From NCBI RefSeq assembly GCF_009834875.1, contig NZ_WVHT01000003.1:124001-188000 (forward strand): 64,000 nucleotides of DNA, in the 5' to 3' direction. Positions 1-64,000 of this stretch are shown here, piece by piece. Position 1 is the first letter of the stretch; every line of letters begins with the position of its first letter. The stretch comes from Hufsiella arboris (GTDB lineage Bacteria; Bacteroidota; Bacteroidia; Sphingobacteriales; Sphingobacteriaceae). The translations under genes and the position numbers were made by a program. A model generated the notes under the pieces. It was not told where the DNA came from. It saw only the letters and a list, made by a program, of their open reading frames with translations, and did no database searches.

Positions 1-528
1 TGTAACCAGAAGTCCTCGCGGAAACCGGTTGTCGGTTACGATGAAGGTACGGTAGTTACCGCGCTAGATTCGCTCAAAAAGAAGGGACTTATTTCTACCG
101 TTACTGGAGGCGCTAGTCGTGCCGTTAAATACAAGCACAACTTTGCAATTGTCTATCCGGTTATTCCGGCCGAGATTGCAGTTATTTGCCTGCTTTTATT
201 GCGGGGGCCGCTTACCCCCGGAGAAATTAACTCAAACTCCGGCCGGCTGTTCGAATTCGAATCGCTTGAGGAAGTTCAGGAAATTCTGGAAAAACTATCT
301 TTCTCCGATCCAAAATACATTATCCAGGTTCCTAAGCGTGCGGGTCAAAAAGAAATCAGGTATACTCACTTGTTGGGCGGTACCCCGGACTTTGATTCCA
401 CCGAATTTGCCGAAGAAACTAATATTTCAAATAAATCGGATATTGAAAACCGGTTATCAAAAGTTGAAACTGAACTGGCCGAATTGAAGGAAGCTTTCGA
501 GAAACTCATGAAAGAGTTAATGGGATAA
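1..528 (+). CDS. YceH/DUF480 family protein, 5' end cut off by window
   Basis: The reading frame is open from base 1 and ends at TAA 526-528, giving 175 residues of a family that is usually about 215 long, so roughly 40 N-terminal residues lie outside the window. The first visible residues (CNQKSSRKPVVGYDEGTV) match the typical DUF480 start region, and the stretch LLLRGPLTPGEINSNSGRLF followed by a short helix and a basic QVPKRAGQKEIRY segment is the second winged-helix half of this family. The last 30 residues are a predicted coiled coil (heptads around KVETELAELKEAFEKL). A shorter reading from TTG at 199 would remove half of the conserved fold, so it is not the real start. The molecular role of DUF480 proteins is not established; two tandem winged helices suggest nucleic-acid or protein binding. 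Confidence 0.85.
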   Translation, partial: CNQKSSRKPVVGYDEGTVVTALDSLKKKGLISTVTGGASRAVKYKHNFAIVYPVIPAEIAVICLLLLRGPLTPGEINSNSGRLFEFESLEEVQEILEKLSFSDPKYIIQVPKRAGQKEIRYTHLLGGTPDFDSTEFAEETNISNKSDIENRLSKVETELAELKEAFEKLMKELMG

Positions 529-570
529 TTCAAAATACTACGTCGGTTAATTATAATTTCTATATTTAAA

Positions 571-580
571 CAAACGTTTG
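571..580. promoter_or_regulatory. Perfect 10-bp palindrome CAAACGTTTG upstream of GMC oxidoreductase
   Basis: CAAACGTTTG lies 39 bases before the GMC start codon. Its core AAACGTTT resembles the central CG operators of LacI-family repressors. The TTTG in its right half is followed, 19 bases later, by an AATTTG that could serve as a weak Bacteroidota -7 element. Operator function is an inference. Confidence 0.3.
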
Positions 581-618
581 CACTCAGCAAATTCACTAAC
601 CAATTTGTTTAAACCAGT

Positions 619-2331
619 ATGATCGACAACGTTAACCTGAATACCAAAAGTAAAACACAAAATACTTACGACGCCATTGTAATTGGCTCGGGAATAAGTG
701 GCGGGTGGGCCGCGAAGGAGCTGGCCGAAAAGGGTCTGAAAACGATTATGCTCGAACGCGGAAGAAACTTTGAACATATCAAAGACTATAAATCGGCCAC
801 AAAAAACCCCTGGGAGTTCGCTCACCGGGGAAATATCACGCAACAGCAAAAAGAACAACATGGCATCATTGCCCGAAACTGGGGTGCTAGGGAACCAATT
901 ATCGATTATTGGGCGAATGATGCTGACTGCCCCTACACAGAAGTAAAGCCATTTAATTGGTGGCGATCTTATCAACTGGGCGGTAGGTCCATTCTTTGGG
1001 GACGACAAAGCTACCGCTGGAGCGATTTCGACTTTGAGGCAAACGCCAAAGATGGATGGGCCATCGACTGGCCGATACGATACAAGGATTTGGCGCCATG
1101 GTACAACTATGTAGAAAAGTTTGCTGGTATCAGCGGATCACTGGAAGGACTTCCGCAATTACCCGATGGTCATTTCCTGCCGCCTATGGAAATGAATTGC
1201 GTTGAGAAGGACGTTGCCGCAAGAATAAAGAAACATTTCAACGGCAACCGTCATATGATTATTGGACGGACAGCCAACCTTACGGCGCCTGTTCCCGGCC
1301 GTACCCAATGCCAGTACCGAAATCGTTGCTGGGAAGGATGCCCATTCGGCGGCTATTTCAGTACACAGTCGTCTACCCTACCGGCCGCCAAAGCTACCGG
1401 AAATCTGACGGTTCGTCCCTACTCGATCGTTACTAAGATACTTTACGACAAGGATTCGCGCAAAGCGACAGGTGTTGAGGTTTTGGATGCCGAAAACAAT
1501 CAAACTTATACTTACTACGCTAAAATAGTATTTGTAAATGCGTCAGCATTAAATAGTGCGTGGGTTCTGATGAATTCTGCAACTGACGTTTGGTCTGAAG
1601 GTTTAGGCAGCAGCAGTGGCGAACTCGGTCACAATATTATGGACCATCATTACAACCTTGGCGCTGCCGGCAGTGTTGAAGGTTATGAAGATAAATATGT
1701 GTATGGCAGGCGTGCCAATGGCCTTTACATTGTGCGTTTCGCCAATCTTTTTAATGATAAACGCGATTATCTACGCGGTTTCGGTTACCAAGGCGGCGCT
1801 TCGCGTGACGGATGGAGCCGTGATGTTGCTGAGCTAAGCATCGGAGCGGCATACAAGGACGCTCTTACCGAGCCCGGAGGCTGGCAAATAGGTATAACCG
1901 GCTTCGGTGAACTGTTGCCCTATCATGAAAATCGAATTTATCTCGATAAGAACAAAAAAGATAAATGGGGTTTGCCTGTATTGGCCATGGACGCTGAATT
2001 GAAAGAAAACGAAAAGAAAATGCGCGTAGATATTGTTTCGGAAGCGAAAGCCATGCTCGAGAGCGCCGGTGTAAAGAATATCCGTACCTGGGATTCAGGG
2101 CACCATATTGGCGATGGAATTCACGAAATGGGTTCTGCACGTATGGGTAACGATCCAAAGACGTCAGTACTCAACAAGCACAACCAGGTTTGGGACGCAA
2201 AAAACGTATTTGTTACTGATGGCGCATGTATGACATCGTCTGCATGCCAAAACCCATCGTTAACCTACATGGCATTAACCGCCAGGGCAGCAGATTTTGC
2301 GGTTTCGGAATTGAAAAGCAGAAATATTTAA
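619..2331 (+). CDS. GMC-family FAD-dependent sugar/alcohol oxidoreductase
   Basis: A 570-residue flavoprotein of the glucose-methanol-choline family, which oxidises a hydroxyl of a sugar or alcohol and passes electrons to an acceptor. The Rossmann FAD motif VIGSGISGGWAAKELAEKG is near residues 22-40. A cysteine-rich patch CQYRNRCWEGCPFGGYF near residue 235 is typical of the bacterial subgroup. The C-terminal GMC domain carries HEMGSARMG and a final CQNPSLTYMALTARAA block, which hold the catalytic His and Asn. No signal peptide is visible. It is closely similar along its length to the gene at 40582-42306, which lies in a sugar operon; this copy stands alone, with no DUF1080 or gluconate dehydrogenase small subunit beside it. 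The start is the first ATG before the FAD motif; no strong ribosome binding site is seen, as is usual in this phylum. The substrate is unknown. Confidence 0.9.
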   Translation: MIDNVNLNTKSKTQNTYDAIVIGSGISGGWAAKELAEKGLKTIMLERGRNFEHIKDYKSATKNPWEFAHRGNITQQQKEQHGIIARNWGAREPIIDYWANDADCPYTEVKPFNWWRSYQLGGRSILWGRQSYRWSDFDFEANAKDGWAIDWPIRYKDLAPWYNYVEKFAGISGSLEGLPQLPDGHFLPPMEMNCVEKDVAARIKKHFNGNRHMIIGRTANLTAPVPGRTQCQYRNRCWEGCPFGGYFSTQSSTLPAAKATGNLTVRPYSIVTKILYDKDSRKATGVEVLDAENNQTYTYYAKIVFVNASALNSAWVLMNSATDVWSEGLGSSSGELGHNIMDHHYNLGAAGSVEGYEDKYVYGRRANGLYIVRFANLFNDKRDYLRGFGYQGGASRDGWSRDVAELSIGAAYKDALTEPGGWQIGITGFGELLPYHENRIYLDKNKKDKWGLPVLAMDAELKENEKKMRVDIVSEAKAMLESAGVKNIRTWDSGHHIGDGIHEMGSARMGNDPKTSVLNKHNQVWDAKNVFVTDGACMTSSACQNPSLTYMALTARAADFAVSELKSRNI

Positions 2332-2445
2332 TGTCAATTTAAAATAGCACTGCGTAATCTTGGAATAAGAATCAATATTCTTTTCGTTGTAACTTTTTTT
2401 AACGTCTAATCTCTATATTTAGTAGAAACTTAAAACTAAAACAAC

Positions 2446-4080
2446 TTGAAAAGAAGAGACTTCCTTTACCTATCGGGAATGGGAATCGGCGCCAGCATGA
2501 TGCCATCCATCCCGATCTTCGGTAATCCTGTACCATTAGGCGCCGCACTCGAGCCCGTCGATGTTGCGCTTAAAAAACAAATGGCTGATGTTGCGCTTAA
2601 TGCCGCCAGAGGAAAGGGTGCAACCTACACTGACGTACGCATAGGCCGTTACCTTAATCAATATGTCGTTACCCGTGAAGACAAAGTTGAAAACATTGTC
2701 AATACCGAATCGTATGGCATGGGTATTCGTGTGATTGCGAACGGTAGCTGGGGATTTGCCGCTACTGACAAACTCGACAATGACAGCATTGCCAAGGCGG
2801 CGGCACTGGCGGTGACTATAGCCAAAGAGAATTCGAGACTTCTAACCGAGCCTGTTCAGCTTGCACCACAAAAAGGTTACGGCGAGGTTAGCTGGAAAGC
2901 GCCGATAGAAAAAAATGCTTTTGAAGTTCCGATTAAAGAGAAAGTTGATTTGCTGCTTTCTGTAAATGATGCGGCTTTAAAAAACGGGGCAAACTATATT
3001 AACTCTATTTTATTCCTGGTAAACGAGCAAAAGTATTTTGCTTCCACAGATGGATCATATATCGATCAGGATGTACATCGTATATGGCCTACGTTCTTTC
3101 TCACGAAAATTGATTCGGCAACCGGAAAATTTGAAACCAGGAACGCCCTTAGTTCACCGGTTGGAATGGGTTATGAATACCTCAATGCCCGTCCGGAAGA
3201 TAAAATAAAAGGCTTGACAACATTGTATCGGAATCGCTATGATATGCTGGAAGATGCTAAGCAGGGCGCGATACAACTGGGCGAAAAAATGAAAGCCAAA
3301 TCGGTCGAGCCGGGAAAATACGACCTGATCCTTGATCCGTCACACTTATGGCTTACCATTCATGAATCGGTTGGGCATCCAACAGAACTGGATCGCGTGC
3401 TTGGCTACGAAGCAAATTATGCGGGCACAAGTTTTCTCACACTCGATAAATGGGAAACTAAAAAATTCAATTTCGGCAGCAAGCTGGTAAACATTGTCGC
3501 TGATAAAACGCAGGTTGGTTCTCTTGGAGCGGTTGGCTACGACGACGAGGGTGTCGGCACTCAAAAATGGGATCTTATTAAGGATGGCATTTTGGTGAAT
3601 TATCAGGCAATTCGCGATCAGGCACACATTATTGGCCTGAAGCAATCGCAGGGCTGTTGTTATGCGGACAACTGGAGCGATGTTCAATTCCAACGTATGG
3701 CCAATGTTTCACTCCAGCCCGGAAAAGAAAAAAAGAGCGTTCAGGACATTATTAAAAATGTCGAAAAAGGGATTTATATCATTGGTGACAATTCATTTTC
3801 AATTGACCAGCAACGTTACAATTTTCAGTTCAGCGGTCAGTTGTATTACGAGATCAAACAAGGTAAAATTGTCGGCATGTTGAAGGACGTTGCCTACCAG
3901 TCAAACACTCAGGAATTTTGGAATTCATGCACTGCGATCGCCGACGAAAGTGACTATCGCTTAGGCGGCTCTTTCTTTGATGGTAAGGGCCAGCCGGGAC
4001 AAATCAGCTCCGTATCTCACGGCTCGTCAACGGCAAGGTTCAATGGCGTTAACGTAATTAATACCGGACGTAAAATTTAA
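2446..4080 (+). CDS. TldD-like metallopeptidase with Tat-type signal
   Basis: A 544-residue TldD/PmbA-family protein. TldD proteins are zinc metallopeptidases that work with a TldE/PmbA partner. The metal-binding stretch is HESVGHPTELDR near residue 305, matching the family pattern HExxGHxxE. The start is TTG at 2446: the in-frame upstream codon at 2437-2439 is TAA and the next codons encode KRRDFLYLSG, a twin-arginine signal followed by a hydrophobic run. Export through Tat is therefore likely for this subunit. The PmbA-like partner follows 65 bases downstream on the same strand and has no signal. A possible AT-rich promoter (TATATTTA) lies about 30 bases upstream. Substrate is unknown; family members process modified peptides. 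Confidence 0.88.
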   Translation: MKRRDFLYLSGMGIGASMMPSIPIFGNPVPLGAALEPVDVALKKQMADVALNAARGKGATYTDVRIGRYLNQYVVTREDKVENIVNTESYGMGIRVIANGSWGFAATDKLDNDSIAKAAALAVTIAKENSRLLTEPVQLAPQKGYGEVSWKAPIEKNAFEVPIKEKVDLLLSVNDAALKNGANYINSILFLVNEQKYFASTDGSYIDQDVHRIWPTFFLTKIDSATGKFETRNALSSPVGMGYEYLNARPEDKIKGLTTLYRNRYDMLEDAKQGAIQLGEKMKAKSVEPGKYDLILDPSHLWLTIHESVGHPTELDRVLGYEANYAGTSFLTLDKWETKKFNFGSKLVNIVADKTQVGSLGAVGYDDEGVGTQKWDLIKDGILVNYQAIRDQAHIIGLKQSQGCCYADNWSDVQFQRMANVSLQPGKEKKSVQDIIKNVEKGIYIIGDNSFSIDQQRYNFQFSGQLYYEIKQGKIVGMLKDVAYQSNTQEFWNSCTAIADESDYRLGGSFFDGKGQPGQISSVSHGSSTARFNGVNVINTGRKI

Positions 4081-4145
4081 TCTAATTGTTTATCAGCATA
4101 TATAAACGCAAACAGCGTTGATGCTCCACACAACAAGAAATTGAC

Positions 4146-5480
4146 ATGGCAATTTTAACTAAAGATGAGGCTCATGCCCTATTAAAAAAAGTATTGAGCT
4201 ATTCAAAAGCCGATGAATGCGAAGTAAATTTAAGCAGCACCGACGGCGGCAATGTACGTTACGCACGTAACTCCGTTACCACAAGCGGTGGTGTAAGTCA
4301 AAGCAGCCTGGTTGTACAATCATCATTCGGAAAGAAAATGGGCGTTGCAACGATCAATGAATTTGACGATGCGTCATTAGAAAAAGTTGTACGCCGCTCG
4401 GAAGAACTGGCAAAACTAGCGCCGGAAAATCCAGAATTTGTGCCAAATCTTGGCCCGCAGAAATATGGCGAGTCAAAAACCTTTATACAGAGCACAGCCG
4501 ATATCGACCCAAAACTTCGCGCTGATGCAGTAGAAAAAAGCTTAAAAATATCCAAAGACAGCAACCTGATCGCAGCTGGATTTTGGGAAAACAGCGCAGG
4601 TTATAGCGCAATGATGAATTCAAGCGGGCTTTTTGCTTATAACACATCGACCAATGTTAACTTCAATGTAACTGTCAGAACAAAAGATGGAAAAGGCTCC
4701 GGCTATGCATCAAAGGGGTACAACGATGTAAACCAGTTAGACGTGGCTTCCGCTACCAGGATAGCTGCTCAAAAAGCATCCGGATCTTCAGCGGCAAAAG
4801 CAATCGAGCCAGGTAAATATACCGTGATTTTGGAACCTTCCGCCGGCATTGTACTATTAGAAAACCTCTACTATGCACTTGACGCGCGTTCCGCCGACGA
4901 AGGCCGCAGCTTCCTCAGTCTGCCGGGAGGTAAAACCAAACTTGGGCAAAAACTTGTAGACGAGCGAGTAACGATTTATTCTGATCCTCAAAATCCAAAT
5001 CTTCCAACCAGCCCATGGAATGGCGACGGCCGCCCACAGGAAAAGGTTGTGTGGGTTGATAAGGGCGTAGTAAAAAATCTTTCCTATTCCCGTTATTGGG
5101 CGCAAAAGAAAGGTGTAAAAGCAACACCAGCGCCAGACGGAATCATTATGGAAGGCGGCACATCTTCCCTGGAAGACCTCATCAAGAGCACTGAAAAAGG
5201 GATTTTAGTTACCCGTTTGTGGTATATTCGTCCGGTAGATCCGCAAACATTATTATATACCGGGCTTACCCGCGATGGTACCTTCTATATTGAAAATGGA
5301 CAAATTAAATTCCCTGTAAAGAATTTCCGGTTCAACGAAAGCCCCGTTATTATGCTTAATAACCTGGAGGCTCTGGGTAAACCGGAAAGGACAGTGAGCG
5401 GTGAGTCAAATACTCACGCGATGATTCCTCCAATGAAAATCCGGGATTTCACTTTCACGTCGCTTTCCGACGCTGTATAA
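4146..5480 (+). CDS. TldE/PmbA-like subunit of a TldD-type peptidase
   Basis: A 444-residue member of the TldD/PmbA family, second gene of a probable two-gene unit with the TldD-like gene upstream. It has the family architecture: an N-terminal domain with the DECEVNLSSTDGGNVRYARNS region, then a C-terminal domain starting near KAIEPGKYTVILEPSAGIVL. The HExxGH motif of TldD is absent, as expected for the non-catalytic PmbA/TldE partner. It begins MAILTKDEAHALLKK with no signal peptide, in contrast with the Tat-type signal on its partner. A strong intrinsic terminator follows at 5485-5512. Confidence 0.87.
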   Translation: MAILTKDEAHALLKKVLSYSKADECEVNLSSTDGGNVRYARNSVTTSGGVSQSSLVVQSSFGKKMGVATINEFDDASLEKVVRRSEELAKLAPENPEFVPNLGPQKYGESKTFIQSTADIDPKLRADAVEKSLKISKDSNLIAAGFWENSAGYSAMMNSSGLFAYNTSTNVNFNVTVRTKDGKGSGYASKGYNDVNQLDVASATRIAAQKASGSSAAKAIEPGKYTVILEPSAGIVLLENLYYALDARSADEGRSFLSLPGGKTKLGQKLVDERVTIYSDPQNPNLPTSPWNGDGRPQEKVVWVDKGVVKNLSYSRYWAQKKGVKATPAPDGIIMEGGTSSLEDLIKSTEKGILVTRLWYIRPVDPQTLLYTGLTRDGTFYIENGQIKFPVKNFRFNESPVIMLNNLEALGKPERTVSGESNTHAMIPPMKIRDFTFTSLSDAV

Positions 5481-5484
5481 CTTT

Positions 5485-5512
5485 AAAAAGCGGGCGAAAG
5501 CCTGCTTTTTTT
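5485..5512 (+). terminator. Intrinsic terminator after the TldD/PmbA pair
   Basis: A six-pair stem GCGGGC / GCCTGC with a GAAA tetraloop, flanked by AAAAA on the left and seven T on the right, directly after the stop codon. Confidence 0.85.
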
Positions 5513-5568
5513 ACACTTTGGTTATTAATTGTATTTTTTACATTTATAATCCCAATTGAAGTCTTAAA

Positions 5569-6537
5569 ATGATTAAAAATCTGTTTTACTTTTTCACATT
5601 TATTGCAGTTAGCTCGGCACAAGCATCGCAAACTGACACAATTATTCACTCAACCGGCAATCCGATAATTCGCCATAAGTATACTGCTGATCCGGCTGCG
5701 ATGGTATTTAAAAACAAGGTTTACTTATATACCGGACATGACGAAGCCCCAAAAAACAAGAATGGATATGTGATGCACGAATGGCTTTGTTTCTCTTCGG
5801 AAAACATGCTTGACTGGACTGAGCATCCCGTTCCAATGAATGTATCCGCTTTTAAATGGGCGAAGGACGACGCCTGGGCCTCGCAGGTCATTGAACGAAA
5901 CGGTAAATTTTATTGGTATGTAGCCGTCGAACATGGCAGCATCCCCGGTAAAGCGATTGGCGTTGCTATATCCGACAGTCCGATAGGGCCATTTAAAGAT
6001 GCAAGAGGGTCAGCCTTGATTACAAATGACATGACTACGCAGACGAAGATCAGCTGGGATGATATCGATCCTTCAGTCATAATAGACGATGATGGTCAGG
6101 CTTATCTTTTTTGGGGAAATACAGTTTGTAATTACGCCAAGTTAAAAAGTAATATGACCGAGCTAGACGGGCCGATAAAGACGATTGATCTTCCGCATTT
6201 TACCGAAGCTCCCTGGATTCATAAACACAATGGCTGGTATTACCTTTCCTATGCTTACGAGTTCCCGGAAAAGATCGCTTATGCAATGAGTAAAAACATC
6301 AATGGCCCGTGGGAATACAAAGGCATCTTAAATGAAATTGCGGGAAATTCTAATACAAATCACCAGGCTATCATCGATTTTAAGGGAAAATCATATTTCG
6401 TTTATCACAACGGGGCATTAACTCCCGATGCCGGAAGTTTCCACCGTTCAGTGTGTATTGATTATCTCTATTACAACAAAGATGGCAGTATAAAAAAGGT
6501 ACAGATGACTTCTGAGGGTGTTAAATCAGCTAAATAG
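5569..6537 (+). CDS. Glycoside hydrolase family 43 (arabinofuranosidase/xylosidase type), secreted
   Basis: A 322-residue five-bladed propeller glycosidase. The three GH43 acidic residues can be placed: the base Asp41 in YTADPAAMV, the pKa-modulating Asp in WDDIDPSVIIDDDGQ near residue 165, and the acid Glu in FTEAPWIHKHNGWYYLSYA near residue 215. The first 20 residues (MIKNLFYFFTFIAVSSAQAS) form a signal peptide, so the enzyme acts in the periplasm or outside. No SusC/SusD pair is nearby, so it is not in a classical polysaccharide utilisation locus here. GH43 members mostly remove arabinose or xylose from plant hemicellulose and pectin; the exact substrate cannot be read from the sequence. 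Confidence 0.88.
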   Translation: MIKNLFYFFTFIAVSSAQASQTDTIIHSTGNPIIRHKYTADPAAMVFKNKVYLYTGHDEAPKNKNGYVMHEWLCFSSENMLDWTEHPVPMNVSAFKWAKDDAWASQVIERNGKFYWYVAVEHGSIPGKAIGVAISDSPIGPFKDARGSALITNDMTTQTKISWDDIDPSVIIDDDGQAYLFWGNTVCNYAKLKSNMTELDGPIKTIDLPHFTEAPWIHKHNGWYYLSYAYEFPEKIAYAMSKNINGPWEYKGILNEIAGNSNTNHQAIIDFKGKSYFVYHNGALTPDAGSFHRSVCIDYLYYNKDGSIKKVQMTSEGVKSAK

Positions 6538-6538
6538 A

Positions 6539-7147
6539 TCATATCAGCCGGTCTTTTATAACCATGGTTCCGGCGATAATATCGTGAAGACATTTTTGTT
6601 TGCGGTTAAAAAAGCCTGACAAATAACCAATGCCAAACGTGGCGAATGATAGTATCTTGGCGAGATTGCGGAAAAAAGCTTTTCCCGTGTTAAGTCGTCC
6701 ACCTTCATCATCGCATACTTTTATACGAATCCAGCTTTTTCCAAATGTTCCTTGCTTCGGAGAAGATTCCATAACTGTGGCGTAAATCAATTTGATTAGT
6801 GGAATCACTGCTATTCCCGCTGCGGCAATAGCTATTTGTTTTTCTCTCTCGTCAACCATTGAAACAAGCACCAGTGCAATCAAAGCGTAAACGAAGGTTA
6901 CAAGAAATATATCTATTACAACTGCGAGCAAACGCACATCCAATGTGGCAAAGTACTGTGGGGCCGAAATGATTTTTTTGAAGCCGAACAAACTGCGAAG
7001 TTCTTCAAGTTCATGAGCTTCTTTATAATCATCCATCCCGGTATGCTTAATAAAAGTACCGGGATGGATTGATAGTTCACGAAGTTGTTCGAATGTATAG
7101 GGCCCTTTTGGCCTCCCTGCTTCAACAATAAAATATTCTTTATCCAT
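6539..7147 (-). CDS. GYF_2 plus RDD domain membrane protein
   Basis: A 202-residue protein with an N-terminal GYF_2-type domain (YFIVEAGRPKGPYTFEQLRE, residues 5-25) joined to an RDD membrane domain. The RDD part starts with RLLAVVIDIFLVTFVYALIAL, has a second hydrophobic segment near residue 110, and ends with FRNLAKILSFATFGIGYLSG and the typical KQKCLHDIIAGTMVI. The start codon overlaps the stop of the upstream LiaF-like gene by one base (TAATG), so it is translated from the same messenger as the envelope-stress genes at 7147-8633. The RDD family has no settled function, though transport roles have been proposed. Confidence 0.85.
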   Translation of the reverse strand: MDKEYFIVEAGRPKGPYTFEQLRELSIHPGTFIKHTGMDDYKEAHELEELRSLFGFKKIISAPQYFATLDVRLLAVVIDIFLVTFVYALIALVLVSMVDEREKQIAIAAAGIAVIPLIKLIYATVMESSPKQGTFGKSWIRIKVCDDEGGRLNTGKAFFRNLAKILSFATFGIGYLSGFFNRKQKCLHDIIAGTMVIKDRLI

Positions 7148-8103
7148 TAATATCTGCTAACCTCAAAATCGGACAAACCGCCTTTCAAGTTAACAAATAT
7201 CTTTTTTGCCGAAGTATTGAAATTTGAAGTAACGTATGTTCCATCCTGCTGTTTGGAAAAACCGTCAAAGGTCCTGGAACTCAACCCTGTTTGAACTGTA
7301 ATTTTGCAGCCAGCTTCTTTCGGGATAGATATATTAATGTCGGCCATACCGGTTTCTGCACTTAATGTGGTGGCTTCTTGAGGCATACCTACCTTAACAT
7401 TGAACTCAGCAGCACCGCCCTTCAAAGTAAGATTCCGAATTTTATATGGTACGAGGTCAAAGTTTGCTTCGCCGGCTCCCATTTTTAAATTGATATCCCA
7501 AATTGGTTTGGTACTTAATCTGATATGTGCATCATTGTCGCCGTCGTCACCGAAATGAAAATTCTTTTTATCATTCATTTTGAAGTTAAGCACGTCTAGT
7601 GAGTCACCCGATATTTTTTGTAATGAATATCTCGCCTGCCCTTTTTGCTTAACGTCTGCATCAAATAAATTATTTGTCGTGTCCTTTATAAAATATTCTA
7701 CTGCGCCACCGGTTATATTTAACTCCGCACGTGGAGTATTGGCAAACGGTTCAGAAAAATTAGTATTCGAAGTTTTGGTGGAATCCCAGTTGTCGTGTTC
7801 ATCGTCATCATCGTCGTTCATATCGTAACGAAACTTGTACCATTTAGCAGATTCGTAACGTTTCGTTAAACCCTGATATGTTAAAAACCCCAATACTAAA
7901 ACTGTTATGGATATAGCAGCTATCGGACCTACGGACGAATTCATTCTTGAAAAGAGCATATTCGCGCCAATGATAATTAATATCAGTGGCCAAAATTGCC
8001 AGATTGAGCGCCAGTAAAAGTTAATAACTCCAAAGTTTGAAAGCAGCAAAATGCCTCCTATAAAAACGAGGACTAAGCCCCATACTATTTTCTCGGTTTT
8101 CAT
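7147..8103 (-). CDS. LiaF-like / DUF5668 membrane protein with toast-rack C-terminus
   Basis: A 318-residue protein. Residues 1-80 contain four short hydrophobic segments (WGLVLVFIGGILLLSNFGVI, FWPLILIIIGANMLF, AAISITVLVLGFLTY) typical of the LiaI-LiaF-like transmembrane region. After a very acidic linker (DDDDDEHDNWDS, near residue 100) comes a repetitive beta-sheet region with GGAVEYFI, MGAGEANFDLVPYKI and KGGAAEFNVKVG units, as in the toast-rack domain of bacterial envelope-stress proteins. It lies five bases behind the PspC gene and overlaps the next gene by one base. LiaF and PspC partners sense membrane damage in other bacteria; a similar role here is inference. Confidence 0.8.
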   Translation of the reverse strand: MKTEKIVWGLVLVFIGGILLLSNFGVINFYWRSIWQFWPLILIIIGANMLFSRMNSSVGPIAAISITVLVLGFLTYQGLTKRYESAKWYKFRYDMNDDDDDEHDNWDSTKTSNTNFSEPFANTPRAELNITGGAVEYFIKDTTNNLFDADVKQKGQARYSLQKISGDSLDVLNFKMNDKKNFHFGDDGDNDAHIRLSTKPIWDINLKMGAGEANFDLVPYKIRNLTLKGGAAEFNVKVGMPQEATTLSAETGMADINISIPKEAGCKITVQTGLSSRTFDGFSKQQDGTYVTSNFNTSAKKIFVNLKGGLSDFEVSRY

Positions 8104-8108
8104 AATAA

Positions 8109-8633
8109 TTAAAGTTGATCTGACTGTGATTGTGACGTATCGTTTGTTTTGAGTGGCTCCTGGGCGTTCTTATCCCATGAATCTTTCCTTGATGAGTTGG
8201 TAATTATCATGATACCGGGAATAATCAGCGCGAGTGGCCATAATTTATTAAAGGTAAACCAGTAAGGCAGCAGATCAAACTGATCTGTCATAAAATATAG
8301 CCCGACCAGAATTAAAACCGTTCCTGCAATAATACGTCCCGTATCAGATTGCTTTTTTGGGTAAAAAGATTGTTGCCCTGCTTGAAACGATGACGCCTGC
8401 GCCTTTTCTTCGTAAACCCTATAGTCAGTTTGATAAGGCCTGAATACCGACGGTTTTGCCGGAATAGCAATCCACATAATGATGTAAATTAAGAATCCTG
8501 ACAAACCGGCGAATACCGCAACCATAAAGGCAATACGTATCCAGGTTACGTCAACTTCAAAATAATCGGCCAAACCGGCGCAAACACCACCGATCATCTT
8601 ATTTAGTTCATTTCTTTCTAGTTTCTTTTCCAT
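8109..8633 (-). CDS. PspC domain-containing membrane protein
   Basis: The PspC domain is at the N-terminus: MEKKLERNELNKMIGGVCAG with a following amphipathic helix and the membrane segment RIAFMVAVFAGLSGFLIYIIM. Two further hydrophobic segments (IIAGTVLILVGLYFM and LWPLALIIPGIMII) resemble the DUF5668 helices of the next gene. The start is set at ATG 8631-8633, because this gives the normal PspC start; a longer reading up to 8696 would overlap the 3' end of the reductase gene and add an unconserved leader. The length is 174 residues. It is likely co-transcribed with the LiaF-like and GYF-RDD genes. PspC proteins bind membranes and sense envelope stress in other bacteria. Confidence 0.85.
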   Translation of the reverse strand: MEKKLERNELNKMIGGVCAGLADYFEVDVTWIRIAFMVAVFAGLSGFLIYIIMWIAIPAKPSVFRPYQTDYRVYEEKAQASSFQAGQQSFYPKKQSDTGRIIAGTVLILVGLYFMTDQFDLLPYWFTFNKLWPLALIIPGIMIITNSSRKDSWDKNAQEPLKTNDTSQSQSDQL

Positions 8634-8649
8634 TGTGTTTAGTGTTAAG

Positions 8650-9354
8650 TTAAGTGACTTCACCTTTAACAGGACGGATAAGTATTTCATCAACATTACA
8701 TCCGTAGCTCATTTGCAAACAACCCAATACAGCCGAGGCTACATCTTCAGGTTGAACAAAACGGTAGGCAGGAAGTTCAATTCCCCCCCACGATTCTGTT
8801 AAGGTTGATCCCGGCAGGATTGATGTTACTTTCACATTGTGGTTCATCAATTCCTGACGTAATACATTAGTTAGACCTAGCAGCGCATACTTTGTTACAG
8901 AGTAAGAACCTGCACCCGGAAAAGGCTTAATTGCCGCTACAGAACCGATATTGATAATATGCCCACTTTGATTTTTTTTCATTTCCTTTCCAAAAAACCG
9001 GCAAAGAAAATGCGGTGCAAGTAAATTCAGATTTAGCTGCAGGGAAAGTGTTTCGTCGTCTTCATCCAGCACACTTGCGGGAATAAACATTCCTGCATTA
9101 TTTATTAAAACATCCACCTTACCAAAGTGTTGTTGTACAAAGTTTGCGAAACGTTGCAATTCAACTTTATTTGAACAATCGGTTTCTAAGCCCGCGAGCC
9201 TTATAGTATGATTAATTTGTTGAAGTTCGCCAACGAGCTGATCAAGTTCATTTTGGTTCCGCGAACAAACTGCAAGATTATATCCGGCTGCTGCTAATTT
9301 TAAAGCAATGGCTTTACCAATTCCCTTGGTAGCGCCTGTGATAATTGCATTCAT
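8650..9354 (-). CDS. Short-chain dehydrogenase/reductase (3-oxoacyl reductase-like)
   Basis: A 234-residue classical SDR. The NAD(P)-binding TGATKGIGKAIA is at residues 6-17, the structural NNAG near residue 87, the catalytic Ser in INIGSVAAI near 137, and YSVTK near 150. An Arg after the second strand (CSRNQNEL) suggests NADP preference. The gene starts 80 bases from the MlaE-type gene on the other strand, so the gap 9355-9433 should hold two divergent promoters. It lies 17 bases upstream of the PspC gene and may lead that operon. Substrate is unknown. Confidence 0.87.
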   Translation of the reverse strand: MNAIITGATKGIGKAIALKLAAAGYNLAVCSRNQNELDQLVGELQQINHTIRLAGLETDCSNKVELQRFANFVQQHFGKVDVLINNAGMFIPASVLDEDDETLSLQLNLNLLAPHFLCRFFGKEMKKNQSGHIINIGSVAAIKPFPGAGSYSVTKYALLGLTNVLRQELMNHNVKVTSILPGSTLTESWGGIELPAYRFVQPEDVASAVLGCLQMSYGCNVDEILIRPVKGEVT

Positions 9355-9433
9355 AGCTTTATGTCTTGCTGCTGAAATTAGTTATTTTATTGCTATACGG
9401 AAAAAAGCTTATTTTTACACAAATCAAAAAGGG

Positions 9434-10165
9434 ATGTTTTATAGCATTGGAAGGTACATTTTATTGTTAAAGGCAGTATTCAAAAAGCCTGAAAAATTCA
9501 ATATCTATTTTAAAGAAGTCATGTTCCAGATGAACTATATTGGTATGGGTTCATTAGGATTGATCAGCATTATATCCACTTTCGTGGGAGCGGTAATGAC
9601 ATTACAAATCGCCTTTCAGCTTAATAGCGATTTGATACCTAAAACGATTATTGGCTCAGTAAACCGCGACTCAAGTATCCTGGAATTAAGCCCTACTATC
9701 AGCGCGCTTGTTTTGGCAGGTAAGATCGGCTCGTCCATATCTTCCGAGATTGGAACGATGCGTGTTTCGGAACAAATCGATGCCCTTGAGATCATGGGAA
9801 TCAATGCTCCCGGATATTTAATCTTGCCAAAACTTATCGGTGGTATAACGATGGTTCCGGTTTTAGTAATTATCGCTATGTTTTTAAGCATTACAGGTGG
9901 TTACATCGGCGGAACTTTGTCAGGAGCGGTAACTGGTTCAGACTATATTTTAGGAATTACCAGTGATTTTAACCCATATACAATTACTGTAGCGCTTGTT
10001 AAAGCCTTCGTTTTTGGATTTATTATAACTACAGTGGCTGCTTATCAGGGCTTTTATGTTCGCGGAGGCGCTTTGGAAGTTGCTCAGGCAAGCACCAAAG
10101 CAGTTGTGGTAAGTTGTATCACTATTCTTGCGGCCGATTACTTCGTTACCCAATTACTATTATGA
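9434..10165 (+). CDS. MlaE/YrbE-type ABC transporter permease
   Basis: The integral membrane subunit of a Mla-type lipid ABC transporter. The start is placed at ATG 9434, preceded by AAAAAGGG, which gives 243 residues beginning MFYSIGRYILLLKAVFKKPE as usual for the family; the frame continues upstream to 9308 but would overlap the divergent reductase gene. The family signature is clear: an N-terminal amphipathic helix, GALMTLQ-like VGAVMTLQIAFQL, the conserved LAGKIGSSISSEIGTMRVSE and QIDALEIMGI segment, and five hydrophobic helices. The stop codon overlaps the start of the ATPase gene (ATGA). Together they probably move phospholipids between the inner and outer membranes; the MCE-domain partner is not in the window. 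Confidence 0.9.
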   Translation: MFYSIGRYILLLKAVFKKPEKFNIYFKEVMFQMNYIGMGSLGLISIISTFVGAVMTLQIAFQLNSDLIPKTIIGSVNRDSSILELSPTISALVLAGKIGSSISSEIGTMRVSEQIDALEIMGINAPGYLILPKLIGGITMVPVLVIIAMFLSITGGYIGGTLSGAVTGSDYILGITSDFNPYTITVALVKAFVFGFIITTVAAYQGFYVRGGALEVAQASTKAVVVSCITILAADYFVTQLLL

Positions 10166-10914
10166 TCGAAATTATTGATATACGTAAATCTTTCGACGAT
10201 CACGAAGTACTTTCGGGTATATCCGCCAAATTTGAACCCGGTGATAATAATTTGATTATCGGCGGGTCCGGATCGGGTAAAACAACCCTGCTAAAGTGTA
10301 TGGTAGGTCTGCACGAACCAACTTCGGGATCGGTTATTTATGATGGCCGCGATTTCACTAAAATGAATTTTGAACAACGAATTGAAATTCGAAAAGAAAT
10401 CGGCATGCTTTTTCAAGGCTCGGCTTTATTCGATTCGATGACAGTGCAGGAGAACATCATGTTTCCCTTAAATATGTTTACTGAACAAAGTTTTGAGGAA
10501 AAAATGGATCGGGTCAATTTCTGTCTCGACCGTGTCAATCTAAAGGATAAGAACAAATTATTCCCCGCCGAACTTTCGGGTGGTATGAAGAAGCGTGTTG
10601 GCATTGCGCGGGCCATCGCAATGAATCCCAAATATTTGTTTTGCGATGAGCCGAATTCCGGACTAGATCCAAAAACATCTATCGTGATCGATGATTTAAT
10701 TAACGAAATAACTGAAGAATATAAAATCACTACAATCGTGGTAACGCACGATATGAATTCGGTAATGGGCATCGGCGAGTACATTCTCTTTTTACATAAC
10801 GGCAAAAAATATTGGGACGGCACTAACAAAGAAATCGCGCATACCGACAATAAGGAGCTCAATGAGTTTGTGTTTGCAAGCAAATTCATGGAAGCCGCGA
10901 AGGAAAAATTGTAA
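10162..10914 (+). CDS. MlaF-type ABC transporter ATP-binding protein
   Basis: A 250-residue ATPase starting at ATG 10162 (MIEIIDIRKSFDDHEVLSGI), four bases before the permease stop ends; the longer frame from 10114 is an artefact. Walker A is GGSGSGKTTLLK near residue 36, the Q-loop MLFQGSALFDSMTVQENI, the signature LSGGMKKRVGIARAIA near residue 140, Walker B KYLFCDEPNSGLDP and the H-loop VVTHDMNSV. The DEPNSGLDP form is typical of MlaF relatives. It pairs with the upstream permease to energise lipid transport across the envelope. Confidence 0.92.
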   Translation: MIEIIDIRKSFDDHEVLSGISAKFEPGDNNLIIGGSGSGKTTLLKCMVGLHEPTSGSVIYDGRDFTKMNFEQRIEIRKEIGMLFQGSALFDSMTVQENIMFPLNMFTEQSFEEKMDRVNFCLDRVNLKDKNKLFPAELSGGMKKRVGIARAIAMNPKYLFCDEPNSGLDPKTSIVIDDLINEITEEYKITTIVVTHDMNSVMGIGEYILFLHNGKKYWDGTNKEIAHTDNKELNEFVFASKFMEAAKEKL

Positions 10915-10928
10915 CTTTGCCGTAATAC

Positions 10929-11846
10929 ATGCAAAAATCAACATCCGGAAAAGCAGCCGGCTCCATACAATTGCTTACCCCTCAACATTGGATCGATTAT
11001 GAGCTAATCGATTGCGGCGATTTTGAAAAGCTTGAACGTTTTGGAAATTTAATGCTTATTCGCCCGGAACCTCAGGCTGTTTGGAAAAAAGCTTTAGATG
11101 AATCCGAATGGACAAAACTGCATCATATTCGGTTTAAAGGCCGCTCGGCTACGTCCGGCGAATGGATTAGGAAAAATAGTCAAATTCCTGACAGATGGTA
11201 TATATCATACAAAAATTCTGATGTGGAAATTAAGTTCCGTCTGGCGCTGACATCCTTTAAACATGTTGGAATTTTCCCGGAGCAGGCGGTAAACTGGGAT
11301 TATATATCTTCTTCGCTGAAAAAGTTCAAAACAGAAAGTCCTAAAGTGCTAAACCTGTTTGCTTATACAGGAGGAGCTTCGTTGATTGCAAGAGCTGCCG
11401 GCGCGGATACAACTCACGTAGATTCAATAAAACAAGTGGTTACCTGGGCAAATGAAAACCAGGAACATTCCGGCCTTAAAGACATACGCTGGGTGGTTGA
11501 GGACGCCCTTAAATTTGTGAAAAGAGAAATTAAACGCGGGAAAACTTATAATGGAATCATTCTTGATCCTCCTGCGTACGGGCATGGGCCAAATGGTGAA
11601 AAATGGAAGCTCGAAGACAACATTCTCGAAATGATGGCCGACGTTGTTAAGCTGCTTGATCCGCAAGAACACTTTTTAATACTCAATACATATTCGCTTG
11701 GATTTTCATCAGTGATAGTGGAAAATCTCATTTTATCATCTTATCCCGAGGTTACAAACCTCGAAACAGGAGAATTATATTTACAGGCTACTGCGGGAAG
11801 CAAGCTGCCATTGGGTGTTTTCGGCAAATTTTGTAACCACCTGTAA
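10929..11846 (+). CDS. Class I SAM-dependent methyltransferase, RlmI-like (COG1092)
   Basis: A 305-residue methyltransferase. The SAM-binding motif VLNLFAYTGGASLIARAAGA is near residue 137, an acidic motif II (HVDSIKQVVTWANEN) follows, and motif IV is DPPAYGHGPNGEKWK near residue 215. This resembles the RlmI/COG1092 23S rRNA cytosine methyltransferase group, but the N-terminal PUA domain of RlmI is missing, so the target is uncertain. It starts 14 bases after the MlaF-type gene and may be on the same transcript. Confidence 0.8.
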   Translation: MQKSTSGKAAGSIQLLTPQHWIDYELIDCGDFEKLERFGNLMLIRPEPQAVWKKALDESEWTKLHHIRFKGRSATSGEWIRKNSQIPDRWYISYKNSDVEIKFRLALTSFKHVGIFPEQAVNWDYISSSLKKFKTESPKVLNLFAYTGGASLIARAAGADTTHVDSIKQVVTWANENQEHSGLKDIRWVVEDALKFVKREIKRGKTYNGIILDPPAYGHGPNGEKWKLEDNILEMMADVVKLLDPQEHFLILNTYSLGFSSVIVENLILSSYPEVTNLETGELYLQATAGSKLPLGVFGKFCNHL

Positions 11847-11950
11847 AAAAGCGAAATAAGTGAAAATCTTTTTTGTCAATCATTAATTCTAAACTATACT
11901 TGCGAAATTTTAAAAATACCCCAAAAGGGAAACGTACGGAAAACTATTTT

Positions 11951-13015
11951 ATGGCGAACAAAAAGAACCTGACCAAAATCATTGCGCTTGCTGGCACTGC
12001 ATTGGTACTATTTACAAATTGCAGTGGCAATGCGGAAAAACAAGGAGTAAAGTCTGGCCACAAAGACACATCGGCAACTCAGACTGAAGCAATAGCAGGA
12101 GATTCATCTTCTGCTCAGAATTATTCCCCTATTGATACAGCGGATTATAATAAACGAATTAAAGCGTTGGCAAACGGCGACACTACAGGAAAGTGGCCAG
12201 TAAAAAACCAGCCTTATCCGATAAACGGCGCCATTTTACCATTTAAACGGATTGTTGCTTATTATGGAAATCTTTATTCTAAGAAGATGGGTATTTTAGG
12301 AGAATTGCCTCCGAAAGAAATGCTTGCTAAATTAGATCAGGAAGTAAAACGCTGGGAAAAAGATGATCCGAATACACCTGTTCAACCGGCTCTTCATTAT
12401 ATCGCAGTAGTTGCAAGCGGCGATCCCGGAAAGAGTGGTATGCACCGAAACCGAATGCCTGATAAGCAGATCGATTCCGTTTTGACAATTTCCAAAATGC
12501 GAAAAAACATGATCGTTTTTCTTGACATCCAGGTAGCGTTAAGCAATATCCAAACAGAATTGCCTCAATTGGAAAAATACCTGAAACTGCCAAACGTTCA
12601 CCTGGGCATTGATCCTGAATTTTCTATGAAGGACGGAACATTGCCAGGGAAAAAGATCGGAACTTATGATGCGGCAGATATAAATTACTGTTCGGATTAC
12701 CTGGCTAAGCTGGTGAAAAAATACAACCTGCCGGCCAAGGTCTTCGTTGTTCACCGCTTCACAAAAAAAATGTTGACAAATGCTGAAAATATCAAATTAC
12801 GTCCGGAAGTTCAGATGGTAATTAATATGGACGGTTGGGGTGAGCCAGATCTAAAAGTAGGCAGTTACCGGTATTTTGTCAGAGATCACCCGGTGCAGTT
12901 CACCGGCTTTAAGTTGTTCTATAAAAACGATCTTAAAAAAGACCCTCATCGTATGATGACACCGGAAGACGTGCTTAAGCTGACACCTAAGCCGATATAT
13001 ATTCAGTATCAATAA
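11951..13015 (+). CDS. Uncharacterised lipoprotein
   Basis: A 354-residue protein starting at ATG 11951 (MANKKNLTKIIALAGTALVL), a hydrophobic signal ending in FTNCSGN with a likely lipidated Cys; the frame upstream to 11873 has no conserved features. After a Ser/Thr/Gln-rich linker the mature region (from about residue 70, DTADYNKRIKALANGDTTG) looks like a single alpha/beta domain with the run MIVFLDIQVALSNIQTELPQ and conserved-looking acidic residues (HLGIDPEFSM, INMDGWGEPDLKVG). The alternating hydrophobic strands and acids suggest a TIM-barrel hydrolase-like fold, but I do not recognise the family and assign no function. A strong terminator follows. Confidence 0.75.
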   Translation: MANKKNLTKIIALAGTALVLFTNCSGNAEKQGVKSGHKDTSATQTEAIAGDSSSAQNYSPIDTADYNKRIKALANGDTTGKWPVKNQPYPINGAILPFKRIVAYYGNLYSKKMGILGELPPKEMLAKLDQEVKRWEKDDPNTPVQPALHYIAVVASGDPGKSGMHRNRMPDKQIDSVLTISKMRKNMIVFLDIQVALSNIQTELPQLEKYLKLPNVHLGIDPEFSMKDGTLPGKKIGTYDAADINYCSDYLAKLVKKYNLPAKVFVVHRFTKKMLTNAENIKLRPEVQMVINMDGWGEPDLKVGSYRYFVRDHPVQFTGFKLFYKNDLKKDPHRMMTPEDVLKLTPKPIYIQYQ

Positions 13016-13018
13016 CAT

Positions 13019-13048
13019 AAAAAAGCTCGGTAAAACCGGGCTTTTTTA
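13019..13048 (+). terminator. Intrinsic terminator after the lipoprotein gene
   Basis: Stem GCTCGGT / ACCGGGC (one G-T pair) with loop AAA, flanked by AAAAAA and TTTTTT, so it could also act on the minus strand. Confidence 0.85.
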
Positions 13049-13052
13049 TTAA

Positions 13053-13301
13053 ACTGTTATATCGAAAGTGGAAATTGAATCAGCTACTTATGGGCAGGAG
13101 TGCTTTGGTGAACAGAAGTATTTTTCAAAAGTAATCCAGATTGATTATGATGAAGATGAAATTTCGTACGATGAATTACTTCTTATATTCTTTTAAACTC
13201 TTAATCCACGCTTAACAGGCATGAGAATGATATAGGCACACGATACCGATTCGTCGTCTTTTATCATACTCATGAATAAAAAAGAAAAGTTGAGGCGATG
13301 A
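13053..13301 (+). pseudogene. Relic of peptide methionine sulfoxide reductase A (msrA)
   Basis: In one frame the bases read VEIESATYGQECFGEQKYFS, then VIQIDYDEDEISYDELLLIF, a TAA, TLNPRLTGMRMI, a TAG, and AHDTDSSSFIILMNKKEK. This follows the MsrA C-terminal half (typical order: Y-x-x-V-C-x-G-x-T-G-H-x-E, V-x-x-x-YDP-x-x-I-S-Y-x-x-L-L-x-x-FF, DPT-x-x-NRQGND-x-G-x-QYRS-x-I). The N-terminal half with the catalytic Cys (GCFW) is missing, and two in-frame stops interrupt the rest. It therefore looks like a decaying 3' fragment, directly behind the lipoprotein terminator. An intact msrB is at 25427-25789. Family assignment rests on reading the motif order by eye. Confidence 0.6.
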
Positions 13302-13374
13302 TTTATAAACTCACCGAGCTATTGTACATTAGTAACTAAGCCTAAGCTTAGTAAGTTTATACAGAAATTTAATA

Positions 13375-13411
13375 AAAAAAGCCGGAAGCTTTGTAATAAG
13401 TTCCGGCTTTC
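13375..13411 (-). terminator. Intrinsic terminator of the T9SS/collagen-like operon
   Basis: On the minus strand AAAGCCGGAA pairs with TTCCGGCTTT around a 13-base loop and is followed by seven T. It lies 17 bases after the stop codon of the OmpA-like gene, the last gene of the operon. Confidence 0.85.
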
Positions 13412-13427
13412 ACTTAATATCTATCTT

Positions 13428-15410
13428 CTAATTATTCCTACTTATTGCAACTGGATTGACAGCAGCTTCGGTTGGTTTTACTCTAATGATCTTGAATTCT
13501 GTTCGCCTGTTAAGCTGATGCTCGGCACTTGAACATTTAGCGCCGTCTCTGCAGCCGTTTACCAGCTCCATTTCACCCAATCCTATTGCGGCGATACGTT
13601 CATGATCCGAACCACTTCGCTTCAAATAATCGACGGCCGATTCAGCTCGTTTCTGCGACAGCCATTGATTGTAAATCGCCGGGCCCCTGGAATCGGTATG
13701 TGACCGTAGTTGAATCTTAACATTTTCTGGCATACTACTCATAAAAGCTACAACTTTATCCAGTTCAGGACGCGCGTCTTTACGAATATTATATTTATCG
13801 AAATCGTAATAAATATTATCTAATCTCACCAGGAACTCGTCTTTTGCTCGTTCCAGTTCAAATTTAATTTCGAAAACGGTAGATTCTTTTAAATTCTTCG
13901 TGCTAACTTTTCCTTCCTGCCGTGAGTAATATTTGTCCCTGTCGCCTCTGACAACGTAATCCATACCCGGTTCGAGATTAAAATGAAACTTTCCTGCTGC
14001 GTCTGATATTAACTTTTCCTCTTTACCATTCGTTTTGTTTATTAATGAAATGTTAACCTGAGCCATTGGTTGACCGCTTTCCTTTTCCACAACTAAACCT
14101 TCTATCGCAAAAACAGGTGTTTTAGGCGCGATTGAGAATCTGTAAATATCATCGAGTCCCTTACCTCCGTTTCTATTTGATGAGATATATCCCGAATTAT
14201 CGTCATTGAACCATATTCCAAAGTCATCCTTAGGAGAGTTAAACGGAGCCTTCATATTTTCAGCAACGTCGAATTTGTCATAAGAACCTTTCGCTGTGAA
14301 TAAATCCAGGCCGCCCATGCCAACATTCCCTTTAGTGGAAAAGTAAAATGTGCCATCCTTTTTTACGACCGGAAATGCCTCGTCCTGTGCAGTATTAATA
14401 TTGGAACCGCAATTTTTGGGTTTATCCCAACCGCCATTCTTATTTTTCCTTGATGCATAAATATCCGTTCCACCGAGTCCGCCAGGCATGTCAGACGAGA
14501 AATAAAGTATTGACCCATCTGGAGATATAGCAGGATGCTGAACGGAATAGTCCCGTCCATTTCCAATAATTATCTTAGGCTCCGAAAAATCACTTCCCTG
14601 TTTAAAAGCCATGTAAATAGCATTCTTGCCAACTGAAAGGCGGCCGCTCCTGTCCTTCTTGGGTATCATTTCAGTCCTGGTAAAATAAACCGTGTCGCCT
14701 TTGGCAGTAAATATTGCCGGCCCGTTATGATATTTATCGTTAACAGGCGGAGGCATAGGAGTTATCGCTCCTATTTCGCCGGACGCAGTAGTTTGATATA
14801 ACTTTAAATAAGGATTTCCCGTCCAGCCATATACATCCTTTTTATCCTTGTTATCCGAACTCTGTGCAAACCATCTATCAGATACAAAAAATAAACTTTG
14901 TCCTGAAACTACCGGTGAAAAATCGGAATTATCCGAATTCAGGTTTTGCGCATTTTCAATTTTTACGTCCTCTCTTGGATTCTCACTGATTGTCTTAGCC
15001 GCATCGCAAGCATTAGCCATCTTCAGAATTTCCTTCGACTGGCTGGGCACGAAACCGAGAAATTTGAGATAGCTTTGTTTCGCTTCGGTGTATTTCCCGT
15101 TTTGCTTTAATGCATCCGCGTAATGTTTATAATTAATTGGATCAAAGCCAGGGAACGTTAAAACTTTCGCATATGCCTGTTCTGCCTTTTCTGAGTCGTT
15201 GATAAACCGGTAACAGTCAGCGATTTTTTCGGCTACCGACAAATTTGGCTTTTTGGCATATATCTTTTCATAGATCTGCAGTGCAAATTTATAATCGTAC
15301 TTCTCAAAATACTTATTTGCCTTTTCAATACTGTCGGAAAAAATGTTTTGGGGAAAGAAATAAATAACAAAGCATGCTGTAAAAACAAGCGCCAGTTTTC
15401 GTTTAGTCAT
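13428..15410 (-). CDS. PorE-like OmpA family protein with TPR, PD40 propeller and regulatory-like domains
   Basis: A 660-residue envelope protein, last of four minus-strand genes. In order: signal peptide (residues 1-25), TPR-like helices (ANKYFEKYDYKFALQIYEKI to about 150), a PD40-type propeller with repeated ISPDGSILYFSSDMPGG-like blades (about 165-430), a carboxypeptidase regulatory-like beta domain (IEGLVVEKESGQPMAQVNIS, about 435-520), and a C-terminal OmpA domain with YYDFDKYNIRKDARPELDKV and LRSHTDSRG plus SQKRAESAVDYL, which binds peptidoglycan. This order matches PorE of the type IX secretion system and the OmpA proteins that accompany SprF/PorP genes. It probably anchors the PorP-like outer membrane partner encoded just upstream to the cell wall. 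Confidence 0.9.
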   Translation of the reverse strand: MTKRKLALVFTACFVIYFFPQNIFSDSIEKANKYFEKYDYKFALQIYEKIYAKKPNLSVAEKIADCYRFINDSEKAEQAYAKVLTFPGFDPINYKHYADALKQNGKYTEAKQSYLKFLGFVPSQSKEILKMANACDAAKTISENPREDVKIENAQNLNSDNSDFSPVVSGQSLFFVSDRWFAQSSDNKDKKDVYGWTGNPYLKLYQTTASGEIGAITPMPPPVNDKYHNGPAIFTAKGDTVYFTRTEMIPKKDRSGRLSVGKNAIYMAFKQGSDFSEPKIIIGNGRDYSVQHPAISPDGSILYFSSDMPGGLGGTDIYASRKNKNGGWDKPKNCGSNINTAQDEAFPVVKKDGTFYFSTKGNVGMGGLDLFTAKGSYDKFDVAENMKAPFNSPKDDFGIWFNDDNSGYISSNRNGGKGLDDIYRFSIAPKTPVFAIEGLVVEKESGQPMAQVNISLINKTNGKEEKLISDAAGKFHFNLEPGMDYVVRGDRDKYYSRQEGKVSTKNLKESTVFEIKFELERAKDEFLVRLDNIYYDFDKYNIRKDARPELDKVVAFMSSMPENVKIQLRSHTDSRGPAIYNQWLSQKRAESAVDYLKRSGSDHERIAAIGLGEMELVNGCRDGAKCSSAEHQLNRRTEFKIIRVKPTEAAVNPVAISRNN

Positions 15411-15428
15411 ACAAATTGTGAGTCAGAT

Positions 15429-16412
15429 TCAAAAGTAGCGGGGTGTAAGAAGAGCTGAGCTGCGCCTGGCCGTATTAATTGAAAAGCCAAGAGATATTTC
15501 ATGAGTACCATTTGCAACGCTACTGAGATCAGATAAAGAATAATCAAAAGCATAACCAAATCTCAAATTTCTTGCAACAAACACTTCAATTGCCCCCACC
15601 ATCGAATTTTGCTGAAAATTATCAGTATTCATATTGCTTTTTTTCCACAAACTAACACCCGACCGGTAAGATGCCCCTACCCAGACCATTTCCTTGATTA
15701 ACAAGAAGGTGTTTAAATCAATTGTCGTCTGACTTTTTGCATCGTCTTTAATGAGTATCGAAGGCTTCAATTTAAAATTCTCACCGAGATCAGCGAGATA
15801 ACCACCGCTTATAAAATAATGTCGTCCCTGACGAGATAAGGCGGATCCTGCGATCTTTTGATAATCTATCGAGAGGCCAAGCAGATTAGTAACCGAGGCG
15901 CCTGCAAAAAATCGCTCATTGCTATAATAAACGCCAAATTTCGCATCAGGGGTAAAACGCGATTGATTACCGTTCGCGAAATTAGGGTCATCAGGATTAT
16001 CAACGAATGACCTGTCGCCATTTAAAACGTACTGTGAGACGCCAAAGGCCAATCCAAAAGCCAGCCTTGATTCATCGTCGCCCATAGGCAGCCGGTACGC
16101 GTAATTTAAATACGCGGAACTTTGCCGTTGGAGGCCGATCTTGTCATTCACAATTGAAAGACCAATTCCTATTCTGTTTTCGTTGAAAAAAGCTCCGTCT
16201 ACAATCAGCGATTCCGTTTTCGGCGAGCCGGGTAAGCCGGTCCATTGATCCCGGTGAAGCATGCTTACATTTAATACCTCTTTATATCCGGCATAAGCTG
16301 GATTTATAACAAGAGAATTAAACATATATTGACTGTATTGCGGGTCCTGTTGAGACCGTGCAACCGGTATAAAATAAAACAATATAAATAATACAAGTAG
16401 CGATCTTTTCAT
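15429..16412 (-). CDS. PorP/SprF family type IX secretion outer membrane protein
   Basis: A 327-residue protein with signal peptide (MKRSLLVLFILFYFIPVARS) and the family opening QQDPQYSQYMFNSLVINPAYAG, followed by SMLHRDQWTGLPGSPKTESLIV, then a beta-barrel with many amphipathic strands and a terminal aromatic residue (TPRYF). PorP/SprF proteins are outer-membrane partners of T9SS; SprF-type members are needed for secretion or attachment of type-B sorted cargo such as SprB. Here the upstream gene encodes such a cargo and the downstream gene an OmpA anchor, so the three form a dedicated unit. The gap to the cargo gene is two bases. Confidence 0.92.
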   Translation of the reverse strand: MKRSLLVLFILFYFIPVARSQQDPQYSQYMFNSLVINPAYAGYKEVLNVSMLHRDQWTGLPGSPKTESLIVDGAFFNENRIGIGLSIVNDKIGLQRQSSAYLNYAYRLPMGDDESRLAFGLAFGVSQYVLNGDRSFVDNPDDPNFANGNQSRFTPDAKFGVYYSNERFFAGASVTNLLGLSIDYQKIAGSALSRQGRHYFISGGYLADLGENFKLKPSILIKDDAKSQTTIDLNTFLLIKEMVWVGASYRSGVSLWKKSNMNTDNFQQNSMVGAIEVFVARNLRFGYAFDYSLSDLSSVANGTHEISLGFSINTARRSSALLTPRYF

Positions 16413-16414
16413 AG

Positions 16415-17614
16415 TTAATCCTTCTTGATCATTGTTATAAAGCCCTTGAAGGTTCGCCGCTCCCCATTCATTGTAACATTAAGTACGTAAAAATAAGTTC
16501 CCGACATCATTGCGCCGCCATCCCACGGTTTAGCAGAAGAATATCCTTTTGTTTTGTAAATTTCGTTTCCCCAGCGATTGAAAATTGTTATTTCATTATC
16601 GGGATAAGAATCGATATTTTTAATTAACCAGGTATCGTTTTTACCATCTCCATCCGGAGAAAACGCATTATAGAAGATAAGGCTGCCTGCTTCCGTAAAT
16701 GTGAAAGCCTCATCAAGCGGTTGCAATGATTCGTATTCCAGGTATTTGGCAAACGGCTCAGCTGCACTGTTTTGAAGTACATGTGGATCAGATGTAGCCA
16801 GAGACCATAATCCGCCTTTTGGGGTTTTTGCTAGTCTTGGAAAAAGGTTTTCTTCGATCCCCTGGTAAAAACGAACATTTACGAGCGGGTAGCCAGATTT
16901 CTGTTTGAGCACATAAAAATATTTATCATAAATATTCATGTTTCTCAGTTCTTCAGATTTGCTGTTTCGAGAGTAGCCCAAATTGGATGGATCATCATAA
17001 TAAAATGTAGCGGATACAACACCCTCATTAGATCCGGACGCGTTTTTCAGTATCATTTCCAATGGCCTGTAAATTCCACTGTGAAGTGAAGAACCGAACG
17101 GATATAAATATTGCCCCGTGTTAGTAAGCGAGCGATTTAACATCCCACCCTTGTCGGTACTGATAAAGCCTTTGGTTCTGCTTACCGCTGACGGCCGATT
17201 GTTCAAGACCGTCAGTATTCGATCTTCCAGCTTGAATTCCACATCATTCAAAGACAGATTTCCATTGACATCGGCGTCAGTCAACAGCTTTTTAAAGTAA
17301 TAGCCCGACAAATCCAAACTTGGAAAAACCGTCTTATCTGTCCCATCTATTTGCTGAAGGCCGCCGTTTAGGAAAACGGCACCCTTAGATACATTGTTAA
17401 ATACGAACGAACTGTGGTCATTATTTGTCCAGTTACCCTTAACAACCATTGACCCGTTGTTTGTAACCGATCCTGAATTATGAAGATAACTATCGTCAAT
17501 ATATACTAATCCCTTATCTGAAATCGTAAGCTGTTGTCCGCTATTCACGAACTGAGCCCATAACCGGATCGGAGCAAAATAAATCAGCAATATGACTACA
17601 GAAACCTTTTTCAT
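16415..17614 (-). CDS. T9SS type-B sorting domain protein (gliding-motility-associated C-terminal domain)
   Basis: A 399-residue secreted protein. Residues 1-21 (MKKVSVVILLIYFAPIRLWA) are a signal peptide. The middle is a beta-rich region with SVTNNGSMVVKGNWTNNDHS, typical of repetitive surface proteins. The final 85 residues form the type-B CTD: FYNAFSPDGDGKNDTWLIKN, then DNEITIFNRWGNEIYK, PWDGGAMMSGTYFYVLN and a closing TFKGFITMIKKD. This signal sends proteins through the type IX system. The gene overlaps the stop of the collagen-like gene by one base and lies two bases before the PorP/SprF gene, so they are translated together. Confidence 0.9.
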   Translation of the reverse strand: MKKVSVVILLIYFAPIRLWAQFVNSGQQLTISDKGLVYIDDSYLHNSGSVTNNGSMVVKGNWTNNDHSSFVFNNVSKGAVFLNGGLQQIDGTDKTVFPSLDLSGYYFKKLLTDADVNGNLSLNDVEFKLEDRILTVLNNRPSAVSRTKGFISTDKGGMLNRSLTNTGQYLYPFGSSLHSGIYRPLEMILKNASGSNEGVVSATFYYDDPSNLGYSRNSKSEELRNMNIYDKYFYVLKQKSGYPLVNVRFYQGIEENLFPRLAKTPKGGLWSLATSDPHVLQNSAAEPFAKYLEYESLQPLDEAFTFTEAGSLIFYNAFSPDGDGKNDTWLIKNIDSYPDNEITIFNRWGNEIYKTKGYSSAKPWDGGAMMSGTYFYVLNVTMNGERRTFKGFITMIKKD

Positions 17615-20100
17615 TACTGAATTACTGTAATGTAATATTCCATATTTGCCACGTCAATTCCGGCTAAGCTTACGTTTGTAAATTTAACTTCAATCGTGTC
17701 TGTGCTAATTACTCGTGCGTATGAGATTATTATTCCGTCGGGTAGTTCCGCTTCAGGAGAAACTATAACAGACGACTTTGATTTTGCACCGGTTATGGTA
17801 AACGATTGTTTATATGACGAGCCCGGCGCAATTGATGGCAAGTTAGCCGTAATTGTCGCCTTGTTAATTGCAGCAATTGAGCTACCGGTTGTACCAATTT
17901 GTACCCCTGATGAAGTCAACCTCAATTTTTCGCTACTGAAACGCTTCAAAATAAAGTCTTGATTATTATTTGTCCCAATATAGTCGCCATTGGAACTGCT
18001 ATTACCAACTAAAAGCCATCCGTTTGTAGCACCAGCCGGACCAGTCGCTCCAGTTGGGCCTTGCGGGCCCTCATCGCCTTTTGGCCCCCTAATTCCATCT
18101 GCACCAGCCGGACCTTGCAAGCCTTGAGCGCCTTGGTCGCCTTTGTCACCCTTTACAAGACCGGCATCATCAGTGCTACCGTCAGTCAATTTTATAATTA
18201 AATGTCCGTCACTATCAATATTTGTGGATTCAACTCCTATCCCGTCAGTTCCGTTTATTCCGTCCGAACCTTTTACATATCCAGCATTTTGAATTGAACC
18301 ATTACTATATGTGATTTGCAAATTACCAGCTGCATCCACTAAAGAAGATGTTATACCGATGCCATTTGTCCCATTAACACCGTCTGCACCTTTAACAAAA
18401 CCTGCATCATCAGTATTACCATTACTATAAGCTATAATTAGATGCCCACTTGAATTTATAGTTGTCGAGTTTATTCCTACGCCATTTGTTCCATTATTGC
18501 CATTTCTACCATCTATTCCGTCCTTTCCATTATCTCCTTTCACTAGTCCAACGTCTTTTGTGAAGCCATTACTGTAGGTTATTTGTAAATGTCCAGACCC
18601 GTCAATTGAAGTTGCCGTAATACCAATTCCGTCTGTTCCATTTGTACCGTTAGTTCCGTTGGTTCCATTTGTACCATTGTTTCCGTCCTTGCCATTATCT
18701 CCTTTCACTAGGCCAGCGTCTTTTGTGAAGCCGTTACTATAGGTTATTTGTAAATGTCCAGACCCGTCAATTGAAGTCGCCGTAATACCAATTCCGTCTG
18801 TTCCATTCGTTCCGTTTGTACCATTGGTTCCGTTTGTACCGTTTGTACCATTGGTTCCATTCGTTCCCTTTACCAGACCCGCATTAGTAGTCGACCAATC
18901 GCTATACTTTATTATCAAATTTCCCGATCCGTCAATCGTTGTCGATTCAATGCCTACTCCATTCGTTCCGTTTGTACCATTTGTTCCCTTTACCAGACCC
19001 GCATTAGCAGTCGATCCATCACTATATTTAATTATCAGATTTCCTGAACCGTCGATCGTAGTCGATTCAATGCCTACTCCATTCGTTCCGTTTGTACCAT
19101 TTGTTCCCTTTACCAAACCCGCATTAGCAGTCGATCCGTCACTATATTTAATTAATAAATTTCCTGAACCGTCGATTGTTGTAGATTCAATACCTACTCC
19201 ATTTGTTCCATTTATTCCGTCAACTCCTTTTACCATGCCGGCATCCTTAGTCACACCGTCGCTATAGGTTATTTGGAGATGGCCTGTTCCGTCGACTACC
19301 AAAGCGGAGATCCCAATTCCAATCGGACCTGTATCACCTTTTGGCCCTTTGATTGCTTCCAACTGTTCCGGCGTAAATTCTTCAAATTTCGCGCCCTCAC
19401 CTTTGTCGCCCTTATCCCCTTTCGGCCCTTTAATCGCCTCCAATTGTTCGGGGGTAAACTCTTCAAATTTTGCGCCTTCACCTTTGTCTCCCTTGTCGCC
19501 TTTTTCTCCTTTTAAAGCTTGTTGCTGCTCTGGCGTTAGATCTTCAAATTTTAAAGGATCACCCTTATCGCCCTTTAAGCCTTTTAGCGACACACCAGCC
19601 GGCCACGCGCCAGCGGCTTTGGGACCATAAACCAGGCCGCCGATTATATCGAAATAAACATCACCATCTTTGCCTGTAGCTGCGTCGGGAATTACTGAAC
19701 CGGTTATAATTGTTTTCCCATCTGCACCCGGATCACCTTTGTCGCCTTTTGCTCCATTTGAACCATTACTAACATAGGTACTAAAATCAATCCACTTATC
19801 TGTTAACCAAAAGTTAAAGGAATTAGATGTACTGTTATAGATCAACATTCCATTGATAGCCGGATTAGCCGTCCCATTGACTTGCAGTATATCGCGTTGT
19901 TGTATGGACAAACGAGGAATTAGCAATCCTTTAGATGTTGATACTATATCTAGTATTGCTTTTGCTTCAGGAGTTTGTGTGCCAATTCCGATAGATCCGT
20001 CTTGCGCTTTAGCGTCAGAGCTTAATAAATTAATTATAAGCAAACAAGCGCCTATAATCAGTAAATATCTATGTGAAATTTCGGGTAAAATTTTTCTCAT
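17614..20100 (-). CDS. Collagen-like surface/secreted protein with nine repeat units
   Basis: An 828-residue protein, first gene of the operon. It has a long signal segment (hydrophobic residues 12-26, ending in DAKAQ) and the Bacteroidota opening GSIGIGTQTPEAKAILDIVS / STSKGLLIPRLSIQQRDIL. Next comes a collagen-like part with KGDKGDPGADGK triplets and three copies of a TPEQ(L/Q)EAIKG spacer. The centre has nine beta units of about 31 residues (for example VGIESTTIDGSGNL and IIKYSDGSTANAGLVKG), each joined by short G-x-y runs dominated by GTN. A final collagen run GAQGLQGPAGADGIRGPKG precedes a roughly 130-residue beta tail ending YYITVIQ. No type-B CTD is visible in this tail. Assembly into trimers is expected from the triplets but unproven. 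Confidence 0.85.
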   Translation of the reverse strand: MRKILPEISHRYLLIIGACLLIINLLSSDAKAQDGSIGIGTQTPEAKAILDIVSTSKGLLIPRLSIQQRDILQVNGTANPAINGMLIYNSTSNSFNFWLTDKWIDFSTYVSNGSNGAKGDKGDPGADGKTIITGSVIPDAATGKDGDVYFDIIGGLVYGPKAAGAWPAGVSLKGLKGDKGDPLKFEDLTPEQQQALKGEKGDKGDKGEGAKFEEFTPEQLEAIKGPKGDKGDKGEGAKFEEFTPEQLEAIKGPKGDTGPIGIGISALVVDGTGHLQITYSDGVTKDAGMVKGVDGINGTNGVGIESTTIDGSGNLLIKYSDGSTANAGLVKGTNGTNGTNGVGIESTTIDGSGNLIIKYSDGSTANAGLVKGTNGTNGTNGVGIESTTIDGSGNLIIKYSDWSTTNAGLVKGTNGTNGTNGTNGTNGTNGTNGTDGIGITATSIDGSGHLQITYSNGFTKDAGLVKGDNGKDGNNGTNGTNGTNGTNGTDGIGITATSIDGSGHLQITYSNGFTKDVGLVKGDNGKDGIDGRNGNNGTNGVGINSTTINSSGHLIIAYSNGNTDDAGFVKGADGVNGTNGIGITSSLVDAAGNLQITYSNGSIQNAGYVKGSDGINGTDGIGVESTNIDSDGHLIIKLTDGSTDDAGLVKGDKGDQGAQGLQGPAGADGIRGPKGDEGPQGPTGATGPAGATNGWLLVGNSSSNGDYIGTNNNQDFILKRFSSEKLRLTSSGVQIGTTGSSIAAINKATITANLPSIAPGSSYKQSFTITGAKSKSSVIVSPEAELPDGIIISYARVISTDTIEVKFTNVSLAGIDVANMEYYITVIQ
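18225..19335 (-). repeat. Tandem repeats within the collagen-like gene
   Basis: Nine protein-level units lie in this stretch. Between about 18840 and 19240 the DNA itself repeats with a period of 120 bases: the block starting GCATTAG recurs at 18881, 19001 and 19121 with few changes. A second near-identical pair lies at about 18540-18620 and 18700-18790. Between units the GTN coding runs are simple 9-base repeats (GTTCCGTTTGTACCATT-like), the longest near 18800-18870. Confidence 0.85.
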
Positions 20101-20259
20101 ATTGTGTGCATTTTACTCTATCGTTAGCTTAAATAATTCACTCTTTACGTAAATTTTCCACATTTGTTCTCATAAACATGGCTTCAATGTTAATAAGTTA
20201 AAAAATCATACCAATACTGAAATATCTGATTATTTTAGCGCTCCCTAATACAAATCAAA

Positions 20260-21105
20260 ATGGAAATAAACTATACTAAACTGGAAGACATTGCCAGGCA
20301 GGTGCGACGCGACGTGGTACGTATGGTACATGGTTGTCAGTCAGGCCACCCGGGCGGATCTCTTGGATGCACCGATTTCTTTGTAGCGCTGTACTTTCAA
20401 ACTTTAAAGCATAACAAGGACTTTAATATGGACGGCGAAAATGAGGATTTATTCTTTTTATCGAACGGGCACATCTCTCCGGTATGGTACAGCGTTTTAG
20501 CCAGATCAGGTTATTATCCAATAGAAGAATTAGCAACGTTTCGTAAGCTGAATTCGAGGTTACAAGGCCACCCTACGACACATGAACATCTGCCAGGCAT
20601 ACGCATCGCTTCCGGATCACTCGGCCAGGGCTTATCGGTAGCTATTGGTGCGGCATTAACAAAAAAACTAAACGGCGATCCTTCACTTGTTTTCACGCTG
20701 CATGGCGATGGCGAGTTACAGGAAGGCCAAATCTGGGAAGCAGCTATGTTTGCCCCTCATAATAAAGTTGATAACTTAATTTCTACCATCGATGTAAATG
20801 GCCAGCAAATTGATGGTCCGACTGACAAAGTACTTTCACTTGGAAATCTAAAAGCCAAGTTTGAAGCCTTTGGATGGGATGTTCTGGAAATGAACGGAAA
20901 TGATCTCACTGATGTTGTTCGTGTACTGGAGCTGGCGAAGTCGAAAACTTTTAAAGGAAAACCAATCATGATCCTCATGCAAACCAATATGGGCCATGGT
21001 GTCGATTTCATGATGGGATCACATAAATGGCATGGCGTTGCACCGAATGATGAGCAGCTGTCCCTGGCGCTGGCTCAGCTGGAAAGCACCATTGGAGATT
21101 ATTAA
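20260..21105 (+). CDS. Transketolase, N-terminal (TPP-binding) subunit
   Basis: A 281-residue half transketolase. It carries the substrate-binding His in GCQSGHPGGSLGCTDFFVAL (residues 25-44), DLFFLSNGHISPVWYSVLA, the LQGHPTTHEHLPGIRIASGSLGQGL segment, and the thiamine diphosphate/Mg motif HGDGELQEGQIWEAAMFA near residue 150 with the DVNGQQIDG Asn ligand. The C-terminal half is a separate gene 51 bases downstream. The pair interconverts ketose and aldose phosphates in the non-oxidative pentose phosphate pathway, and split transketolase is common in this phylum. The 159-base gap to the collagen-like gene carries divergent promoters. Confidence 0.93.
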   Translation: MEINYTKLEDIARQVRRDVVRMVHGCQSGHPGGSLGCTDFFVALYFQTLKHNKDFNMDGENEDLFFLSNGHISPVWYSVLARSGYYPIEELATFRKLNSRLQGHPTTHEHLPGIRIASGSLGQGLSVAIGAALTKKLNGDPSLVFTLHGDGELQEGQIWEAAMFAPHNKVDNLISTIDVNGQQIDGPTDKVLSLGNLKAKFEAFGWDVLEMNGNDLTDVVRVLELAKSKTFKGKPIMILMQTNMGHGVDFMMGSHKWHGVAPNDEQLSLALAQLESTIGDY

Positions 21106-21156
21106 TAACCTTATTGCAGATTAACGAATCAAGCTGCCGTATGGCAGTAGTCAAAA

Positions 21157-22113
21157 ATGAAAAAATACACGTTTACAGAAAAAAAAGATACGCGTTCGGG
21201 TTTTGGTGCTGGTTTACATGAAGCGGGAAAAAAGAACGAAAATGTTGTCGCGCTTTGCGCAGATTTAGTTGGCTCGCTAAAAATGGATGCCTTTATTAAA
21301 GATTTTCCTGAGCGTTTTGTTCAGGTGGGAATAGCCGAAGCGAACATGATTGGTATCGCCGCAGGGATGACCATCGGAGGAAAAATTCCGTTTACAGGCA
21401 CGTTCGCTAATTTTTCAACAGGAAGAGTTTACGATCAAATTCGCCAGTCGGTGGCTTATTCAAACAAAAACGTAAAAATTTGCGCATCTCACGCAGGCCT
21501 CACGTTAGGTGAAGATGGCGCAACGCATCAGATACTTGAAGATATCGGCATGATGAAAATGCTTCCGGGTATGACGGTAATAAATCCCTGCGATTATAAC
21601 CAAACGAAAGCCGCTACTTTAGCAATCGCTGAATACGAAGGACCAGTTTACCTGCGATTTGGGCGCCCGGTTGTTCCTGTTTTCACGGATCCGGATCAAA
21701 AATTTGAAATTGGCAAGGCCTGGATGGTTAATGAAGGCAAGGATGTAACCATTATTGCAACAGGCCATCTTGTTTGGGAAGCAATATTGGCAGGCGAAAA
21801 GCTAGCTGAACTTGGTATAGATGCTGAAATTATAAACATTCATACGATTAAACCGTTGGATGAGGAAGCAGTCCTGAAATCGGTTCAAAAAACCGGATGT
21901 GTTGTTACCGCAGAGGAACATAATCGTCTGGGCGGATTGGGCGATAGCATCGCGCAGGTGCTGGCAAAACATTTCCCGGCTCCTCAGGAATACGTCGCGG
22001 TAAACGACAGCTTTGGAGAAAGCGGAACGCCGGCTCAGCTGATGACTAAATATGGACTTGACAGCGAACATATTATAGAGGCTGTACAAAAGGTTTTAAA
22101 AAGAAAACGCTAA
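21157..22113 (+). CDS. Transketolase, C-terminal subunit
   Basis: A 318-residue partner of the upstream half. It begins with the pyrimidine-binding domain (TRSGFGAGLHEAGKKNENVVAL), has the cofactor-activating Glu in QVGIAEANMIGIAAGMTIGG near residue 68, the aromatic FTGTFANFSTGRVYDQIRQS region, and the C-terminal transketolase domain (TIIATGHLVWEAILAGEKL, HTIKPLDEEAV, TAEEHNRLGGLGD). Two-subunit enzymes of this type form the active site at the subunit interface. A long inverted repeat with a T run at 22121-22157 follows and probably ends the transcript. Confidence 0.93.
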   Translation: MKKYTFTEKKDTRSGFGAGLHEAGKKNENVVALCADLVGSLKMDAFIKDFPERFVQVGIAEANMIGIAAGMTIGGKIPFTGTFANFSTGRVYDQIRQSVAYSNKNVKICASHAGLTLGEDGATHQILEDIGMMKMLPGMTVINPCDYNQTKAATLAIAEYEGPVYLRFGRPVVPVFTDPDQKFEIGKAWMVNEGKDVTIIATGHLVWEAILAGEKLAELGIDAEIINIHTIKPLDEEAVLKSVQKTGCVVTAEEHNRLGGLGDSIAQVLAKHFPAPQEYVAVNDSFGESGTPAQLMTKYGLDSEHIIEAVQKVLKRKR

Positions 22114-22120
22114 AAAATAT

Positions 22121-22157
22121 ATATCTTAAAGCATGCATTTGCTTTAAGATATTTTTA
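22121..22157 (+). terminator. 12-bp inverted repeat with T run between transketolase and sigma factor genes
   Basis: ATATCTTAAAGC and GCTTTAAGATAT are perfect complements around an 8-base loop, followed by TTTTAAAC. It reads as a weak-stemmed intrinsic terminator for transketolase. It also ends only 5 bases before the sigma factor start codon, so it would sit in that gene's leader or promoter. Confidence 0.6.
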
Positions 22158-22161
22158 AACA

Positions 22162-22710
22162 ATGCAGGTAAGCGATTCAGAAATACTTGAGAAATTCGCT
22201 AATGAGCGAACACGAAATGAAGCATTTAACCTGCTTTTAAAAAAATACCAGCAAAAGATATACTGGCATGTTCGAAGGCTTGTTATTGATCATGATGATG
22301 CCGACGATTTGGTTCAGGATGTATTTATTAAAGTATGGAAAAGCTTGGGAAACTTTCGAAGCGACTCTCAGCTCTATACGTGGCTGTATCGCATCGCGAC
22401 AAATGAATGCATCACGTTCCTCAACAAGAAAAAGCAGAAAAACAACATTTCGCTTGACGAGGTTTCTTATGAACTGGCTGATTCATTAATCGAAGGCCAA
22501 TATTTTAATGGCGATAAAGCACAGCTTAAATTGCAACAGGCTATTTTAAAGTTGCCGGAGAAACAACGTCTTGTTTTCAATATGAAATACTTTGATGATT
22601 TGAAGTATGACGAGATTTCAGAAATTCTTGGCACCTCTGTCGGTGGTTTAAAAGCTTCGTTTCATTTGGCAGTAAAAAAAATAGAACAATATCTTTTAAG
22701 TACGGATTAA
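22162..22710 (+). CDS. ECF-type RNA polymerase sigma factor
   Basis: A 182-residue sigma-70 family protein of the extracytoplasmic-function type. Region 2 reads FNLLLKKYQQKIYWHVRRLV, DADDLVQDVFIKVWKSLGNF and LYTWLYRIATNECITFLNKK. Region 4 reads LPEKQRLVFNMKYFDDLKYD followed by EISEILGTSVGGLKASFHLA, a helix-turn-helix that reads the -35 region. The two following genes, a membrane protein with a cytosolic head and a small exported helical protein, fit an anti-sigma/sensor set. They follow within 32 and 5 bases, so the three are probably one transcript. Confidence 0.9.
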   Translation: MQVSDSEILEKFANERTRNEAFNLLLKKYQQKIYWHVRRLVIDHDDADDLVQDVFIKVWKSLGNFRSDSQLYTWLYRIATNECITFLNKKKQKNNISLDEVSYELADSLIEGQYFNGDKAQLKLQQAILKLPEKQRLVFNMKYFDDLKYDEISEILGTSVGGLKASFHLAVKKIEQYLLSTD

Positions 22711-22742
22711 ACCTTTCCAGTGAAAAAATATCTGTTAAGTAT

Positions 22743-23339
22743 ATGGATTTAAATGATCTTGACAATGATTGGGCGAACGATGCTCCCAGGCTAATTGCTA
22801 TTGGGAACAAAAATCCATTTAATGTACCCGATAAATACTTTAAAGAGTCTTTTGCTCAGATTCAGCGCCATAAAAAGATTCTGGAGCTTTCCCAGGCAGG
22901 CGAGGCATTTGAAATTCCGGCTGATTATTTTGAGGGATTGACCGAAAATATCAATAGCAGAATACTACTGGAGCAGAACCTGGCACAACCGGGATTAGCG
23001 GTGCCGGAAAACTATTTCGAGGATTTATCAAGCCGTATCATAGCAAAAACGAAACCTGCAAAGATCAGACGTATCAATCCGCTTCGCAGCTGGATTAGTT
23101 ATGCTGCCGCCGCCGCCGTTTTAGTAGCCGTTACTACCGGGATTTTGATTAACAAAGAACACAATACATTACACTACAAATTATCGGATGTTCCGGACCA
23201 GGAAATTATTAATTACCTCGAATTACATGCGGATGCAGGTGATACACAGGAAATTATTGATAATTTAGGAAGAGTTCCCGCAATCGGCAAGGATGTACCG
23301 GACAACACCTTGCAGCAGGACATCGACTCAACACTATAA
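22743..23339 (+). CDS. Probable anti-sigma factor, single-pass membrane protein
   Basis: A 198-residue protein of a type often found behind ECF sigma genes in this phylum. The N-terminal 110 residues are cytosolic and contain three copies of one motif: NPFNVPDKYFKESFAQI, EAFEIPADYFEGLTENI and PGLAVPENYFEDLSSRI, each a VP-x-x-YF element about 40 residues apart. A membrane segment YAAAAAVLVAVTTGILI lies near residues 121-137, and the rest (about 60 residues, acidic) would be periplasmic. The ZAS-type Cys/His cluster is absent, so the anti-sigma role is inferred from position and topology. Confidence 0.65.
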   Translation: MDLNDLDNDWANDAPRLIAIGNKNPFNVPDKYFKESFAQIQRHKKILELSQAGEAFEIPADYFEGLTENINSRILLEQNLAQPGLAVPENYFEDLSSRIIAKTKPAKIRRINPLRSWISYAAAAAVLVAVTTGILINKEHNTLHYKLSDVPDQEIINYLELHADAGDTQEIIDNLGRVPAIGKDVPDNTLQQDIDSTL

Positions 23340-23344
23340 GGTTT

Positions 23345-23764
23345 ATGAAGATTAGGTTTACCATCTATATGTTGTTGATCATGGCAACGTTTAATGCCCT
23401 CACTGCTTTTTCGCAGCCTGGGCAGAGAAAACAAATTGATCAGCTTAAATACGACTACATAAGCCGCAGGCTTGAATTGACACCGCAGCAAACACGTGAC
23501 TTTTTGCCGGTATATCAAAGCTATCAAAACGAACTAAACGGCCTGTTGCAGGACAGAAGGCAAAATCAAAAGAATTTCCAGAGCGCACCTGATCGAAATA
23601 TGGATGATGAGCTGGCCTTTGAAGGAAAAGTACTGGATGTCAGGAAACGTTACAAGAACGAATTTCAAAGAGTTCTGCCGCCGGATAAAATTGCGCTTTT
23701 TTTCAAGGCAGAACGTGAGTTCAGAGAACAGCTTATCCAGGAACTGAGGCAAAGGCGGCAATAA
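23345..23764 (+). CDS. Small exported helical protein, Spy/CpxP-like
   Basis: A 139-residue protein with a signal peptide (MKIRFTIYMLLIMATFNALTAFSQ) and a highly charged all-helical mature part. The LELTPQQTRDFLPVYQSYQN segment near residue 45 resembles the LTxxQ motif region of the Spy/CpxP/heavy-metal-resistance family of periplasmic stress chaperones. The gene is five bases behind the putative anti-sigma gene. Role in periplasmic sensing or protein quality control is inference from its place. Confidence 0.7.
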   Translation: MKIRFTIYMLLIMATFNALTAFSQPGQRKQIDQLKYDYISRRLELTPQQTRDFLPVYQSYQNELNGLLQDRRQNQKNFQSAPDRNMDDELAFEGKVLDVRKRYKNEFQRVLPPDKIALFFKAEREFREQLIQELRQRRQ

Positions 23765-23809
23765 CAATTAGTAGTTGACCACCTATCAATAAACTGATAC
23801 TTTTGCAGG

Positions 23810-24994
23810 ATGCTCAGTAACCGGCAACTTTTCCTGCATAATTTAGCACAAACATCATCGACACCCAGACTTCTCGAAATCGAACGTGCCGAAGGCTTGT
23901 ACTTGTATGATCCCAATGGTAAACCATACCTCGACCTGGTTTCTGGATTTGCAGTTAGCAATATCGGGCATCGGCATCCGTCGGTTATTCAAGCCATTCA
24001 AAACCAACTTGATAAATATCTCCACTTAACCGTTTACGGCGAATTTGTTCAGACGCCGCAGGTAAAGTTTGCTGAAAAATTAACGGCGCATCTCCCCTCT
24101 TCGTTAAAATCAGTTTATTTTACAAACTCAGGAGCTGAGGCCACCGAGGGCGCCTTAAAGCTTGCAAAAAAATACACCGGAAGAAGTAAAATCATATCAT
24201 GCAATAAAGCTTATCACGGCAGCACACATGGCGCTCTCAGCGTAATGGGTAATGATTATTATAAACAAGGATATGGCCCTCTCCTGCCTGACGTCGAATT
24301 TATAACATTCAACGATCAAACGGACCTTAATAAAATTGACAATCTTACAGCTTGCGTAATTATTGAAAGTATCCAGGGCGAAGCTGGAATTCGCGTACCA
24401 GATACTGATTACATACGAAAGCTAAAAGTAAAATGTGAGGAAGTTGGGTGCTTATTGATTTTCGATGAAATTCAGACCGGATTCGGGCGAACAGGAAAAT
24501 TATTTTGTTTTGAGCACTATGGCATAACGCCTGATGTACTTTTGCTAGCCAAAGGAATGGGTGGTGGAATGCCAATCGGAGCGTTTGTTGCGTCAAAGCA
24601 AGTAATGGATGTCTTAAAAGACAATCCGATTTTGGGGCATATAACGACCTTTGGGGGCCACCCGGTAAGTTGTGCGGCTGGTCTGGCGTCTCTTATCGTT
24701 ATTACAGATGAAGAACTTTTTAATACTGTTCCTAAAAAAGAAGCTTTGTTCAGAGATTTGCTTATTCACCCAAAAATCCGGGAAGTACGCGGTAAAGGCC
24801 TGATGTTAGGCATCCAGCTCGATACCTTTCAACAGGTTGAGTCGGCAAGTAAACTTTGCGTTGAAAAGGGTGTAATTATCGATTGGTTTCTTCATTGCGA
24901 CAATACCTTAAGAATTGCTCCGCCGTTAACTATCACGGAGAAAGAAATCAGGTTTGCCTGTAAAGTGATTCTTGATGTTTTGGATGAGATCTAA
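23810..24994 (+). CDS. Class III PLP-dependent aminotransferase
   Basis: A 394-residue aminotransferase of the acetylornithine/4-aminobutyrate fold. It has the cofactor-phosphate segment TNSGAEATEGALKLAKKYTG near residue 105, AYHGSTHGALSVMG near 140, the PLP-pyridine Asp in CLLIFDEIQTGFGRTGKLFC near 213, and the PLP Lys in LLAKGMGGGMPIGAF near 247. The C-terminal RIAPPLTITEKEI is standard. The donor is not determined by these motifs; it could act on ornithine, lysine or an omega-amino acid. It starts 46 bases after the Spy-like gene and ends at the hairpin 25037-25068. Confidence 0.9.
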   Translation: MLSNRQLFLHNLAQTSSTPRLLEIERAEGLYLYDPNGKPYLDLVSGFAVSNIGHRHPSVIQAIQNQLDKYLHLTVYGEFVQTPQVKFAEKLTAHLPSSLKSVYFTNSGAEATEGALKLAKKYTGRSKIISCNKAYHGSTHGALSVMGNDYYKQGYGPLLPDVEFITFNDQTDLNKIDNLTACVIIESIQGEAGIRVPDTDYIRKLKVKCEEVGCLLIFDEIQTGFGRTGKLFCFEHYGITPDVLLLAKGMGGGMPIGAFVASKQVMDVLKDNPILGHITTFGGHPVSCAAGLASLIVITDEELFNTVPKKEALFRDLLIHPKIREVRGKGLMLGIQLDTFQQVESASKLCVEKGVIIDWFLHCDNTLRIAPPLTITEKEIRFACKVILDVLDEI

Positions 24995-25036
24995 AACCGC
25001 GACACAAACGATAACTTATCAGTTTAAATCAATAAC

Positions 25037-25068
25037 AGTACCGACGTTATTTCCGGTACTCTATTTTT
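25037..25068 (+). terminator. Terminator between aminotransferase and rlpA genes
   Basis: AGTACCG pairs with CGGTACT around a 10-base loop and is followed by CTATTTTT on the plus strand. The stop codon of the convergent rlpA-like gene lies inside this hairpin. Confidence 0.7.
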
Positions 25069-25397
25069 ACATTACCGACTCCTTCATCTGTAAGCCCAAT
25101 TTTACGTGCAGATTTTCTGGATAAATCGATGATCCTTCCGGGCACAAACGGCCCACGATCTTCTATCCGAACTTTGGTACTTTTCCCGTTTTTAAGATTG
25201 GTCACTTTAACCTTAGTTCCAAAAGGAAGAGTTTTATGCGCCGCAATTTTCTTTGAATTGCGAAAAGTTTTACCACTCGCAGTTTTCCGTCCGTTAAACT
25301 TATTGCTGTAAAAGGAGGCTTTCCCGGTTTGTGAGATCTTTGGAGAACAGGACACAAAAACCGATAGAGATATAAGTAAAGATAAAAATTTGCTCAT
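25047..25397 (-). CDS. RlpA-like double-psi beta-barrel lipoprotein
   Basis: A 116-residue protein. The signal MSKFLSLLISLSVFVSC ends in a lipobox with Cys17. The mature part is a single RlpA domain: GKASFYSNKFNGRKTASGK, KIAAHKTLPFGTKVKVTN and VRIEDRGPFVPGRIIDLSR, which hold the conserved Asp and His of the lytic transglycosylase fold. There is no SPOR domain, so it is a short form. RlpA proteins cleave naked glycan strands in the cell wall in some bacteria; activity here is by family only. A terminator stands between this gene and msrB. Confidence 0.85.
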   Translation of the reverse strand: MSKFLSLLISLSVFVSCSPKISQTGKASFYSNKFNGRKTASGKTFRNSKKIAAHKTLPFGTKVKVTNLKNGKSTKVRIEDRGPFVPGRIIDLSRKSARKIGLTDEGVGNVKIEYRK

Positions 25398-25399
25398 AG

Positions 25400-25422
25400 T
25401 AAAAATCCCGGCTAACCGGGAT
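25400..25422 (-). terminator. Intrinsic terminator after msrB
   Basis: AATCCCGG / CCGGGATT stem with a four-base loop, followed on the minus strand by TTTTTAC; it lies right after the msrB stop and before the rlpA-like gene. Confidence 0.75.
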
Positions 25423-25426
25423 TATC

Positions 25427-25789
25427 TTAATTTTTAGGGATAAATTTCATTGAGATGGAATTTACGCAGTGCCTGGTATTTTTCGGAGTAAATCTTTCAC
25501 CTTCAAAAACGTGACCTAAATGTGCCCCGCAATTTGAACACACAATTTCGATCCTGCGACCGTCGCGATCAGGAACACGCGTAACCGCTCCGGGAATTTC
25601 ATCATCGAAACTTGGCCAACCGCAGTGCGATTCGAATTTATCGTCTGATTTGTATAACGGCGTATCACATTGTCTGCAAACATACGTCCCTGGTTCTTTC
25701 AGATCAGTGTATTCGCCGGTGAATGGCCTTTCTGTGCCTTTATGTAAAATAACGTATTCTTCTTCCGGTGTGAGCTTGTTATATTCCAT
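25427..25789 (-). CDS. msrB: Peptide methionine-R-sulfoxide reductase MsrB
   Basis: A 120-residue complete MsrB. It reduces the R epimer of methionine sulfoxide in proteins. Two zinc CxxC pairs are seen, CRQC near residue 38 and CSNC near residue 84, and the catalytic Cys is in [11 protein letters not shown] at residue 108. The structural motifs HCGWPSF and GHVFEG are present. It has no signal peptide, so it is cytoplasmic. A fused or adjacent MsrA is not seen; the only msrA-like sequence in the window is the broken relic at 13053-13301. Confidence 0.93.
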
Positions 25790-25830
25790 AGTAAATCGAT
25801 TTACTTAGTTGAAGCAATAACTGAACCATC

Positions 25831-26034
25831 TCATTTTTTGAGCTTTTCCTGGTATTCCTTCTGCAGTTCTGTCAAACATCTGGCACATAGACAGTCATCA
25901 TAATTTTCGCTGACGTACTGGACCTCGTTTAACTTAAGTTGTACAGTACTGCATTGGCATTTAGTAAAAGAATTGGCTTTACATTCGATGCGGCTTCGGC
26001 ATCGCTCACAAGAAATGATTTCATGTTTAGTCAT
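25831..26034 (-). CDS. Cysteine-rich CWC family small protein
   Basis: A 67-residue protein with start ATG 26034 (MTKHEIISCERCRSRIECKA). The longer frame to 26124 runs into the end of nrdA and is rejected. It has eight cysteines in the order C-x2-C, C, CQC, then CLCARCL, the pattern of the CWC family, which looks like a small zinc-binding protein. The function of the family is unknown. It follows the nrdA terminator closely, and may have its own promoter or depend on read-through. Confidence 0.75.
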   Translation of the reverse strand: MTKHEIISCERCRSRIECKANSFTKCQCSTVQLKLNEVQYVSENYDDCLCARCLTELQKEYQEKLKK

Positions 26035-26042
26035 AGCCTGAA

Positions 26043-26074
26043 AAAACGAAAGCCAGACTAGATGTCCGGCTTTT
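26043..26074 (-). terminator. Intrinsic terminator after nrdA
   Basis: On the minus strand AAAGCC-GGAC and GTCT-GGCTTT form an imperfect stem, and a run of six T follows shortly after. It ends the nrdBA transcript. Confidence 0.7.
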
Positions 26075-26084
26075 GGTAGTATTG

Positions 26085-28454
26085 TTATGCGCTGCAGGAT
26101 AAACAGCCTTCTTCCATGCTGCAAACTGCGCCTTCAATGATTTCTTCAACTTCAGTTTCCTGCTGTATAACCGGCTCAACCTGTTTGCCAGCCTGGCTTT
26201 GTACCGTAAATTTAACTGCTTGTGCTGCAGCCTGAGTACGTAAATAATACATTCCGGTTTTCAGACCTTTCTTCCATGCGTAGAAATGCATCGACGTAAG
26301 TTTCGAAGACGTCGGCGAATTAACAAACAAATTTAATGACTGCGACTGGCAGATATATGCACCGCGATCAGCAGCCATATCAATCACGCTACGCATTTTT
26401 ATTTCCCAAACGGTTTTATAAAGCTCTTTTATGCTTTGTGGAATTTCATCGATATGTTGAATAGATCCGTTAGCAAGAATGATCTTTTCCTTTATATCAT
26501 GATTCCAAATACCCAAATCGACAAGATCTCTGAGCAAATGCTTGTTGACCACGATAAATTCTCCGCTTAGTACACGACGGGTATAGATGTTTGAAGTGTA
26601 AGGTTCAAAACACTCATTATTCCCTAATATCTGTGATGTCGACGCTGTTGGCATTGGAGCAACAAGTAATGAATTGCGAACTCCGTCTTTTATTACACGT
26701 GCACGCAATGTCTCCCAATCCCAGCGCGAGGTTGGCTGCACATTCCAAAGATCAAACTGGAATTTGCCTTTTGATAGTGGTGATCCATTAAACGTTTCAT
26801 AAGCGCCTTCTTTTAATGCAAGGTCTGCAGATGCAGTCATTGCGGCGAAATAGATCGTCTCAAAAATTTCGATGTTAAGCTGAGCTGCTTCCGGGCTTTC
26901 GAACGGCATTTTAAGTAATAAAAATACATCCGCTAAGCCCTGAACCCCTAATCCGATCGGGCGGTGACGCATATTTGATTTACGTGCCTCTTCAACCGGG
27001 TAATAATTGTTATCGATGATCTTGTTCAGGTTGACTGCGGCCTGGTAAGTTACATCGTATAATTTCCGATGATCAAATTCACCGTTAATGATATAACGTG
27101 GCAATGAAAGTGATGCCAGATTACAAACGGCAACTTCATCAGGTGCAGTATACTCGATAATTTCGGTACACAGGTTCGAACTTTTTATCGTTCCAAGATT
27201 TTGCTGGTTTGATTTAGAGTTTGCCGCGTCTTTATAAAGCAAATACGGCGTTCCTGTTTCAATTTGAGCATCCAGTATAGCAAACCAAAGTTCCTGCGCT
27301 TTTATAGTTTTGCGGGCTTTTCCTTCACGTTCGTATCTTTCATAAAGCTCTACGAATTCTTCACCGTGACAATCTGCCAGGCCTGGCGCTTCATGCGGGC
27401 AAAACAGGCTCCACTGACCATCCTCTTCAACCCGCTTCATAAACAGATCTGAAACCCAAAGCGCGTAAAATAAATCGCGGGCACGGTTTTCTTCTTTACC
27501 ATGATTTTTCTTCAGGTCAAGAAATTCGAATATATCGGCATGCCATGGCTCCAGGTAAATAGCAAAAGCACCTTTGCGCTTGCCGCCGCCCTGGTCAACA
27601 TAACGGGCAGTATCGTTAAAAACACGCAGCATCGGTACAATACCGTTACTTGTTCCATTGGTTCCACTAATGTAAGATCCTGTTGCACGAACGTTGTGTA
27701 TGCTTAAACCAATACCTCCGGCACTTTGAGAAATCTTGGCTGTTTGGCCTAATGTTTCGTAAATACCTTCAATGCTGTCATCTTTCATGGCAACCAGGAA
27801 ACAGCTTGACATTTGCGGTTTTGGGGTAGATGCGTTAAAGAGTGTTGGCGTGGCATGGATAAACCAACGCTCACTCATCAGATTGTACGTTTTGATAACG
27901 CTGTCGATATCGTTTTTATGAATACCTACCGACACACGCATAAACAAATGCTGCGGACGCTCAACAATTTTACCGTTCAACTTAAGCAAATATGATTTTT
28001 CAAGCGTCTTAAATCCGAAGTAATCGAAGCTAAAATCGCGGTCGTAAATAATTGTACTATCTAAAAGCTCAGCATTTTCTTCGATTATCTGCCATACCTC
28101 ATCCGACAACAGTGCAGCAGGCTTGCCCGACTCCGGATCGATGTATTGATACAAGCGAAGCATTGTGTCCGAAAAACATTTCTCAGTATTCTTATGAAGA
28201 TTGGAAATAGCTATACGGGATGCAAGCAAAGCGTAATCGGGATGAATAGTCGTAAGCGAAGCGGCAGTTTCTGCAGCCAGATTATCCAGCTCGGAAGTTT
28301 GCACTCCATCATATAACCCATCAATTACTTTCTTGGCAACTTCAACAGGATCAACAAACGTTTTGTTCAATCCGTAACTTAACTTTTCTATTCGTGCGGT
28401 TATTTTATCAAATTTAACCGACTCTTTTTTTCCGCTTCTCTTTAATACAAACAT
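26085..28454 (-). CDS. nrdA: Class I ribonucleoside-diphosphate reductase, alpha subunit
   Basis: A 789-residue catalytic subunit that makes deoxyribonucleotides from ribonucleoside diphosphates. Residues 1-90 are an ATP-cone allosteric domain ([20 protein letters not shown]). The barrel carries the substrate and active-site segments [48 protein letters not shown] with the active Asn-x-Cys-x-Glu, and [19 protein letters not shown]. The tail CLSCSA gives the mobile redox CxxC used for re-reduction by thioredoxin or glutaredoxin. It follows nrdB by 58 bases on the same strand and shares its cobalamin-riboswitch leader. Confidence 0.95.
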
Positions 28455-28512
28455 CTTTTTATTGATTTGGAGTTGTTACCCTCTCTTTTATTGCTCGCTT
28501 ATTTGCTATCGT

Positions 28513-29481
28513 TTAGAAATCATCATCCAATGAAAACGCCTGTTCTTCTTTAGTTGAAAGAACACCACTCTTTTGGTAATCACCAACCCTTTTTTCAAAG
28601 AAGTTCGTTTTTCCCTGCAACGATATCATTTCCATAAAATCGAATGGATTTGTGGCATTAAATAATTTGGTATAACCAAGTTCAGACAGCCACCTGTCAG
28701 CAACAAATTCTATGTATTGCTGCATTAGTTTTGCGTTCATCCCGATCAGGTTTACCGGAAGTGCACCCGTTACAAATTCTTTTTCAATTTCAACGGCGTC
28801 GCCGATGATCTGATGCACCTGCTCCTCGCTCAATTTATTTTTAAGCATACCGTATAACAGACAGGCAAACTCACAATGTAAACCTTCGTCACGGGATATC
28901 AATTCATTGCTAAATGTCAGGCCAGGCATCAAACCACGTTTCTTTAACCAGAAAATCGAGCAGAAGCTCCCGGAGAAGAATATTCCTTCGACCGCTGCGA
29001 ACGCTACGAGGCGTTCGGCGAAAGATCCATTATCAATCCAGCGCAGTGCCCATTCTGCTTTCTTCTTAACACAATCTATCGTGTCGATCGCATGGAACAA
29101 ACGATCCTTTTCTTTCGGATCTTTGATATAGGTGTCGATCAGCAATGCATACGTTTCAGAGTGGATATTCTCCATCATGATCTGGAAACCATAGAAACAA
29201 CGGGCTTCCGGCAATTGCACTTCACTCATAAAGTTCACCGCCAGGTTCTCATTCACAATTCCATCACTTGCTGCGAAAAACGCTAAAACATGACTTACAA
29301 AGTGCTTTTCACCATCATTGAGATTCTCCCAATCTTTCATGTCCGAGCCCAGGTCAATTTCCTCGGCTGTCCAGAAACTGGCTTCATGGCGTTTATAAAT
29401 CTCCCAGATTGCCGGGTAATTAATTGGCAGGATTACAAACCTGTCTTTGTTTTCGCGGAGCAATACTTCTTCCTCTTCCAT
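28513..29481 (-). CDS. nrdB: Class I ribonucleoside-diphosphate reductase, beta subunit
   Basis: A 322-residue radical-generating subunit, close in style to eukaryotic R2. It has the iron-ligand motifs near [20 protein letters not shown] followed by [15 protein letters not shown], in which the His is a metal ligand and the following Tyr is the expected radical site, and the second carboxylate/His set in [17 protein letters not shown] and [14 protein letters not shown]. The C-terminal tail AFSLDDDF is the usual peptide that docks into NrdA. The enzyme does not use vitamin B12, yet its 5' leader holds a cobalamin riboswitch (29603-29718). Confidence 0.95.
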
Positions 29482-29525
29482 AATTTCAATTTTTATGAAT
29501 GATGTTTACTGACAAAAGACAACAA

Positions 29526-29542
29526 GGCTAATACCGGTAGCC
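29526..29542 (-). promoter_or_regulatory. Hairpin in the nrdB leader, likely expression platform
   Basis: Minus-strand GGCTA and TAGCC pair around a loop CCGGTAT, 45 bases before the nrdB start and 61 bases beyond the riboswitch aptamer. In cobalamin riboswitches such a downstream hairpin often docks with the aptamer or hides the ribosome site; this assignment is by position. Confidence 0.4.
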
Positions 29543-29602
29543 CGGAAATTAAACAGTGAAGGACTTTCATCAAAACTTTATTCGTGAAAGCTTTGACAAA
29601 CA

Positions 29603-29718
29603 TTATGCGGCAGATATCTGGCTAACCACCATCCGGCGGTTCACAGTTGCACGTCAGCTCCTGATTTTCACAGGCTTCTCTTGAGTTGCTAACTTTAAAG
29701 TTGACAACACCGGCATAA
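29603..29718 (-). ncRNA. Cobalamin (B12) riboswitch in the nrdBA leader
   Basis: Read on the minus strand, the stretch at 29641-29667 contains AATCAGGAGCTGACGTGCAA followed by CTGTGA, which matches the conserved B12 box (form: AATCC-x-GG-x-x-CTG-x-C-x-x-GCAACTGT). A P1 stem TTATGC-CGG (29710-29718) / CCGCATAA (29603-29610) closes the element, and AGCCAGATATCTGCC (29608-29622) matches the conserved GCCAG-x-x-x-CCTGCC end. Inner helices GTTG/CAAC, CCTG/CAGG and ACCGCC/GGTGGT fit the core fold. At about 116 nt it is shorter than most AdoCbl-type elements. It lies 122 bases upstream of nrdB on the same strand and probably turns the B12-independent reductase down when cobalamin is plentiful. Confidence 0.85.
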
Positions 29719-29835
29719 GATTTTGTTAAAGAACTGCTATAAAATTACGCGGTTGAAAGCATGTTTAAATGCGGAAGTTTTAAACAACCACCGTACTTTT
29801 TAACATTCGGTAAACCAGTGAAGCCGAACCGGTTA

Positions 29836-29864
29836 AATAAAAAAAGCCCCGCTTTATGCGAGGC
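29836..29864 (-). terminator. Intrinsic terminator after the nucleotidyltransferase gene
   Basis: Stem GCCTCGC / GCGGGGC (minus strand) with a five-base loop and seven T. Its stem sequence equals that of the tracrRNA terminator at 47947-47974. Confidence 0.88.
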
Positions 29865-29898
29865 TCAAAAATAGTTTTCTACATTTTGTTGAAGCCCG

Positions 29899-30792
29899 TT
29901 ACCACAAATTCTGCGGATAAACGCCTTCTTCTACTAATTTGCTGATGCTTTTTTGCACAATTGGCTTATCTTCTTTGTATGTTACACCGAACCATTTTGA
30001 GCTTGTTGGAATAACTTTAAACGAAGCTTGTCCGGTTTTAATGAGCTCATCTGCAATTAAAGGAATAAAAAATTCAGCTTTCGGGTTGTTCTCATTCTGC
30101 TCGACAAACCGCTTGAAAATTGGCTCACTTTGCGCGAAAACCGCTGGCGTAAAACCCCAGAAATTCATCGAAACACGCGTATCGGTAGTTAACTCATGTT
30201 CCTCGCCGTTTTCCTTGTACACAACGCCGTCACCCTTGAAATATACTTCTGTACGTTCGTTGATTTCGGTCATGAAACCATCTTTTACGTTACAAACGCC
30301 ACGTGAAACTGATCCATAATCAGACAGGGTGTTCGATATCTGGTAACCGATTAATGAGTATTTATCATCAGCAGCTTCAGAGGTTAGGAATTTTGCCATT
30401 TTTTCAAAGGCGTCATAACCATAATAATCATCGGCATTGATTACACAGAATGGCTCGTGTACCTGGTTGCGCGCGCATAATACCGCGTGGCCGGTTCCCC
30501 ATGGTTTCGAGCGTTCTATTTCTTTATTGATTCCAAAAGGCGTCAAATCATAGCTTTGGAAAATATAATCAGTTTCTACGACTCCGTTCAGCTTTGGCTC
30601 AAATATAGCCTTAAAACTTTCCGCGAATTCTTCGCGTATGATAAAGCCTACTTTTCCGAAACCCGCTTTTATCGCATCGTAAATTGAATAGTCAATAATC
30701 GTTTCGCCGCTAGGTCCAAAGCCGTCGACTTGTTTCATGCTTCCATAGCGGCTGGCCATGCCTGCAGCCAAAATTAATAAGGTTGGTTTCAT
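29899..30792 (-). CDS. Sugar nucleotidyltransferase
   Basis: A 297-residue NTP-transferase. The N-terminal nucleotide-binding signature LLILAAGMASRYGSMKQVDG (residues 5-24) has the G-x-G-T-R-like loop in the variant AGMASRYG, and the Asp pair in CVINADDYYGYDAF near residue 120 would bind the metal. The domain continues to about residue 270. It probably activates a sugar-1-phosphate with a nucleotide; the substrate is not clear. An AT-rich 288-base gap upstream (30793-31080) separates it from the HerA-like gene and must hold its promoter. Confidence 0.85.
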   Translation of the reverse strand: MKPTLLILAAGMASRYGSMKQVDGFGPSGETIIDYSIYDAIKAGFGKVGFIIREEFAESFKAIFEPKLNGVVETDYIFQSYDLTPFGINKEIERSKPWGTGHAVLCARNQVHEPFCVINADDYYGYDAFEKMAKFLTSEAADDKYSLIGYQISNTLSDYGSVSRGVCNVKDGFMTEINERTEVYFKGDGVVYKENGEEHELTTDTRVSMNFWGFTPAVFAQSEPIFKRFVEQNENNPKAEFFIPLIADELIKTGQASFKVIPTSSKWFGVTYKEDKPIVQKSISKLVEEGVYPQNLW

Positions 30793-31080
30793 CAGTCTTC
30801 TTGTTTTTTAAAGGTTCGACAGCTAAAATGCACCGGTTGCCTGTCGCGATGATATTACGGCGCATTAATTTATTACCGCGAAAATATAAATTCAAATGAT
30901 AACGATGAAGGTTGAATTTTGTTTAGTGATAAAAATTGTGAAAGTTTACAACGATTTGGAATATATCTTAATAAAGTAATAAAAAATATTACTAAAATTT
31001 ATTGTTTTGATAACAGAATTTAAACGTTGCAATTATACATCTGAAAATCATCCGCTAGATAACTTCCTACCGTTATTTTT

Positions 31081-32616
31081 TTAAAACCTACTTTTTTTAC
31101 CGGTAAGCATTCCGAACAAGCCGCGAACAATTTCCCGCCCGATTTGCCGGGTTATCGGCGCATTGATCACTTGTTCAAATACTCCTTTAACCTGTTTAGT
31201 TTGTTTTTGCTCGGCCTTTTGCTGTTCCACAACCGCTTTTGCCTGCTCATCTTCTGCCATCTTTTTATTAACACGGTCAGTCAGCAGTTCATAAGCACTT
31301 ACAGGGTTTACCGTGTCTTTATACTTAGCAAACAAATTACTTGATTGCACAAGCTGATCGTATTCCGCAACAGGAAGCGGCCCCATCACCGAGCGAGGCG
31401 GAGTTAAATGCGTTGCAACCACTTCTGTAGGGCTTCCCTTTTCACTTAGCACCGTTATTAACGCCTGGCCGGTTCCCAGCGATGTGAGAACTTTATCGAT
31501 TTCGTAAAATTCGGATTTCGGATAGGTGCTTACCGTTTTTTTTAACGCTTCTGCATCATTTGGAGTAAACGCACGTAAAGCATGCTGGACACGGTTTCCG
31601 AGCTGGGCGAGTACACTTGCCGGAACATCGGTGGGAGCTTGTGTACAGAAAAATATTCCAATGCCTTTTGACCGGATAAGTTTAATGATTGTCTCTATTT
31701 GCTCCAGGAAAGCTTTCGGTGAATCTTTAAACAACAAATGCGCTTCATCGAAAAAGAACACAAGCTTGGGCTTATCGAGATCGCCCGCCTCTGGCATTGA
31801 ATTGAAAATTTCGACAATTAAGCTTAAAAGAAAGGTGGAATACATCGCCGTCTGGCTTTGCACGTCCGAAATATTGAGTAAGCTGATCACGCCTTTCCCG
31901 TCTACCTTATCAAAAAGATCATGAATGTCAAAAGAAGTTTCTCCGAATATTTTCGCTAATCCCTGCTGCTCTATTGCTACAATTTTGCGAAGTATTGTAC
32001 CTGAAGTTGCTGAAGAGATTGAGCCATAGCTCTCCTTGATCTCCGCTGCTCCCGGTCCTTCCGCGAGATAAGATACAGTCTTTTTCAGATCTTCAAGATC
32101 TACCAATGGCATTTTATTATCGTCGGCATATTTAAAAACCACTGACATAACGCCGCTTTGTGTTTCATTAAGCTCCAATATTTTTGACAGGAGCACCGGA
32201 CCGAATTCAAACACCGTTGCTCTCATCTGCGAACCTAACTTTCCGGACAGCGAGTAAAGTTCGACCGGAAAACCTGTCGGAGAAAAAGGTTTGTTCAGAT
32301 CACGTGCCCGTTCATCTATTTTAGCATTAGTTTCCCCTGCCTTATTTAAGCCCGATAAATCACCTTTTACATCGAGCATAAAAACGGGAACTCCCGCGTC
32401 CGAAAGCTGTTCGGCAATTAACTGAAGTGTTCTTGTTTTACCCGTTCCGGTTGCGCCTGCTATCAGGCCATGACGGTTCATCATTCGAAGCGGAAGATTT
32501 ACTTCTGCATCGGCGATGATTTGACCGTCCAACATTCCGGCGCCCAGGTAAATATATGCGCCTTGTGTGTTGTACGACTGTTTAACTTTTTCGGTAAAAT
32601 CGGCAGATCTGCTCAT
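31081..32616 (-). CDS. HerA/FtsK-like ATPase of the DUF853 family
   Basis: A 511-residue P-loop ATPase. The N-terminus has a short beta region and then Walker A LIAGATGTGKTRTLQLIAEQ near residue 54, followed by VPVFMLDVKGDLSGL. Walker B is KLVFFFDEAHLLFKDSPKAF near residue 291, then FFCTQAPTDVPASVLAQLGN as the sensor region. The C-terminus holds a charged coiled-coil with AKAVVEQQKAEQKQTKQ and ends in the basic GKKSRF. This is the DUF853 branch of HerA helicases, whose biological role is not settled. It has no nuclease partner (NurA) beside it. Confidence 0.85.
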   Translation of the reverse strand: MSRSADFTEKVKQSYNTQGAYIYLGAGMLDGQIIADAEVNLPLRMMNRHGLIAGATGTGKTRTLQLIAEQLSDAGVPVFMLDVKGDLSGLNKAGETNAKIDERARDLNKPFSPTGFPVELYSLSGKLGSQMRATVFEFGPVLLSKILELNETQSGVMSVVFKYADDNKMPLVDLEDLKKTVSYLAEGPGAAEIKESYGSISSATSGTILRKIVAIEQQGLAKIFGETSFDIHDLFDKVDGKGVISLLNISDVQSQTAMYSTFLLSLIVEIFNSMPEAGDLDKPKLVFFFDEAHLLFKDSPKAFLEQIETIIKLIRSKGIGIFFCTQAPTDVPASVLAQLGNRVQHALRAFTPNDAEALKKTVSTYPKSEFYEIDKVLTSLGTGQALITVLSEKGSPTEVVATHLTPPRSVMGPLPVAEYDQLVQSSNLFAKYKDTVNPVSAYELLTDRVNKKMAEDEQAKAVVEQQKAEQKQTKQVKGVFEQVINAPITRQIGREIVRGLFGMLTGKKSRF

Positions 32617-32662
32617 AAGAATTTATTGATACAATGAAATTACATAATATCCCTTAAAGCAC

Positions 32663-32695
32663 AATGGGGCGACCGTATTGTACGACCGCCCCATT
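32663..32695. other. GC-rich hairpin between the M42 peptidase and HerA-like genes
   Basis: AATGGGGCG and CGCCCCATT are perfect complements over nine bases with a further CGTA/TACG inner stem. No T run follows on either strand, so it may be a factor-dependent terminator or messenger-stabilising structure downstream of the peptidase gene. Confidence 0.5.
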
Positions 32696-32747
32696 ATTGG
32701 GTTCAATGAGTTTCTATAACGCTAATATCAGCTCAATATTTTATCAC

Positions 32748-33869
32748 TTAAATATTTCTAAACTCATATCCTGGCGTAATGCGTAACAGCGATTCGTAAA
32801 TCAACCTGATTACATTATCTACGTCATCCTTGTGAATCATTTCGACGGTAGTATGCATATATCGCAACGGAAGCGATATCAGCGCGGAAACCACACCATC
32901 ATTTGAATAAGCGAAAGCATCGGTATCGGTACCTGTTGACCGGGATGATGCCTGGCGCTGGAATGGAATATTTGCCTCTTCAGCAGCCTTAATTAATAAT
33001 TTATTCAAATTGGTTTGAACAGCCGGCGCATACGACACAACCGGTCCTTTGCCGCATGACAAATCACCCTGCACCATTTTATTAATCATTGGCGTTTGTG
33101 TATCGTGCGTAACATCGGTAACAATTGCAACATTCGGCTTAATCCTGTGGGCAATCATTTCGGCACCCCGCAAACCAATTTCTTCCTGCACAGCATTAAC
33201 AATGTATAAACCGAAGGGCAAAGTTTTATTATTCTCTTTAAGCAGCCGGGCTACCTCAGCAATCATAAAACCACCAATGCGATTGTCAAGCGCCCGGCCA
33301 ACATAATAACGGTCGTTAAGTATGATGAACTCATCTTCGTAGGTTATCACGCTACCAACATGAACTCCCAGCGCCTCAACTTCCTCCTTGGTGACGCAGC
33401 CGCAATCCAGGAAAATATTCTTGAGTGTAGGACCTTCTTCTTTTTCACCATGGCGTGTATGGATTGCCGGCCACCCGAAAACAGCTTTTACAATTCCTTT
33501 ATCGGTATGAATATTTACGCGCTTGGAAGGTGCAATCTGATGATCGGAACCACCATTACGGATCACATAAATCAACCCATCCTTTGAGATATAATTTACG
33601 TACCAGGATATTTCATCAGCATGTGCCTCGATAACCACCTTATATTCAGCCTGCGGATTAAGCACTGCAACCGCGGTACCATAATTATCGACATAATGCT
33701 CGTCTACGTATGGCTTTATGTATTCCAGCCAAAGCTTTTGACCCTCCCACTCAAAACCGGTAGGAGATGGATTATTGATATATTTTTCTAAAAATTTTAC
33801 CGAATTTTCTGTTACAACCGGTTTTATTTCGTTAATAATTTCTTGTTTTTCTTCTTTCTTTTTCGCCAT
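32748..33869 (-). CDS. M42 family metallopeptidase (glutamyl aminopeptidase/endoglucanase M type)
   Basis: A 373-residue dinuclear metal aminopeptidase. Metal and catalytic residues are visible in IEAHADEISWYVNYI (first His and Asp), the bridging Asp in YVGRALDNRIGGFMIAEV near residue 190, the general base Glu pair in NAVQEEIGLRGAEM near residue 222, VTDVTHDTQT near residue 245 and the final His in YMHTTVEMIHKDD. The extra lysine-rich start (MAKKKEEKQEI) is not part of the fold. M42 enzymes form large tetrahedral complexes and remove N-terminal residues from cytosolic peptides. Confidence 0.9.
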   Translation of the reverse strand: MAKKKEEKQEIINEIKPVVTENSVKFLEKYINNPSPTGFEWEGQKLWLEYIKPYVDEHYVDNYGTAVAVLNPQAEYKVVIEAHADEISWYVNYISKDGLIYVIRNGGSDHQIAPSKRVNIHTDKGIVKAVFGWPAIHTRHGEKEEGPTLKNIFLDCGCVTKEEVEALGVHVGSVITYEDEFIILNDRYYVGRALDNRIGGFMIAEVARLLKENNKTLPFGLYIVNAVQEEIGLRGAEMIAHRIKPNVAIVTDVTHDTQTPMINKMVQGDLSCGKGPVVSYAPAVQTNLNKLLIKAAEEANIPFQRQASSRSTGTDTDAFAYSNDGVVSALISLPLRYMHTTVEMIHKDDVDNVIRLIYESLLRITPGYEFRNI

Positions 33870-33953
33870 GTGTTAGAAACATTAATGTTACAGCAGGCTC
33901 CAAATATGCCGTATTTGTTTAACTTTTTTGTCAGATTAATTTTAAAACCTTAA

Positions 33954-34934
33954 TTACTCAATATAGCTTTCGAGTATCTTGAACCCGGTTTGAGTTTGCA
34001 GCTCGACATAATTTTCAGTGGCGGGGATTAAGATACAATCGCCCATTTTCACTTCTATACTTTGGTCATTGCTCGTCAGCGTATAAGCTCCTTCTACGCA
34101 AACATGGATAACAAACGAATCGAAGGCGGAATAATCCCGGTTAGTGGGTTGGGTAAATTGCAGAACGTTCGTTGTAAAATACTGGCAGCGGGCAACATTT
34201 ACAGCTTCATTAACAGCGGGGGTATATACCGTTTTATAATCCGGATATACGTTGTAGTCAAGTGCCGCCAAGGCTTCTTCGGTATGAAGTTCCCGCTTGT
34301 TTCCATGATCATCTACACGGTCGAAGTCATAAATCCGGTAGGTAATATCTGATGTTTGCTGAATTTCAGCGATCAACAAGCCTTTACCGATTGTATGAAC
34401 ACGTCCTGCCGGTAAAAAGAACACATCGCCGGCATTGACATCTTCGCGGTTTAAGATATCCATAAGCTGGCCGTTGTTCAACTTTTCAAGATAGATCTTT
34501 TCGTCTACCTTTTGATTAAATCCTGCAATTAACGTCGAACCGGGATCCGCCTGAATGACGTACCACATTTCGGTTTTCCCAAATGAATTATGGCGTTTTT
34601 TTGCGAGCTCGTCATTCGGATGAACCTGAATTGAAAGGTCATCATTGGCATCGATAAACTTCACCAGTAAGGGAAATGTATTTCCAAAATGTGCGTAAAC
34701 TTTATCTCCAACCAGTTCCCCCCGGTATTCTTCAACGATATCGGCTAAACTTTTGCCTTTTAAGTCACCATTTTCAACAACCGAAACATCTGATTTTACT
34801 CCGGATATTTCCCAGGTTTCGCCGCAATTCGGTAAAGGCGAAAAATTTTTATGGAGGTATGTATTGACCTTATCGCCGCCCCAGATTTTGTCTTTATAAA
34901 TGGTTTTAAATTTGAAGGGATACAGTGTTGACAT
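33954..34934 (-). CDS. manA: Mannose-6-phosphate isomerase, class I
   Basis: A 326-residue zinc-dependent isomerase converting mannose 6-phosphate and fructose 6-phosphate. The cupin metal residues are in SIQVHPNDELAKKRHNSFGK followed by TEMWYVI near residue 96-120 (Gln, His, Glu) and in FFLPAGRVHTIGKGLLIAEI near residue 175. The N-terminal KIWGGDKVNTYLHKNF and PNCGETWEIS motifs are those of short class I enzymes of Firmicutes and Bacteroidota. The product feeds nucleotide-sugar synthesis or mannose use. The upstream gene on the same strand (TonB receptor) has a different role, so it is probably a single gene. Confidence 0.9.
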   Translation of the reverse strand: MSTLYPFKFKTIYKDKIWGGDKVNTYLHKNFSPLPNCGETWEISGVKSDVSVVENGDLKGKSLADIVEEYRGELVGDKVYAHFGNTFPLLVKFIDANDDLSIQVHPNDELAKKRHNSFGKTEMWYVIQADPGSTLIAGFNQKVDEKIYLEKLNNGQLMDILNREDVNAGDVFFLPAGRVHTIGKGLLIAEIQQTSDITYRIYDFDRVDDHGNKRELHTEEALAALDYNVYPDYKTVYTPAVNEAVNVARCQYFTTNVLQFTQPTNRDYSAFDSFVIHVCVEGAYTLTSNDQSIEVKMGDCILIPATENYVELQTQTGFKILESYIE

Positions 34935-35027
34935 GTTTTGTTAGTATTTGATTGGATACGAAATTAAATAAACTGGACAATTAACGGCGATCAACGGGCA
35001 TTGTTCTGGCATTTTTTTTGAATTAAA

Positions 35028-37085
35028 TTACTTATTCGAGAAATGACAGGAAATTCCGGCATAATAATTCCTCAACGGCGATGGATTAAAATAACGGTTT
35101 CCTACAGCGTTCAGATCATTACCTAAACTATAAGTTTCATTTAACAAATTATCTGCCCCTACATAAAATTCCAGCATGTTATTTTTAAGCGCATGAGCCC
35201 AATTTAACTTTGCCTGTACTAGGTTATATGAATTCGCGAATGCCGAGTTAGCATCATTCAGCGGCAATTTCGATGTATAATTATGCTGTATAAAAAGCTG
35301 CAGTCTTGCAGGAAACTGGACAGACACACTGCTTACGACAATGTTTTTCGGAACTCCGGTTAACGCGTTTCCGGAATAATTCTGTTCAGCGTTCTGATAG
35401 TTCTTAAATTTAAAATAGCTCAGCGTATAACTGTTATTTAATTGAACTCCTCTTACGATATGACGTTTATTCGGCCGCACCAACCAGAAATTTAACTGAG
35501 TTTCCAATCCCCATTGATTGGTTCCGCCGGCATTGACAAAATACTCCTGATCCTGATCATTTAATCTGCGGACAATAGCATCATGAAGCTGATAATTAAA
35601 AACTACAGCATCCAGCCAAAGCCTGTTTGAAAAGCTTTGCAGTCTGAAACCCGTTTCATAGTTCCAGCCATTTTCAGGTTGAAGCGACGTATTAATAACA
35701 TTGTTCGACGACCGTATTTCGGCCAGTGTTGGCGGACTATAACCACGGCTGGCCGAAGCCCGCCATGCAAAGCCCTGTAAAACTTGGTAAGATAATGCTA
35801 GTCTCGGCATCAGCTGTTCGTCAAACTTAATTGACTGCTGAGAAATAACAGTTGGAAAGTAGCTTTTGTAGTAATATTTATAAAAATTAAGACTTAATGC
35901 AGCTTCGGCAAATAAGCGACCGCTCTGATAGCTCAGATGTGAAAAAGCAAAGCTTTGGAAGGCTTTAAGGTAATCTGATGACTGCTCAGCAGCTGGCTGG
36001 CCATGATCATTGTTAAAGTTGGAAATATCCGAACCTGTTTGTGATGATTCATATCCCAGGTTAAATTTCCAGGACGAGTTTGCTGCAACATGGTTCCACT
36101 CGGCATATGTACGAAGCCCCAAAGTCCATTCCCGCCTTTTTTCATAATTAGTGATAAATGGATTTTTGAAATCAGTTGTCGAACCGAAAACAGATAAAAC
36201 GAATCGCGCATCTTTGAATAAACTGGTTTCATTAGTCAGGCCGCCAAAAAATGTCTTGTTATAGATTGCTGCATGCTGATCAGCGGCGCCGGGTAGCGTG
36301 GCTGTCGCGGGACGGGCTGATCGTGGATCCATATCCATTTGCGCTTTTGTTAATCCCCCGGGGGTCTCATATTGAAGATCAGAATAAAACGCAATGAGCT
36401 TCAGATTGCCGGATGAAGAATATTGATATTTTTGGTTTGTCTGAATATAATTCCGGTTTAAGGCACTGTTCTCCCGGTAACCATCCGACCGCTGAAATGC
36501 CTGGTTTATGTTCAGCGAATAATTTTTCCATAATTTCTGTATTCCGGCTGTTTCGTGAAATAAGCCGTAAGATCCTCCGCTGATATCCGCTAAAACCCTA
36601 GCGCTATCTTTAGATGATACGGGGTCAATAAGTACAACACCACCTGAATTTGCCCCGAAGACACTGGCTTCCGGACCCTTTAGTATTTCCAGCCGCCCAA
36701 GGTTTCCTGCATCCAGCAGGTTTATGTATGTATTGCCGCCGGCGTCCGTAATTGGCAAGCCGTCCATGTACACTTTCAGGTTTCTAACCCCAAAGGGCGA
36801 ACGCAGTAAACTGCCACGTATCGAAAGCCGGTAACTTCCCGGCGATCGTTCTTCCATCCGAACACCTGGCGCTGTATTAATAGCAGATACCAGCGAAGTA
36901 CTTTGCTGCAATGAAAGCTGCTTCGAATCGATAACTGAAGCAGAGGCCGGCGATTTTAAAACAGGCTGATCAGCAAAATAGGCCTTAATAACCACCTCAT
37001 CCAACCTTTGTACCGAATCGCTTTTTGTTTGAGCCGCAAGAATGCATGGAAGCAATAAGGCAAAAGTCGCAAGATAAATTTTCAT
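35028..37085 (-). CDS. TonB-dependent outer membrane receptor
   Basis: A 685-residue receptor starting at ATG 37085 (MKIYLATFALLLPCILAAQT, a signal peptide); the frame extends to 37154 without start signals and overlaps the upstream gene. The plug domain begins with a TonB box-like RLDEVVIKAYFADQPV and contains SIRGSLLRSPFGVRNLKVYM and LGRLEILKGPEASVFGANSG near residues 80-150. The rest is a 22-strand barrel, ending in the typical YYAGISCHFSNK. No SusD partner, so it is likely an iron, vitamin or metal receptor rather than a glycan importer. The terminator at 37099-37123 separates it from the dehydrogenase gene upstream. Confidence 0.9.
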   Translation of the reverse strand: MKIYLATFALLLPCILAAQTKSDSVQRLDEVVIKAYFADQPVLKSPASASVIDSKQLSLQQSTSLVSAINTAPGVRMEERSPGSYRLSIRGSLLRSPFGVRNLKVYMDGLPITDAGGNTYINLLDAGNLGRLEILKGPEASVFGANSGGVVLIDPVSSKDSARVLADISGGSYGLFHETAGIQKLWKNYSLNINQAFQRSDGYRENSALNRNYIQTNQKYQYSSSGNLKLIAFYSDLQYETPGGLTKAQMDMDPRSARPATATLPGAADQHAAIYNKTFFGGLTNETSLFKDARFVLSVFGSTTDFKNPFITNYEKRREWTLGLRTYAEWNHVAANSSWKFNLGYESSQTGSDISNFNNDHGQPAAEQSSDYLKAFQSFAFSHLSYQSGRLFAEAALSLNFYKYYYKSYFPTVISQQSIKFDEQLMPRLALSYQVLQGFAWRASASRGYSPPTLAEIRSSNNVINTSLQPENGWNYETGFRLQSFSNRLWLDAVVFNYQLHDAIVRRLNDQDQEYFVNAGGTNQWGLETQLNFWLVRPNKRHIVRGVQLNNSYTLSYFKFKNYQNAEQNYSGNALTGVPKNIVVSSVSVQFPARLQLFIQHNYTSKLPLNDANSAFANSYNLVQAKLNWAHALKNNMLEFYVGADNLLNETYSLGNDLNAVGNRYFNPSPLRNYYAGISCHFSNK

Positions 37086-37098
37086 CAAATTGAAGAAA

Positions 37099-37123
37099 CA
37101 AAAAATCCCGCTAACATCGCGGG
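37099..37123 (-). terminator. Intrinsic terminator after the sugar dehydrogenase gene
   Basis: Minus-strand CCCGC / GCGGG stem with seven-base loop followed by ATTTTTTG, between the dehydrogenase stop and the TonB receptor start. Confidence 0.8.
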
Positions 37124-37129
37124 AAAAGT

Positions 37130-38458
37130 TTATTTGGTTGCGCTGACACGCCATATTGTACTGCTGACATCGTCCGCCACCAGCAAATCGCCCTGCGGCG
37201 TTATTGCAACGCCCACCGGCCGGCCATAAACTTCGCCACTGCCTTTAGCTGCAATAAAACCAGTTAAAAAATCTTCCAGTGCACCAGAAGGCTTTCCGTC
37301 TTTAAAAGGAACGAAAGCAACTTTATAACCGGATAGTTCGGAACGGTTCCATGATCCGTGCTGACCGATGAATGCACCGCCCTTGTATTTTTCGGGAAAC
37401 TTGTCGCCGGTATAAAACACAAGTCCTAGTGAGGCCGTATGCGCACCAACTGCTAAATCCGGAACGATCGCCTTTTTAACCAGGTCCGGATTTTCACCTT
37501 TGCGGCGCGGATCTTCATGCTGTCCGTAATAAGAATAAGGCCAGCCATAAAAAGCGCCTTCCTTAACGCTTGTTATATAATCAGGGACCAAATCATCACC
37601 CAGATTATCACGTTCATTTACAGCCGTCCAAAGCTTTTTTGTAACAGGTTCCCAAGCCATTCCTACCGGATTTCGCAGCCCGCTGGCATAAATTTTTTCG
37701 CCCGACCCATCGGGATTGACCTGGAGGATATTTGCCCGCCGTTTTTCGTTTTCTATACCGTTCTCTGCAACGTTACTTGCGGAACCTACCGTAACATAAA
37801 CTTTCGAGTAATCTTCATTAGCAATCAGGTTACGTGTCCAGTGATTATTGTAACCACCTGCAGGAAGCGCTAAAATTGTTTTGCCGGTACCTATAATTTT
37901 GGTTTGGCCGGGTTTATAATCGTAAACCAATAAGCCGTTGGTATTAGCTACATAAAATTTATTTTCAATGATCAGCATACCGTAAGGCTGATCCAGGCCT
38001 GTTAAAAACGTCTCGCGAATTTCCGGTTTGCCGTCATTATTTGTGTCGCGAAACAAAACGATGGTATTAGCACTCGCCCCTGCTACTTCAGCTTTGACCT
38101 TTCCTGAAATTTCGCCCGCAATTTTTTCAACACCCTTCCTTTCAGAATTCGAAAGTGCAACCAGTATATCGCCGTTTGGAGCTACATAGATATTTCGCGG
38201 ACTTTTCATACCGTCGGCAAATTTTGTAACCGTAAAACCCTCCGGAGCAACCGGTGTTTTACCCGATGGCCAGCCAATGACTTTGCTGAATTTTGTATGA
38301 GATTTCGTGGTATCGGGATCCGGCAGATTAACATCCTGGTTCGAGCTCGTTTTTACCGTTCCCCCGGTCCCTTTACCTTTCTTTTTTTCCTGCTGATTAC
38401 AGGCGAGCAAGCCGGCCGTTAATATCCCAAAGAGTGCAAGTTGCGATATTTTTTTCAT
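37130..38458 (-). CDS. PQQ-type sugar dehydrogenase (sorbosone dehydrogenase family) lipoprotein
   Basis: A 442-residue exported protein. The signal MKKISQLALFGILTAGLLAC has a lipobox at LLAC (Cys20). After a Lys/Gly/Thr-rich linker comes a six-bladed beta propeller: GFTVTKFADGMKSPRNIYVA, PNGDILVALSNSERKGVEKI, QPYGMLIIENKFYVANTNG, YASGLRNPVGMAWEP, NERDNLGDDLVPDYIT, EGAFYGWPYSYYGQHEDPR, QHGSWNRSELSGYKV and RPVGVAITPQGDLLVADD. These blades match the glucose/sorbosone dehydrogenase group that uses PQQ, although the family also contains members without PQQ. It acts in the periplasm or at the outer membrane. Confidence 0.85.
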   Translation of the reverse strand: MKKISQLALFGILTAGLLACNQQEKKKGKGTGGTVKTSSNQDVNLPDPDTTKSHTKFSKVIGWPSGKTPVAPEGFTVTKFADGMKSPRNIYVAPNGDILVALSNSERKGVEKIAGEISGKVKAEVAGASANTIVLFRDTNNDGKPEIRETFLTGLDQPYGMLIIENKFYVANTNGLLVYDYKPGQTKIIGTGKTILALPAGGYNNHWTRNLIANEDYSKVYVTVGSASNVAENGIENEKRRANILQVNPDGSGEKIYASGLRNPVGMAWEPVTKKLWTAVNERDNLGDDLVPDYITSVKEGAFYGWPYSYYGQHEDPRRKGENPDLVKKAIVPDLAVGAHTASLGLVFYTGDKFPEKYKGGAFIGQHGSWNRSELSGYKVAFVPFKDGKPSGALEDFLTGFIAAKGSGEVYGRPVGVAITPQGDLLVADDVSSTIWRVSATK

Positions 38459-38516
38459 AAGCTTAGTTTAACGAACAACACCGCGAAACAGACTGTGTTT
38501 GTAAAAAATCAATCAC

Positions 38517-38541
38517 AAAAAAAGAGCCCGAAGGCTCTTTT
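38517..38541 (-). terminator. Intrinsic terminator after the ammonium transporter gene
   Basis: AAAGAGCC-TTCG-GGCTCTTT with a UUCG tetraloop (minus strand) followed by a T run; it lies about 30 bases after the transporter stop. Confidence 0.9.
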
Positions 38542-38569
38542 AAGTTTAAGGTTTGATTTAGAAATTTTA

Positions 38570-39871
38570 TTACAACTCTTCGTCGTGCTGGGTTAAATCC
38601 AAACCGGCAGCTTCTTCTTCAGGAGAAACCCGAAGCGGACTGATAAGATCTGTTACTTTAAGAAGTATAAATGATCCGACAAATGCAAATAACGATACGC
38701 CAACCAGCGCAGCAAGATGCACAAGGAATAAATGGGTTTCGCCATAATACAATCCTTCCGAAGCCGCACTATTTACGTTTTTAGTTGCAAAAATACCGGT
38801 TAGAAGCATCCCTACCATACCTCCAACGCCATGACAAGGAAATACATCCAGGGTATCGTCTACGTTAGTACGTGAACGCCAGATCACTACCAGGTTACTA
38901 ACTACTGCAGCGATAATACCCACTGCCAAAGAGTGAGGTACTGTTATGAAACCTGCAGCAGGCGTAACTGCAACCAAGCCAACTACAGCTCCGACACAGG
39001 CGCCAATCGCTGATGGTTTTTTACCACGTAACATATCAAAGAATATCCATGAAATCGCTGCAGCAGCCGACGCTGTTGTTGTTGTAGCTAAAGCCGTAGC
39101 AGCCAACGCGTTTGCTCCGCCTGCCGAACCAGCATTAAATCCGAACCAGCCAAACCAAAGCAAGCCTGTTCCAAGAATAACGTAGCTTACACGCGCTGGT
39201 GTGTGCTGAGGATCGGTACGTTTCTTCAGATACAATGCTGAAGCAAGCGCCGCCCATCCAGCCGACATGTGAACGACTGTTCCTCCTGCAAAATCCAAAA
39301 CACCTGCTTTAAACATTAAACCATCGGGATGCCAGGTAGCGTGTGCTAACGGGGCATAAATGCAGATCATGAATAATGTTATAAAAATCAGGTATGAATT
39401 AAAACGGATACGCTCAGCAAAAGCCCCAGTAATCAAAGCCGGCGTAATTACAGCGAATTTCAGCTGGAACATCGCAAACAAAACCAATGGTACGGTTGGC
39501 ATTAACGACCAGGTTGCATTACCGAGCATGCCCTTCATCATGAAAAAGGTTGAAGGATCACCTATTATTCCGCCTTTATCTTCACCAAAAGCAAGGCTGA
39601 AGCCAAACACTATCCATAGAATAGTGATAAGTCCCATACAGACAAAACTTTGAAGCATCGTAGAGATTACATTCTTCTTTCGTACCATACCACCGTAAAA
39701 GAAGGCAAGACCAGGCGTCATTAAGAGAACCAAAGCTGTTGACACCAAAAGCCAGGCCGTGTCGCCGGTGTCTATAGTAACATCTTTAACTGTAACTACC
39801 TCTACCGAAGGGTACATGAAGGCGAGAATCAGCACTACAATTAGCAGCGCAAAGGGTAACACTTTTTTCAT
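38570..39871 (-). CDS. amt: Ammonium transporter
   Basis: A 433-residue Amt/Mep/Rh channel with eleven to twelve membrane helices. The signature segments are DTAWLLVSTALVLLMTPGLA then FFYGGMVRKKN near residue 55, and FAGGTVVHMSAGWAALASAL near residue 193 with the first pore His, and PCHGVGGMVGMLLTGIFATK near residue 343 with the second. The N-terminus has an extra hydrophobic segment that may be a signal peptide. Bacteria often place glnK, encoding the PII regulator, beside amt; none is visible. It is preceded by an AT-rich 450-base stretch. Confidence 0.95.
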   Translation of the reverse strand: MKKVLPFALLIVVLILAFMYPSVEVVTVKDVTIDTGDTAWLLVSTALVLLMTPGLAFFYGGMVRKKNVISTMLQSFVCMGLITILWIVFGFSLAFGEDKGGIIGDPSTFFMMKGMLGNATWSLMPTVPLVLFAMFQLKFAVITPALITGAFAERIRFNSYLIFITLFMICIYAPLAHATWHPDGLMFKAGVLDFAGGTVVHMSAGWAALASALYLKKRTDPQHTPARVSYVILGTGLLWFGWFGFNAGSAGGANALAATALATTTTASAAAAISWIFFDMLRGKKPSAIGACVGAVVGLVAVTPAAGFITVPHSLAVGIIAAVVSNLVVIWRSRTNVDDTLDVFPCHGVGGMVGMLLTGIFATKNVNSAASEGLYYGETHLFLVHLAALVGVSLFAFVGSFILLKVTDLISPLRVSPEEEAAGLDLTQHDEEL

Positions 39872-40287
39872 TGTTTGTTTAGTTTAGATTTGATTATTAA
39901 GCATTAATTTTCCAGTTTCTATTACTTTTCCGAAATTCAGCATGATTTAACGCAAAACGTTTGTGAACTCAAGCGAAATACACCTAAATATCACCCAAAA
40001 TCAATTTTCAATCCTTATAAACTAGTGAATTTGGAAGCATGGACTAAATATGCATGTTATTTTGAGTAATTCATAATTTTTTTGCAATAAATTTTAATTT
40101 TATCATAAATCAAAAAGGTAAAATGTGAATTTTTCATACAATTTGACAAATTAAGATAAAATACTATCACAATACAAGCATTTACTGCAGAATCCTAATA
40201 AATAAGATCGGTTCATCATTACATTTTAAAGCAAGGTCACTCGTAAGTGCATTGATACCTTAATCGTTTACGTGATGTTTACTTACT
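39872..40287. other. AT-rich intergenic stretch upstream of the ammonium transporter
   Basis: About 416 bases without a convincing coding frame. It contains the palindromic core AAACGTTT at 39955-39962, the same core as at 571-580, and long A/T runs around 40060-40160. It should contain the amt promoter; I see no TAnnTTTG element that I would trust. Confidence 0.4.
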
Positions 40288-40480
40288 AAATTATTTGTTG
40301 GTTTTTCAGAACAGCTAAATCAGCTTGGTTAGAGACATCGGGAGATACTTGTTTTCTTGATAAAATCATCCAATGCGGGGCGATCGTTACACCACAGCCA
40401 TTATGATTCGTCGCTTTTCTAAATCTGGAAAAAGACAAAGCATAGCCGTCACCAGGATCAAGGGATTGTCATGTGGATGG
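40288..40480 (-). pseudogene. Possible remnant of a decayed coding sequence
   Basis: On the minus strand one frame reads DPGDGYALSFSRFRK, then NHNGCGVTIAPHWMILSRKQ and ends LAVLKNQQII with TAG at 40286-40288. Codon choice looks like genuine coding, but no start is visible and the upstream part continues only in another frame (GFGRIQDLVHPHDNPLIL), as after a frameshift. The GCGVTIAPHW stretch is faintly like the CGGTLIAPxW region of trypsin-like proteases, which is not enough to assign a family. Confidence 0.3.
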
Positions 40481-40581
40481 ACTAAATCCTGGATCCTTCC
40501 GAACCCGTGCCTCTGCCGGGAATTATACATTGTAGATACAGCAACCCGCTTAAGACCGTCGCTAATTCTCATACAATTAAT

Positions 40582-42306
40582 TTAAATATTTCCGTTCTTC
40601 AATTCCCTTACCGCATAATCGGCTGCCCTGGCAGTTAAAGCCATATAAGTTAATGATGGGTTTTGGCAGGCGCTTGAAGTCATGCAAGCCCCATCCGTTA
40701 CAAAAACGTTGGGTGCGTTCCAAACCTGGTTATGAGCATTCAACACTGATGTCCTGGGATCTTTACCCATCCGGGCGGTTCCCATTTCGTGAATTGCCAA
40801 ACCAGGGGCTTGCTCGGTGTTAAATTGGGTGACATTTTTGAATCCGGCTTTTTCGAGCATCTCGGCGCCGGTTTCCAAAATATCCTTAGTCATCCTGATT
40901 TCGTTATCCCCGTATTTACAATCGATGTTTAACAGTGGAATGCCCCATTTGTCTTTATTATTTGCATCCAGGCTCACTTTGTTATTCACGTCAGGGAGAC
41001 ATTCTCCCATCCCGTTCATATTCATTTGCCAGAGGCCCGGTTCGGTTAAACTTTCTTTGAAATCTTTTCCAATACCAACACCATCAGGCACGTCACCCTG
41101 TGATCTCGATCCACTTCCGGCGAAAGCATAGCCACGCAAAAAATTTTCTTTACCTGAATCGTTTAAATTCCTGAAACGTGGCAGGTAAACACCTGTTGGC
41201 CGGCGTCCGTAATAATACGAATCTTTAAAACCCGGATGTTCGCCATACAGCCGTCCGCGGTAATTGTGATCCATCAGGTAATGCCCCAATGCACCGCTGT
41301 CGTTTCCTAACCCGTTAGGAAAACGAGAAGACGTAGAATTCAAAAGTATCAACGTGGAATTGATGGTGCTGGCGTTAACAAAAATGATTTTTGCAAAGTA
41401 TTCCGTTGCGTGAAATGTATTGGTATCGATCACACGCACGCCCGTTGCCCTTTGACTTTTCTCATCATAAATAATAGAATGGACCACTGAAAAAGGCCGC
41501 AAAGTAAAATTACCTGTCGCTGCAGCGGCGGGAAGTGTTGCAGAATTACTGCTGAAGTATCCACCAAATGGACAACCGCGGTAACACAAATTCCGGTACT
41601 GACACGGCCCGCGGCCATTGATGCCTTTCGAAAGATTGGCCGTACGCGATATGATCAGGTTCCTGCCGGGATAATTTTTCTCAATGCTGCTTTTGAAATG
41701 TTTTTCTAAAATATTCATTTCCATTGGCGGCAAAAATTCGCCATCAGGCACCTGGGGCAGGCCATCACGGTTACCACTTATGCCGGCAAATTTTTCCGCA
41801 TAGCTATACCAAGGCGCTATATCTTTATAACGGATTGGCCAGTCGACACCAACACCATCCTTGGCGTTCGCTTCAAAATCCAGGTCGCTCCAGCGCTGGG
41901 TCCATCGCGCCCAAAGCAACGACTTACCGCCAACCTGGTAACCACGTATCCAGTCGAACGGCTTGGTTTGCAAGTATGGATGCTCATCGTCTTTTACGAA
42001 AAAGTGCTGTGTTTCTTCATTGAAAGCATAACAGCGGGAAGCGATCGGATTCTTTTGGTGAATATTTAAGGCCAGTTCGCCCCGATGTTTAAATTCCCAG
42101 GGCGGCATGGTCGCGGTAGGATAATCTTTTATATGCTCCACATCGCGCCCACGTTCCAGGACCAGGGTTTTCAAGCCCTTTTCACACAGTTCCTTAGCCG
42201 CCCATCCGCCTGAAATACCAGAACCGATTACAATAGCATCGTAACTATGTTCATCTTTACCTTTGCTGTTTATGTTCACGGATGCCGGTGCTTTATTGTC
42301 TGCCAT
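40582..42306 (-). CDS. GMC-family FAD-dependent sugar oxidoreductase, second copy
   Basis: A 574-residue paralogue of the gene at 619-2331, with the same order of motifs: AIVIGSGISGGWAAKELCEK near residue 25, the cysteine patch CQYRNLCYRGCPFGGYF near 240, HEMGTARMGKDPRTSVLNAH, and CQNPSLTYMALTARAADYA at the end. It is the last of four minus-strand genes (dioxygenase, TIM-barrel, Gfo/Idh/MocA, GMC) with gaps of 6 to 34 bases, controlled from the side of a divergent AraC gene. In such clusters GMC enzymes oxidise a sugar hydroxyl, often at C3 of a glycoside, so that a partner can cleave or isomerise the keto sugar. The substrate is unknown. Confidence 0.9.
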   Translation of the reverse strand: MADNKAPASVNINSKGKDEHSYDAIVIGSGISGGWAAKELCEKGLKTLVLERGRDVEHIKDYPTATMPPWEFKHRGELALNIHQKNPIASRCYAFNEETQHFFVKDDEHPYLQTKPFDWIRGYQVGGKSLLWARWTQRWSDLDFEANAKDGVGVDWPIRYKDIAPWYSYAEKFAGISGNRDGLPQVPDGEFLPPMEMNILEKHFKSSIEKNYPGRNLIISRTANLSKGINGRGPCQYRNLCYRGCPFGGYFSSNSATLPAAAATGNFTLRPFSVVHSIIYDEKSQRATGVRVIDTNTFHATEYFAKIIFVNASTINSTLILLNSTSSRFPNGLGNDSGALGHYLMDHNYRGRLYGEHPGFKDSYYYGRRPTGVYLPRFRNLNDSGKENFLRGYAFAGSGSRSQGDVPDGVGIGKDFKESLTEPGLWQMNMNGMGECLPDVNNKVSLDANNKDKWGIPLLNIDCKYGDNEIRMTKDILETGAEMLEKAGFKNVTQFNTEQAPGLAIHEMGTARMGKDPRTSVLNAHNQVWNAPNVFVTDGACMTSSACQNPSLTYMALTARAADYAVRELKNGNI

Positions 42307-42322
42307 GTTATAGGGTTAGTTG

Positions 42323-43519
42323 TTAAATATTGGCGGCGATGGTTTTGCGACTTATTTCTCCTGAAACTTTGTCCTTCAGGATAAGAACTTTGGCTCCTGA
42401 AGGCAAAATTTCGTCCTTGATCAAATAGTGATGGTCATCAAAGCTGGTCAGCAACGTAGCCTGAGTTATTTCCTCTTCTCCACGCCAAACATCCAGCTGA
42501 ATTTTTTCCCAGCGCCCGGATTTAGCCGATGCGTAAGCCGCATCAATTACGGCGTTTACGATGTATCCGTCGTAAAAATTTTCCTGGGGTTGGCGGCCCT
42601 GTTCAATCGCATCAAACATATCCGTAAACATATTGGTATATCCCAGTTCGTGTACTTCATCGCCTACCGGGAAAAGCCAGCCGTTGCTGGTTTCTGCTTT
42701 TTCGGCCACGTAGCCGCCTTTCCCTGAACTGAACATTTCGAAACCTGTCCGCAAAAAGTTGTTTATCCAAATGGAGCCTTCTGTTCCCTGCACTTCATCG
42801 CGCAGATCCATTCCACCCCTGAAACACCAGCTAACCTCAAACTGTCCTATCGCCCCGTTTTCGTACTTCACCAGGCCGATGGCGTTATCTTCCGCTTCAA
42901 TCGGATGTACCTGCGTTGCCGCCCAGCACATTACCTCAACCGGTTTTACATTTTTACCTATATAGTTCCTTGCAATCTCAATACAATGACAACCTAAATC
43001 GACAATAGCGCCGCCTCCAGAGAGTTCCTTATTCCAGAACCAGTTGCTGTGGGGACCCGGGTGTGCTTCCCGTGATTTCGCCCATAAAATTCTTCCCAGG
43101 CTGCCGTTCTTAATACTTTGCAGCGATTTTAAAAATTTGGGTGAGTAACAAAGATCTTCGAGGTAGCCACCCATGATTCCCGCTTCATCAACCAGTTGCA
43201 GCATTTGTTTTGCTTCTGCGGCGGTACGGCCCAGCGGCTTGGTACACAGAATATGTTTTTGAGCTTTCGCACAAGCCTGTACGGCCTGCAAATGGAGATC
43301 GTTAGACAGAGCGATGATTACCACGTCAACGTCAGGATGACTTAAGGCTTCTTCCAGGTTTGTGCTGTAGTGAGGTATGTTATAATCCGATGCGAATGTT
43401 TTGGCACGCTCTTCGGTTCTGGAATATACTAACATTACTGTGTCTTTCCGGCGCTGGCCGAGCAAAGAATCTGCATAAAACCGGGCAATAAAACCCGATC
43501 CAAGTATGGCTATTTTCAT
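42323..43519 (-). CDS. Gfo/Idh/MocA family NAD(P)-dependent oxidoreductase
   Basis: A 398-residue enzyme. The Rossmann segment KIAILGSGFIARFYADSLLG is at residues 2-21, the conserved CTKPLGRTAAEAKQML (the EKP-like motif, here TKP) is near residue 95, and the C-terminal alpha/beta domain contains SGGGAIVDLGCHCIEIARNY with the usual active Asp and His near residue 175. It has no signal peptide. Family members oxidise or reduce sugar and inositol hydroxyls; the neighbours suggest a role in turning over a keto-sugar. It is 16 bases from the GMC gene. Confidence 0.9.
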   Translation of the reverse strand: MKIAILGSGFIARFYADSLLGQRRKDTVMLVYSRTEERAKTFASDYNIPHYSTNLEEALSHPDVDVVIIALSNDLHLQAVQACAKAQKHILCTKPLGRTAAEAKQMLQLVDEAGIMGGYLEDLCYSPKFLKSLQSIKNGSLGRILWAKSREAHPGPHSNWFWNKELSGGGAIVDLGCHCIEIARNYIGKNVKPVEVMCWAATQVHPIEAEDNAIGLVKYENGAIGQFEVSWCFRGGMDLRDEVQGTEGSIWINNFLRTGFEMFSSGKGGYVAEKAETSNGWLFPVGDEVHELGYTNMFTDMFDAIEQGRQPQENFYDGYIVNAVIDAAYASAKSGRWEKIQLDVWRGEEEITQATLLTSFDDHHYLIKDEILPSGAKVLILKDKVSGEISRKTIAANI

Positions 43520-43553
43520 TGGTTATAATTGGTTTAAAAGTCGATTGCGCTCA

Positions 43554-44459
43554 TTACGCCCAACCGAAAGTATTTTTAACATATTGAAGACTGTTTTTCC
43601 AATCTTCTTTAATCGGATTAACAGGCGGTGAGTCAAATGCAAGCTCAACGGCCGCTCTGCCTTTGTAGTTTTGTTCGTTTAATGCTTTGGCAATCGCCTT
43701 AAAATCGATGGTTCCAGTCCCCACTGTTTCTGTCCACTTGCCATCAGCAGTTTGATCACGGATGTGCATATAAACTATCTGCTTGCCGTATGTGTTTATA
43801 AATTCGACCGGATCAACTCCACCCCTAACCAGCCAGTTTAAATCAGGGCCTAGTTTAATATCCGGGATACGGGCCAAAGTTCCCTTCAGATCGTGCATGC
43901 CGTTCACCACTTCGTAAGTGTGATTATGGAGATTCAGAATAACTCCATGATCCTCGCAAATTTTTATCAACTTTAGAAGCAGGTCGGCCTGAGCATCTAA
44001 CTCTTTTTCGGTTTTTAAGCGTTGAGCATCGCCTACCGATACACCAAAAGTGCTTCCCTTTAATTGGTGTAAACGATCAACAACAAGCGCTACATCATCC
44101 AAAATTTCCGAATGTTTCGAGCTGTTCCACATCGCTCCGTTATAAGAGGTACCGGTAACAGGAACTTTATATTTCTCAGCCAGTTCACTTAAACGACTTA
44201 CGGCGTCATCGTGGCGCAAATTTACCTCCATCAACTCCAACCCGTCCAAACCTGCATATTGAAAGTCAGAGAAGGCCTGCTCAATTACAGGTGTTGAATC
44301 CCATTCAGGTGGAAACTTACTTGCATACACCCAGATGTGCCCGCTGATCTTTACTTTCCTAGATTTGGACAGAAAATTTGCAGCTTTGACAATTTCATTA
44401 CTTAATAAAACATTACCCGCAATAAAACCCGTGGTAGTTATAAAACGTCTGCGATTCAT
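43554..44459 (-). CDS. Sugar phosphate isomerase/epimerase-like TIM barrel with Tat-type signal
   Basis: A 301-residue xylose-isomerase-like TIM barrel. The start MNRRRFITTTGFIAGNVLLS is a twin-arginine type signal (RRRFITTTGF), so the protein is probably exported. The barrel shows GLDGLELMEVNLRHDDAV, VILNLHNHTYEVV, LGPDLNWLVRGG, VYMHIRDQTADGKW and a final AAVELAFDSPP, with acidic and His residues in the places used for a metal ion. The partner enzymes in the operon suggest action on an oxidised sugar such as a 3-keto glycoside; the reaction is inferred. Confidence 0.85.
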   Translation of the reverse strand: MNRRRFITTTGFIAGNVLLSNEIVKAANFLSKSRKVKISGHIWVYASKFPPEWDSTPVIEQAFSDFQYAGLDGLELMEVNLRHDDAVSRLSELAEKYKVPVTGTSYNGAMWNSSKHSEILDDVALVVDRLHQLKGSTFGVSVGDAQRLKTEKELDAQADLLLKLIKICEDHGVILNLHNHTYEVVNGMHDLKGTLARIPDIKLGPDLNWLVRGGVDPVEFINTYGKQIVYMHIRDQTADGKWTETVGTGTIDFKAIAKALNEQNYKGRAAVELAFDSPPVNPIKEDWKNSLQYVKNTFGWA

Positions 44460-44465
44460 AACTGG

Positions 44466-45329
44466 TTAACTATTTTCGTTATTAACTTCCTGCTCCCAGC
44501 CAGTTTCTTTCAAAGCCGGATCATTTTCCTTTTTAAGAAAATCGGCATTTGATAACGATTCAGATTCCCATTCCAGAATGGCTTCATCAGGAACAACATT
44601 AACAGGTGTGTGCCATGAAGTTGAAGTTTCGTTGTACGCAAGGTTTGATTGCAGGCTATAGCAGGAAATAATGGACCATCTCGGATGATCTGAAAGATTA
44701 GCCTCAGAACGATGCAGCAGGTTGCTATGAAAAAATAGCGCGTCGCCCGGCTCCAGTTCAGAATAAACCAGCTCCATAGTTTTCAATGCATTATCGACCA
44801 TTTGCATATCCGCACCAACCTGTTCGCCGCTGAAACCATGGTTTACCCGGCCGATTTTATGTGAATTTTTAATAACCTGCAAACATCCGTTTTCCTTATA
44901 AGCAGGGGTTAAGGCAATCATGACACTTAAAAGCTCATCGGGAAACATGAACTGATTTTTATACCAGTAACCATAATCCTGGTGCCATTCCCAAGCGCCG
45001 CCAACTTTGGGTTCTTTCTGCATCAACTTGGAATGAAAGTGACACACCTTTGCTTTATCGCCAAGTAATTGCTGCACCGAATTAACCATTTTTTCACTTC
45101 GAGTCAGATAACCGAAAACATCGTTTCCCGGAGTAAACCATAACGATAGCTTTGTTTTTTTACCGCTCTGATCGTTAAGATCCAGCGCATTATTTTTCAT
45201 GGCACTATCATCTAAAGCTGTAGCGTACAACTTATCAATTTCTTGCGCACTGCAAAAGTTTTTTACGACTACATAACCTTGCTGATGATACAGTTCGACC
45301 TGATCTGCAGATAATTTAAAGCCTGACAT
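44466..45329 (-). CDS. Phytanoyl-CoA dioxygenase family protein
   Basis: A 287-residue Fe(II)/2-oxoglutarate oxygenase. The metal triad can be placed: His and Asp in WEWHQDYGYWYKNQ near residue 117, and the distal His in DALFFHSNLLHRSEANLSDH near residue 208, followed by the 2-oxoglutarate-binding Arg (HPRWSII). No signal peptide. It is the first gene of the operon and starts 126 bases from the divergent AraC gene. Family members hydroxylate lipids, ectoine or small molecules; the substrate is unknown. Confidence 0.87.
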   Translation of the reverse strand: MSGFKLSADQVELYHQQGYVVVKNFCSAQEIDKLYATALDDSAMKNNALDLNDQSGKKTKLSLWFTPGNDVFGYLTRSEKMVNSVQQLLGDKAKVCHFHSKLMQKEPKVGGAWEWHQDYGYWYKNQFMFPDELLSVMIALTPAYKENGCLQVIKNSHKIGRVNHGFSGEQVGADMQMVDNALKTMELVYSELEPGDALFFHSNLLHRSEANLSDHPRWSIISCYSLQSNLAYNETSTSWHTPVNVVPDEAILEWESESLSNADFLKKENDPALKETGWEQEVNNENS

Positions 45330-45455
45330 ATAATTGGTTTTTGTTAGAACTAAGGTAATATGTCAGGCAGGTTTTAAACTACTTGTTAACTGGCAGGAAC
45401 TGATACTTTTCTAACATTATTTTAAACAAACAGCCGTAAACCGTATCATTGTGCA

Positions 45456-46319
45456 ATGAAGCCGGTGTTAGAATATCTGCCACGAAGTTCGGACGAATCT
45501 TTTGTAACCCGGTTTTTCGATTATCACTATTATCCAACGCCCTGGCATTTCCATCCCGAATATGAATTGGTGCTTGTTACCGAGAGTTCAGGAAAACGTT
45601 TTATCGGCGATCAGATCAGTGATTTCAGAGAAGGTGATTTGGCATTAATCGGACCTTTTCTTCCCCATCTGTATAGGAACGATCCGGAATATTATGAGCC
45701 GGGATCAAAATTACGGGCGAAATCCATCGTTGTTCATTTTAAGGAATCTTCTTTCGGAAATGACTTTATTAACCTTCCGGAAGCAAAAAAAATAAATCAA
45801 CTTTTATTAAGCTCGGGACAAGGCTTTGATATTTACGGCGAAACAAATCGGATTATCAGCGAAAAAATGTTTGAACTAACAAGTATAGCTGGTTTTTCAC
45901 GCTGGCTGAAACTGCTTGAAATTTTAAATATTCTGGCAGACAGTAAAGAATTACGATCTGTTTCAAATAACCCCGTCGTTGGAAAAAATCAATTAGAGTC
46001 CGTCCGTATGAACAAAGTAATTGATCACGTAATTAATAATTTTCATAAGGAGATCACTATTTCTGAGGTAGCGGATATAGCCAGTATGGCAGATAATTCA
46101 TTTTCCAGGTATTTCAGTCAGCGCACCCGTAAAACATTTACCAGTTTTGTAAACGAGGTCAGATTAAACCACGCTTCAAAGCTATTGATCGAAACACAAA
46201 AAAGCATAATTGATATAAGCCTCGAATGCGGCTTCACTAATTTGTCAAATTTCAACCGGCAGTTTAAAGCGCATTATCATTCAAGCCCGTTAAATTTCAG
46301 GAAGCATTACCACGGATAA
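45456..46319 (+). CDS. AraC family transcriptional regulator
   Basis: A 287-residue regulator. Residues 1-130 form a cupin-type sensor (PTPWHFHPEYELVLVTESSG, FREGDLALIGPFLPHLYRND), and residues 188-285 hold the two helix-turn-helix motifs of AraC: VIDHVINNFHKEITISEVAD with MADNSFSRYFSQRTRKTFTS and SIIDISLECGFTNLSNFNRQ followed by KAHYHSSPLNFRK. It faces the four-gene operon at 40582-45329 across a 126-base gap and is the likely activator, sensing a sugar or its oxidised product. Confidence 0.92.
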   Translation: MKPVLEYLPRSSDESFVTRFFDYHYYPTPWHFHPEYELVLVTESSGKRFIGDQISDFREGDLALIGPFLPHLYRNDPEYYEPGSKLRAKSIVVHFKESSFGNDFINLPEAKKINQLLLSSGQGFDIYGETNRIISEKMFELTSIAGFSRWLKLLEILNILADSKELRSVSNNPVVGKNQLESVRMNKVIDHVINNFHKEITISEVADIASMADNSFSRYFSQRTRKTFTSFVNEVRLNHASKLLIETQKSIIDISLECGFTNLSNFNRQFKAHYHSSPLNFRKHYHG

Positions 46320-46449
46320 TCAGATATAGCAAGTTGAATAACAGCATTGCTTATGCTAGCATGCAGATACGATTGCCGTTGTAGCACTGTTCGGAGTCGA
46401 AGTGATTTAAAGTGACCTGAAACAGGCAGTACCGAAAGGCTTAATAAAC

Positions 46450-46480
46450 AAAAAGCACCTGCCGGTGGGGCAGGTGCTTT
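46450..46480 (-). terminator. Intrinsic terminator of the cold-shock gene
   Basis: GCACCTGCC / GGCAGGTGC stem with five-base loop, followed on the minus strand by TTTTTG. It lies 22 bases after the cold-shock stop. Confidence 0.9.
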
Positions 46481-46502
46481 ACGATAACTGTATGGTGATT
46501 TA

Positions 46503-46697
46503 TTAGATTACTTTAACATTGATCGCATTAAGACCCTTACGGCCTTCTTCTACATTATAGCTTACCTGATCGTTGTCACGGATCTCATCGATAAGTCCTG
46601 TAGCATGAACGAATATTTCGCTCGCATTGTCATTTTGTGAAATGAATCCAAAACCTTTTTGGCTGTTGAAAAATTTCACTGTTCCTTCTTTTTGCAT
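46503..46697 (-). CDS. Cold-shock domain protein (CspA family)
   Basis: A 64-residue single cold-shock domain. The start ATG at 46697 (MQKEGTVKFFNSQKGFGFIS) gives the normal length; the frame goes on to 46751 without conserved residues. RNP1 KGFGFISQ and RNP2 EIFVHATG are both present. It binds single-stranded nucleic acid as an RNA chaperone. The 5' leader before the start (46698-46900) is long enough for a structured, cold-responsive leader, but I do not see a clear cold-box. Confidence 0.92.
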   Translation of the reverse strand: MQKEGTVKFFNSQKGFGFISQNDNASEIFVHATGLIDEIRDNDQVSYNVEEGRKGLNAINVKVI

Positions 46698-46926
46698 TAT
46701 ATATTTTTTAATGAGCGGGCAAGGTCGGTATAATAATCGGCTAATGAGCACGATTGCGAAATAGTTTAAGCAATAGGTAAATTAAATGACATTCGTTAGG
46801 ATACCAAATTCAACAGAGGCTCTGAAAATTCAACAAATAATAGCGAATCCAATCTCGAACGAAATGTGTAATCAATTCCTGATTTATTTAGATTTAGCGA
46901 TTGCAGATTAAACCTGAATTTAGTCG

Positions 46927-47450
46927 TGACCTGGAACAGAATCTGGGTGTCCATTCAACAACACTGGCTGTTTTCTCTTCTTCAAAATCGGCAAAGAAAG
47001 CGATCAGCCCGATCCTGTAGCCATCCACGAATTTACGCTTGAATCTGGGCGTACTTAGTTCCAGCATTACCTTAATAGATCCGTTTTCGATAAAAGTATT
47101 TTTATGATTTGCCGTTATCAGCCGGCTAAGCGGATAACCTTGTGTATCTCAAAACGCCGGAAGCCCTGCAGGTTCGGAGCTTCGTTATTTTTATAGTGAG
47201 CCCGGAATACCGACAGCATGCGCTGCCACAATAAACCGCCGCCAAAGTCGTGGCGAACCTGGCCGATTTCCATTTTCAACAAGGCCGCCGCTTTGTTGGC
47301 TTTAACTAGGTTTGCAGCGCTTGCCTTAAAGGCATCATTGATCTCAACAGCCTTTTAAGTTCCCCTTGGTTTACGGGTATGGGTCCCGTAAGAACGACTG
47401 TCGACAATAATATCACCTGTTGCCGTTCGTGCTGCTTTTTTTCTTGCCAT
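46927..47450 (-). pseudogene. Decayed hypothetical gene, nonsense and frameshift
   Basis: From ATG at 47450 the minus strand reads MARKKAARTATGDIIVDSRS, then HTRKPRGT, a TAA stop, and on in the same frame with KAVEINDAFKASAANLVKAN, MEIGQVRHDFGGGLLWQRML, FRRFEIHKVI, where it hits TGA. One base later the frame continues with NHKNTFIENGSIKVMLELST and RKFVDGYRIGLIAFFADFEE. So one substitution stop and one single-base loss have broken a gene of at least about 170 codons. I do not recognise the family. Five 11-base tandem repeats lie 77-131 bases upstream. Confidence 0.75.
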
Positions 47451-47526
47451 TTACAGAATAATGCGTATTTTAGATCATCCGACTAAAAATAGCAATTTCC
47501 TGCTGTTTCAAAACTCAAGATATTTT

Positions 47527-47581
47527 AAATTACAGCGACATTACAGCGACCTTGTAGCGTACTTTGAGCGACCTTATAGCG
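47527..47581. repeat. Five tandem 11-bp repeats upstream of the pseudogene
   Basis: On the plus strand GCG occurs at 47535, 47546, 47557, 47568 and 47579, exactly 11 bases apart, each preceded by a related AT-rich 8-mer. On the minus strand the units are CGCTATAAGGT, CGCTCAAAGTA, CGCTACAAGGT, CGCTGTAATGT and CGCTGTAATTT. Confidence 0.85.
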
Positions 47582-47940
47582 ATACTTATTGTGTCCTCAA
47601 AGTGTCTTCATTCGGTCGACATCGTGCTATCTATGGGCTGGAAGGTACTTTTGCCGAACAAGGTCCCTCGCAGGTAGCATGAAGAAGCCTCGTAGAAAAG
47701 GGACCGAAATTAGACTCTTAGGAGATTTTGCAGAAAAACACCTGTATAAAAAGGGGTGTTTTACACGGAGTAAAAAGGGTGTTTTTAAACATAAACTTAA
47801 TTCTAAATTTTACATCTTTAAAAACTACCAATTACAGCACTGGCTGGTGAAAAATGTGCTTCGAGGACGGTCAAAGATTTACCTGAAAAGTATGCACCAT
47901 CAGGAGTATCATTTGTAAAATTGATTGCAACGCAGATATG
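47582..47940. other. Stretch with no recognisable gene between the 11-bp repeats and tracrRNA
   Basis: About 360 bases. The plus-strand frames are open in part but encode no recognisable domain and are rich in Lys and His. On the minus strand a fragment reading SGKSLTVLEAHFSPASAVIG near 47850-47920 looks coding-like but ends quickly. I see no function. Confidence 0.4.
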
Positions 47941-47944
47941 GAAA

Positions 47945-48021
47945 AAATAAAAATGCCCCGCAGATAGGCGAGGCGCTAAATGTTTTCACAACGGAATAAT
48001 CCTTATTGTGATTTGCTTTCA
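47945..48021 (-). ncRNA. tracrRNA of the type II-C CRISPR system
   Basis: The minus-strand RNA starts at about 48018-48021 with UGAAAGCAAAUCACAA, which is a 16-base perfect complement of the first 17 bases of the repeat (plus one G-U pair). It continues with UAAGGAUUAUUCCGUUGUGA and AAACAUUUAGC, the usual nexus, and ends with the hairpin GCCTCGC / GCGGGGC (47955-47974) and a T-rich run ATTTTTATTTTTT. Predicted length is about 76 nt. It is transcribed away from cas9, and its start is close to the cas9 leader. It pairs with crRNA, recruits RNase III and holds the guide in Cas9. Confidence 0.9.
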
Positions 48022-48024
48022 AAA

Positions 48025-48057
48025 CAAACATAGGTATTTATTTAAGATACCTCCAAA
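48025..48057 (-). promoter_or_regulatory. Bacteroidota-type promoter of tracrRNA with embedded palindrome
   Basis: On the minus strand a -33 element TTTG (48054-48057) is separated by 21 bases from a -7 element TATGTTTG (48025-48032), a full match to TAnnTTTG. The predicted start falls directly at the anti-repeat. The spacer holds an inverted repeat AGGTAT (48047-48052) and ATACCT (48032-48037), a possible operator. Confidence 0.75.
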
Positions 48058-48097
48058 TAAATGATATTAATTCTGAAACAATAAAAAAGGCAATCAA

Positions 48098-51000
48098 ATG
48101 TTAAAAAACATTCTTGGATTAGATCTCGGCACAACGTCGATTGGCTTTGCCCACGTAATAGAAAACGAAAAAGACATATCGCAATCGGAAATTAGGCAAA
48201 TTGGGGTACGAATCATTCAATATGACAACTTCGTTAAAATTGATAAATCAGGAAAGGTTAGTGAGTCTAAAAACCCTGAACAAGATTTTGCATCGGGTAA
48301 AGGCCTATCGCCGAATGCTGGTAGAACCTTGAAACGCGGTGCCAGACGAACATTAGATCGATATCAGGATAGAAGAAGCAATTTAATCAACACCCTGTTC
48401 AATGCTAACATTATTACACACGAAACCAAACTGGCAGAAGATGGGAAAAACACCACGCATTCTACTTTTGCACTGAGAGCCAAAGCAGTTGTTTCAAAAA
48501 TTGAGAAAGATGAATTAGCAAGGGTATTTTTAGCTATTAATAAAAAACGTGGTTATAAAAGCAGTCGCAAAGCGAAGAATGAAGACGAAGGCCAAGCAAT
48601 TGACGGAATGGCTATTGCAAAGAGGTTATACGAGGACGGTTTGACTGCGGGGCAATTAGTACTGAACCTATTAAGAGAAGGTAAAAAGACCATTCCAGAT
48701 TTTTACCGCTCTGATTTACTGGCAGAATTTGATAAAGTATGGAGTTATCAAAATCAATTTTATCCGGAAATACTTACAAACGAATTTAAAAAAGAATTAG
48801 AAGGCAAAGGTCAGAGAGCAACTGCGGGTTTGTTTTGGATTTGCTATCAATTCAATACAGCTGAAAATAAGGCTAAATCGAGGGAAGAAAAGAAATTACA
48901 AGCCTACCAATTGAGAAGCGACGCTGTTTCCAGGCAGTTAGAAAAAGAAGAAGTTGCTTATGTGATAGCGGAAATCAACAACAATCTTAATAATTCAAGC
49001 GGTTATTTAGGTGCAATATCAGACAGAAGCAAGGAACTTTATTTTAAGCAAGAAACCGTTGGACAATATTTATATCGTCAATTACAAAAAAATCCACATA
49101 CCAAACTTAAAAATCAGGTCTTCTACCGTCAAGATTATTTGGACGAATTTGAAGCTATTTGGAAAGAACAAGCTAAGCATCACCCAGAGTTAACAGCAGA
49201 ATTGAAAACCGAGGTTCGTGATATCACTATTTTCTATCAACGCAAATTAAAATCTCAGAAGGGATTAATTAGTTTTTGTGAGTTTGAAAGCAAAGAAATA
49301 GCAATTGACCGAAATGGGCAACAGATTAAGCAAACCGTAGGGTTAAAAGTCATACCTAAATCTTCTCATCTTTTCCAGGAATTTAAGATTTTGCAACGTT
49401 TAAATGACGTATTGATTCGTAAAAAAGGAAGCAAAAAAAGAGTTGCTAAAAATACCGATGCACAAGGTGAATTATTCCAGTCAGAAGAAGAAATCTTCGT
49501 TTTAGACCACGATACCAAACAAGATTTATTTATCGAGTTAAACCTAAAAGGAAATCTGCCTTCATCGAAAATAATTGAGTTGCTTGGCTACAAACCTGCT
49601 GATTGGGAAATGAATTTTTCTCAATTGGAGGGAAACAAGACCAACCAATCGTTATATAATGCCTACCTAAAAATCATTGAAAATGAAGGCTACGACTTGA
49701 AAGAATTGTTGAAAATTAAAATCAACAGGGATGAGATAGAATTAAACGACCTTGACACTCCGGCTACAGAAATAAAAAAAATGGTTTCCGATATTTTTGA
49801 CAGTTTAGGAATTGATACATCTATACTGGAATTTGATGCAGAACTGGAAGGTAAACTTTTCGAACAACAACCGTCTTATAAATTGTGGCATTTGTTATAT
49901 GCTTATGAAGGCGATAATTCGTCAAGCGGTAATGAAAAACTTTACAAATTGCTGGAGAAAAAGTTCGGCTTTAATCGTGAACAATCCAAAGTTTTGGCCA
50001 GTGTTACCTTTTTGGATGACTATGGAAGTTTAAGCACTAAAGCAATCCGTAAAATTTATCCATTCATTAAAGAAAATAATTACAGCACGGCTTGCGAATT
50101 AGCGGGTTACAGGCATTCAGCATCTTCTTTGACTAAAGAGGAAATTGCTAAGAGACCTTTGAAAGATAGGTTGGAACTGTTAAAGAAGAACAGTTTGCGC
50201 AATCCTGTAGTAGAAAAAATATTAAATCAGGTTGTGAACGTGATAAATGCTTTAATAGTCAAGAACAGTGAAAGGGATGAAAACGGAACTGTTATCAAAG
50301 CTTTTCATTTTGACGAGATTCGCATAGAATTGGCTCGTGATTTAAAGAGAAATGCAGAGGAACGACGTGAAATGACAGCAAATATCAATTCCGCTAAAAT
50401 TTCTCACGATAAAATATTCAAACTATTGCAAAACGAATTTGGGATTAAGAACCCAACCCGAAGTGACATCATTCGTTTTAAACTATTTGATGAGTTGAAG
50501 AACAACGGATACAAGGATTTGTACACAAATACTTATATACCCAGAGAGATTTTATTTAGTAAGCAAATTGATATAGATCACATCATCCCGCAAGCCAAGC
50601 TGTTTGACGATAGCTTTTCTAATAAAACGGTAATTTATAGAAGAGATAATTTAGATAAAGGAAACAAAACTGCTTTCGATTACATCCTTTCAAAATATGG
50701 AGAGCTAGCCTCAATCGAATATCAGCAAAGAATCGCCAACCTTTTTGAGCAACGGAATAAAAGCAAAGACGATGCAAGTTCCGGTATCAACAAAGCCAAA
50801 TATCAGAAACTTTTAAAGAGAGAAATTGAAATTGGCGATGGTTTTATTGAAAGAGACTTACGCAACAGCCAATACATAGCAAAAAAGACCCGAAATATGC
50901 TTTTTGAGATATCCAGAGTGGTGACGCCCACAACAGGCAGTATTACTGATCGATTGCGTGAAGATTGGGATTTGATCAACATTATGCAAGAACTCAATTT

Positions 51001-52480
51001 CGATAAATTCAAAAAGTTAGGCCTTACTGAAATGGTAGAGAAAAAAGACGGCACGTTTAAAGAACGTATTGTAGATTGGACTAAAAGAAATGATCACAGG
51101 CACCATGCAATGGATGCCTTAACGGTTGCCTTCACGAAACATAATCACATCCAGTACCTAAATTATCTAAATGCCCGAAAAGATGAAACTCATAAGTTGC
51201 ACAACAATATCATAGGTATTGAAACATTAGAAACCGACTGGAAATATGATGATCAAGGTAATAAAAAACGAGTTTTTAAATCTCCGCTTATCAATTTTAG
51301 AGAACAAGCCAAAGATCATCTAGAAAACGTATTGGTATCACACAAACCTAAAAACAAAGTAACCAGCAAAAACAAGAACCAAATTGCAGGCAAGGACAAT
51401 CCTCAAATTGTCTTGACCCCCAGAGGACAGCTACATAAAGAAACCGTTTACGGCAAGTATAAGTACTACGTTTCAAAGGAAGAGAGAATTGGTGGCAATT
51501 TCGATTTAGCAACCATTGAAAAGGTAAGCAATCCCGCTTATAAAAAACTGCTTTTCCAACGATTAGCAGAAAATGGTAATGACCCTAAAAAAGCGTTTAC
51601 CGGCAAAAACGCCATTGGTAAAAATCCAATTTATTTAGATGCCACGCAATTGGAACAAGTTCCAGAAAAGATCAAATTAGTTTGGTTAGAGGAAGACTAC
51701 TCTGTAAGAAAGGATGTAACTCCAGAAAATTTCAAAGATGAAAAGGCTATATCGAAAATATTGGACCAGGGAATAAAGGAAATTTTACTGGACAGACTGC
51801 GCACAAACAAGGGAGATTCAAAAAAAGCATTTTCAGATTTAGATAAAAACCCAGTTTGGCTAAACGAAAAGGAAGGAATTGCCATAAAACGGGTTAAAAT
51901 AAGTGGTGTCAAAAATGCCGAGCCACTGCATCACAAAAAAGATCATTTGGGTAACTCGATGTTAGATAAGGAAGGCAAAGAAATTCCCGTTGATTTTGTG
52001 AGCACAGGCAATAATCATCATGTAGCAATTTACAGAGATGACAAGGGAAATTTACAAGACAATGTAGTGTCTTTTTTTGAAGCGGTTCAGTTGGTAAGTA
52101 CTGGAGAGCCAGTGATCGACAAAAGTTACAATCGAGGACTAGGATGGCAGTTCCTGTTTACAATGAAACAGAATGAATTTTTTGTATTTCCGAACGACAA
52201 GACTGGCTTTAACCCTAAAGAGATCGATCTGTTAAACCCTAAAAATGCAAAAGTTATTAGCCCACATTTGTTTAGAACACAAAAACTTTCTAAAGTAACC
52301 TATGGAAATTCAGCGGTAAGAGACTATGTTTTCAGGCATCACCTCGAAACCTCTGTCGAAGAAAAAAATGAACTTAATGGAATTGCCTATAAACAATTAA
52401 AAAGTTTAGCATATCTAGAAGGCGCTGTTAAAGTCCGCCTCAATCACTTAGGTGAAGTTGTCAAAGTTGGAGAATATTAG
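48098..52480 (+). CDS. cas9: CRISPR-associated endonuclease Cas9, type II-C
   Basis: A 1460-residue RNA-guided DNA nuclease. RuvC-I is NILGLDLGTTSIGFAHVIEN with catalytic Asp9; the bridge helix is the Arg-rich KRGARRTLDRYQDRRSNLI near residue 85; RuvC-II holds Glu744 in FDEIRIELARDLKRN; the HNH motif is IDIDHIIPQAKLFDDSFSNK with Asp827 and His828; RuvC-III is HRHHAMDALTVAF with His1003 and Asp1006. All catalytic residues are intact. The C-terminal 450 residues would hold the PAM-reading domains and are unlike known PAM-solved enzymes as far as I can judge. There is no csn2 or cas4, so this is type II-C. The gene is AT-rich compared with cas1 and cas2. The start ATG follows AAAAAAGG by a suitable distance. 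Confidence 0.96.
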   Translation: MLKNILGLDLGTTSIGFAHVIENEKDISQSEIRQIGVRIIQYDNFVKIDKSGKVSESKNPEQDFASGKGLSPNAGRTLKRGARRTLDRYQDRRSNLINTLFNANIITHETKLAEDGKNTTHSTFALRAKAVVSKIEKDELARVFLAINKKRGYKSSRKAKNEDEGQAIDGMAIAKRLYEDGLTAGQLVLNLLREGKKTIPDFYRSDLLAEFDKVWSYQNQFYPEILTNEFKKELEGKGQRATAGLFWICYQFNTAENKAKSREEKKLQAYQLRSDAVSRQLEKEEVAYVIAEINNNLNNSSGYLGAISDRSKELYFKQETVGQYLYRQLQKNPHTKLKNQVFYRQDYLDEFEAIWKEQAKHHPELTAELKTEVRDITIFYQRKLKSQKGLISFCEFESKEIAIDRNGQQIKQTVGLKVIPKSSHLFQEFKILQRLNDVLIRKKGSKKRVAKNTDAQGELFQSEEEIFVLDHDTKQDLFIELNLKGNLPSSKIIELLGYKPADWEMNFSQLEGNKTNQSLYNAYLKIIENEGYDLKELLKIKINRDEIELNDLDTPATEIKKMVSDIFDSLGIDTSILEFDAELEGKLFEQQPSYKLWHLLYAYEGDNSSSGNEKLYKLLEKKFGFNREQSKVLASVTFLDDYGSLSTKAIRKIYPFIKENNYSTACELAGYRHSASSLTKEEIAKRPLKDRLELLKKNSLRNPVVEKILNQVVNVINALIVKNSERDENGTVIKAFHFDEIRIELARDLKRNAEERREMTANINSAKISHDKIFKLLQNEFGIKNPTRSDIIRFKLFDELKNNGYKDLYTNTYIPREILFSKQIDIDHIIPQAKLFDDSFSNKTVIYRRDNLDKGNKTAFDYILSKYGELASIEYQQRIANLFEQRNKSKDDASSGINKAKYQKLLKREIEIGDGFIERDLRNSQYIAKKTRNMLFEISRVVTPTTGSITDRLREDWDLINIMQELNFDKFKKLGLTEMVEKKDGTFKERIVDWTKRNDHRHHAMDALTVAFTKHNHIQYLNYLNARKDETHKLHNNIIGIETLETDWKYDDQGNKKRVFKSPLINFREQAKDHLENVLVSHKPKNKVTSKNKNQIAGKDNPQIVLTPRGQLHKETVYGKYKYYVSKEERIGGNFDLATIEKVSNPAYKKLLFQRLAENGNDPKKAFTGKNAIGKNPIYLDATQLEQVPEKIKLVWLEEDYSVRKDVTPENFKDEKAISKILDQGIKEILLDRLRTNKGDSKKAFSDLDKNPVWLNEKEGIAIKRVKISGVKNAEPLHHKKDHLGNSMLDKEGKEIPVDFVSTGNNHHVAIYRDDKGNLQDNVVSFFEAVQLVSTGEPVIDKSYNRGLGWQFLFTMKQNEFFVFPNDKTGFNPKEIDLLNPKNAKVISPHLFRTQKLSKVTYGNSAVRDYVFRHHLETSVEEKNELNGIAYKQLKSLAYLEGAVKVRLNHLGEVVKVGEY

Positions 52481-52523
52481 TTCAAATTGAAGTTATAATT
52501 ATTTAATCGGTGAATCACTTAGC

Positions 52524-53875
<1,352 letters not shown>

Positions 53876-53918
53876 AACGCATTACAATCTGAAATTTAAA
53901 ATCGCCATTCAGAATTAC

Positions 53919-53946
53919 ATCCGGCCGTTCATACGACCGGATTTTT
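53919..53946 (+). terminator. Intrinsic terminator of the cas operon
   Basis: ATCCGG-CGT and ACG-CCGGAT pair, with one unpaired base in each arm and a TCAT loop, followed by five T. It separates cas2 from the CRISPR array. Confidence 0.85.
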
Positions 53947-53959
53947 AAATTCTGTTTTT

Positions 53960-53979
53960 TTCTTCAAACAACTGATATT
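53960..53979 (+). repeat. Inverted half-repeat at the cas-proximal end of the CRISPR array
   Basis: TTCTTCAAACAACTGATATT matches the reverse complement of repeat bases (AATATCAGTTGTTC-AAGAA type) with two changes in 20. It lies 21 bases before the first repeat, in the opposite orientation, and can fold with that repeat into a long hairpin in the array transcript. Confidence 0.75.
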
Positions 53980-54000
53980 CAAATCCTTAAACCAGGGTAT

Positions 54001-56474
54001 GCTGTGGTAAATATCAGTTGTTCAAAGAATGAAAGCAAATCACAACTACTTGATTCTTGCAATACTGCGGAATTTTGCTGTGGTAAATATCAGTTGTTCA
54101 AAGAATGAAAGCAAATCACAACGACGCCGTTTTTCTGAAAGCCAGTGAATAGGCTGTGGTAAATATCAGTTGTTCAAAGAATGAAAGCAAATCACAACAT
54201 AGACGAAAAAGCGGTACTCAACCTGGTAGCTGTGGTAAATATCAGTTGTTCAAAGAATGAAAGCAAATCACAACAAATCTGTTATGCTTTCGTAGCTGTT
54301 CATCGCTGTGGTAAATATCAGTTGTTCAAAGAATGAAAGCAAATCACAACCATTTTAGTTATCTTTGCCATTTCTTAAATGCTGTGGTAAATATCAGTTG
54401 TTCAAAGAATGAAAGCAAATCACAACTTACCAAGCGAAATACAAATCCAGGCAGAAGCTGTGGTAAATATCAGTTGTTCAAAGAATGAAAGCAAATCACA
54501 ACATTACCACCTAACTCAAAAGGGATTCGGCGGCTGTGGTAAATATCAGTTGTTCAAAGAATGAAAGCAAATCACAACTAAAGGGCGAGCTTTGCCGACA
54601 ACTTCTTTGCTGTGGTAAATATCAGTTGTTCAAAGAATGAAAGCAAATCACAACTCCGCGCGGTAAGTTCTGAAACTGGACTAAGCTGTGGTAAATATCA
54701 GTTGTTCAAAGAATGAAAGCAAATCACAACAGCAACGCGATTAAGCTAAAACAAGATTTAGCTGTGGTAAATATCAGTTGTTCAAAGAATGAAAGCAAAT
54801 CACAACAACTTTTTATATCGTATGATTTGATGAAAGGCTGTGGTAAATATCAGTTGTTCAAAGAATGAAAGCAAATCACAACCGGCAAACTTTATAAATG
54901 GAACCATTTCATGCTGTGGTAAATATCAGTTGTTCAAAGAATGAAAGCAAATCACAACTTGCTAACGGTATGCTTGCAAAAACAAAGAGCTGTGGTAAAT
55001 ATCAGTTGTTCAAAGAATGAAAGCAAATCACAACTTTCCCTAGCGGTTACACGTTAGCATCAGGGCTGTGGTAAATATCAGTTGTTCAAAGAATGAAAGC
55101 AAATCACAACTCCGATTTCGTGGCATCGTAGTACTGAACTGCTGTGGTAAATATCAGTTGTTCAAAGAATGAAAGCAAATCACAACACTATAATGAAACC
55201 TACAAAGGGTCGCAAAGCTGTGGTAAATATCAGTTGTTCAAAGAATGAAAGCAAATCACAACTCCGACAGGTACACTGCAAGAACAAGTTCTGCTGTGGT
55301 AAATATCAGTTGTTCAAAGAATGAAAGCAAATCACAACTGCATTGACTATTGAATCCGGAGATCTGCAGCTGTGGTAAATATCAGTTGTTCAAAGAATGA
55401 AAGCAAATCACAACTTAAAGAACGTTGGGATAAAAAGAAAACAGCTGTGGTAAATATCAGTTGTTCAAAGAATGAAAGCAAATCACAACCAGATTTGCTG
55501 CTTTTGCTCATCGATCGGGCTGTGGTAAATATCAGTTGTTCAAAGAATGAAAGCAAATCACAACTCCGGGACTAATGGCAGTCGGAGGAAGATTGCTGTG
55601 GTAAATATCAGTTGTTCAAAGAATGAAAGCAAATCACAACAAGCTGCATATTCAGCTACCTAAACATAAGGCTGTGGTAAATATCAGTTGTTCAAAGAAT
55701 GAAAGCAAATCACAACTACTGTTCAATATTTCCCCTACGCGCAAAGCTGTGGTAAATATCAGTTGTTCAAAGAATGAAAGCAAATCACAACTATAAAGAA
55801 AGGCTAATTATTGCCGGGGCTGCTGTGGTAAATATCAGTTGTTCAAAGAATGAAAGCAAATCACAACAGCAGCTAACCTCTACTAAAAAGTCTGTACGCT
55901 GTGGTAAATATCAGTTGTTCAAAGAATGAAAGCAAATCACAACGAAAACGCCGAGCAATATCAAAAATTGTTGGCTGTGGTAAATATCAGTTGTTCAAAG
56001 AATGAAAGCAAATCACAACACGTCCATAGATTCTACCGCGGCTGGACGCGCTGTGGTAAATATCAGTTGTTCAAAGAATGAAAGCAAATCACAACCCTGC
56101 ATGGGTAGCTATGCACATGGAAAATGCTGTGGTAAATATCAGTTGTTCAAAGAATGAAAGCAAATCACAACAGCTTCTTATGCAGGATGCTCACCCAGGC
56201 AGCTGTGGTAAATATCAGTTGTTCAAAGAATGAAAGCAAATCACAACCGCAAGCCTACCAGAAAGGAAAAGATTGAGGCTGTGGTAAATATCAGTTGTTC
56301 AAAGAATGAAAGCAAATCACAACCGCAAGCCTACCAGAAAGGAAAAGATTGAGGCTGTGGTAAATATCAGTTGTTCAACGAATGAAAGCAAATCACAACA
56401 ATGATTCATGTATGGAGAACTATTCAGCGCTGTGGTAAATATCAGTTGTTCAAAGAATGAAAGCAAATCACAAC
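54001..56474 (-). CRISPR. CRISPR array: 33 repeats of 46 nt, 32 spacers
   Basis: Repeats start at 54001 and recur every 75-76 bases to 56429-56474. The plus-strand repeat begins GCTGTGGTAAATATC and ends CAAATCACAAC; read in the crRNA direction (minus) it begins GTTGTGATTTGCTTTC, as in other Bacteroidota type II-C arrays, and its first 17 bases pair with the tracrRNA. Spacers are 30 nt, except four of 29 nt (55415-55443, 55490-55518, 55717-55745, 56400-56428). All repeats seem identical except the one at 56354-56399, which has A to C at 56379. Spacers 56248-56277 and 56324-56353 are identical. The predicted transcription start lies to the right (56475-56590) or inside repeats. Confidence 0.98.
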
Positions 56475-56590
56475 TGGGAAAACCGCTGTGCTGAAAGTGT
56501 CTTAGTTATGGTAAGCAGTTTTGAAAAGACGGTATTCCGCCTAGACGCACCTTTCATCTCCTCACCATATTCACTACTTTTGAGCTACTG
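56475..56590. promoter_or_regulatory. Array-flanking region and promoter of the Crp-type gene
   Basis: On the plus strand TTTC, a 19-base spacer and TACTTTTG (a TAnnTTTG match, at about 56576-56583) form a good promoter for the Crp-type gene, with a leader of only a few bases. On the minus strand this segment would be the CRISPR leader; I find no full TAnnTTTG element there. Confidence 0.5.
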
Positions 56591-57172
56591 ATGCTACCCA
56601 TTTTTGAAAAATACATCAAAGCCCAATCCACCTCCTTCACGGACGAGGAAATCCGGCGAATAGGTGCTGCTGCTATTCAAAGAAAAGTTCGAAAGAAAGA
56701 GCTTCTTCTTAACGCGGGCGAGGTATGCCGTTACAAGATGTTTATTACCAAAGGATTTTTACGCACTTACCGCATCGGATCGGACGGAAGCGAGCACCTC
56801 ATGCAGTTTTCGCCGGAATTAACCTGGACAACCGACGGAGAAAGTTACGCTAACCGCAATCCGTCTGATTACAACATCGATGCATTAGAGGACAGCCAGC
56901 TATTGTTATGGAGCAAAGACAGTTTTGACGCACTGCTTACCCTGATTCCGGCACTCAAAGCTTTTTCCGATCAGCTTATCTCTAACAACCTGCATTCCAG
57001 CCGAAACCGCATTTACAAAGCCATAAGTTCTACCCCGGAAGAAAAATACGAGGATTTTATCAGAACCTATCCCGGTATTCTCCTGCGCGTACCTCTGCGC
57101 ATGGTGGCTTCTTACCTGGGTATGTCGGTTAAAACACTCAGCCGCATCCGGCAGGCGCAGCTTCAACACTAA
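56591..57172 (+). CDS. Crp/Fnr family transcriptional regulator
   Basis: A 193-residue regulator. It has the cyclic-nucleotide-binding-like fold (KKELLLNAGEVCRYKMFITK, GFLRTYRIGSDGSEHLMQFS) and a C-terminal DNA-binding part with RVPLRMVASYLGMSVKTLSR followed by IRQ as the helix-turn-helix. Residues for cAMP binding are not conserved, as is common for Bacteroidota Crp-like proteins. It begins 117 bases after the CRISPR array and precedes the reductase gene by 139 bases on the same strand. It may regulate that gene. Confidence 0.9.
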   Translation: MLPIFEKYIKAQSTSFTDEEIRRIGAAAIQRKVRKKELLLNAGEVCRYKMFITKGFLRTYRIGSDGSEHLMQFSPELTWTTDGESYANRNPSDYNIDALEDSQLLLWSKDSFDALLTLIPALKAFSDQLISNNLHSSRNRIYKAISSTPEEKYEDFIRTYPGILLRVPLRMVASYLGMSVKTLSRIRQAQLQH

Positions 57173-57311
57173 ATTGAAATCGGGACAAATGTCCTCTTTC
57201 GAAGCACCGCTCTTTCGCAACTTTGTTAAGTAAATTAAGGATGCTGTTGAATCCCCGTGTGCTATGCATACATGCTTCGCAGCACCTGGCAACAAATTAA
57301 GAAAGAAGAAT

Positions 57312-58208
57312 ATGCGAATATTTGTAACGGGAGCCACGGGTTTCGTCGGCTCAGCCATTGTAAAGGAACTTTTAGATGCCGGCCACAAAGTGCTTAGCCT
57401 TGCCCGATCAGCTTCATCGGCCGATCAGCTAATCGCAATAGGTGCCGAGGTGCACCGCGGTTCACTCGATGATCTCGAAAGCCTGAAGAGAGGCGCAGAG
57501 CTGGCGGATGGCGTGATCCACACAGCCTTTATTCACGACTTTTCTAAATTCGGCGAAAACTGCGAGACAGATCGCGGGGCTATTGAGGCGATGGGTTCCA
57601 TATTGGCAGGCACGGACAAGCCCCTGATTATCACGTCCGGAACCGGTTTATTTAATTTGGGACGCCTTGTTACCGAGGACGATCAAATCACTGTTGGATC
57701 GGCCAGTCCTCGAAAAGCTTCGGAGGAAGCAGCTGCGGTGGTTGCAGCACAGGGTGTTAAAATATCCATCGTAAGACTGCCGCCGTCTGTTCATGATGCC
57801 GGTGATTATGGTTTCGTTCCCTTGCTGATCGCCCTGGCGCGTGAAAAGAGCATGTCCGCTTATATCGGAGATGGCGACAACCGCTGGCCTGCCGTGCATC
57901 GTTTGGATGCCGCACGTTTATTCCGGCTGGCACTGGAAAAAAATGTGCCATCGATCTATCATGCCGTGGGCGAGGAAGGACTGCTATTCCGCGAAATTGC
58001 GGAAGTAATTGGGAAAAATTTGGCTCTCCCGGTAGTAAGCAAGTCCGGCGAAGATGCAGCTGAATACTTTGGCTGGTTCCAGCATTTTGCATCTCTAAAC
58101 AGCCCGGCATCCTCTGAACAAACACGAAAAGCTTTAAACTGGCAGCCTACACACAGGGGCTTGATTGCTGACCTGGATTCGGAAGCTTATTTTAAACGAA
58201 GCGAATAA
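57312..58208 (+). CDS. NAD(P)-dependent extended SDR / epimerase-like protein
   Basis: A 298-residue protein starting at ATG 57312 (MRIFVTGATGFVGSAIVKEL), the usual first residues of the fold; the frame upstream to 57264 is not conserved. The glycine motif TGATGFVG is at residues 6-13, and SGTGLFNLG and ASPRKASEEAAAVVAAQGVK occupy the active-site region near 115-155, where the usual YxxxK is replaced by a region with RKASEE, so it is an atypical member. Relatives are annotated as NAD-dependent epimerases or quinone-type reductases. It follows a Crp-type regulator gene, which often controls such a reductase in this phylum. Confidence 0.8.
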   Translation: MRIFVTGATGFVGSAIVKELLDAGHKVLSLARSASSADQLIAIGAEVHRGSLDDLESLKRGAELADGVIHTAFIHDFSKFGENCETDRGAIEAMGSILAGTDKPLIITSGTGLFNLGRLVTEDDQITVGSASPRKASEEAAAVVAAQGVKISIVRLPPSVHDAGDYGFVPLLIALAREKSMSAYIGDGDNRWPAVHRLDAARLFRLALEKNVPSIYHAVGEEGLLFREIAEVIGKNLALPVVSKSGEDAAEYFGWFQHFASLNSPASSEQTRKALNWQPTHRGLIADLDSEAYFKRSE

Positions 58209-58586
58209 TTTCCTGGTATTTTTCTGTCCTTTGGTGTGTTTAAATAAATACCGGCCATGCGTTTAAGGCCTTGTGACGTATGAGCGAAGCACGGAAGTAA
58301 AGAAACCAAGACTCACTGGCACTGTTTTTCGGAAAATACACATTACTACACCGCGTTATTGGTGTCTCACAAGAAACATTTCAGATCGTTGGTGAGGGAC
58401 ACTAACGATGGGTTAGAGATGTCTCCTATCGTCGACATGACAGTGAAATGAAAGACGCAAATGCTGCCACCATTTTTCACATTTTTTTATCATTCAATTC
58501 CCCGCGATCTCATAGTTTTTCTTTTCTTCATAATTTAGGTTTCCCAACCTGCTTATCCCCTCAATTACGCAAATCAAGAAAAGAAT
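58209..58586. other. Intergenic stretch with a REP-like hairpin
   Basis: About 378 bases between the reductase and the Kelch genes, with no convincing reading frame. A 10-pair hairpin is at 58385-58409: ATCGTTGGTG / CACTAACGAT (one G-T pair) with loop AGGGA. Related GTGTCTCAC and GAGATGTCTCC sequences flank it. AT-rich sequence near 58480-58560 should contain the promoter of the Kelch gene. Confidence 0.55.
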
Positions 58587-60167
58587 ATGAAAATATTTAA
58601 GATTCATCTATATGTGTTTCTAACAGGAGCGGCTTGTTTTCAAGGGTGCAAAAAAGACGCTGGACAGGCAGAAAAACAGGACATTAACTACTCCCCGATT
58701 GCTAAGAGTCTGGCAACAACATCAAGCGATGATTTTTCAAGTATAACCTGGGGATCAGTGAAAAGCCAGCCAATTTTAACTCACGAAGTACACGGCGATG
58801 TAGTAAACGGTAAACTATACATTTTTGGCGGCTATGATGTCAATAAAAAGCCTGCCTGGACGCCCACAAAAAAAGCATTTGTTTATGATCCCATAGCAAA
58901 TACCTGGAAATCAATTGCCGATTTACCGCATACGCCAAGCGGACAAGGCTTCGGTGGCATCACTCACGCCGGCGTCACAAATGATGGTTCAGACATTTAC
59001 ATTGCGGGTGGCTATACATCAAATGCAAACGGCACTAGTCAACTTTTTGGCACTAAACAGGTGTGGCGCTATAACATTTCCACAAATACGTATACGCGCT
59101 TACCCGATCTGCCACAATCGCTGGCAACGGGGCAGCTTCGCTTTTTAAACGGTAAGATCCACTATATGGGAGGAGCCAACTTATCACGGCAGGATGTCAA
59201 TATTCACCTGGCTTTGGATCTTTCTAATCTCACAGCCGGATGGCAAACGCTGGCTTCACTTAATAATCCCGCCAACCATCCGGGATCCGCAGTATATAAT
59301 GGTAAAATCTATTTCCTTGGAGGTGCTCATGAACAAAACGAAAATACCGTTACACAAAAAACGTTAGAAGTTTATGATGAAGCAACAAATACCTGGACCA
59401 ACCTGGCACCGATGCCGGTCGGCCGCGATCATATTGCATCCAGTGTGGTTGTTATGGGTTCGCGAATAATCGTTTTGGGCGGGGAAACATCGCACAACGT
59501 TTTGAGCAAACTGGTGTCGGCCTATTCACCTGCAACCAACACATGGGCCGAACTTACTCCGCTTAATACGGCTAAATCAGCAGGCGTTGCGGGTGTGTTA
59601 GATGGAAACATTTATTATACCGGCGGAAATTTTGCTGCCACAAATCGAAAGGGAGTGCCGGTATATAACACCACTGAGACAATTTTACTGCCTACAGACG
59701 ATGCTTATGTACGCGACGGAAGCTTCGCGGCAGACAATTATGGGCTGGATACGATTCTATTCGTGAAGGCTTCAACAAGTTCAGGCTTTTCAAGAAAATC
59801 TTATTTAAAATTTTCGCTAAGCGATATCAGTTCGGTAAATACAGCCAGGCTTAGAATTTATGGTTATAATGCCGACAATAGCTCTACCATTACAATTTCC
59901 TGTTATTCTGTAGATAACGATTCATGGACGGAACAAACGATTTCGCAAAACAATGCTCCGTCGAATGGAACAACCGCGTTAAGCACGTCAGCGGTAAATA
60001 ATGTCCGTAAGTATATAGAATTTGACGTAACCAATTTTGTAAAAGCACAAGCGGCTGGAGACAAATTGGTAAGTTTCGCAATCAGGGACGCAGGAAATAC
60101 AAAAATCAGCTTATACTTTAACAGCGGACAAAACAATTCAAATAAACCTCAGCTGATTATAAACTAG
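58587..60167 (+). CDS. Kelch-repeat lipoprotein with C-terminal DNRLRE/CBM-like domain
   Basis: A 526-residue exported protein. The signal peptide ends in a lipobox (AACFQGC, Cys21). Residues 60-355 form a Kelch propeller with the repeated double-glycine blades: KLYIFGGYDVNKKPAWTPTK, DIYIAGGYTSNANG, KIHYMGGANLS, KIYFLGGAHEQNENTVTQ, RIIVLGGETSHNV and NIYYTGGNFA. The last 165 residues form a DNRLRE-type beta domain: LPTDDAYVRDGSFAADNYG, ILFVKASTSSGFSRKSYLKF, IEFDVTNFVKAQAAGDKLVS and FAIRDAGNTKISLYFNSGQN, as in carbohydrate-binding modules of secreted proteins. Probable role: surface binding of glycans or adhesion. It ends at a bidirectional terminator. Confidence 0.85.
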   Translation: MKIFKIHLYVFLTGAACFQGCKKDAGQAEKQDINYSPIAKSLATTSSDDFSSITWGSVKSQPILTHEVHGDVVNGKLYIFGGYDVNKKPAWTPTKKAFVYDPIANTWKSIADLPHTPSGQGFGGITHAGVTNDGSDIYIAGGYTSNANGTSQLFGTKQVWRYNISTNTYTRLPDLPQSLATGQLRFLNGKIHYMGGANLSRQDVNIHLALDLSNLTAGWQTLASLNNPANHPGSAVYNGKIYFLGGAHEQNENTVTQKTLEVYDEATNTWTNLAPMPVGRDHIASSVVVMGSRIIVLGGETSHNVLSKLVSAYSPATNTWAELTPLNTAKSAGVAGVLDGNIYYTGGNFAATNRKGVPVYNTTETILLPTDDAYVRDGSFAADNYGLDTILFVKASTSSGFSRKSYLKFSLSDISSVNTARLRIYGYNADNSSTITISCYSVDNDSWTEQTISQNNAPSNGTTALSTSAVNNVRKYIEFDVTNFVKAQAAGDKLVSFAIRDAGNTKISLYFNSGQNNSNKPQLIIN

Positions 60168-60221
60168 CTAATGCTAAAGACATCATTGCATTGAGATATA
60201 TTATAAACTGGAATCACAAAC

Positions 60222-60256
60222 AAAAAAGGGGAATCGTAATGACTCCCCTTTTTTAT
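60222..60256. terminator. Bidirectional terminator between Kelch and L,D-transpeptidase genes
   Basis: AAAAAAGGGGA and TCCCCTTTTTT are complementary across an 11-base loop, giving a T run on both strands between two convergent genes. Confidence 0.88.
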
Positions 60257-60273
60257 TTCTTACATGTATACTG

Positions 60274-61056
60274 TTAACCGGCATTAAACGAATCAAATAC
60301 ATTTTGCTGGTTAAGAAAATTAGATTTATAGGCTCCATCTGTTCCATTGATAAACAGGCAGGAATGCCCTTTTACCTGGTCTATAATGGGTTTGCTTAGT
60401 TCCGGTGGCAGGGCCGGACAGCCAAAGCTTCTACCTAATCGTCCATGCTGATTAATAAAGTTCTGGCTGACATAATCAGCTGCATGCATCACGATAGCAC
60501 GACTTAAAGCATTGTTATTATAGCCGGCATCCATTCCATTAAGCTTCAATGAAAGGCCATGTTTGCCAAAATATGTACCTTCAGTTACATAAAAACCAAG
60601 GCTGCTTTGGTGCGATTCCGCATTGTTTGAAAAATTCGTCGCCACATCGTCACCACTTCCCTGTCCGTGTGCAACCAATGAGTTAAAAAGAAGCTTCCTG
60701 TTTGCGACGTCAATTACCCAAAGTCTTTTTTGTTTACTTGAGCGGGACAAATCGACAATAGTGATCAGATCTTTTGAAAGAATTCCCTCCTGCTTCATGT
60801 TGTAAAAACCAACAAGTGCTTTCTTGAAAACGTTTATATCAAGATCTGTTCCCTGTAAATTAGCTGCCTGATAGATTCCGCTTACATATTGTTCAAAGCG
60901 AGACTCGCGGGATACAGTTTTTACTTCGCCATCTGCTTTTGCGGCATGAGCCTTCCCATCTGCTTTCCAGCTTAAAAACCCTGTAATCAATAATATAGCA
61001 ACAGCTGCAATAATGTACGATGAATATTTTCTCATAATCTTCACTAAACTTTCCAA
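60274..61056 (-). CDS. Murein L,D-transpeptidase catalytic domain (YkuD_2-like) protein
   Basis: A 260-residue exported or membrane-anchored protein with a signal/anchor segment (YIIAAVAILLITGFLSW, residues 14-30). The catalytic domain contains LITIVDLSRSSKQKRLWVID near residue 100, VAHGQGSGDDVATNFSNN near 140, and the catalytic MHAADYVSQNFIN with GRSFGCPALPPELS near 225, a His and Cys pair (SxGCP). Such enzymes attach or cross-link meso-diaminopimelate residues in the cell wall. Here no peptidoglycan-binding domain is seen. Confidence 0.87.
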   Translation of the reverse strand: MESLVKIMRKYSSYIIAAVAILLITGFLSWKADGKAHAAKADGEVKTVSRESRFEQYVSGIYQAANLQGTDLDINVFKKALVGFYNMKQEGILSKDLITIVDLSRSSKQKRLWVIDVANRKLLFNSLVAHGQGSGDDVATNFSNNAESHQSSLGFYVTEGTYFGKHGLSLKLNGMDAGYNNNALSRAIVMHAADYVSQNFINQHGRLGRSFGCPALPPELSKPIIDQVKGHSCLFINGTDGAYKSNFLNQQNVFDSFNAG

Positions 61057-61191
61057 ACGAAAATACTAATACTTATTTTGATTTACTGAATAACAAAGAT
61101 AAAACTTTATCATTTTCAATTTATCCGTTAATTGTCAGTTTAAATTCCAATAATTTAGGATGCTAATAATTTTAGTTGCTAAATTTGTCTT

Positions 61192-62574
61192 ATGTATGCG
61201 ATTGTTGATATTGAAACAACGGGGGGCCATGCTCAAACAAATGGTATAACCGAGATCGCGATCGTTCTGCACGATGGGGTTTGTGTTACCGAGCGATATG
61301 AAACTCTCGTTAATCCGCAAATTGCTATTCCGCCGTTCATTACAGCGCTCACCGGCATCAGTAATGACATGGTTTTTAATGCCCCTGCCTGGATTGATGT
61401 CGCCGAAACCATTCATAAACTCCTGGAAAACAAAATTTTCATTGCACACAATGTAAATTTTGATTACTCGTTTGTAAAGTTTCATTTATCAAAACATGGC
61501 TTTGACTTAAACTGTAAAAAGCTATGTACCGTTCGTTTAGGCCGAAAAATCTTCCCGGGATTATCGTCTTACAGCTTGGGGAAATTCGCTAAACAAATGG
61601 GCATTAATAATTATTCAAGGCATCGTGCTGCAGGGGATGCTGATGCAACCGCAAAGCTATTCGAGCTGATGCTTCAGAATGACACCAATAAACATATTGA
61701 ACAGGCGCTAAAACATCATTCGAAAGAGCAGGTATTGCCGCCCAATCTTCCAAAAGAACAATTTGAATCACTCCCGTATACGCCCGGCATTTATTATTTC
61801 CACAATGCTAAGGGAAAGATCATATACGTCGGAAAAGCAAAAAATATAAGGCGGCGGGTGTTCAGCCATTTCTCGAATAACAGTCCCCGTAAACAGAAAC
61901 AGGACTTTTTACGCGATATTCATCAGCTCAGCTACCAGGATTGCGGCAATGAGCTAATTTCATTTATTCTCGAGGAGATCGAGATCAAACGTTTGTGGCC
62001 CGAATATAACCGCGCGCAAAAGCGATTTGAGCAACAATGGGGCATATTCCTTTTTGAGGACCAAAACGGGTATACCAGGTTAGCGGTCGACAAAAAATCG
62101 CGCCTTACGAATCCTGTGTTATCGTTTAACCAGGCGCTGGAAGCTTACAACTTTTTAAGCCGCTTTGTTGAGGATAACGAGCTTTGTCCGAAATTGTGCT
62201 TCATACAACGTAACCGCCTGGAATGCGCCGGTTTAATTTCAGGAAAATGCCACGGTCCATGTTGCGGAAAAGAACAAGCAGAAACTTATAACAAGCGGGT
62301 CGAAGATGCATTTCGTAGCCTAAAGCTCGCCCAGCCGACTTATGCAATTATCGAAAGCGGGCGAATGAGAGATGAAAAGAGCTGTATCCTGGTTGAACAG
62401 GGAAAGTTCTACGGCCTGGGTTATATTCAAAGCGAATCTGTTATGGATGATCTAGAGCTTGTCAAAAGATCAGTAACGCCATATCCGCAAACGGAATTTA
62501 TTAAAAATCTTGTGCGAAGCTATGCAAACCGCTTTCCCGAACGGGTTGTTATCTATAATACATCAAATTCATAA
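61192..62574 (+). CDS. DnaQ-like exonuclease fused to UvrC-type GIY-YIG domain
   Basis: A 460-residue fusion. Residues 1-165 form a DEDDh 3'-5' exonuclease (MYAIVDIETTGG with Asp6 and Glu8, IAHNVNFDYSF near 85 and HRAAGDADATAKLF near 145 with the catalytic His and Asp). Residues 190-285 hold a GIY-YIG domain (LPYTPGIYYFHNAKGKIIYV, GKAKNIRRRVFSHFSN) as in UvrC, followed by a Cys-rich linker region (CPKLCFIQRNRLECAGLISG, KCHGPCCGK). Such DnaQ-UvrC N-terminal fusions occur in other bacteria and are thought to work in DNA repair. The stop overlaps the convergent deacetylase gene by 22 bases. Confidence 0.92.
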   Translation: MYAIVDIETTGGHAQTNGITEIAIVLHDGVCVTERYETLVNPQIAIPPFITALTGISNDMVFNAPAWIDVAETIHKLLENKIFIAHNVNFDYSFVKFHLSKHGFDLNCKKLCTVRLGRKIFPGLSSYSLGKFAKQMGINNYSRHRAAGDADATAKLFELMLQNDTNKHIEQALKHHSKEQVLPPNLPKEQFESLPYTPGIYYFHNAKGKIIYVGKAKNIRRRVFSHFSNNSPRKQKQDFLRDIHQLSYQDCGNELISFILEEIEIKRLWPEYNRAQKRFEQQWGIFLFEDQNGYTRLAVDKKSRLTNPVLSFNQALEAYNFLSRFVEDNELCPKLCFIQRNRLECAGLISGKCHGPCCGKEQAETYNKRVEDAFRSLKLAQPTYAIIESGRMRDEKSCILVEQGKFYGLGYIQSESVMDDLELVKRSVTPYPQTEFIKNLVRSYANRFPERVVIYNTSNS

Positions 62575-63161
62575 CCTTGATCGACCCATTGTTCCAGCGC
62601 TTTTGGCAACGCATATTCTAATCGCGGAAAAGCTTTCAGGCTATCGTGAAAAACTACGATAGAACCATTTTCGGTGTTTGACAGAACGTTTTTCAAACAC
62701 TTCTCAGGATTTAATTGACTGTCAAAATCCCCGCTAAGTACATCCCACATTATTACACTGTAATCTTCTTTCAGTATTGATAGCTGGCTTTTTTTCGCAC
62801 GACCATGCGGCGGCCTGAACAAATCGGAACCGGTTAATTCATTACATTGCTCAACATTTGCCAGATAGACACTATCCTCAGTATCCCATCCGCGTAGGTG
62901 GTTAAAAGTGTGATTTCCAACACGATGGCCGTCGTTGATAACTGCCTGAAAAATTTCCGGATGTTTACGTATATTATCCCCAATACAAAAAAAGGTAGCT
63001 TTTATATTAAATTTTTTTAATGTTTTTAAAACAAACGGTGTAACAACCGGAATAGGGCCATCGTCAAAGGTGAGATATATGGTTTTATACTCCCTGCTTT
63101 TATGCCAAACCAGGCCGGGATACAGCCATCGTAAAAATGCAGGTGTTTTGATGAGATACAT
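62553..63161 (-). CDS. Polysaccharide deacetylase (NodB-like)
   Basis: A 202-residue carbohydrate esterase 4 domain. It has TIYLTFDDGPIPVVTPFVLK with the catalytic Asp pair near residue 32, HRVGNHTFNHLRGWD with two metal His residues near 80, FRPPHGRAKKSQL near 115 and VFHDSLKAFPR near 170. It removes N-acetyl groups from chitin-like, peptidoglycan or exopolysaccharide substrates. It has no clear cleavable signal, though the N-terminus is weakly hydrophobic. The 3' end overlaps the convergent gene by 22 bases. Confidence 0.9.
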   Translation of the reverse strand: MYLIKTPAFLRWLYPGLVWHKSREYKTIYLTFDDGPIPVVTPFVLKTLKKFNIKATFFCIGDNIRKHPEIFQAVINDGHRVGNHTFNHLRGWDTEDSVYLANVEQCNELTGSDLFRPPHGRAKKSQLSILKEDYSVIMWDVLSGDFDSQLNPEKCLKNVLSNTENGSIVVFHDSLKAFPRLEYALPKALEQWVDQGYEFDVL

Positions 63162-63255
63162 GCAGTTAAAATAATTTACGAAGATAAAGGATAGGAAATT
63201 AACTTAGTGACCGGATAAAATGATGCCGGTTACAACAATGATCTTTAATTAATAG

Positions 63256-64000
63256 ATGAAATTCAGAAAACTTTTACTACTCACTGCTTTAGGAGTTTCG
63301 GCAACCGGCGGTTTGTATGCGCAGGAAAAACTCACCTTGCAACAGGCTGTACAAGCGGCACTTCAAAACAATCTTCAGATTAAGCAGGCAAGGCTAAGCG
63401 AAGCCATAAGCGACGAAAATGTCAAGCTTGCCAAAACTTCGATCTATCCCAATCTTAACGCCAGCACAAATTTGTTTTTCAATTATGGCCGCAGCGTCGA
63501 TCCGACATCTTATCAATATGTCGAGCAGGCGATCACGACCAATAATCTGAATTTGAGCAGCAATGTTATTTTGTCGCAGGGCCGATTGAAATTTAACCAG
63601 ATATCGCAAAACAAGTATCAGCTTGAAGCGGATAAGAGCAATACCCGTAAGGTGGAAAATGATTTATCCTTACTGGTTGGAACAACCTACCTGCAGGTTT
63701 TAAATAACCGGGATCTTCTCACTGCCGCTCAGCAACAGTTAGCGATTACCCGGCAGCAGCTCGACAGAGCTCAAAAGCTATTTGATGTTGGTAACAGCAC
63801 GCTTGCCGATTTATCGCAGGCAAAGTCGCAGGTTGCAACCGCCGAACTGAACGAAACAAACGCTCAAAACCAGTTGGACATTTCTTATCTCGATCTGGCT
63901 CAATTAATGGAGCGCGACCCTCAAAGTAAATTCGAAGTTGTTTCGCCAGATGTTGATCAGATGCTTAATCTCAAAACCGACTACACGGCAACTTCAGTTT
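63256..64000 (+). CDS. TolC family outer membrane efflux protein, 3' end cut off by window
   Basis: Starting at ATG 63256 the frame stays open to the window edge (248 residues visible of about 450). It has a signal peptide (MKFRKLLLLTALGVSATGGLYAQ) and the TolC-type repeat architecture: EKLTLQQAVQAALQNNLQIK, LAKTSIYPNLNASTNLFFNY, then long helices such as NDLSLLVGTTYLQVLNNRDL and NAQNQLDISYLDLAQLMERD. It forms the outer membrane channel of a tripartite efflux pump or a type I exporter; partners probably lie downstream. Confidence 0.9.
   Translation, partial: MKFRKLLLLTALGVSATGGLYAQEKLTLQQAVQAALQNNLQIKQARLSEAISDENVKLAKTSIYPNLNASTNLFFNYGRSVDPTSYQYVEQAITTNNLNLSSNVILSQGRLKFNQISQNKYQLEADKSNTRKVENDLSLLVGTTYLQVLNNRDLLTAAQQQLAITRQQLDRAQKLFDVGNSTLADLSQAKSQVATAELNETNAQNQLDISYLDLAQLMERDPQSKFEVVSPDVDQMLNLKTDYTATSV

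Follow-up and report, generated by a model that had tools for sequence, protein, structure and literature searches.

Class I ribonucleotide reductase genes under cobalamin control have a described counterpart in Streptomyces, a genus that also has a class II NrdJ: the nrdABS genes of Streptomyces coelicolor reportedly lie under a B12 riboswitch, in work attributed to Borovok and dated 2006. Parts of PMC4342826 likewise cite Streptomyces nrdABS as controlled by a cobalamin riboswitch, and describe in Bacillus methanolicus an (AdoCbl)-nrdAB leader together with another cobalamin riboswitch before metE. The placing of B12-independent isozymes under cobalamin riboswitches is a general rule according to excerpts of PMC2211319, and because such control was already known, the nrdBA switch described here is a good example and not a surprise. 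Our search of the open-licence literature found no report of a cobalamin switch before nrdBA in Bacteroidota. Two further systems offer architectural comparisons: the Priestia megaterium metE riboswitch, whose P13 3' strand is captured by a strand further down in the absence of corrinoid (PMC10653944, in part), and the Mycobacterium tuberculosis ppe2 switch, a class IIb variant.

Our window, the whole 64,000-nucleotide stretch of Hufsiella arboris DNA that was analysed, combines features of these systems. Like S. coelicolor nrdABS and the B. methanolicus nrdAB leader, the latter as described in parts of its source, it places a cobalamin riboswitch 5' of class I reductase genes. Unlike S. coelicolor nrdABS, it belongs to another phylum, has nrdB before nrdA and carries a compact aptamer; B. 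methanolicus, for its part, is a member of the Firmicutes. As in P. megaterium metE, the P13 3' strand has a downstream pairing partner, but in P. megaterium that pairing is an antiterminator (PMC10653944, in part), whereas the partner in the window lies shortly before the start codon and is accompanied by no convincing terminator. With the ppe2 switch, as far as the excerpted text of PMC11260477 describes it, the window shares the lack of P8-P12, the B12 box and an L5-L13 kissing loop, while ppe2 differs in target and platform and has GGAA at J3/4 but lacks the J6/3 UCU.

Judged by its sequence, the nrdBA leader is a real and well-formed cobalamin riboswitch with a compact aptamer and a platform that merits experiment. 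We consider it likely that this leader works as a compact riboswitch that turns nrdBA off in the presence of cobalamin, through an exchange between two helices, P13 and P14, while NrdJ takes over. Such a mechanism would extend B12-controlled reductase exchange to Sphingobacteriaceae and Chitinophagaceae.

The compact aptamer and the genes it precedes

Scanning the whole window with cmscan, in a search that keeps only the best family of each clan, left RF00174 as the sole Rfam family above its gathering score, with a minus-strand match at 29592-29730 that scores 41.3 bits (cut-off 31.5, E 5.4e-7). This Infernal result confirms the cobalamin riboswitch that the first-pass annotation had placed in the nrdBA leader. 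The match covers 139 nt and model positions 1-189 and ends 110 nt 5' of nrdB, so that the aptamer is longer than the roughly 116 nt originally estimated. The interval first assigned to the switch, 29481-29718, overlaps the match and also takes in the expression platform, because it reaches down to the nrdB start codon, but its upper end omits the first 12 nt of the match.

The B12 box claimed for the leader is present as AGCCAGATATCTGCC at 29609-29623 (minus strand), where the RF00174 alignment assigns to it the 3' sides of P6 and P3, J6/3 and the start of the P2 3' side. Inspected by eye in the alignment, P3 of the window carries a two-sided change, AGA/UCU for aGG/CCu, that retains pairing, and P4 forms four of its five pairs, the fifth being a G-A that also appears in the comparison of compact aptamers; across ten of these, two pairs of the P4-L4 element (29660-29674, minus strand) show two-sided changes in two sequences each. 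The large P6-P12 part is absent from the window and is replaced by an 18-nt P6 hairpin at 29624-29641 (minus strand), whose five pairs show two-sided changes in five or six of ten sequences. Altogether 11 of the 23 predicted pairs carry two-sided changes among the ten compact nrdB aptamers, which supports the core helices.

The predicted kissing loop consists of L5 (ACGTG, 29650-29654, minus strand) and L13 (CACG, 29583-29586, minus strand), the latter being the complement of CGTG in L5 with a Watson-Crick score of 4 in the window. Scores of 3 to 5 were obtained in all 18 leaders compared (the window and 17 others), with six L5 types and the lowest value, 3, in L079. None of 20000 label shuffles was as good, and 22 of 20000 were when each L5 type contributed a single pair, figures to be read with the L13 motif rule having been set after inspection of the sequences and with related rows not being independent. 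Computation across the leaders thus shows that L5 and L13 are complementary and covary, as a kissing loop should. Upstream of the aptamer, TAATTTTA at 29740-29747 (minus strand) is a weak candidate for the -7 element, with one mismatch to the Bacteroidota consensus TAnnTTTG, and a terminator-like hairpin at 29844-29866 (minus strand) lies 3' of the upstream gene (29899-30792).

Directly downstream, and in agreement with the class I assignment of the first-pass annotation, are nrdB (28513-29481, minus strand), encoding a class I small subunit of 322 aa that passes Pfam PF00268 and no NCBIfam cut-off, and nrdA (26085-28454, minus strand), encoding a large subunit of 789 aa with one ATP cone that passes TIGR02506. 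The switch therefore stands immediately 5' of class I reductase genes, the arrangement of nrdABS. The closest solved relative of NrdB is an entry that we take to be mouse R2, pointing to a eukaryote-like R2 type; ENIHSETY of NrdB aligns with ENIHSEMY of the mouse protein, and the tyrosine of this motif is presumably the radical-bearing residue.

The genome, 4.80 Mb in size and 99.97% complete, contains two RF00174 matches in all. A B12-dependent class II NrdJ had been predicted to exist elsewhere in it, and another contig, C1, does encode one, about 1,100 residues long, in which Ribonuc_red_2_N, barrel and TSCPD domains are recognised. A search for B12 uptake genes, also suggested at the outset, found a TonB-dependent receptor gene behind the second RF00174 match (112.2 bits) and a BtuF-like periplasmic binding protein gene (PF01497) further down. 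MetH and a cobalamin adenosyltransferase are both encoded, and MetE has no match in this 99.97% complete genome. In a genome bearing MetH and NrdJ, the adenosyltransferase, the uptake-type genes and NrdJ together mean that AdoCbl could be made from imported cobalamin and that a B12-dependent substitute for NrdBA is available.

A proposed pairing exchange before the nrdB start

Comparison of leaders places a P13 hairpin, CAAAGCTTT-CACGAAT-AAAGTTTTG, at 29571-29595 on the minus strand. In its extended form P13 has 92.3% of alignment cells paired, with slid versions at 66.5% or less, and it shows no covariation beyond shuffles. Of 15 leaders, 14 carry a conserved element, CTTTTGTCA, 25-37 nt 5' of the start of nrdB, and in L111 the distance is 101 nt. 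This element is able to pair with the 3' side of P13 and the adjoining flank, giving a helix, P14, and since the flank thus has a partner near the nrdB start, we propose a competition between P13 and P14. In the window the P14 5' side is TTGATGAAAG (29564-29573, minus strand), whose first three nucleotides are the last three of P13, and the 3' side is CTTTTGTCAG (29509-29518, minus strand), the conserved element 27 nt 5' of the nrdB start.

The nine core P14 pairs are all formed in 12 of 15 leaders, the window among them, with eight in L111, seven in L042 and five in L103. On an alignment of 14 leaders (A3, from which L107, L111 and L114 were left out), 93.4% of P14 cells are paired against 59.3% or less for slid versions, four pairs (six cells) carry two-sided changes, and the covariation score exceeds that of all 500 shuffles. 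Overall, zero or one of 500 shuffles was as good for the pairing, two-sided-change and covariation measures; the remaining one of five measures, further pair types, was not above shuffles (409 of 500). P14 was also considered as an intrinsic terminator and rejected, as it has no U-run.

In most relatives P14 extends into the P13 3' strand, on its loop-side half, by pairing AGG with CCT. The window has lost these three outer P14 pairs, so that only three nucleotides are common to P14 and the 9-bp P13, and full competition would arise there only with the extended P13. As read from sequence, the competition is weaker in the window than in its relatives, and the modelled exposure of the start is nearly equal in the P13 and P14 states.

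The P13 3' strand of P. megaterium metE is captured downstream in the absence of corrinoid (PMC10653944, in part), and on this basis we propose that the window forms P13 with ligand and P14 without it, and is OFF when ligand is present. The sign of the response, nrdBA being off when cobalamin is bound, is thus assigned by analogy, and an activating corrinoid riboswitch also exists according to excerpts of the same source. When cobalamin is plentiful it would bind the aptamer, most likely as AdoCbl, which the adenosyltransferase of the genome could make; the L5-L13 kissing loop would then hold the P13 hairpin, nrdBA would be switched off and deoxyribonucleotides would come from the B12-dependent NrdJ. 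Under cobalamin shortage, CTTTTGTCA, which lies some 30 nt 5' of the nrdB start, would be expected to pair with the 3' side of P13 and the adjoining flank, and nrdBA would be expressed. Control would probably be exerted at translation start and not through Rho or RNA decay. Bacteroidota make little use of Shine-Dalgarno pairing, and the proposed platform is one that can be tested in such bacteria.

How the start codon itself might be masked is suggested by the relatives, where a third helix could control translation start through pairing of an element freed by P13, TTCCTGTT, with codons 2-4 of nrdB, AACAGGAA; we regard this step as possible but somewhat doubtful. Seventeen leaders were tried, and 16 have the element by pattern (L114 was dropped). 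Eight of the 16 show a run of seven or eight pairs, TCCTGTT or TTCTTGTT with AACAGGA(A), two more have a run of six, and in L042 and L098 the element pairs instead with a stretch directly before the start. Elements perform best in their own leaders: when they are swapped between leaders 5 of 3000 trials do as well, and with shuffled elements 0 of 2000. Of the 80 loci examined four were unresolved, and the 60 resolved ones that lack a switch have neither CAACAGGA at the start nor TCCTGTT or TCTTGTT further up. Against these observations, L016 is the only one of 16 resolved loci with a switch in the 80-locus set to have CAACAGGA, the bearers are related to one another, and the CCT part of the element is accounted for by P14 as well. 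Closing P13 lowers the modelled start exposure by at least 0.05 in 7 of 15 relatives (by at least 0.2 in four), leaves it equal in seven and raises it in one. The window itself lacks both parts, its element being CTTTTGTCAGTAAACATC and its start ATGGAAGAGGAAG.

Aptamer types, ligand and termination

Compact aptamers form a distinct length group. A list of 150 RF00174 matches from the family, which leaves out weaker ones, separates into lengths of 131-152 nt (18 matches) and 172-254 nt (132 matches), although length is a rough mark, since L042, L110 and L111 by eye appear long only through an insertion in P6, while L107-L109 by eye carry a GGGAAGG-type extension, in L109 as GGGAAGA. Sorted by target, compact aptamers make up 10 of the 17 listed matches 5' of nrdA and all three 5' of a 550-residue reductase (NrdE-prime); the single match at class Ib NrdE is not compact, two of the 26 at metE are, and so are three of the remaining 103, L092 being one of these three. 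The early remark that the short aptamer might indicate a compact class holds up in this respect: the window lacks P8-P12, and 13 of the 18 listed compact aptamers precede class I reductases. A compact aptamer is no mark of every B12-independent isozyme, an idea that we rejected on finding 24 of 26 listed metE switches to be full-length, L090 and L091 being the exceptions. Compact and full-length aptamers before the same gene in related bacteria provide a natural set for asking what P8-P12 adds.

Some compact switches have other neighbours. L090, L091, L093 and L095 stand 5' of metE-like genes (L090 by profile, the rest by eye), and three compact matches have no obvious B12-independent isozyme directly 3' when inspected by eye, being followed by a resolvase-like fragment (L088, genome G107), a 172-residue open frame (L089, G133) and a TonB-receptor-like gene (L094, G036).

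The architecture of the window raises the question of its ligand. A response to methyl- or hydroxocobalamin, as in class IIa, in place of AdoCbl appears rather unlikely to us. The P8-P10-P11 domain is optional in cobalamin riboswitches according to parts of PMC2258182, and the P8-P12 extension, a mark of class I in the excerpted text of PMC11260477, is absent from the window, which has only the 18-nt P6 hairpin; this absence speaks for another ligand. So do the bases before the P3 strand: the window has AUA there and the nine other compact nrdB aptamers have ACA, against AGA in full-length nrdB aptamers such as L011 and L108. The same source, in part, gives GGAA at J3/4 and UCU at J6/3 as marks of class IIb; compared with this description only, the window has GAGAA, and AUA before a UCU that is assigned to P3, while GGGAA is found in eight of the nine other compact nrdB aptamers and GGTAA in one. 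Class IIb switches bind AdoCbl and the compact M. tuberculosis switch is a clean fit to neither class II type (PMC11260477, in part), so that architecture leaves the ligand unfixed, and AdoCbl is the cofactor of NrdJ. RF00174 was the best family of its clan in all 14 matches listed in a laxer re-search. In the proposed mechanism AdoCbl is the most likely ligand.

A wider scheme, which we offer as speculation and think improbable in its entirety, would have the compact group largely dedicated to B12-independent enzymes, above all nrdBA and NrdE-prime operons, with a ligand preference or threshold of its own. It would act through a three-helix relay of P13, P14 and an anti-start helix, the last located in the first nrdB codons and co-evolving with the leader, and the lineage of the window would have rewired the final step.

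Control of transcription, with Rho or an intrinsic terminator halting the leader when cobalamin is bound, is unlikely. The scanned region holds three terminator-like sites on both strands against 0.6 expected, one of them a hairpin at 29525-29543 (minus strand), and many leaders have by eye a pyrimidine-rich stretch 3' of P13. The U-run of the 29525-29543 hairpin is broken (TGTTGTCTTT), however, another of the three sites belongs to the upstream gene, and by eye most relatives have little beyond TGTTT 3' of P14. That the switch in the window is decaying and no longer functional is very improbable: its 41.3 bits are the lowest score among the family matches first listed (the laxer re-search gave 36.8 and 38.7), the anti-start part and outer P14 pairs are missing, and a relic-like aptamer in L115 suggests by eye that decay occurs, but P3 is preserved by a two-sided change, the short P6 hairpin is intact, and the B12 box, L5-L13 and nine core P14 pairs are all present.

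The switch and NrdJ in related genomes

Among 101 genomes of the window's family, each at least 90% complete, 57 have a window-type NrdA, scoring 300-331 bits to TIGR02504 and so below the cut-off of that model. Under strict filters, 17 of the 57 carry a same-strand RF00174 match 1.55-1.73 kb 5' of the NrdA domain, that is, before nrdB; a laxer re-search of the 40 genomes without a match at nrdBA added one, G149 (36.8 bits), for 18 of 57. NrdJ scores over its cut-off in all 18 genomes with the switch at nrdBA and in 13 of the 39 without it (Fisher 6.6e-7, relatedness ignored). The 13 genomes that have both NrdJ and nrdBA and no RF00174 match before nrdBA indicate that the switch is not required.

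The contrast lies mostly between genera, and g16 is by eye the only genus in which NrdJ and the switch both vary; there the switch is present in five of seven genomes with NrdJ and in neither of two without. A second sample, of 80 NrdB relatives, includes 17 loci with a switch (among them L074 at 28.3 bits, under the cut-off), and NrdJ is over its cut-off in 16 of these 17 and in 28 of the 63 others; the latter count becomes 30 of 63 if L015 and L081, switchless loci with NrdJ-like pieces under the cut-off that were counted as without, are included. The exception is L013, a switch-bearing locus from a 2.6 Mb metagenome-assembled genome (MAG) in which nothing but NrdA matched NrdJ. A B12-box pattern within 700 nt 5' of nrdB is found at 10 of the 80 loci, or 9 without L009, whose box lies 683 nt upstream. 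Several genomes of the family share their RF00174 places with loci from named genera, for example G089 with L016 (Paradesertivirga), G125 with L066 (Pedobacter), and G126 with L036 (Mucilaginibacter), which makes Sphingobacteriaceae the most likely identity of that family. On the NrdB tree, in which 10 of 77 inner branches are well supported, the switch requires 12 changes, and testing for a link between switch and NrdJ with the tree taken into account had no power. With only two well-supported independent pairs on that tree, an association with relatedness considered is not established.

Other reductases also carry the switch, namely NrdE-prime in three genomes and class Ib NrdE in one, and NrdJ is present in all four; reductase type was assigned by profile for L105 and L112 only. 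In L104 (G172), L105 (G095) and L106 (G115) a compact switch is followed by a class I small subunit and then a 550-residue large subunit, that of L105 being NrdE-prime (TIGR02510). L092 (G108) has a compact switch on a contig that ends after a small-subunit start resembling by eye that of L105, and NrdJ is over its cut-off in G172, G095, G115 and G108. A full-length switch in L112 (G148), at 396-589 of the reversed stretch, precedes a class Ib operon, the large subunit of which scores above the cut-off of TIGR04170. Window-type NrdA is absent from 22 of the 53 NrdJ genomes of the family; G085, G099 and G106, for example, have only two matches each, taken as the two NrdJ pieces, and in such genomes DNA precursors may depend on B12.

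In L115 (G170), which has NrdJ and no RF00174 match at nrdBA, a stretch within 400 nt before nrdB (at 591) resembles a decayed compact aptamer and by eye retains P4 CCATG/CATGG. An upstream motif, TGTTTAAAACT, was rejected as a general feature, occurring in 3 of 80 wider relatives. The window has TGTTTAAAACTT at 29775-29786 (minus strand), and upstream of nrdBA GTTTAAAA recurs in 13 of the 16 leaders taken from the compact group and its near relatives, as well as in switchless L010 and L014. At L059 (G054, contig C78) and L079 (G074), nrdBA lies between two cobalamin switches on the same strand: the first stands 5' of nrdB, and the second follows the matched NrdA domain at a distance of about 0.3 kb in G054 and about 0.5 kb in G074.
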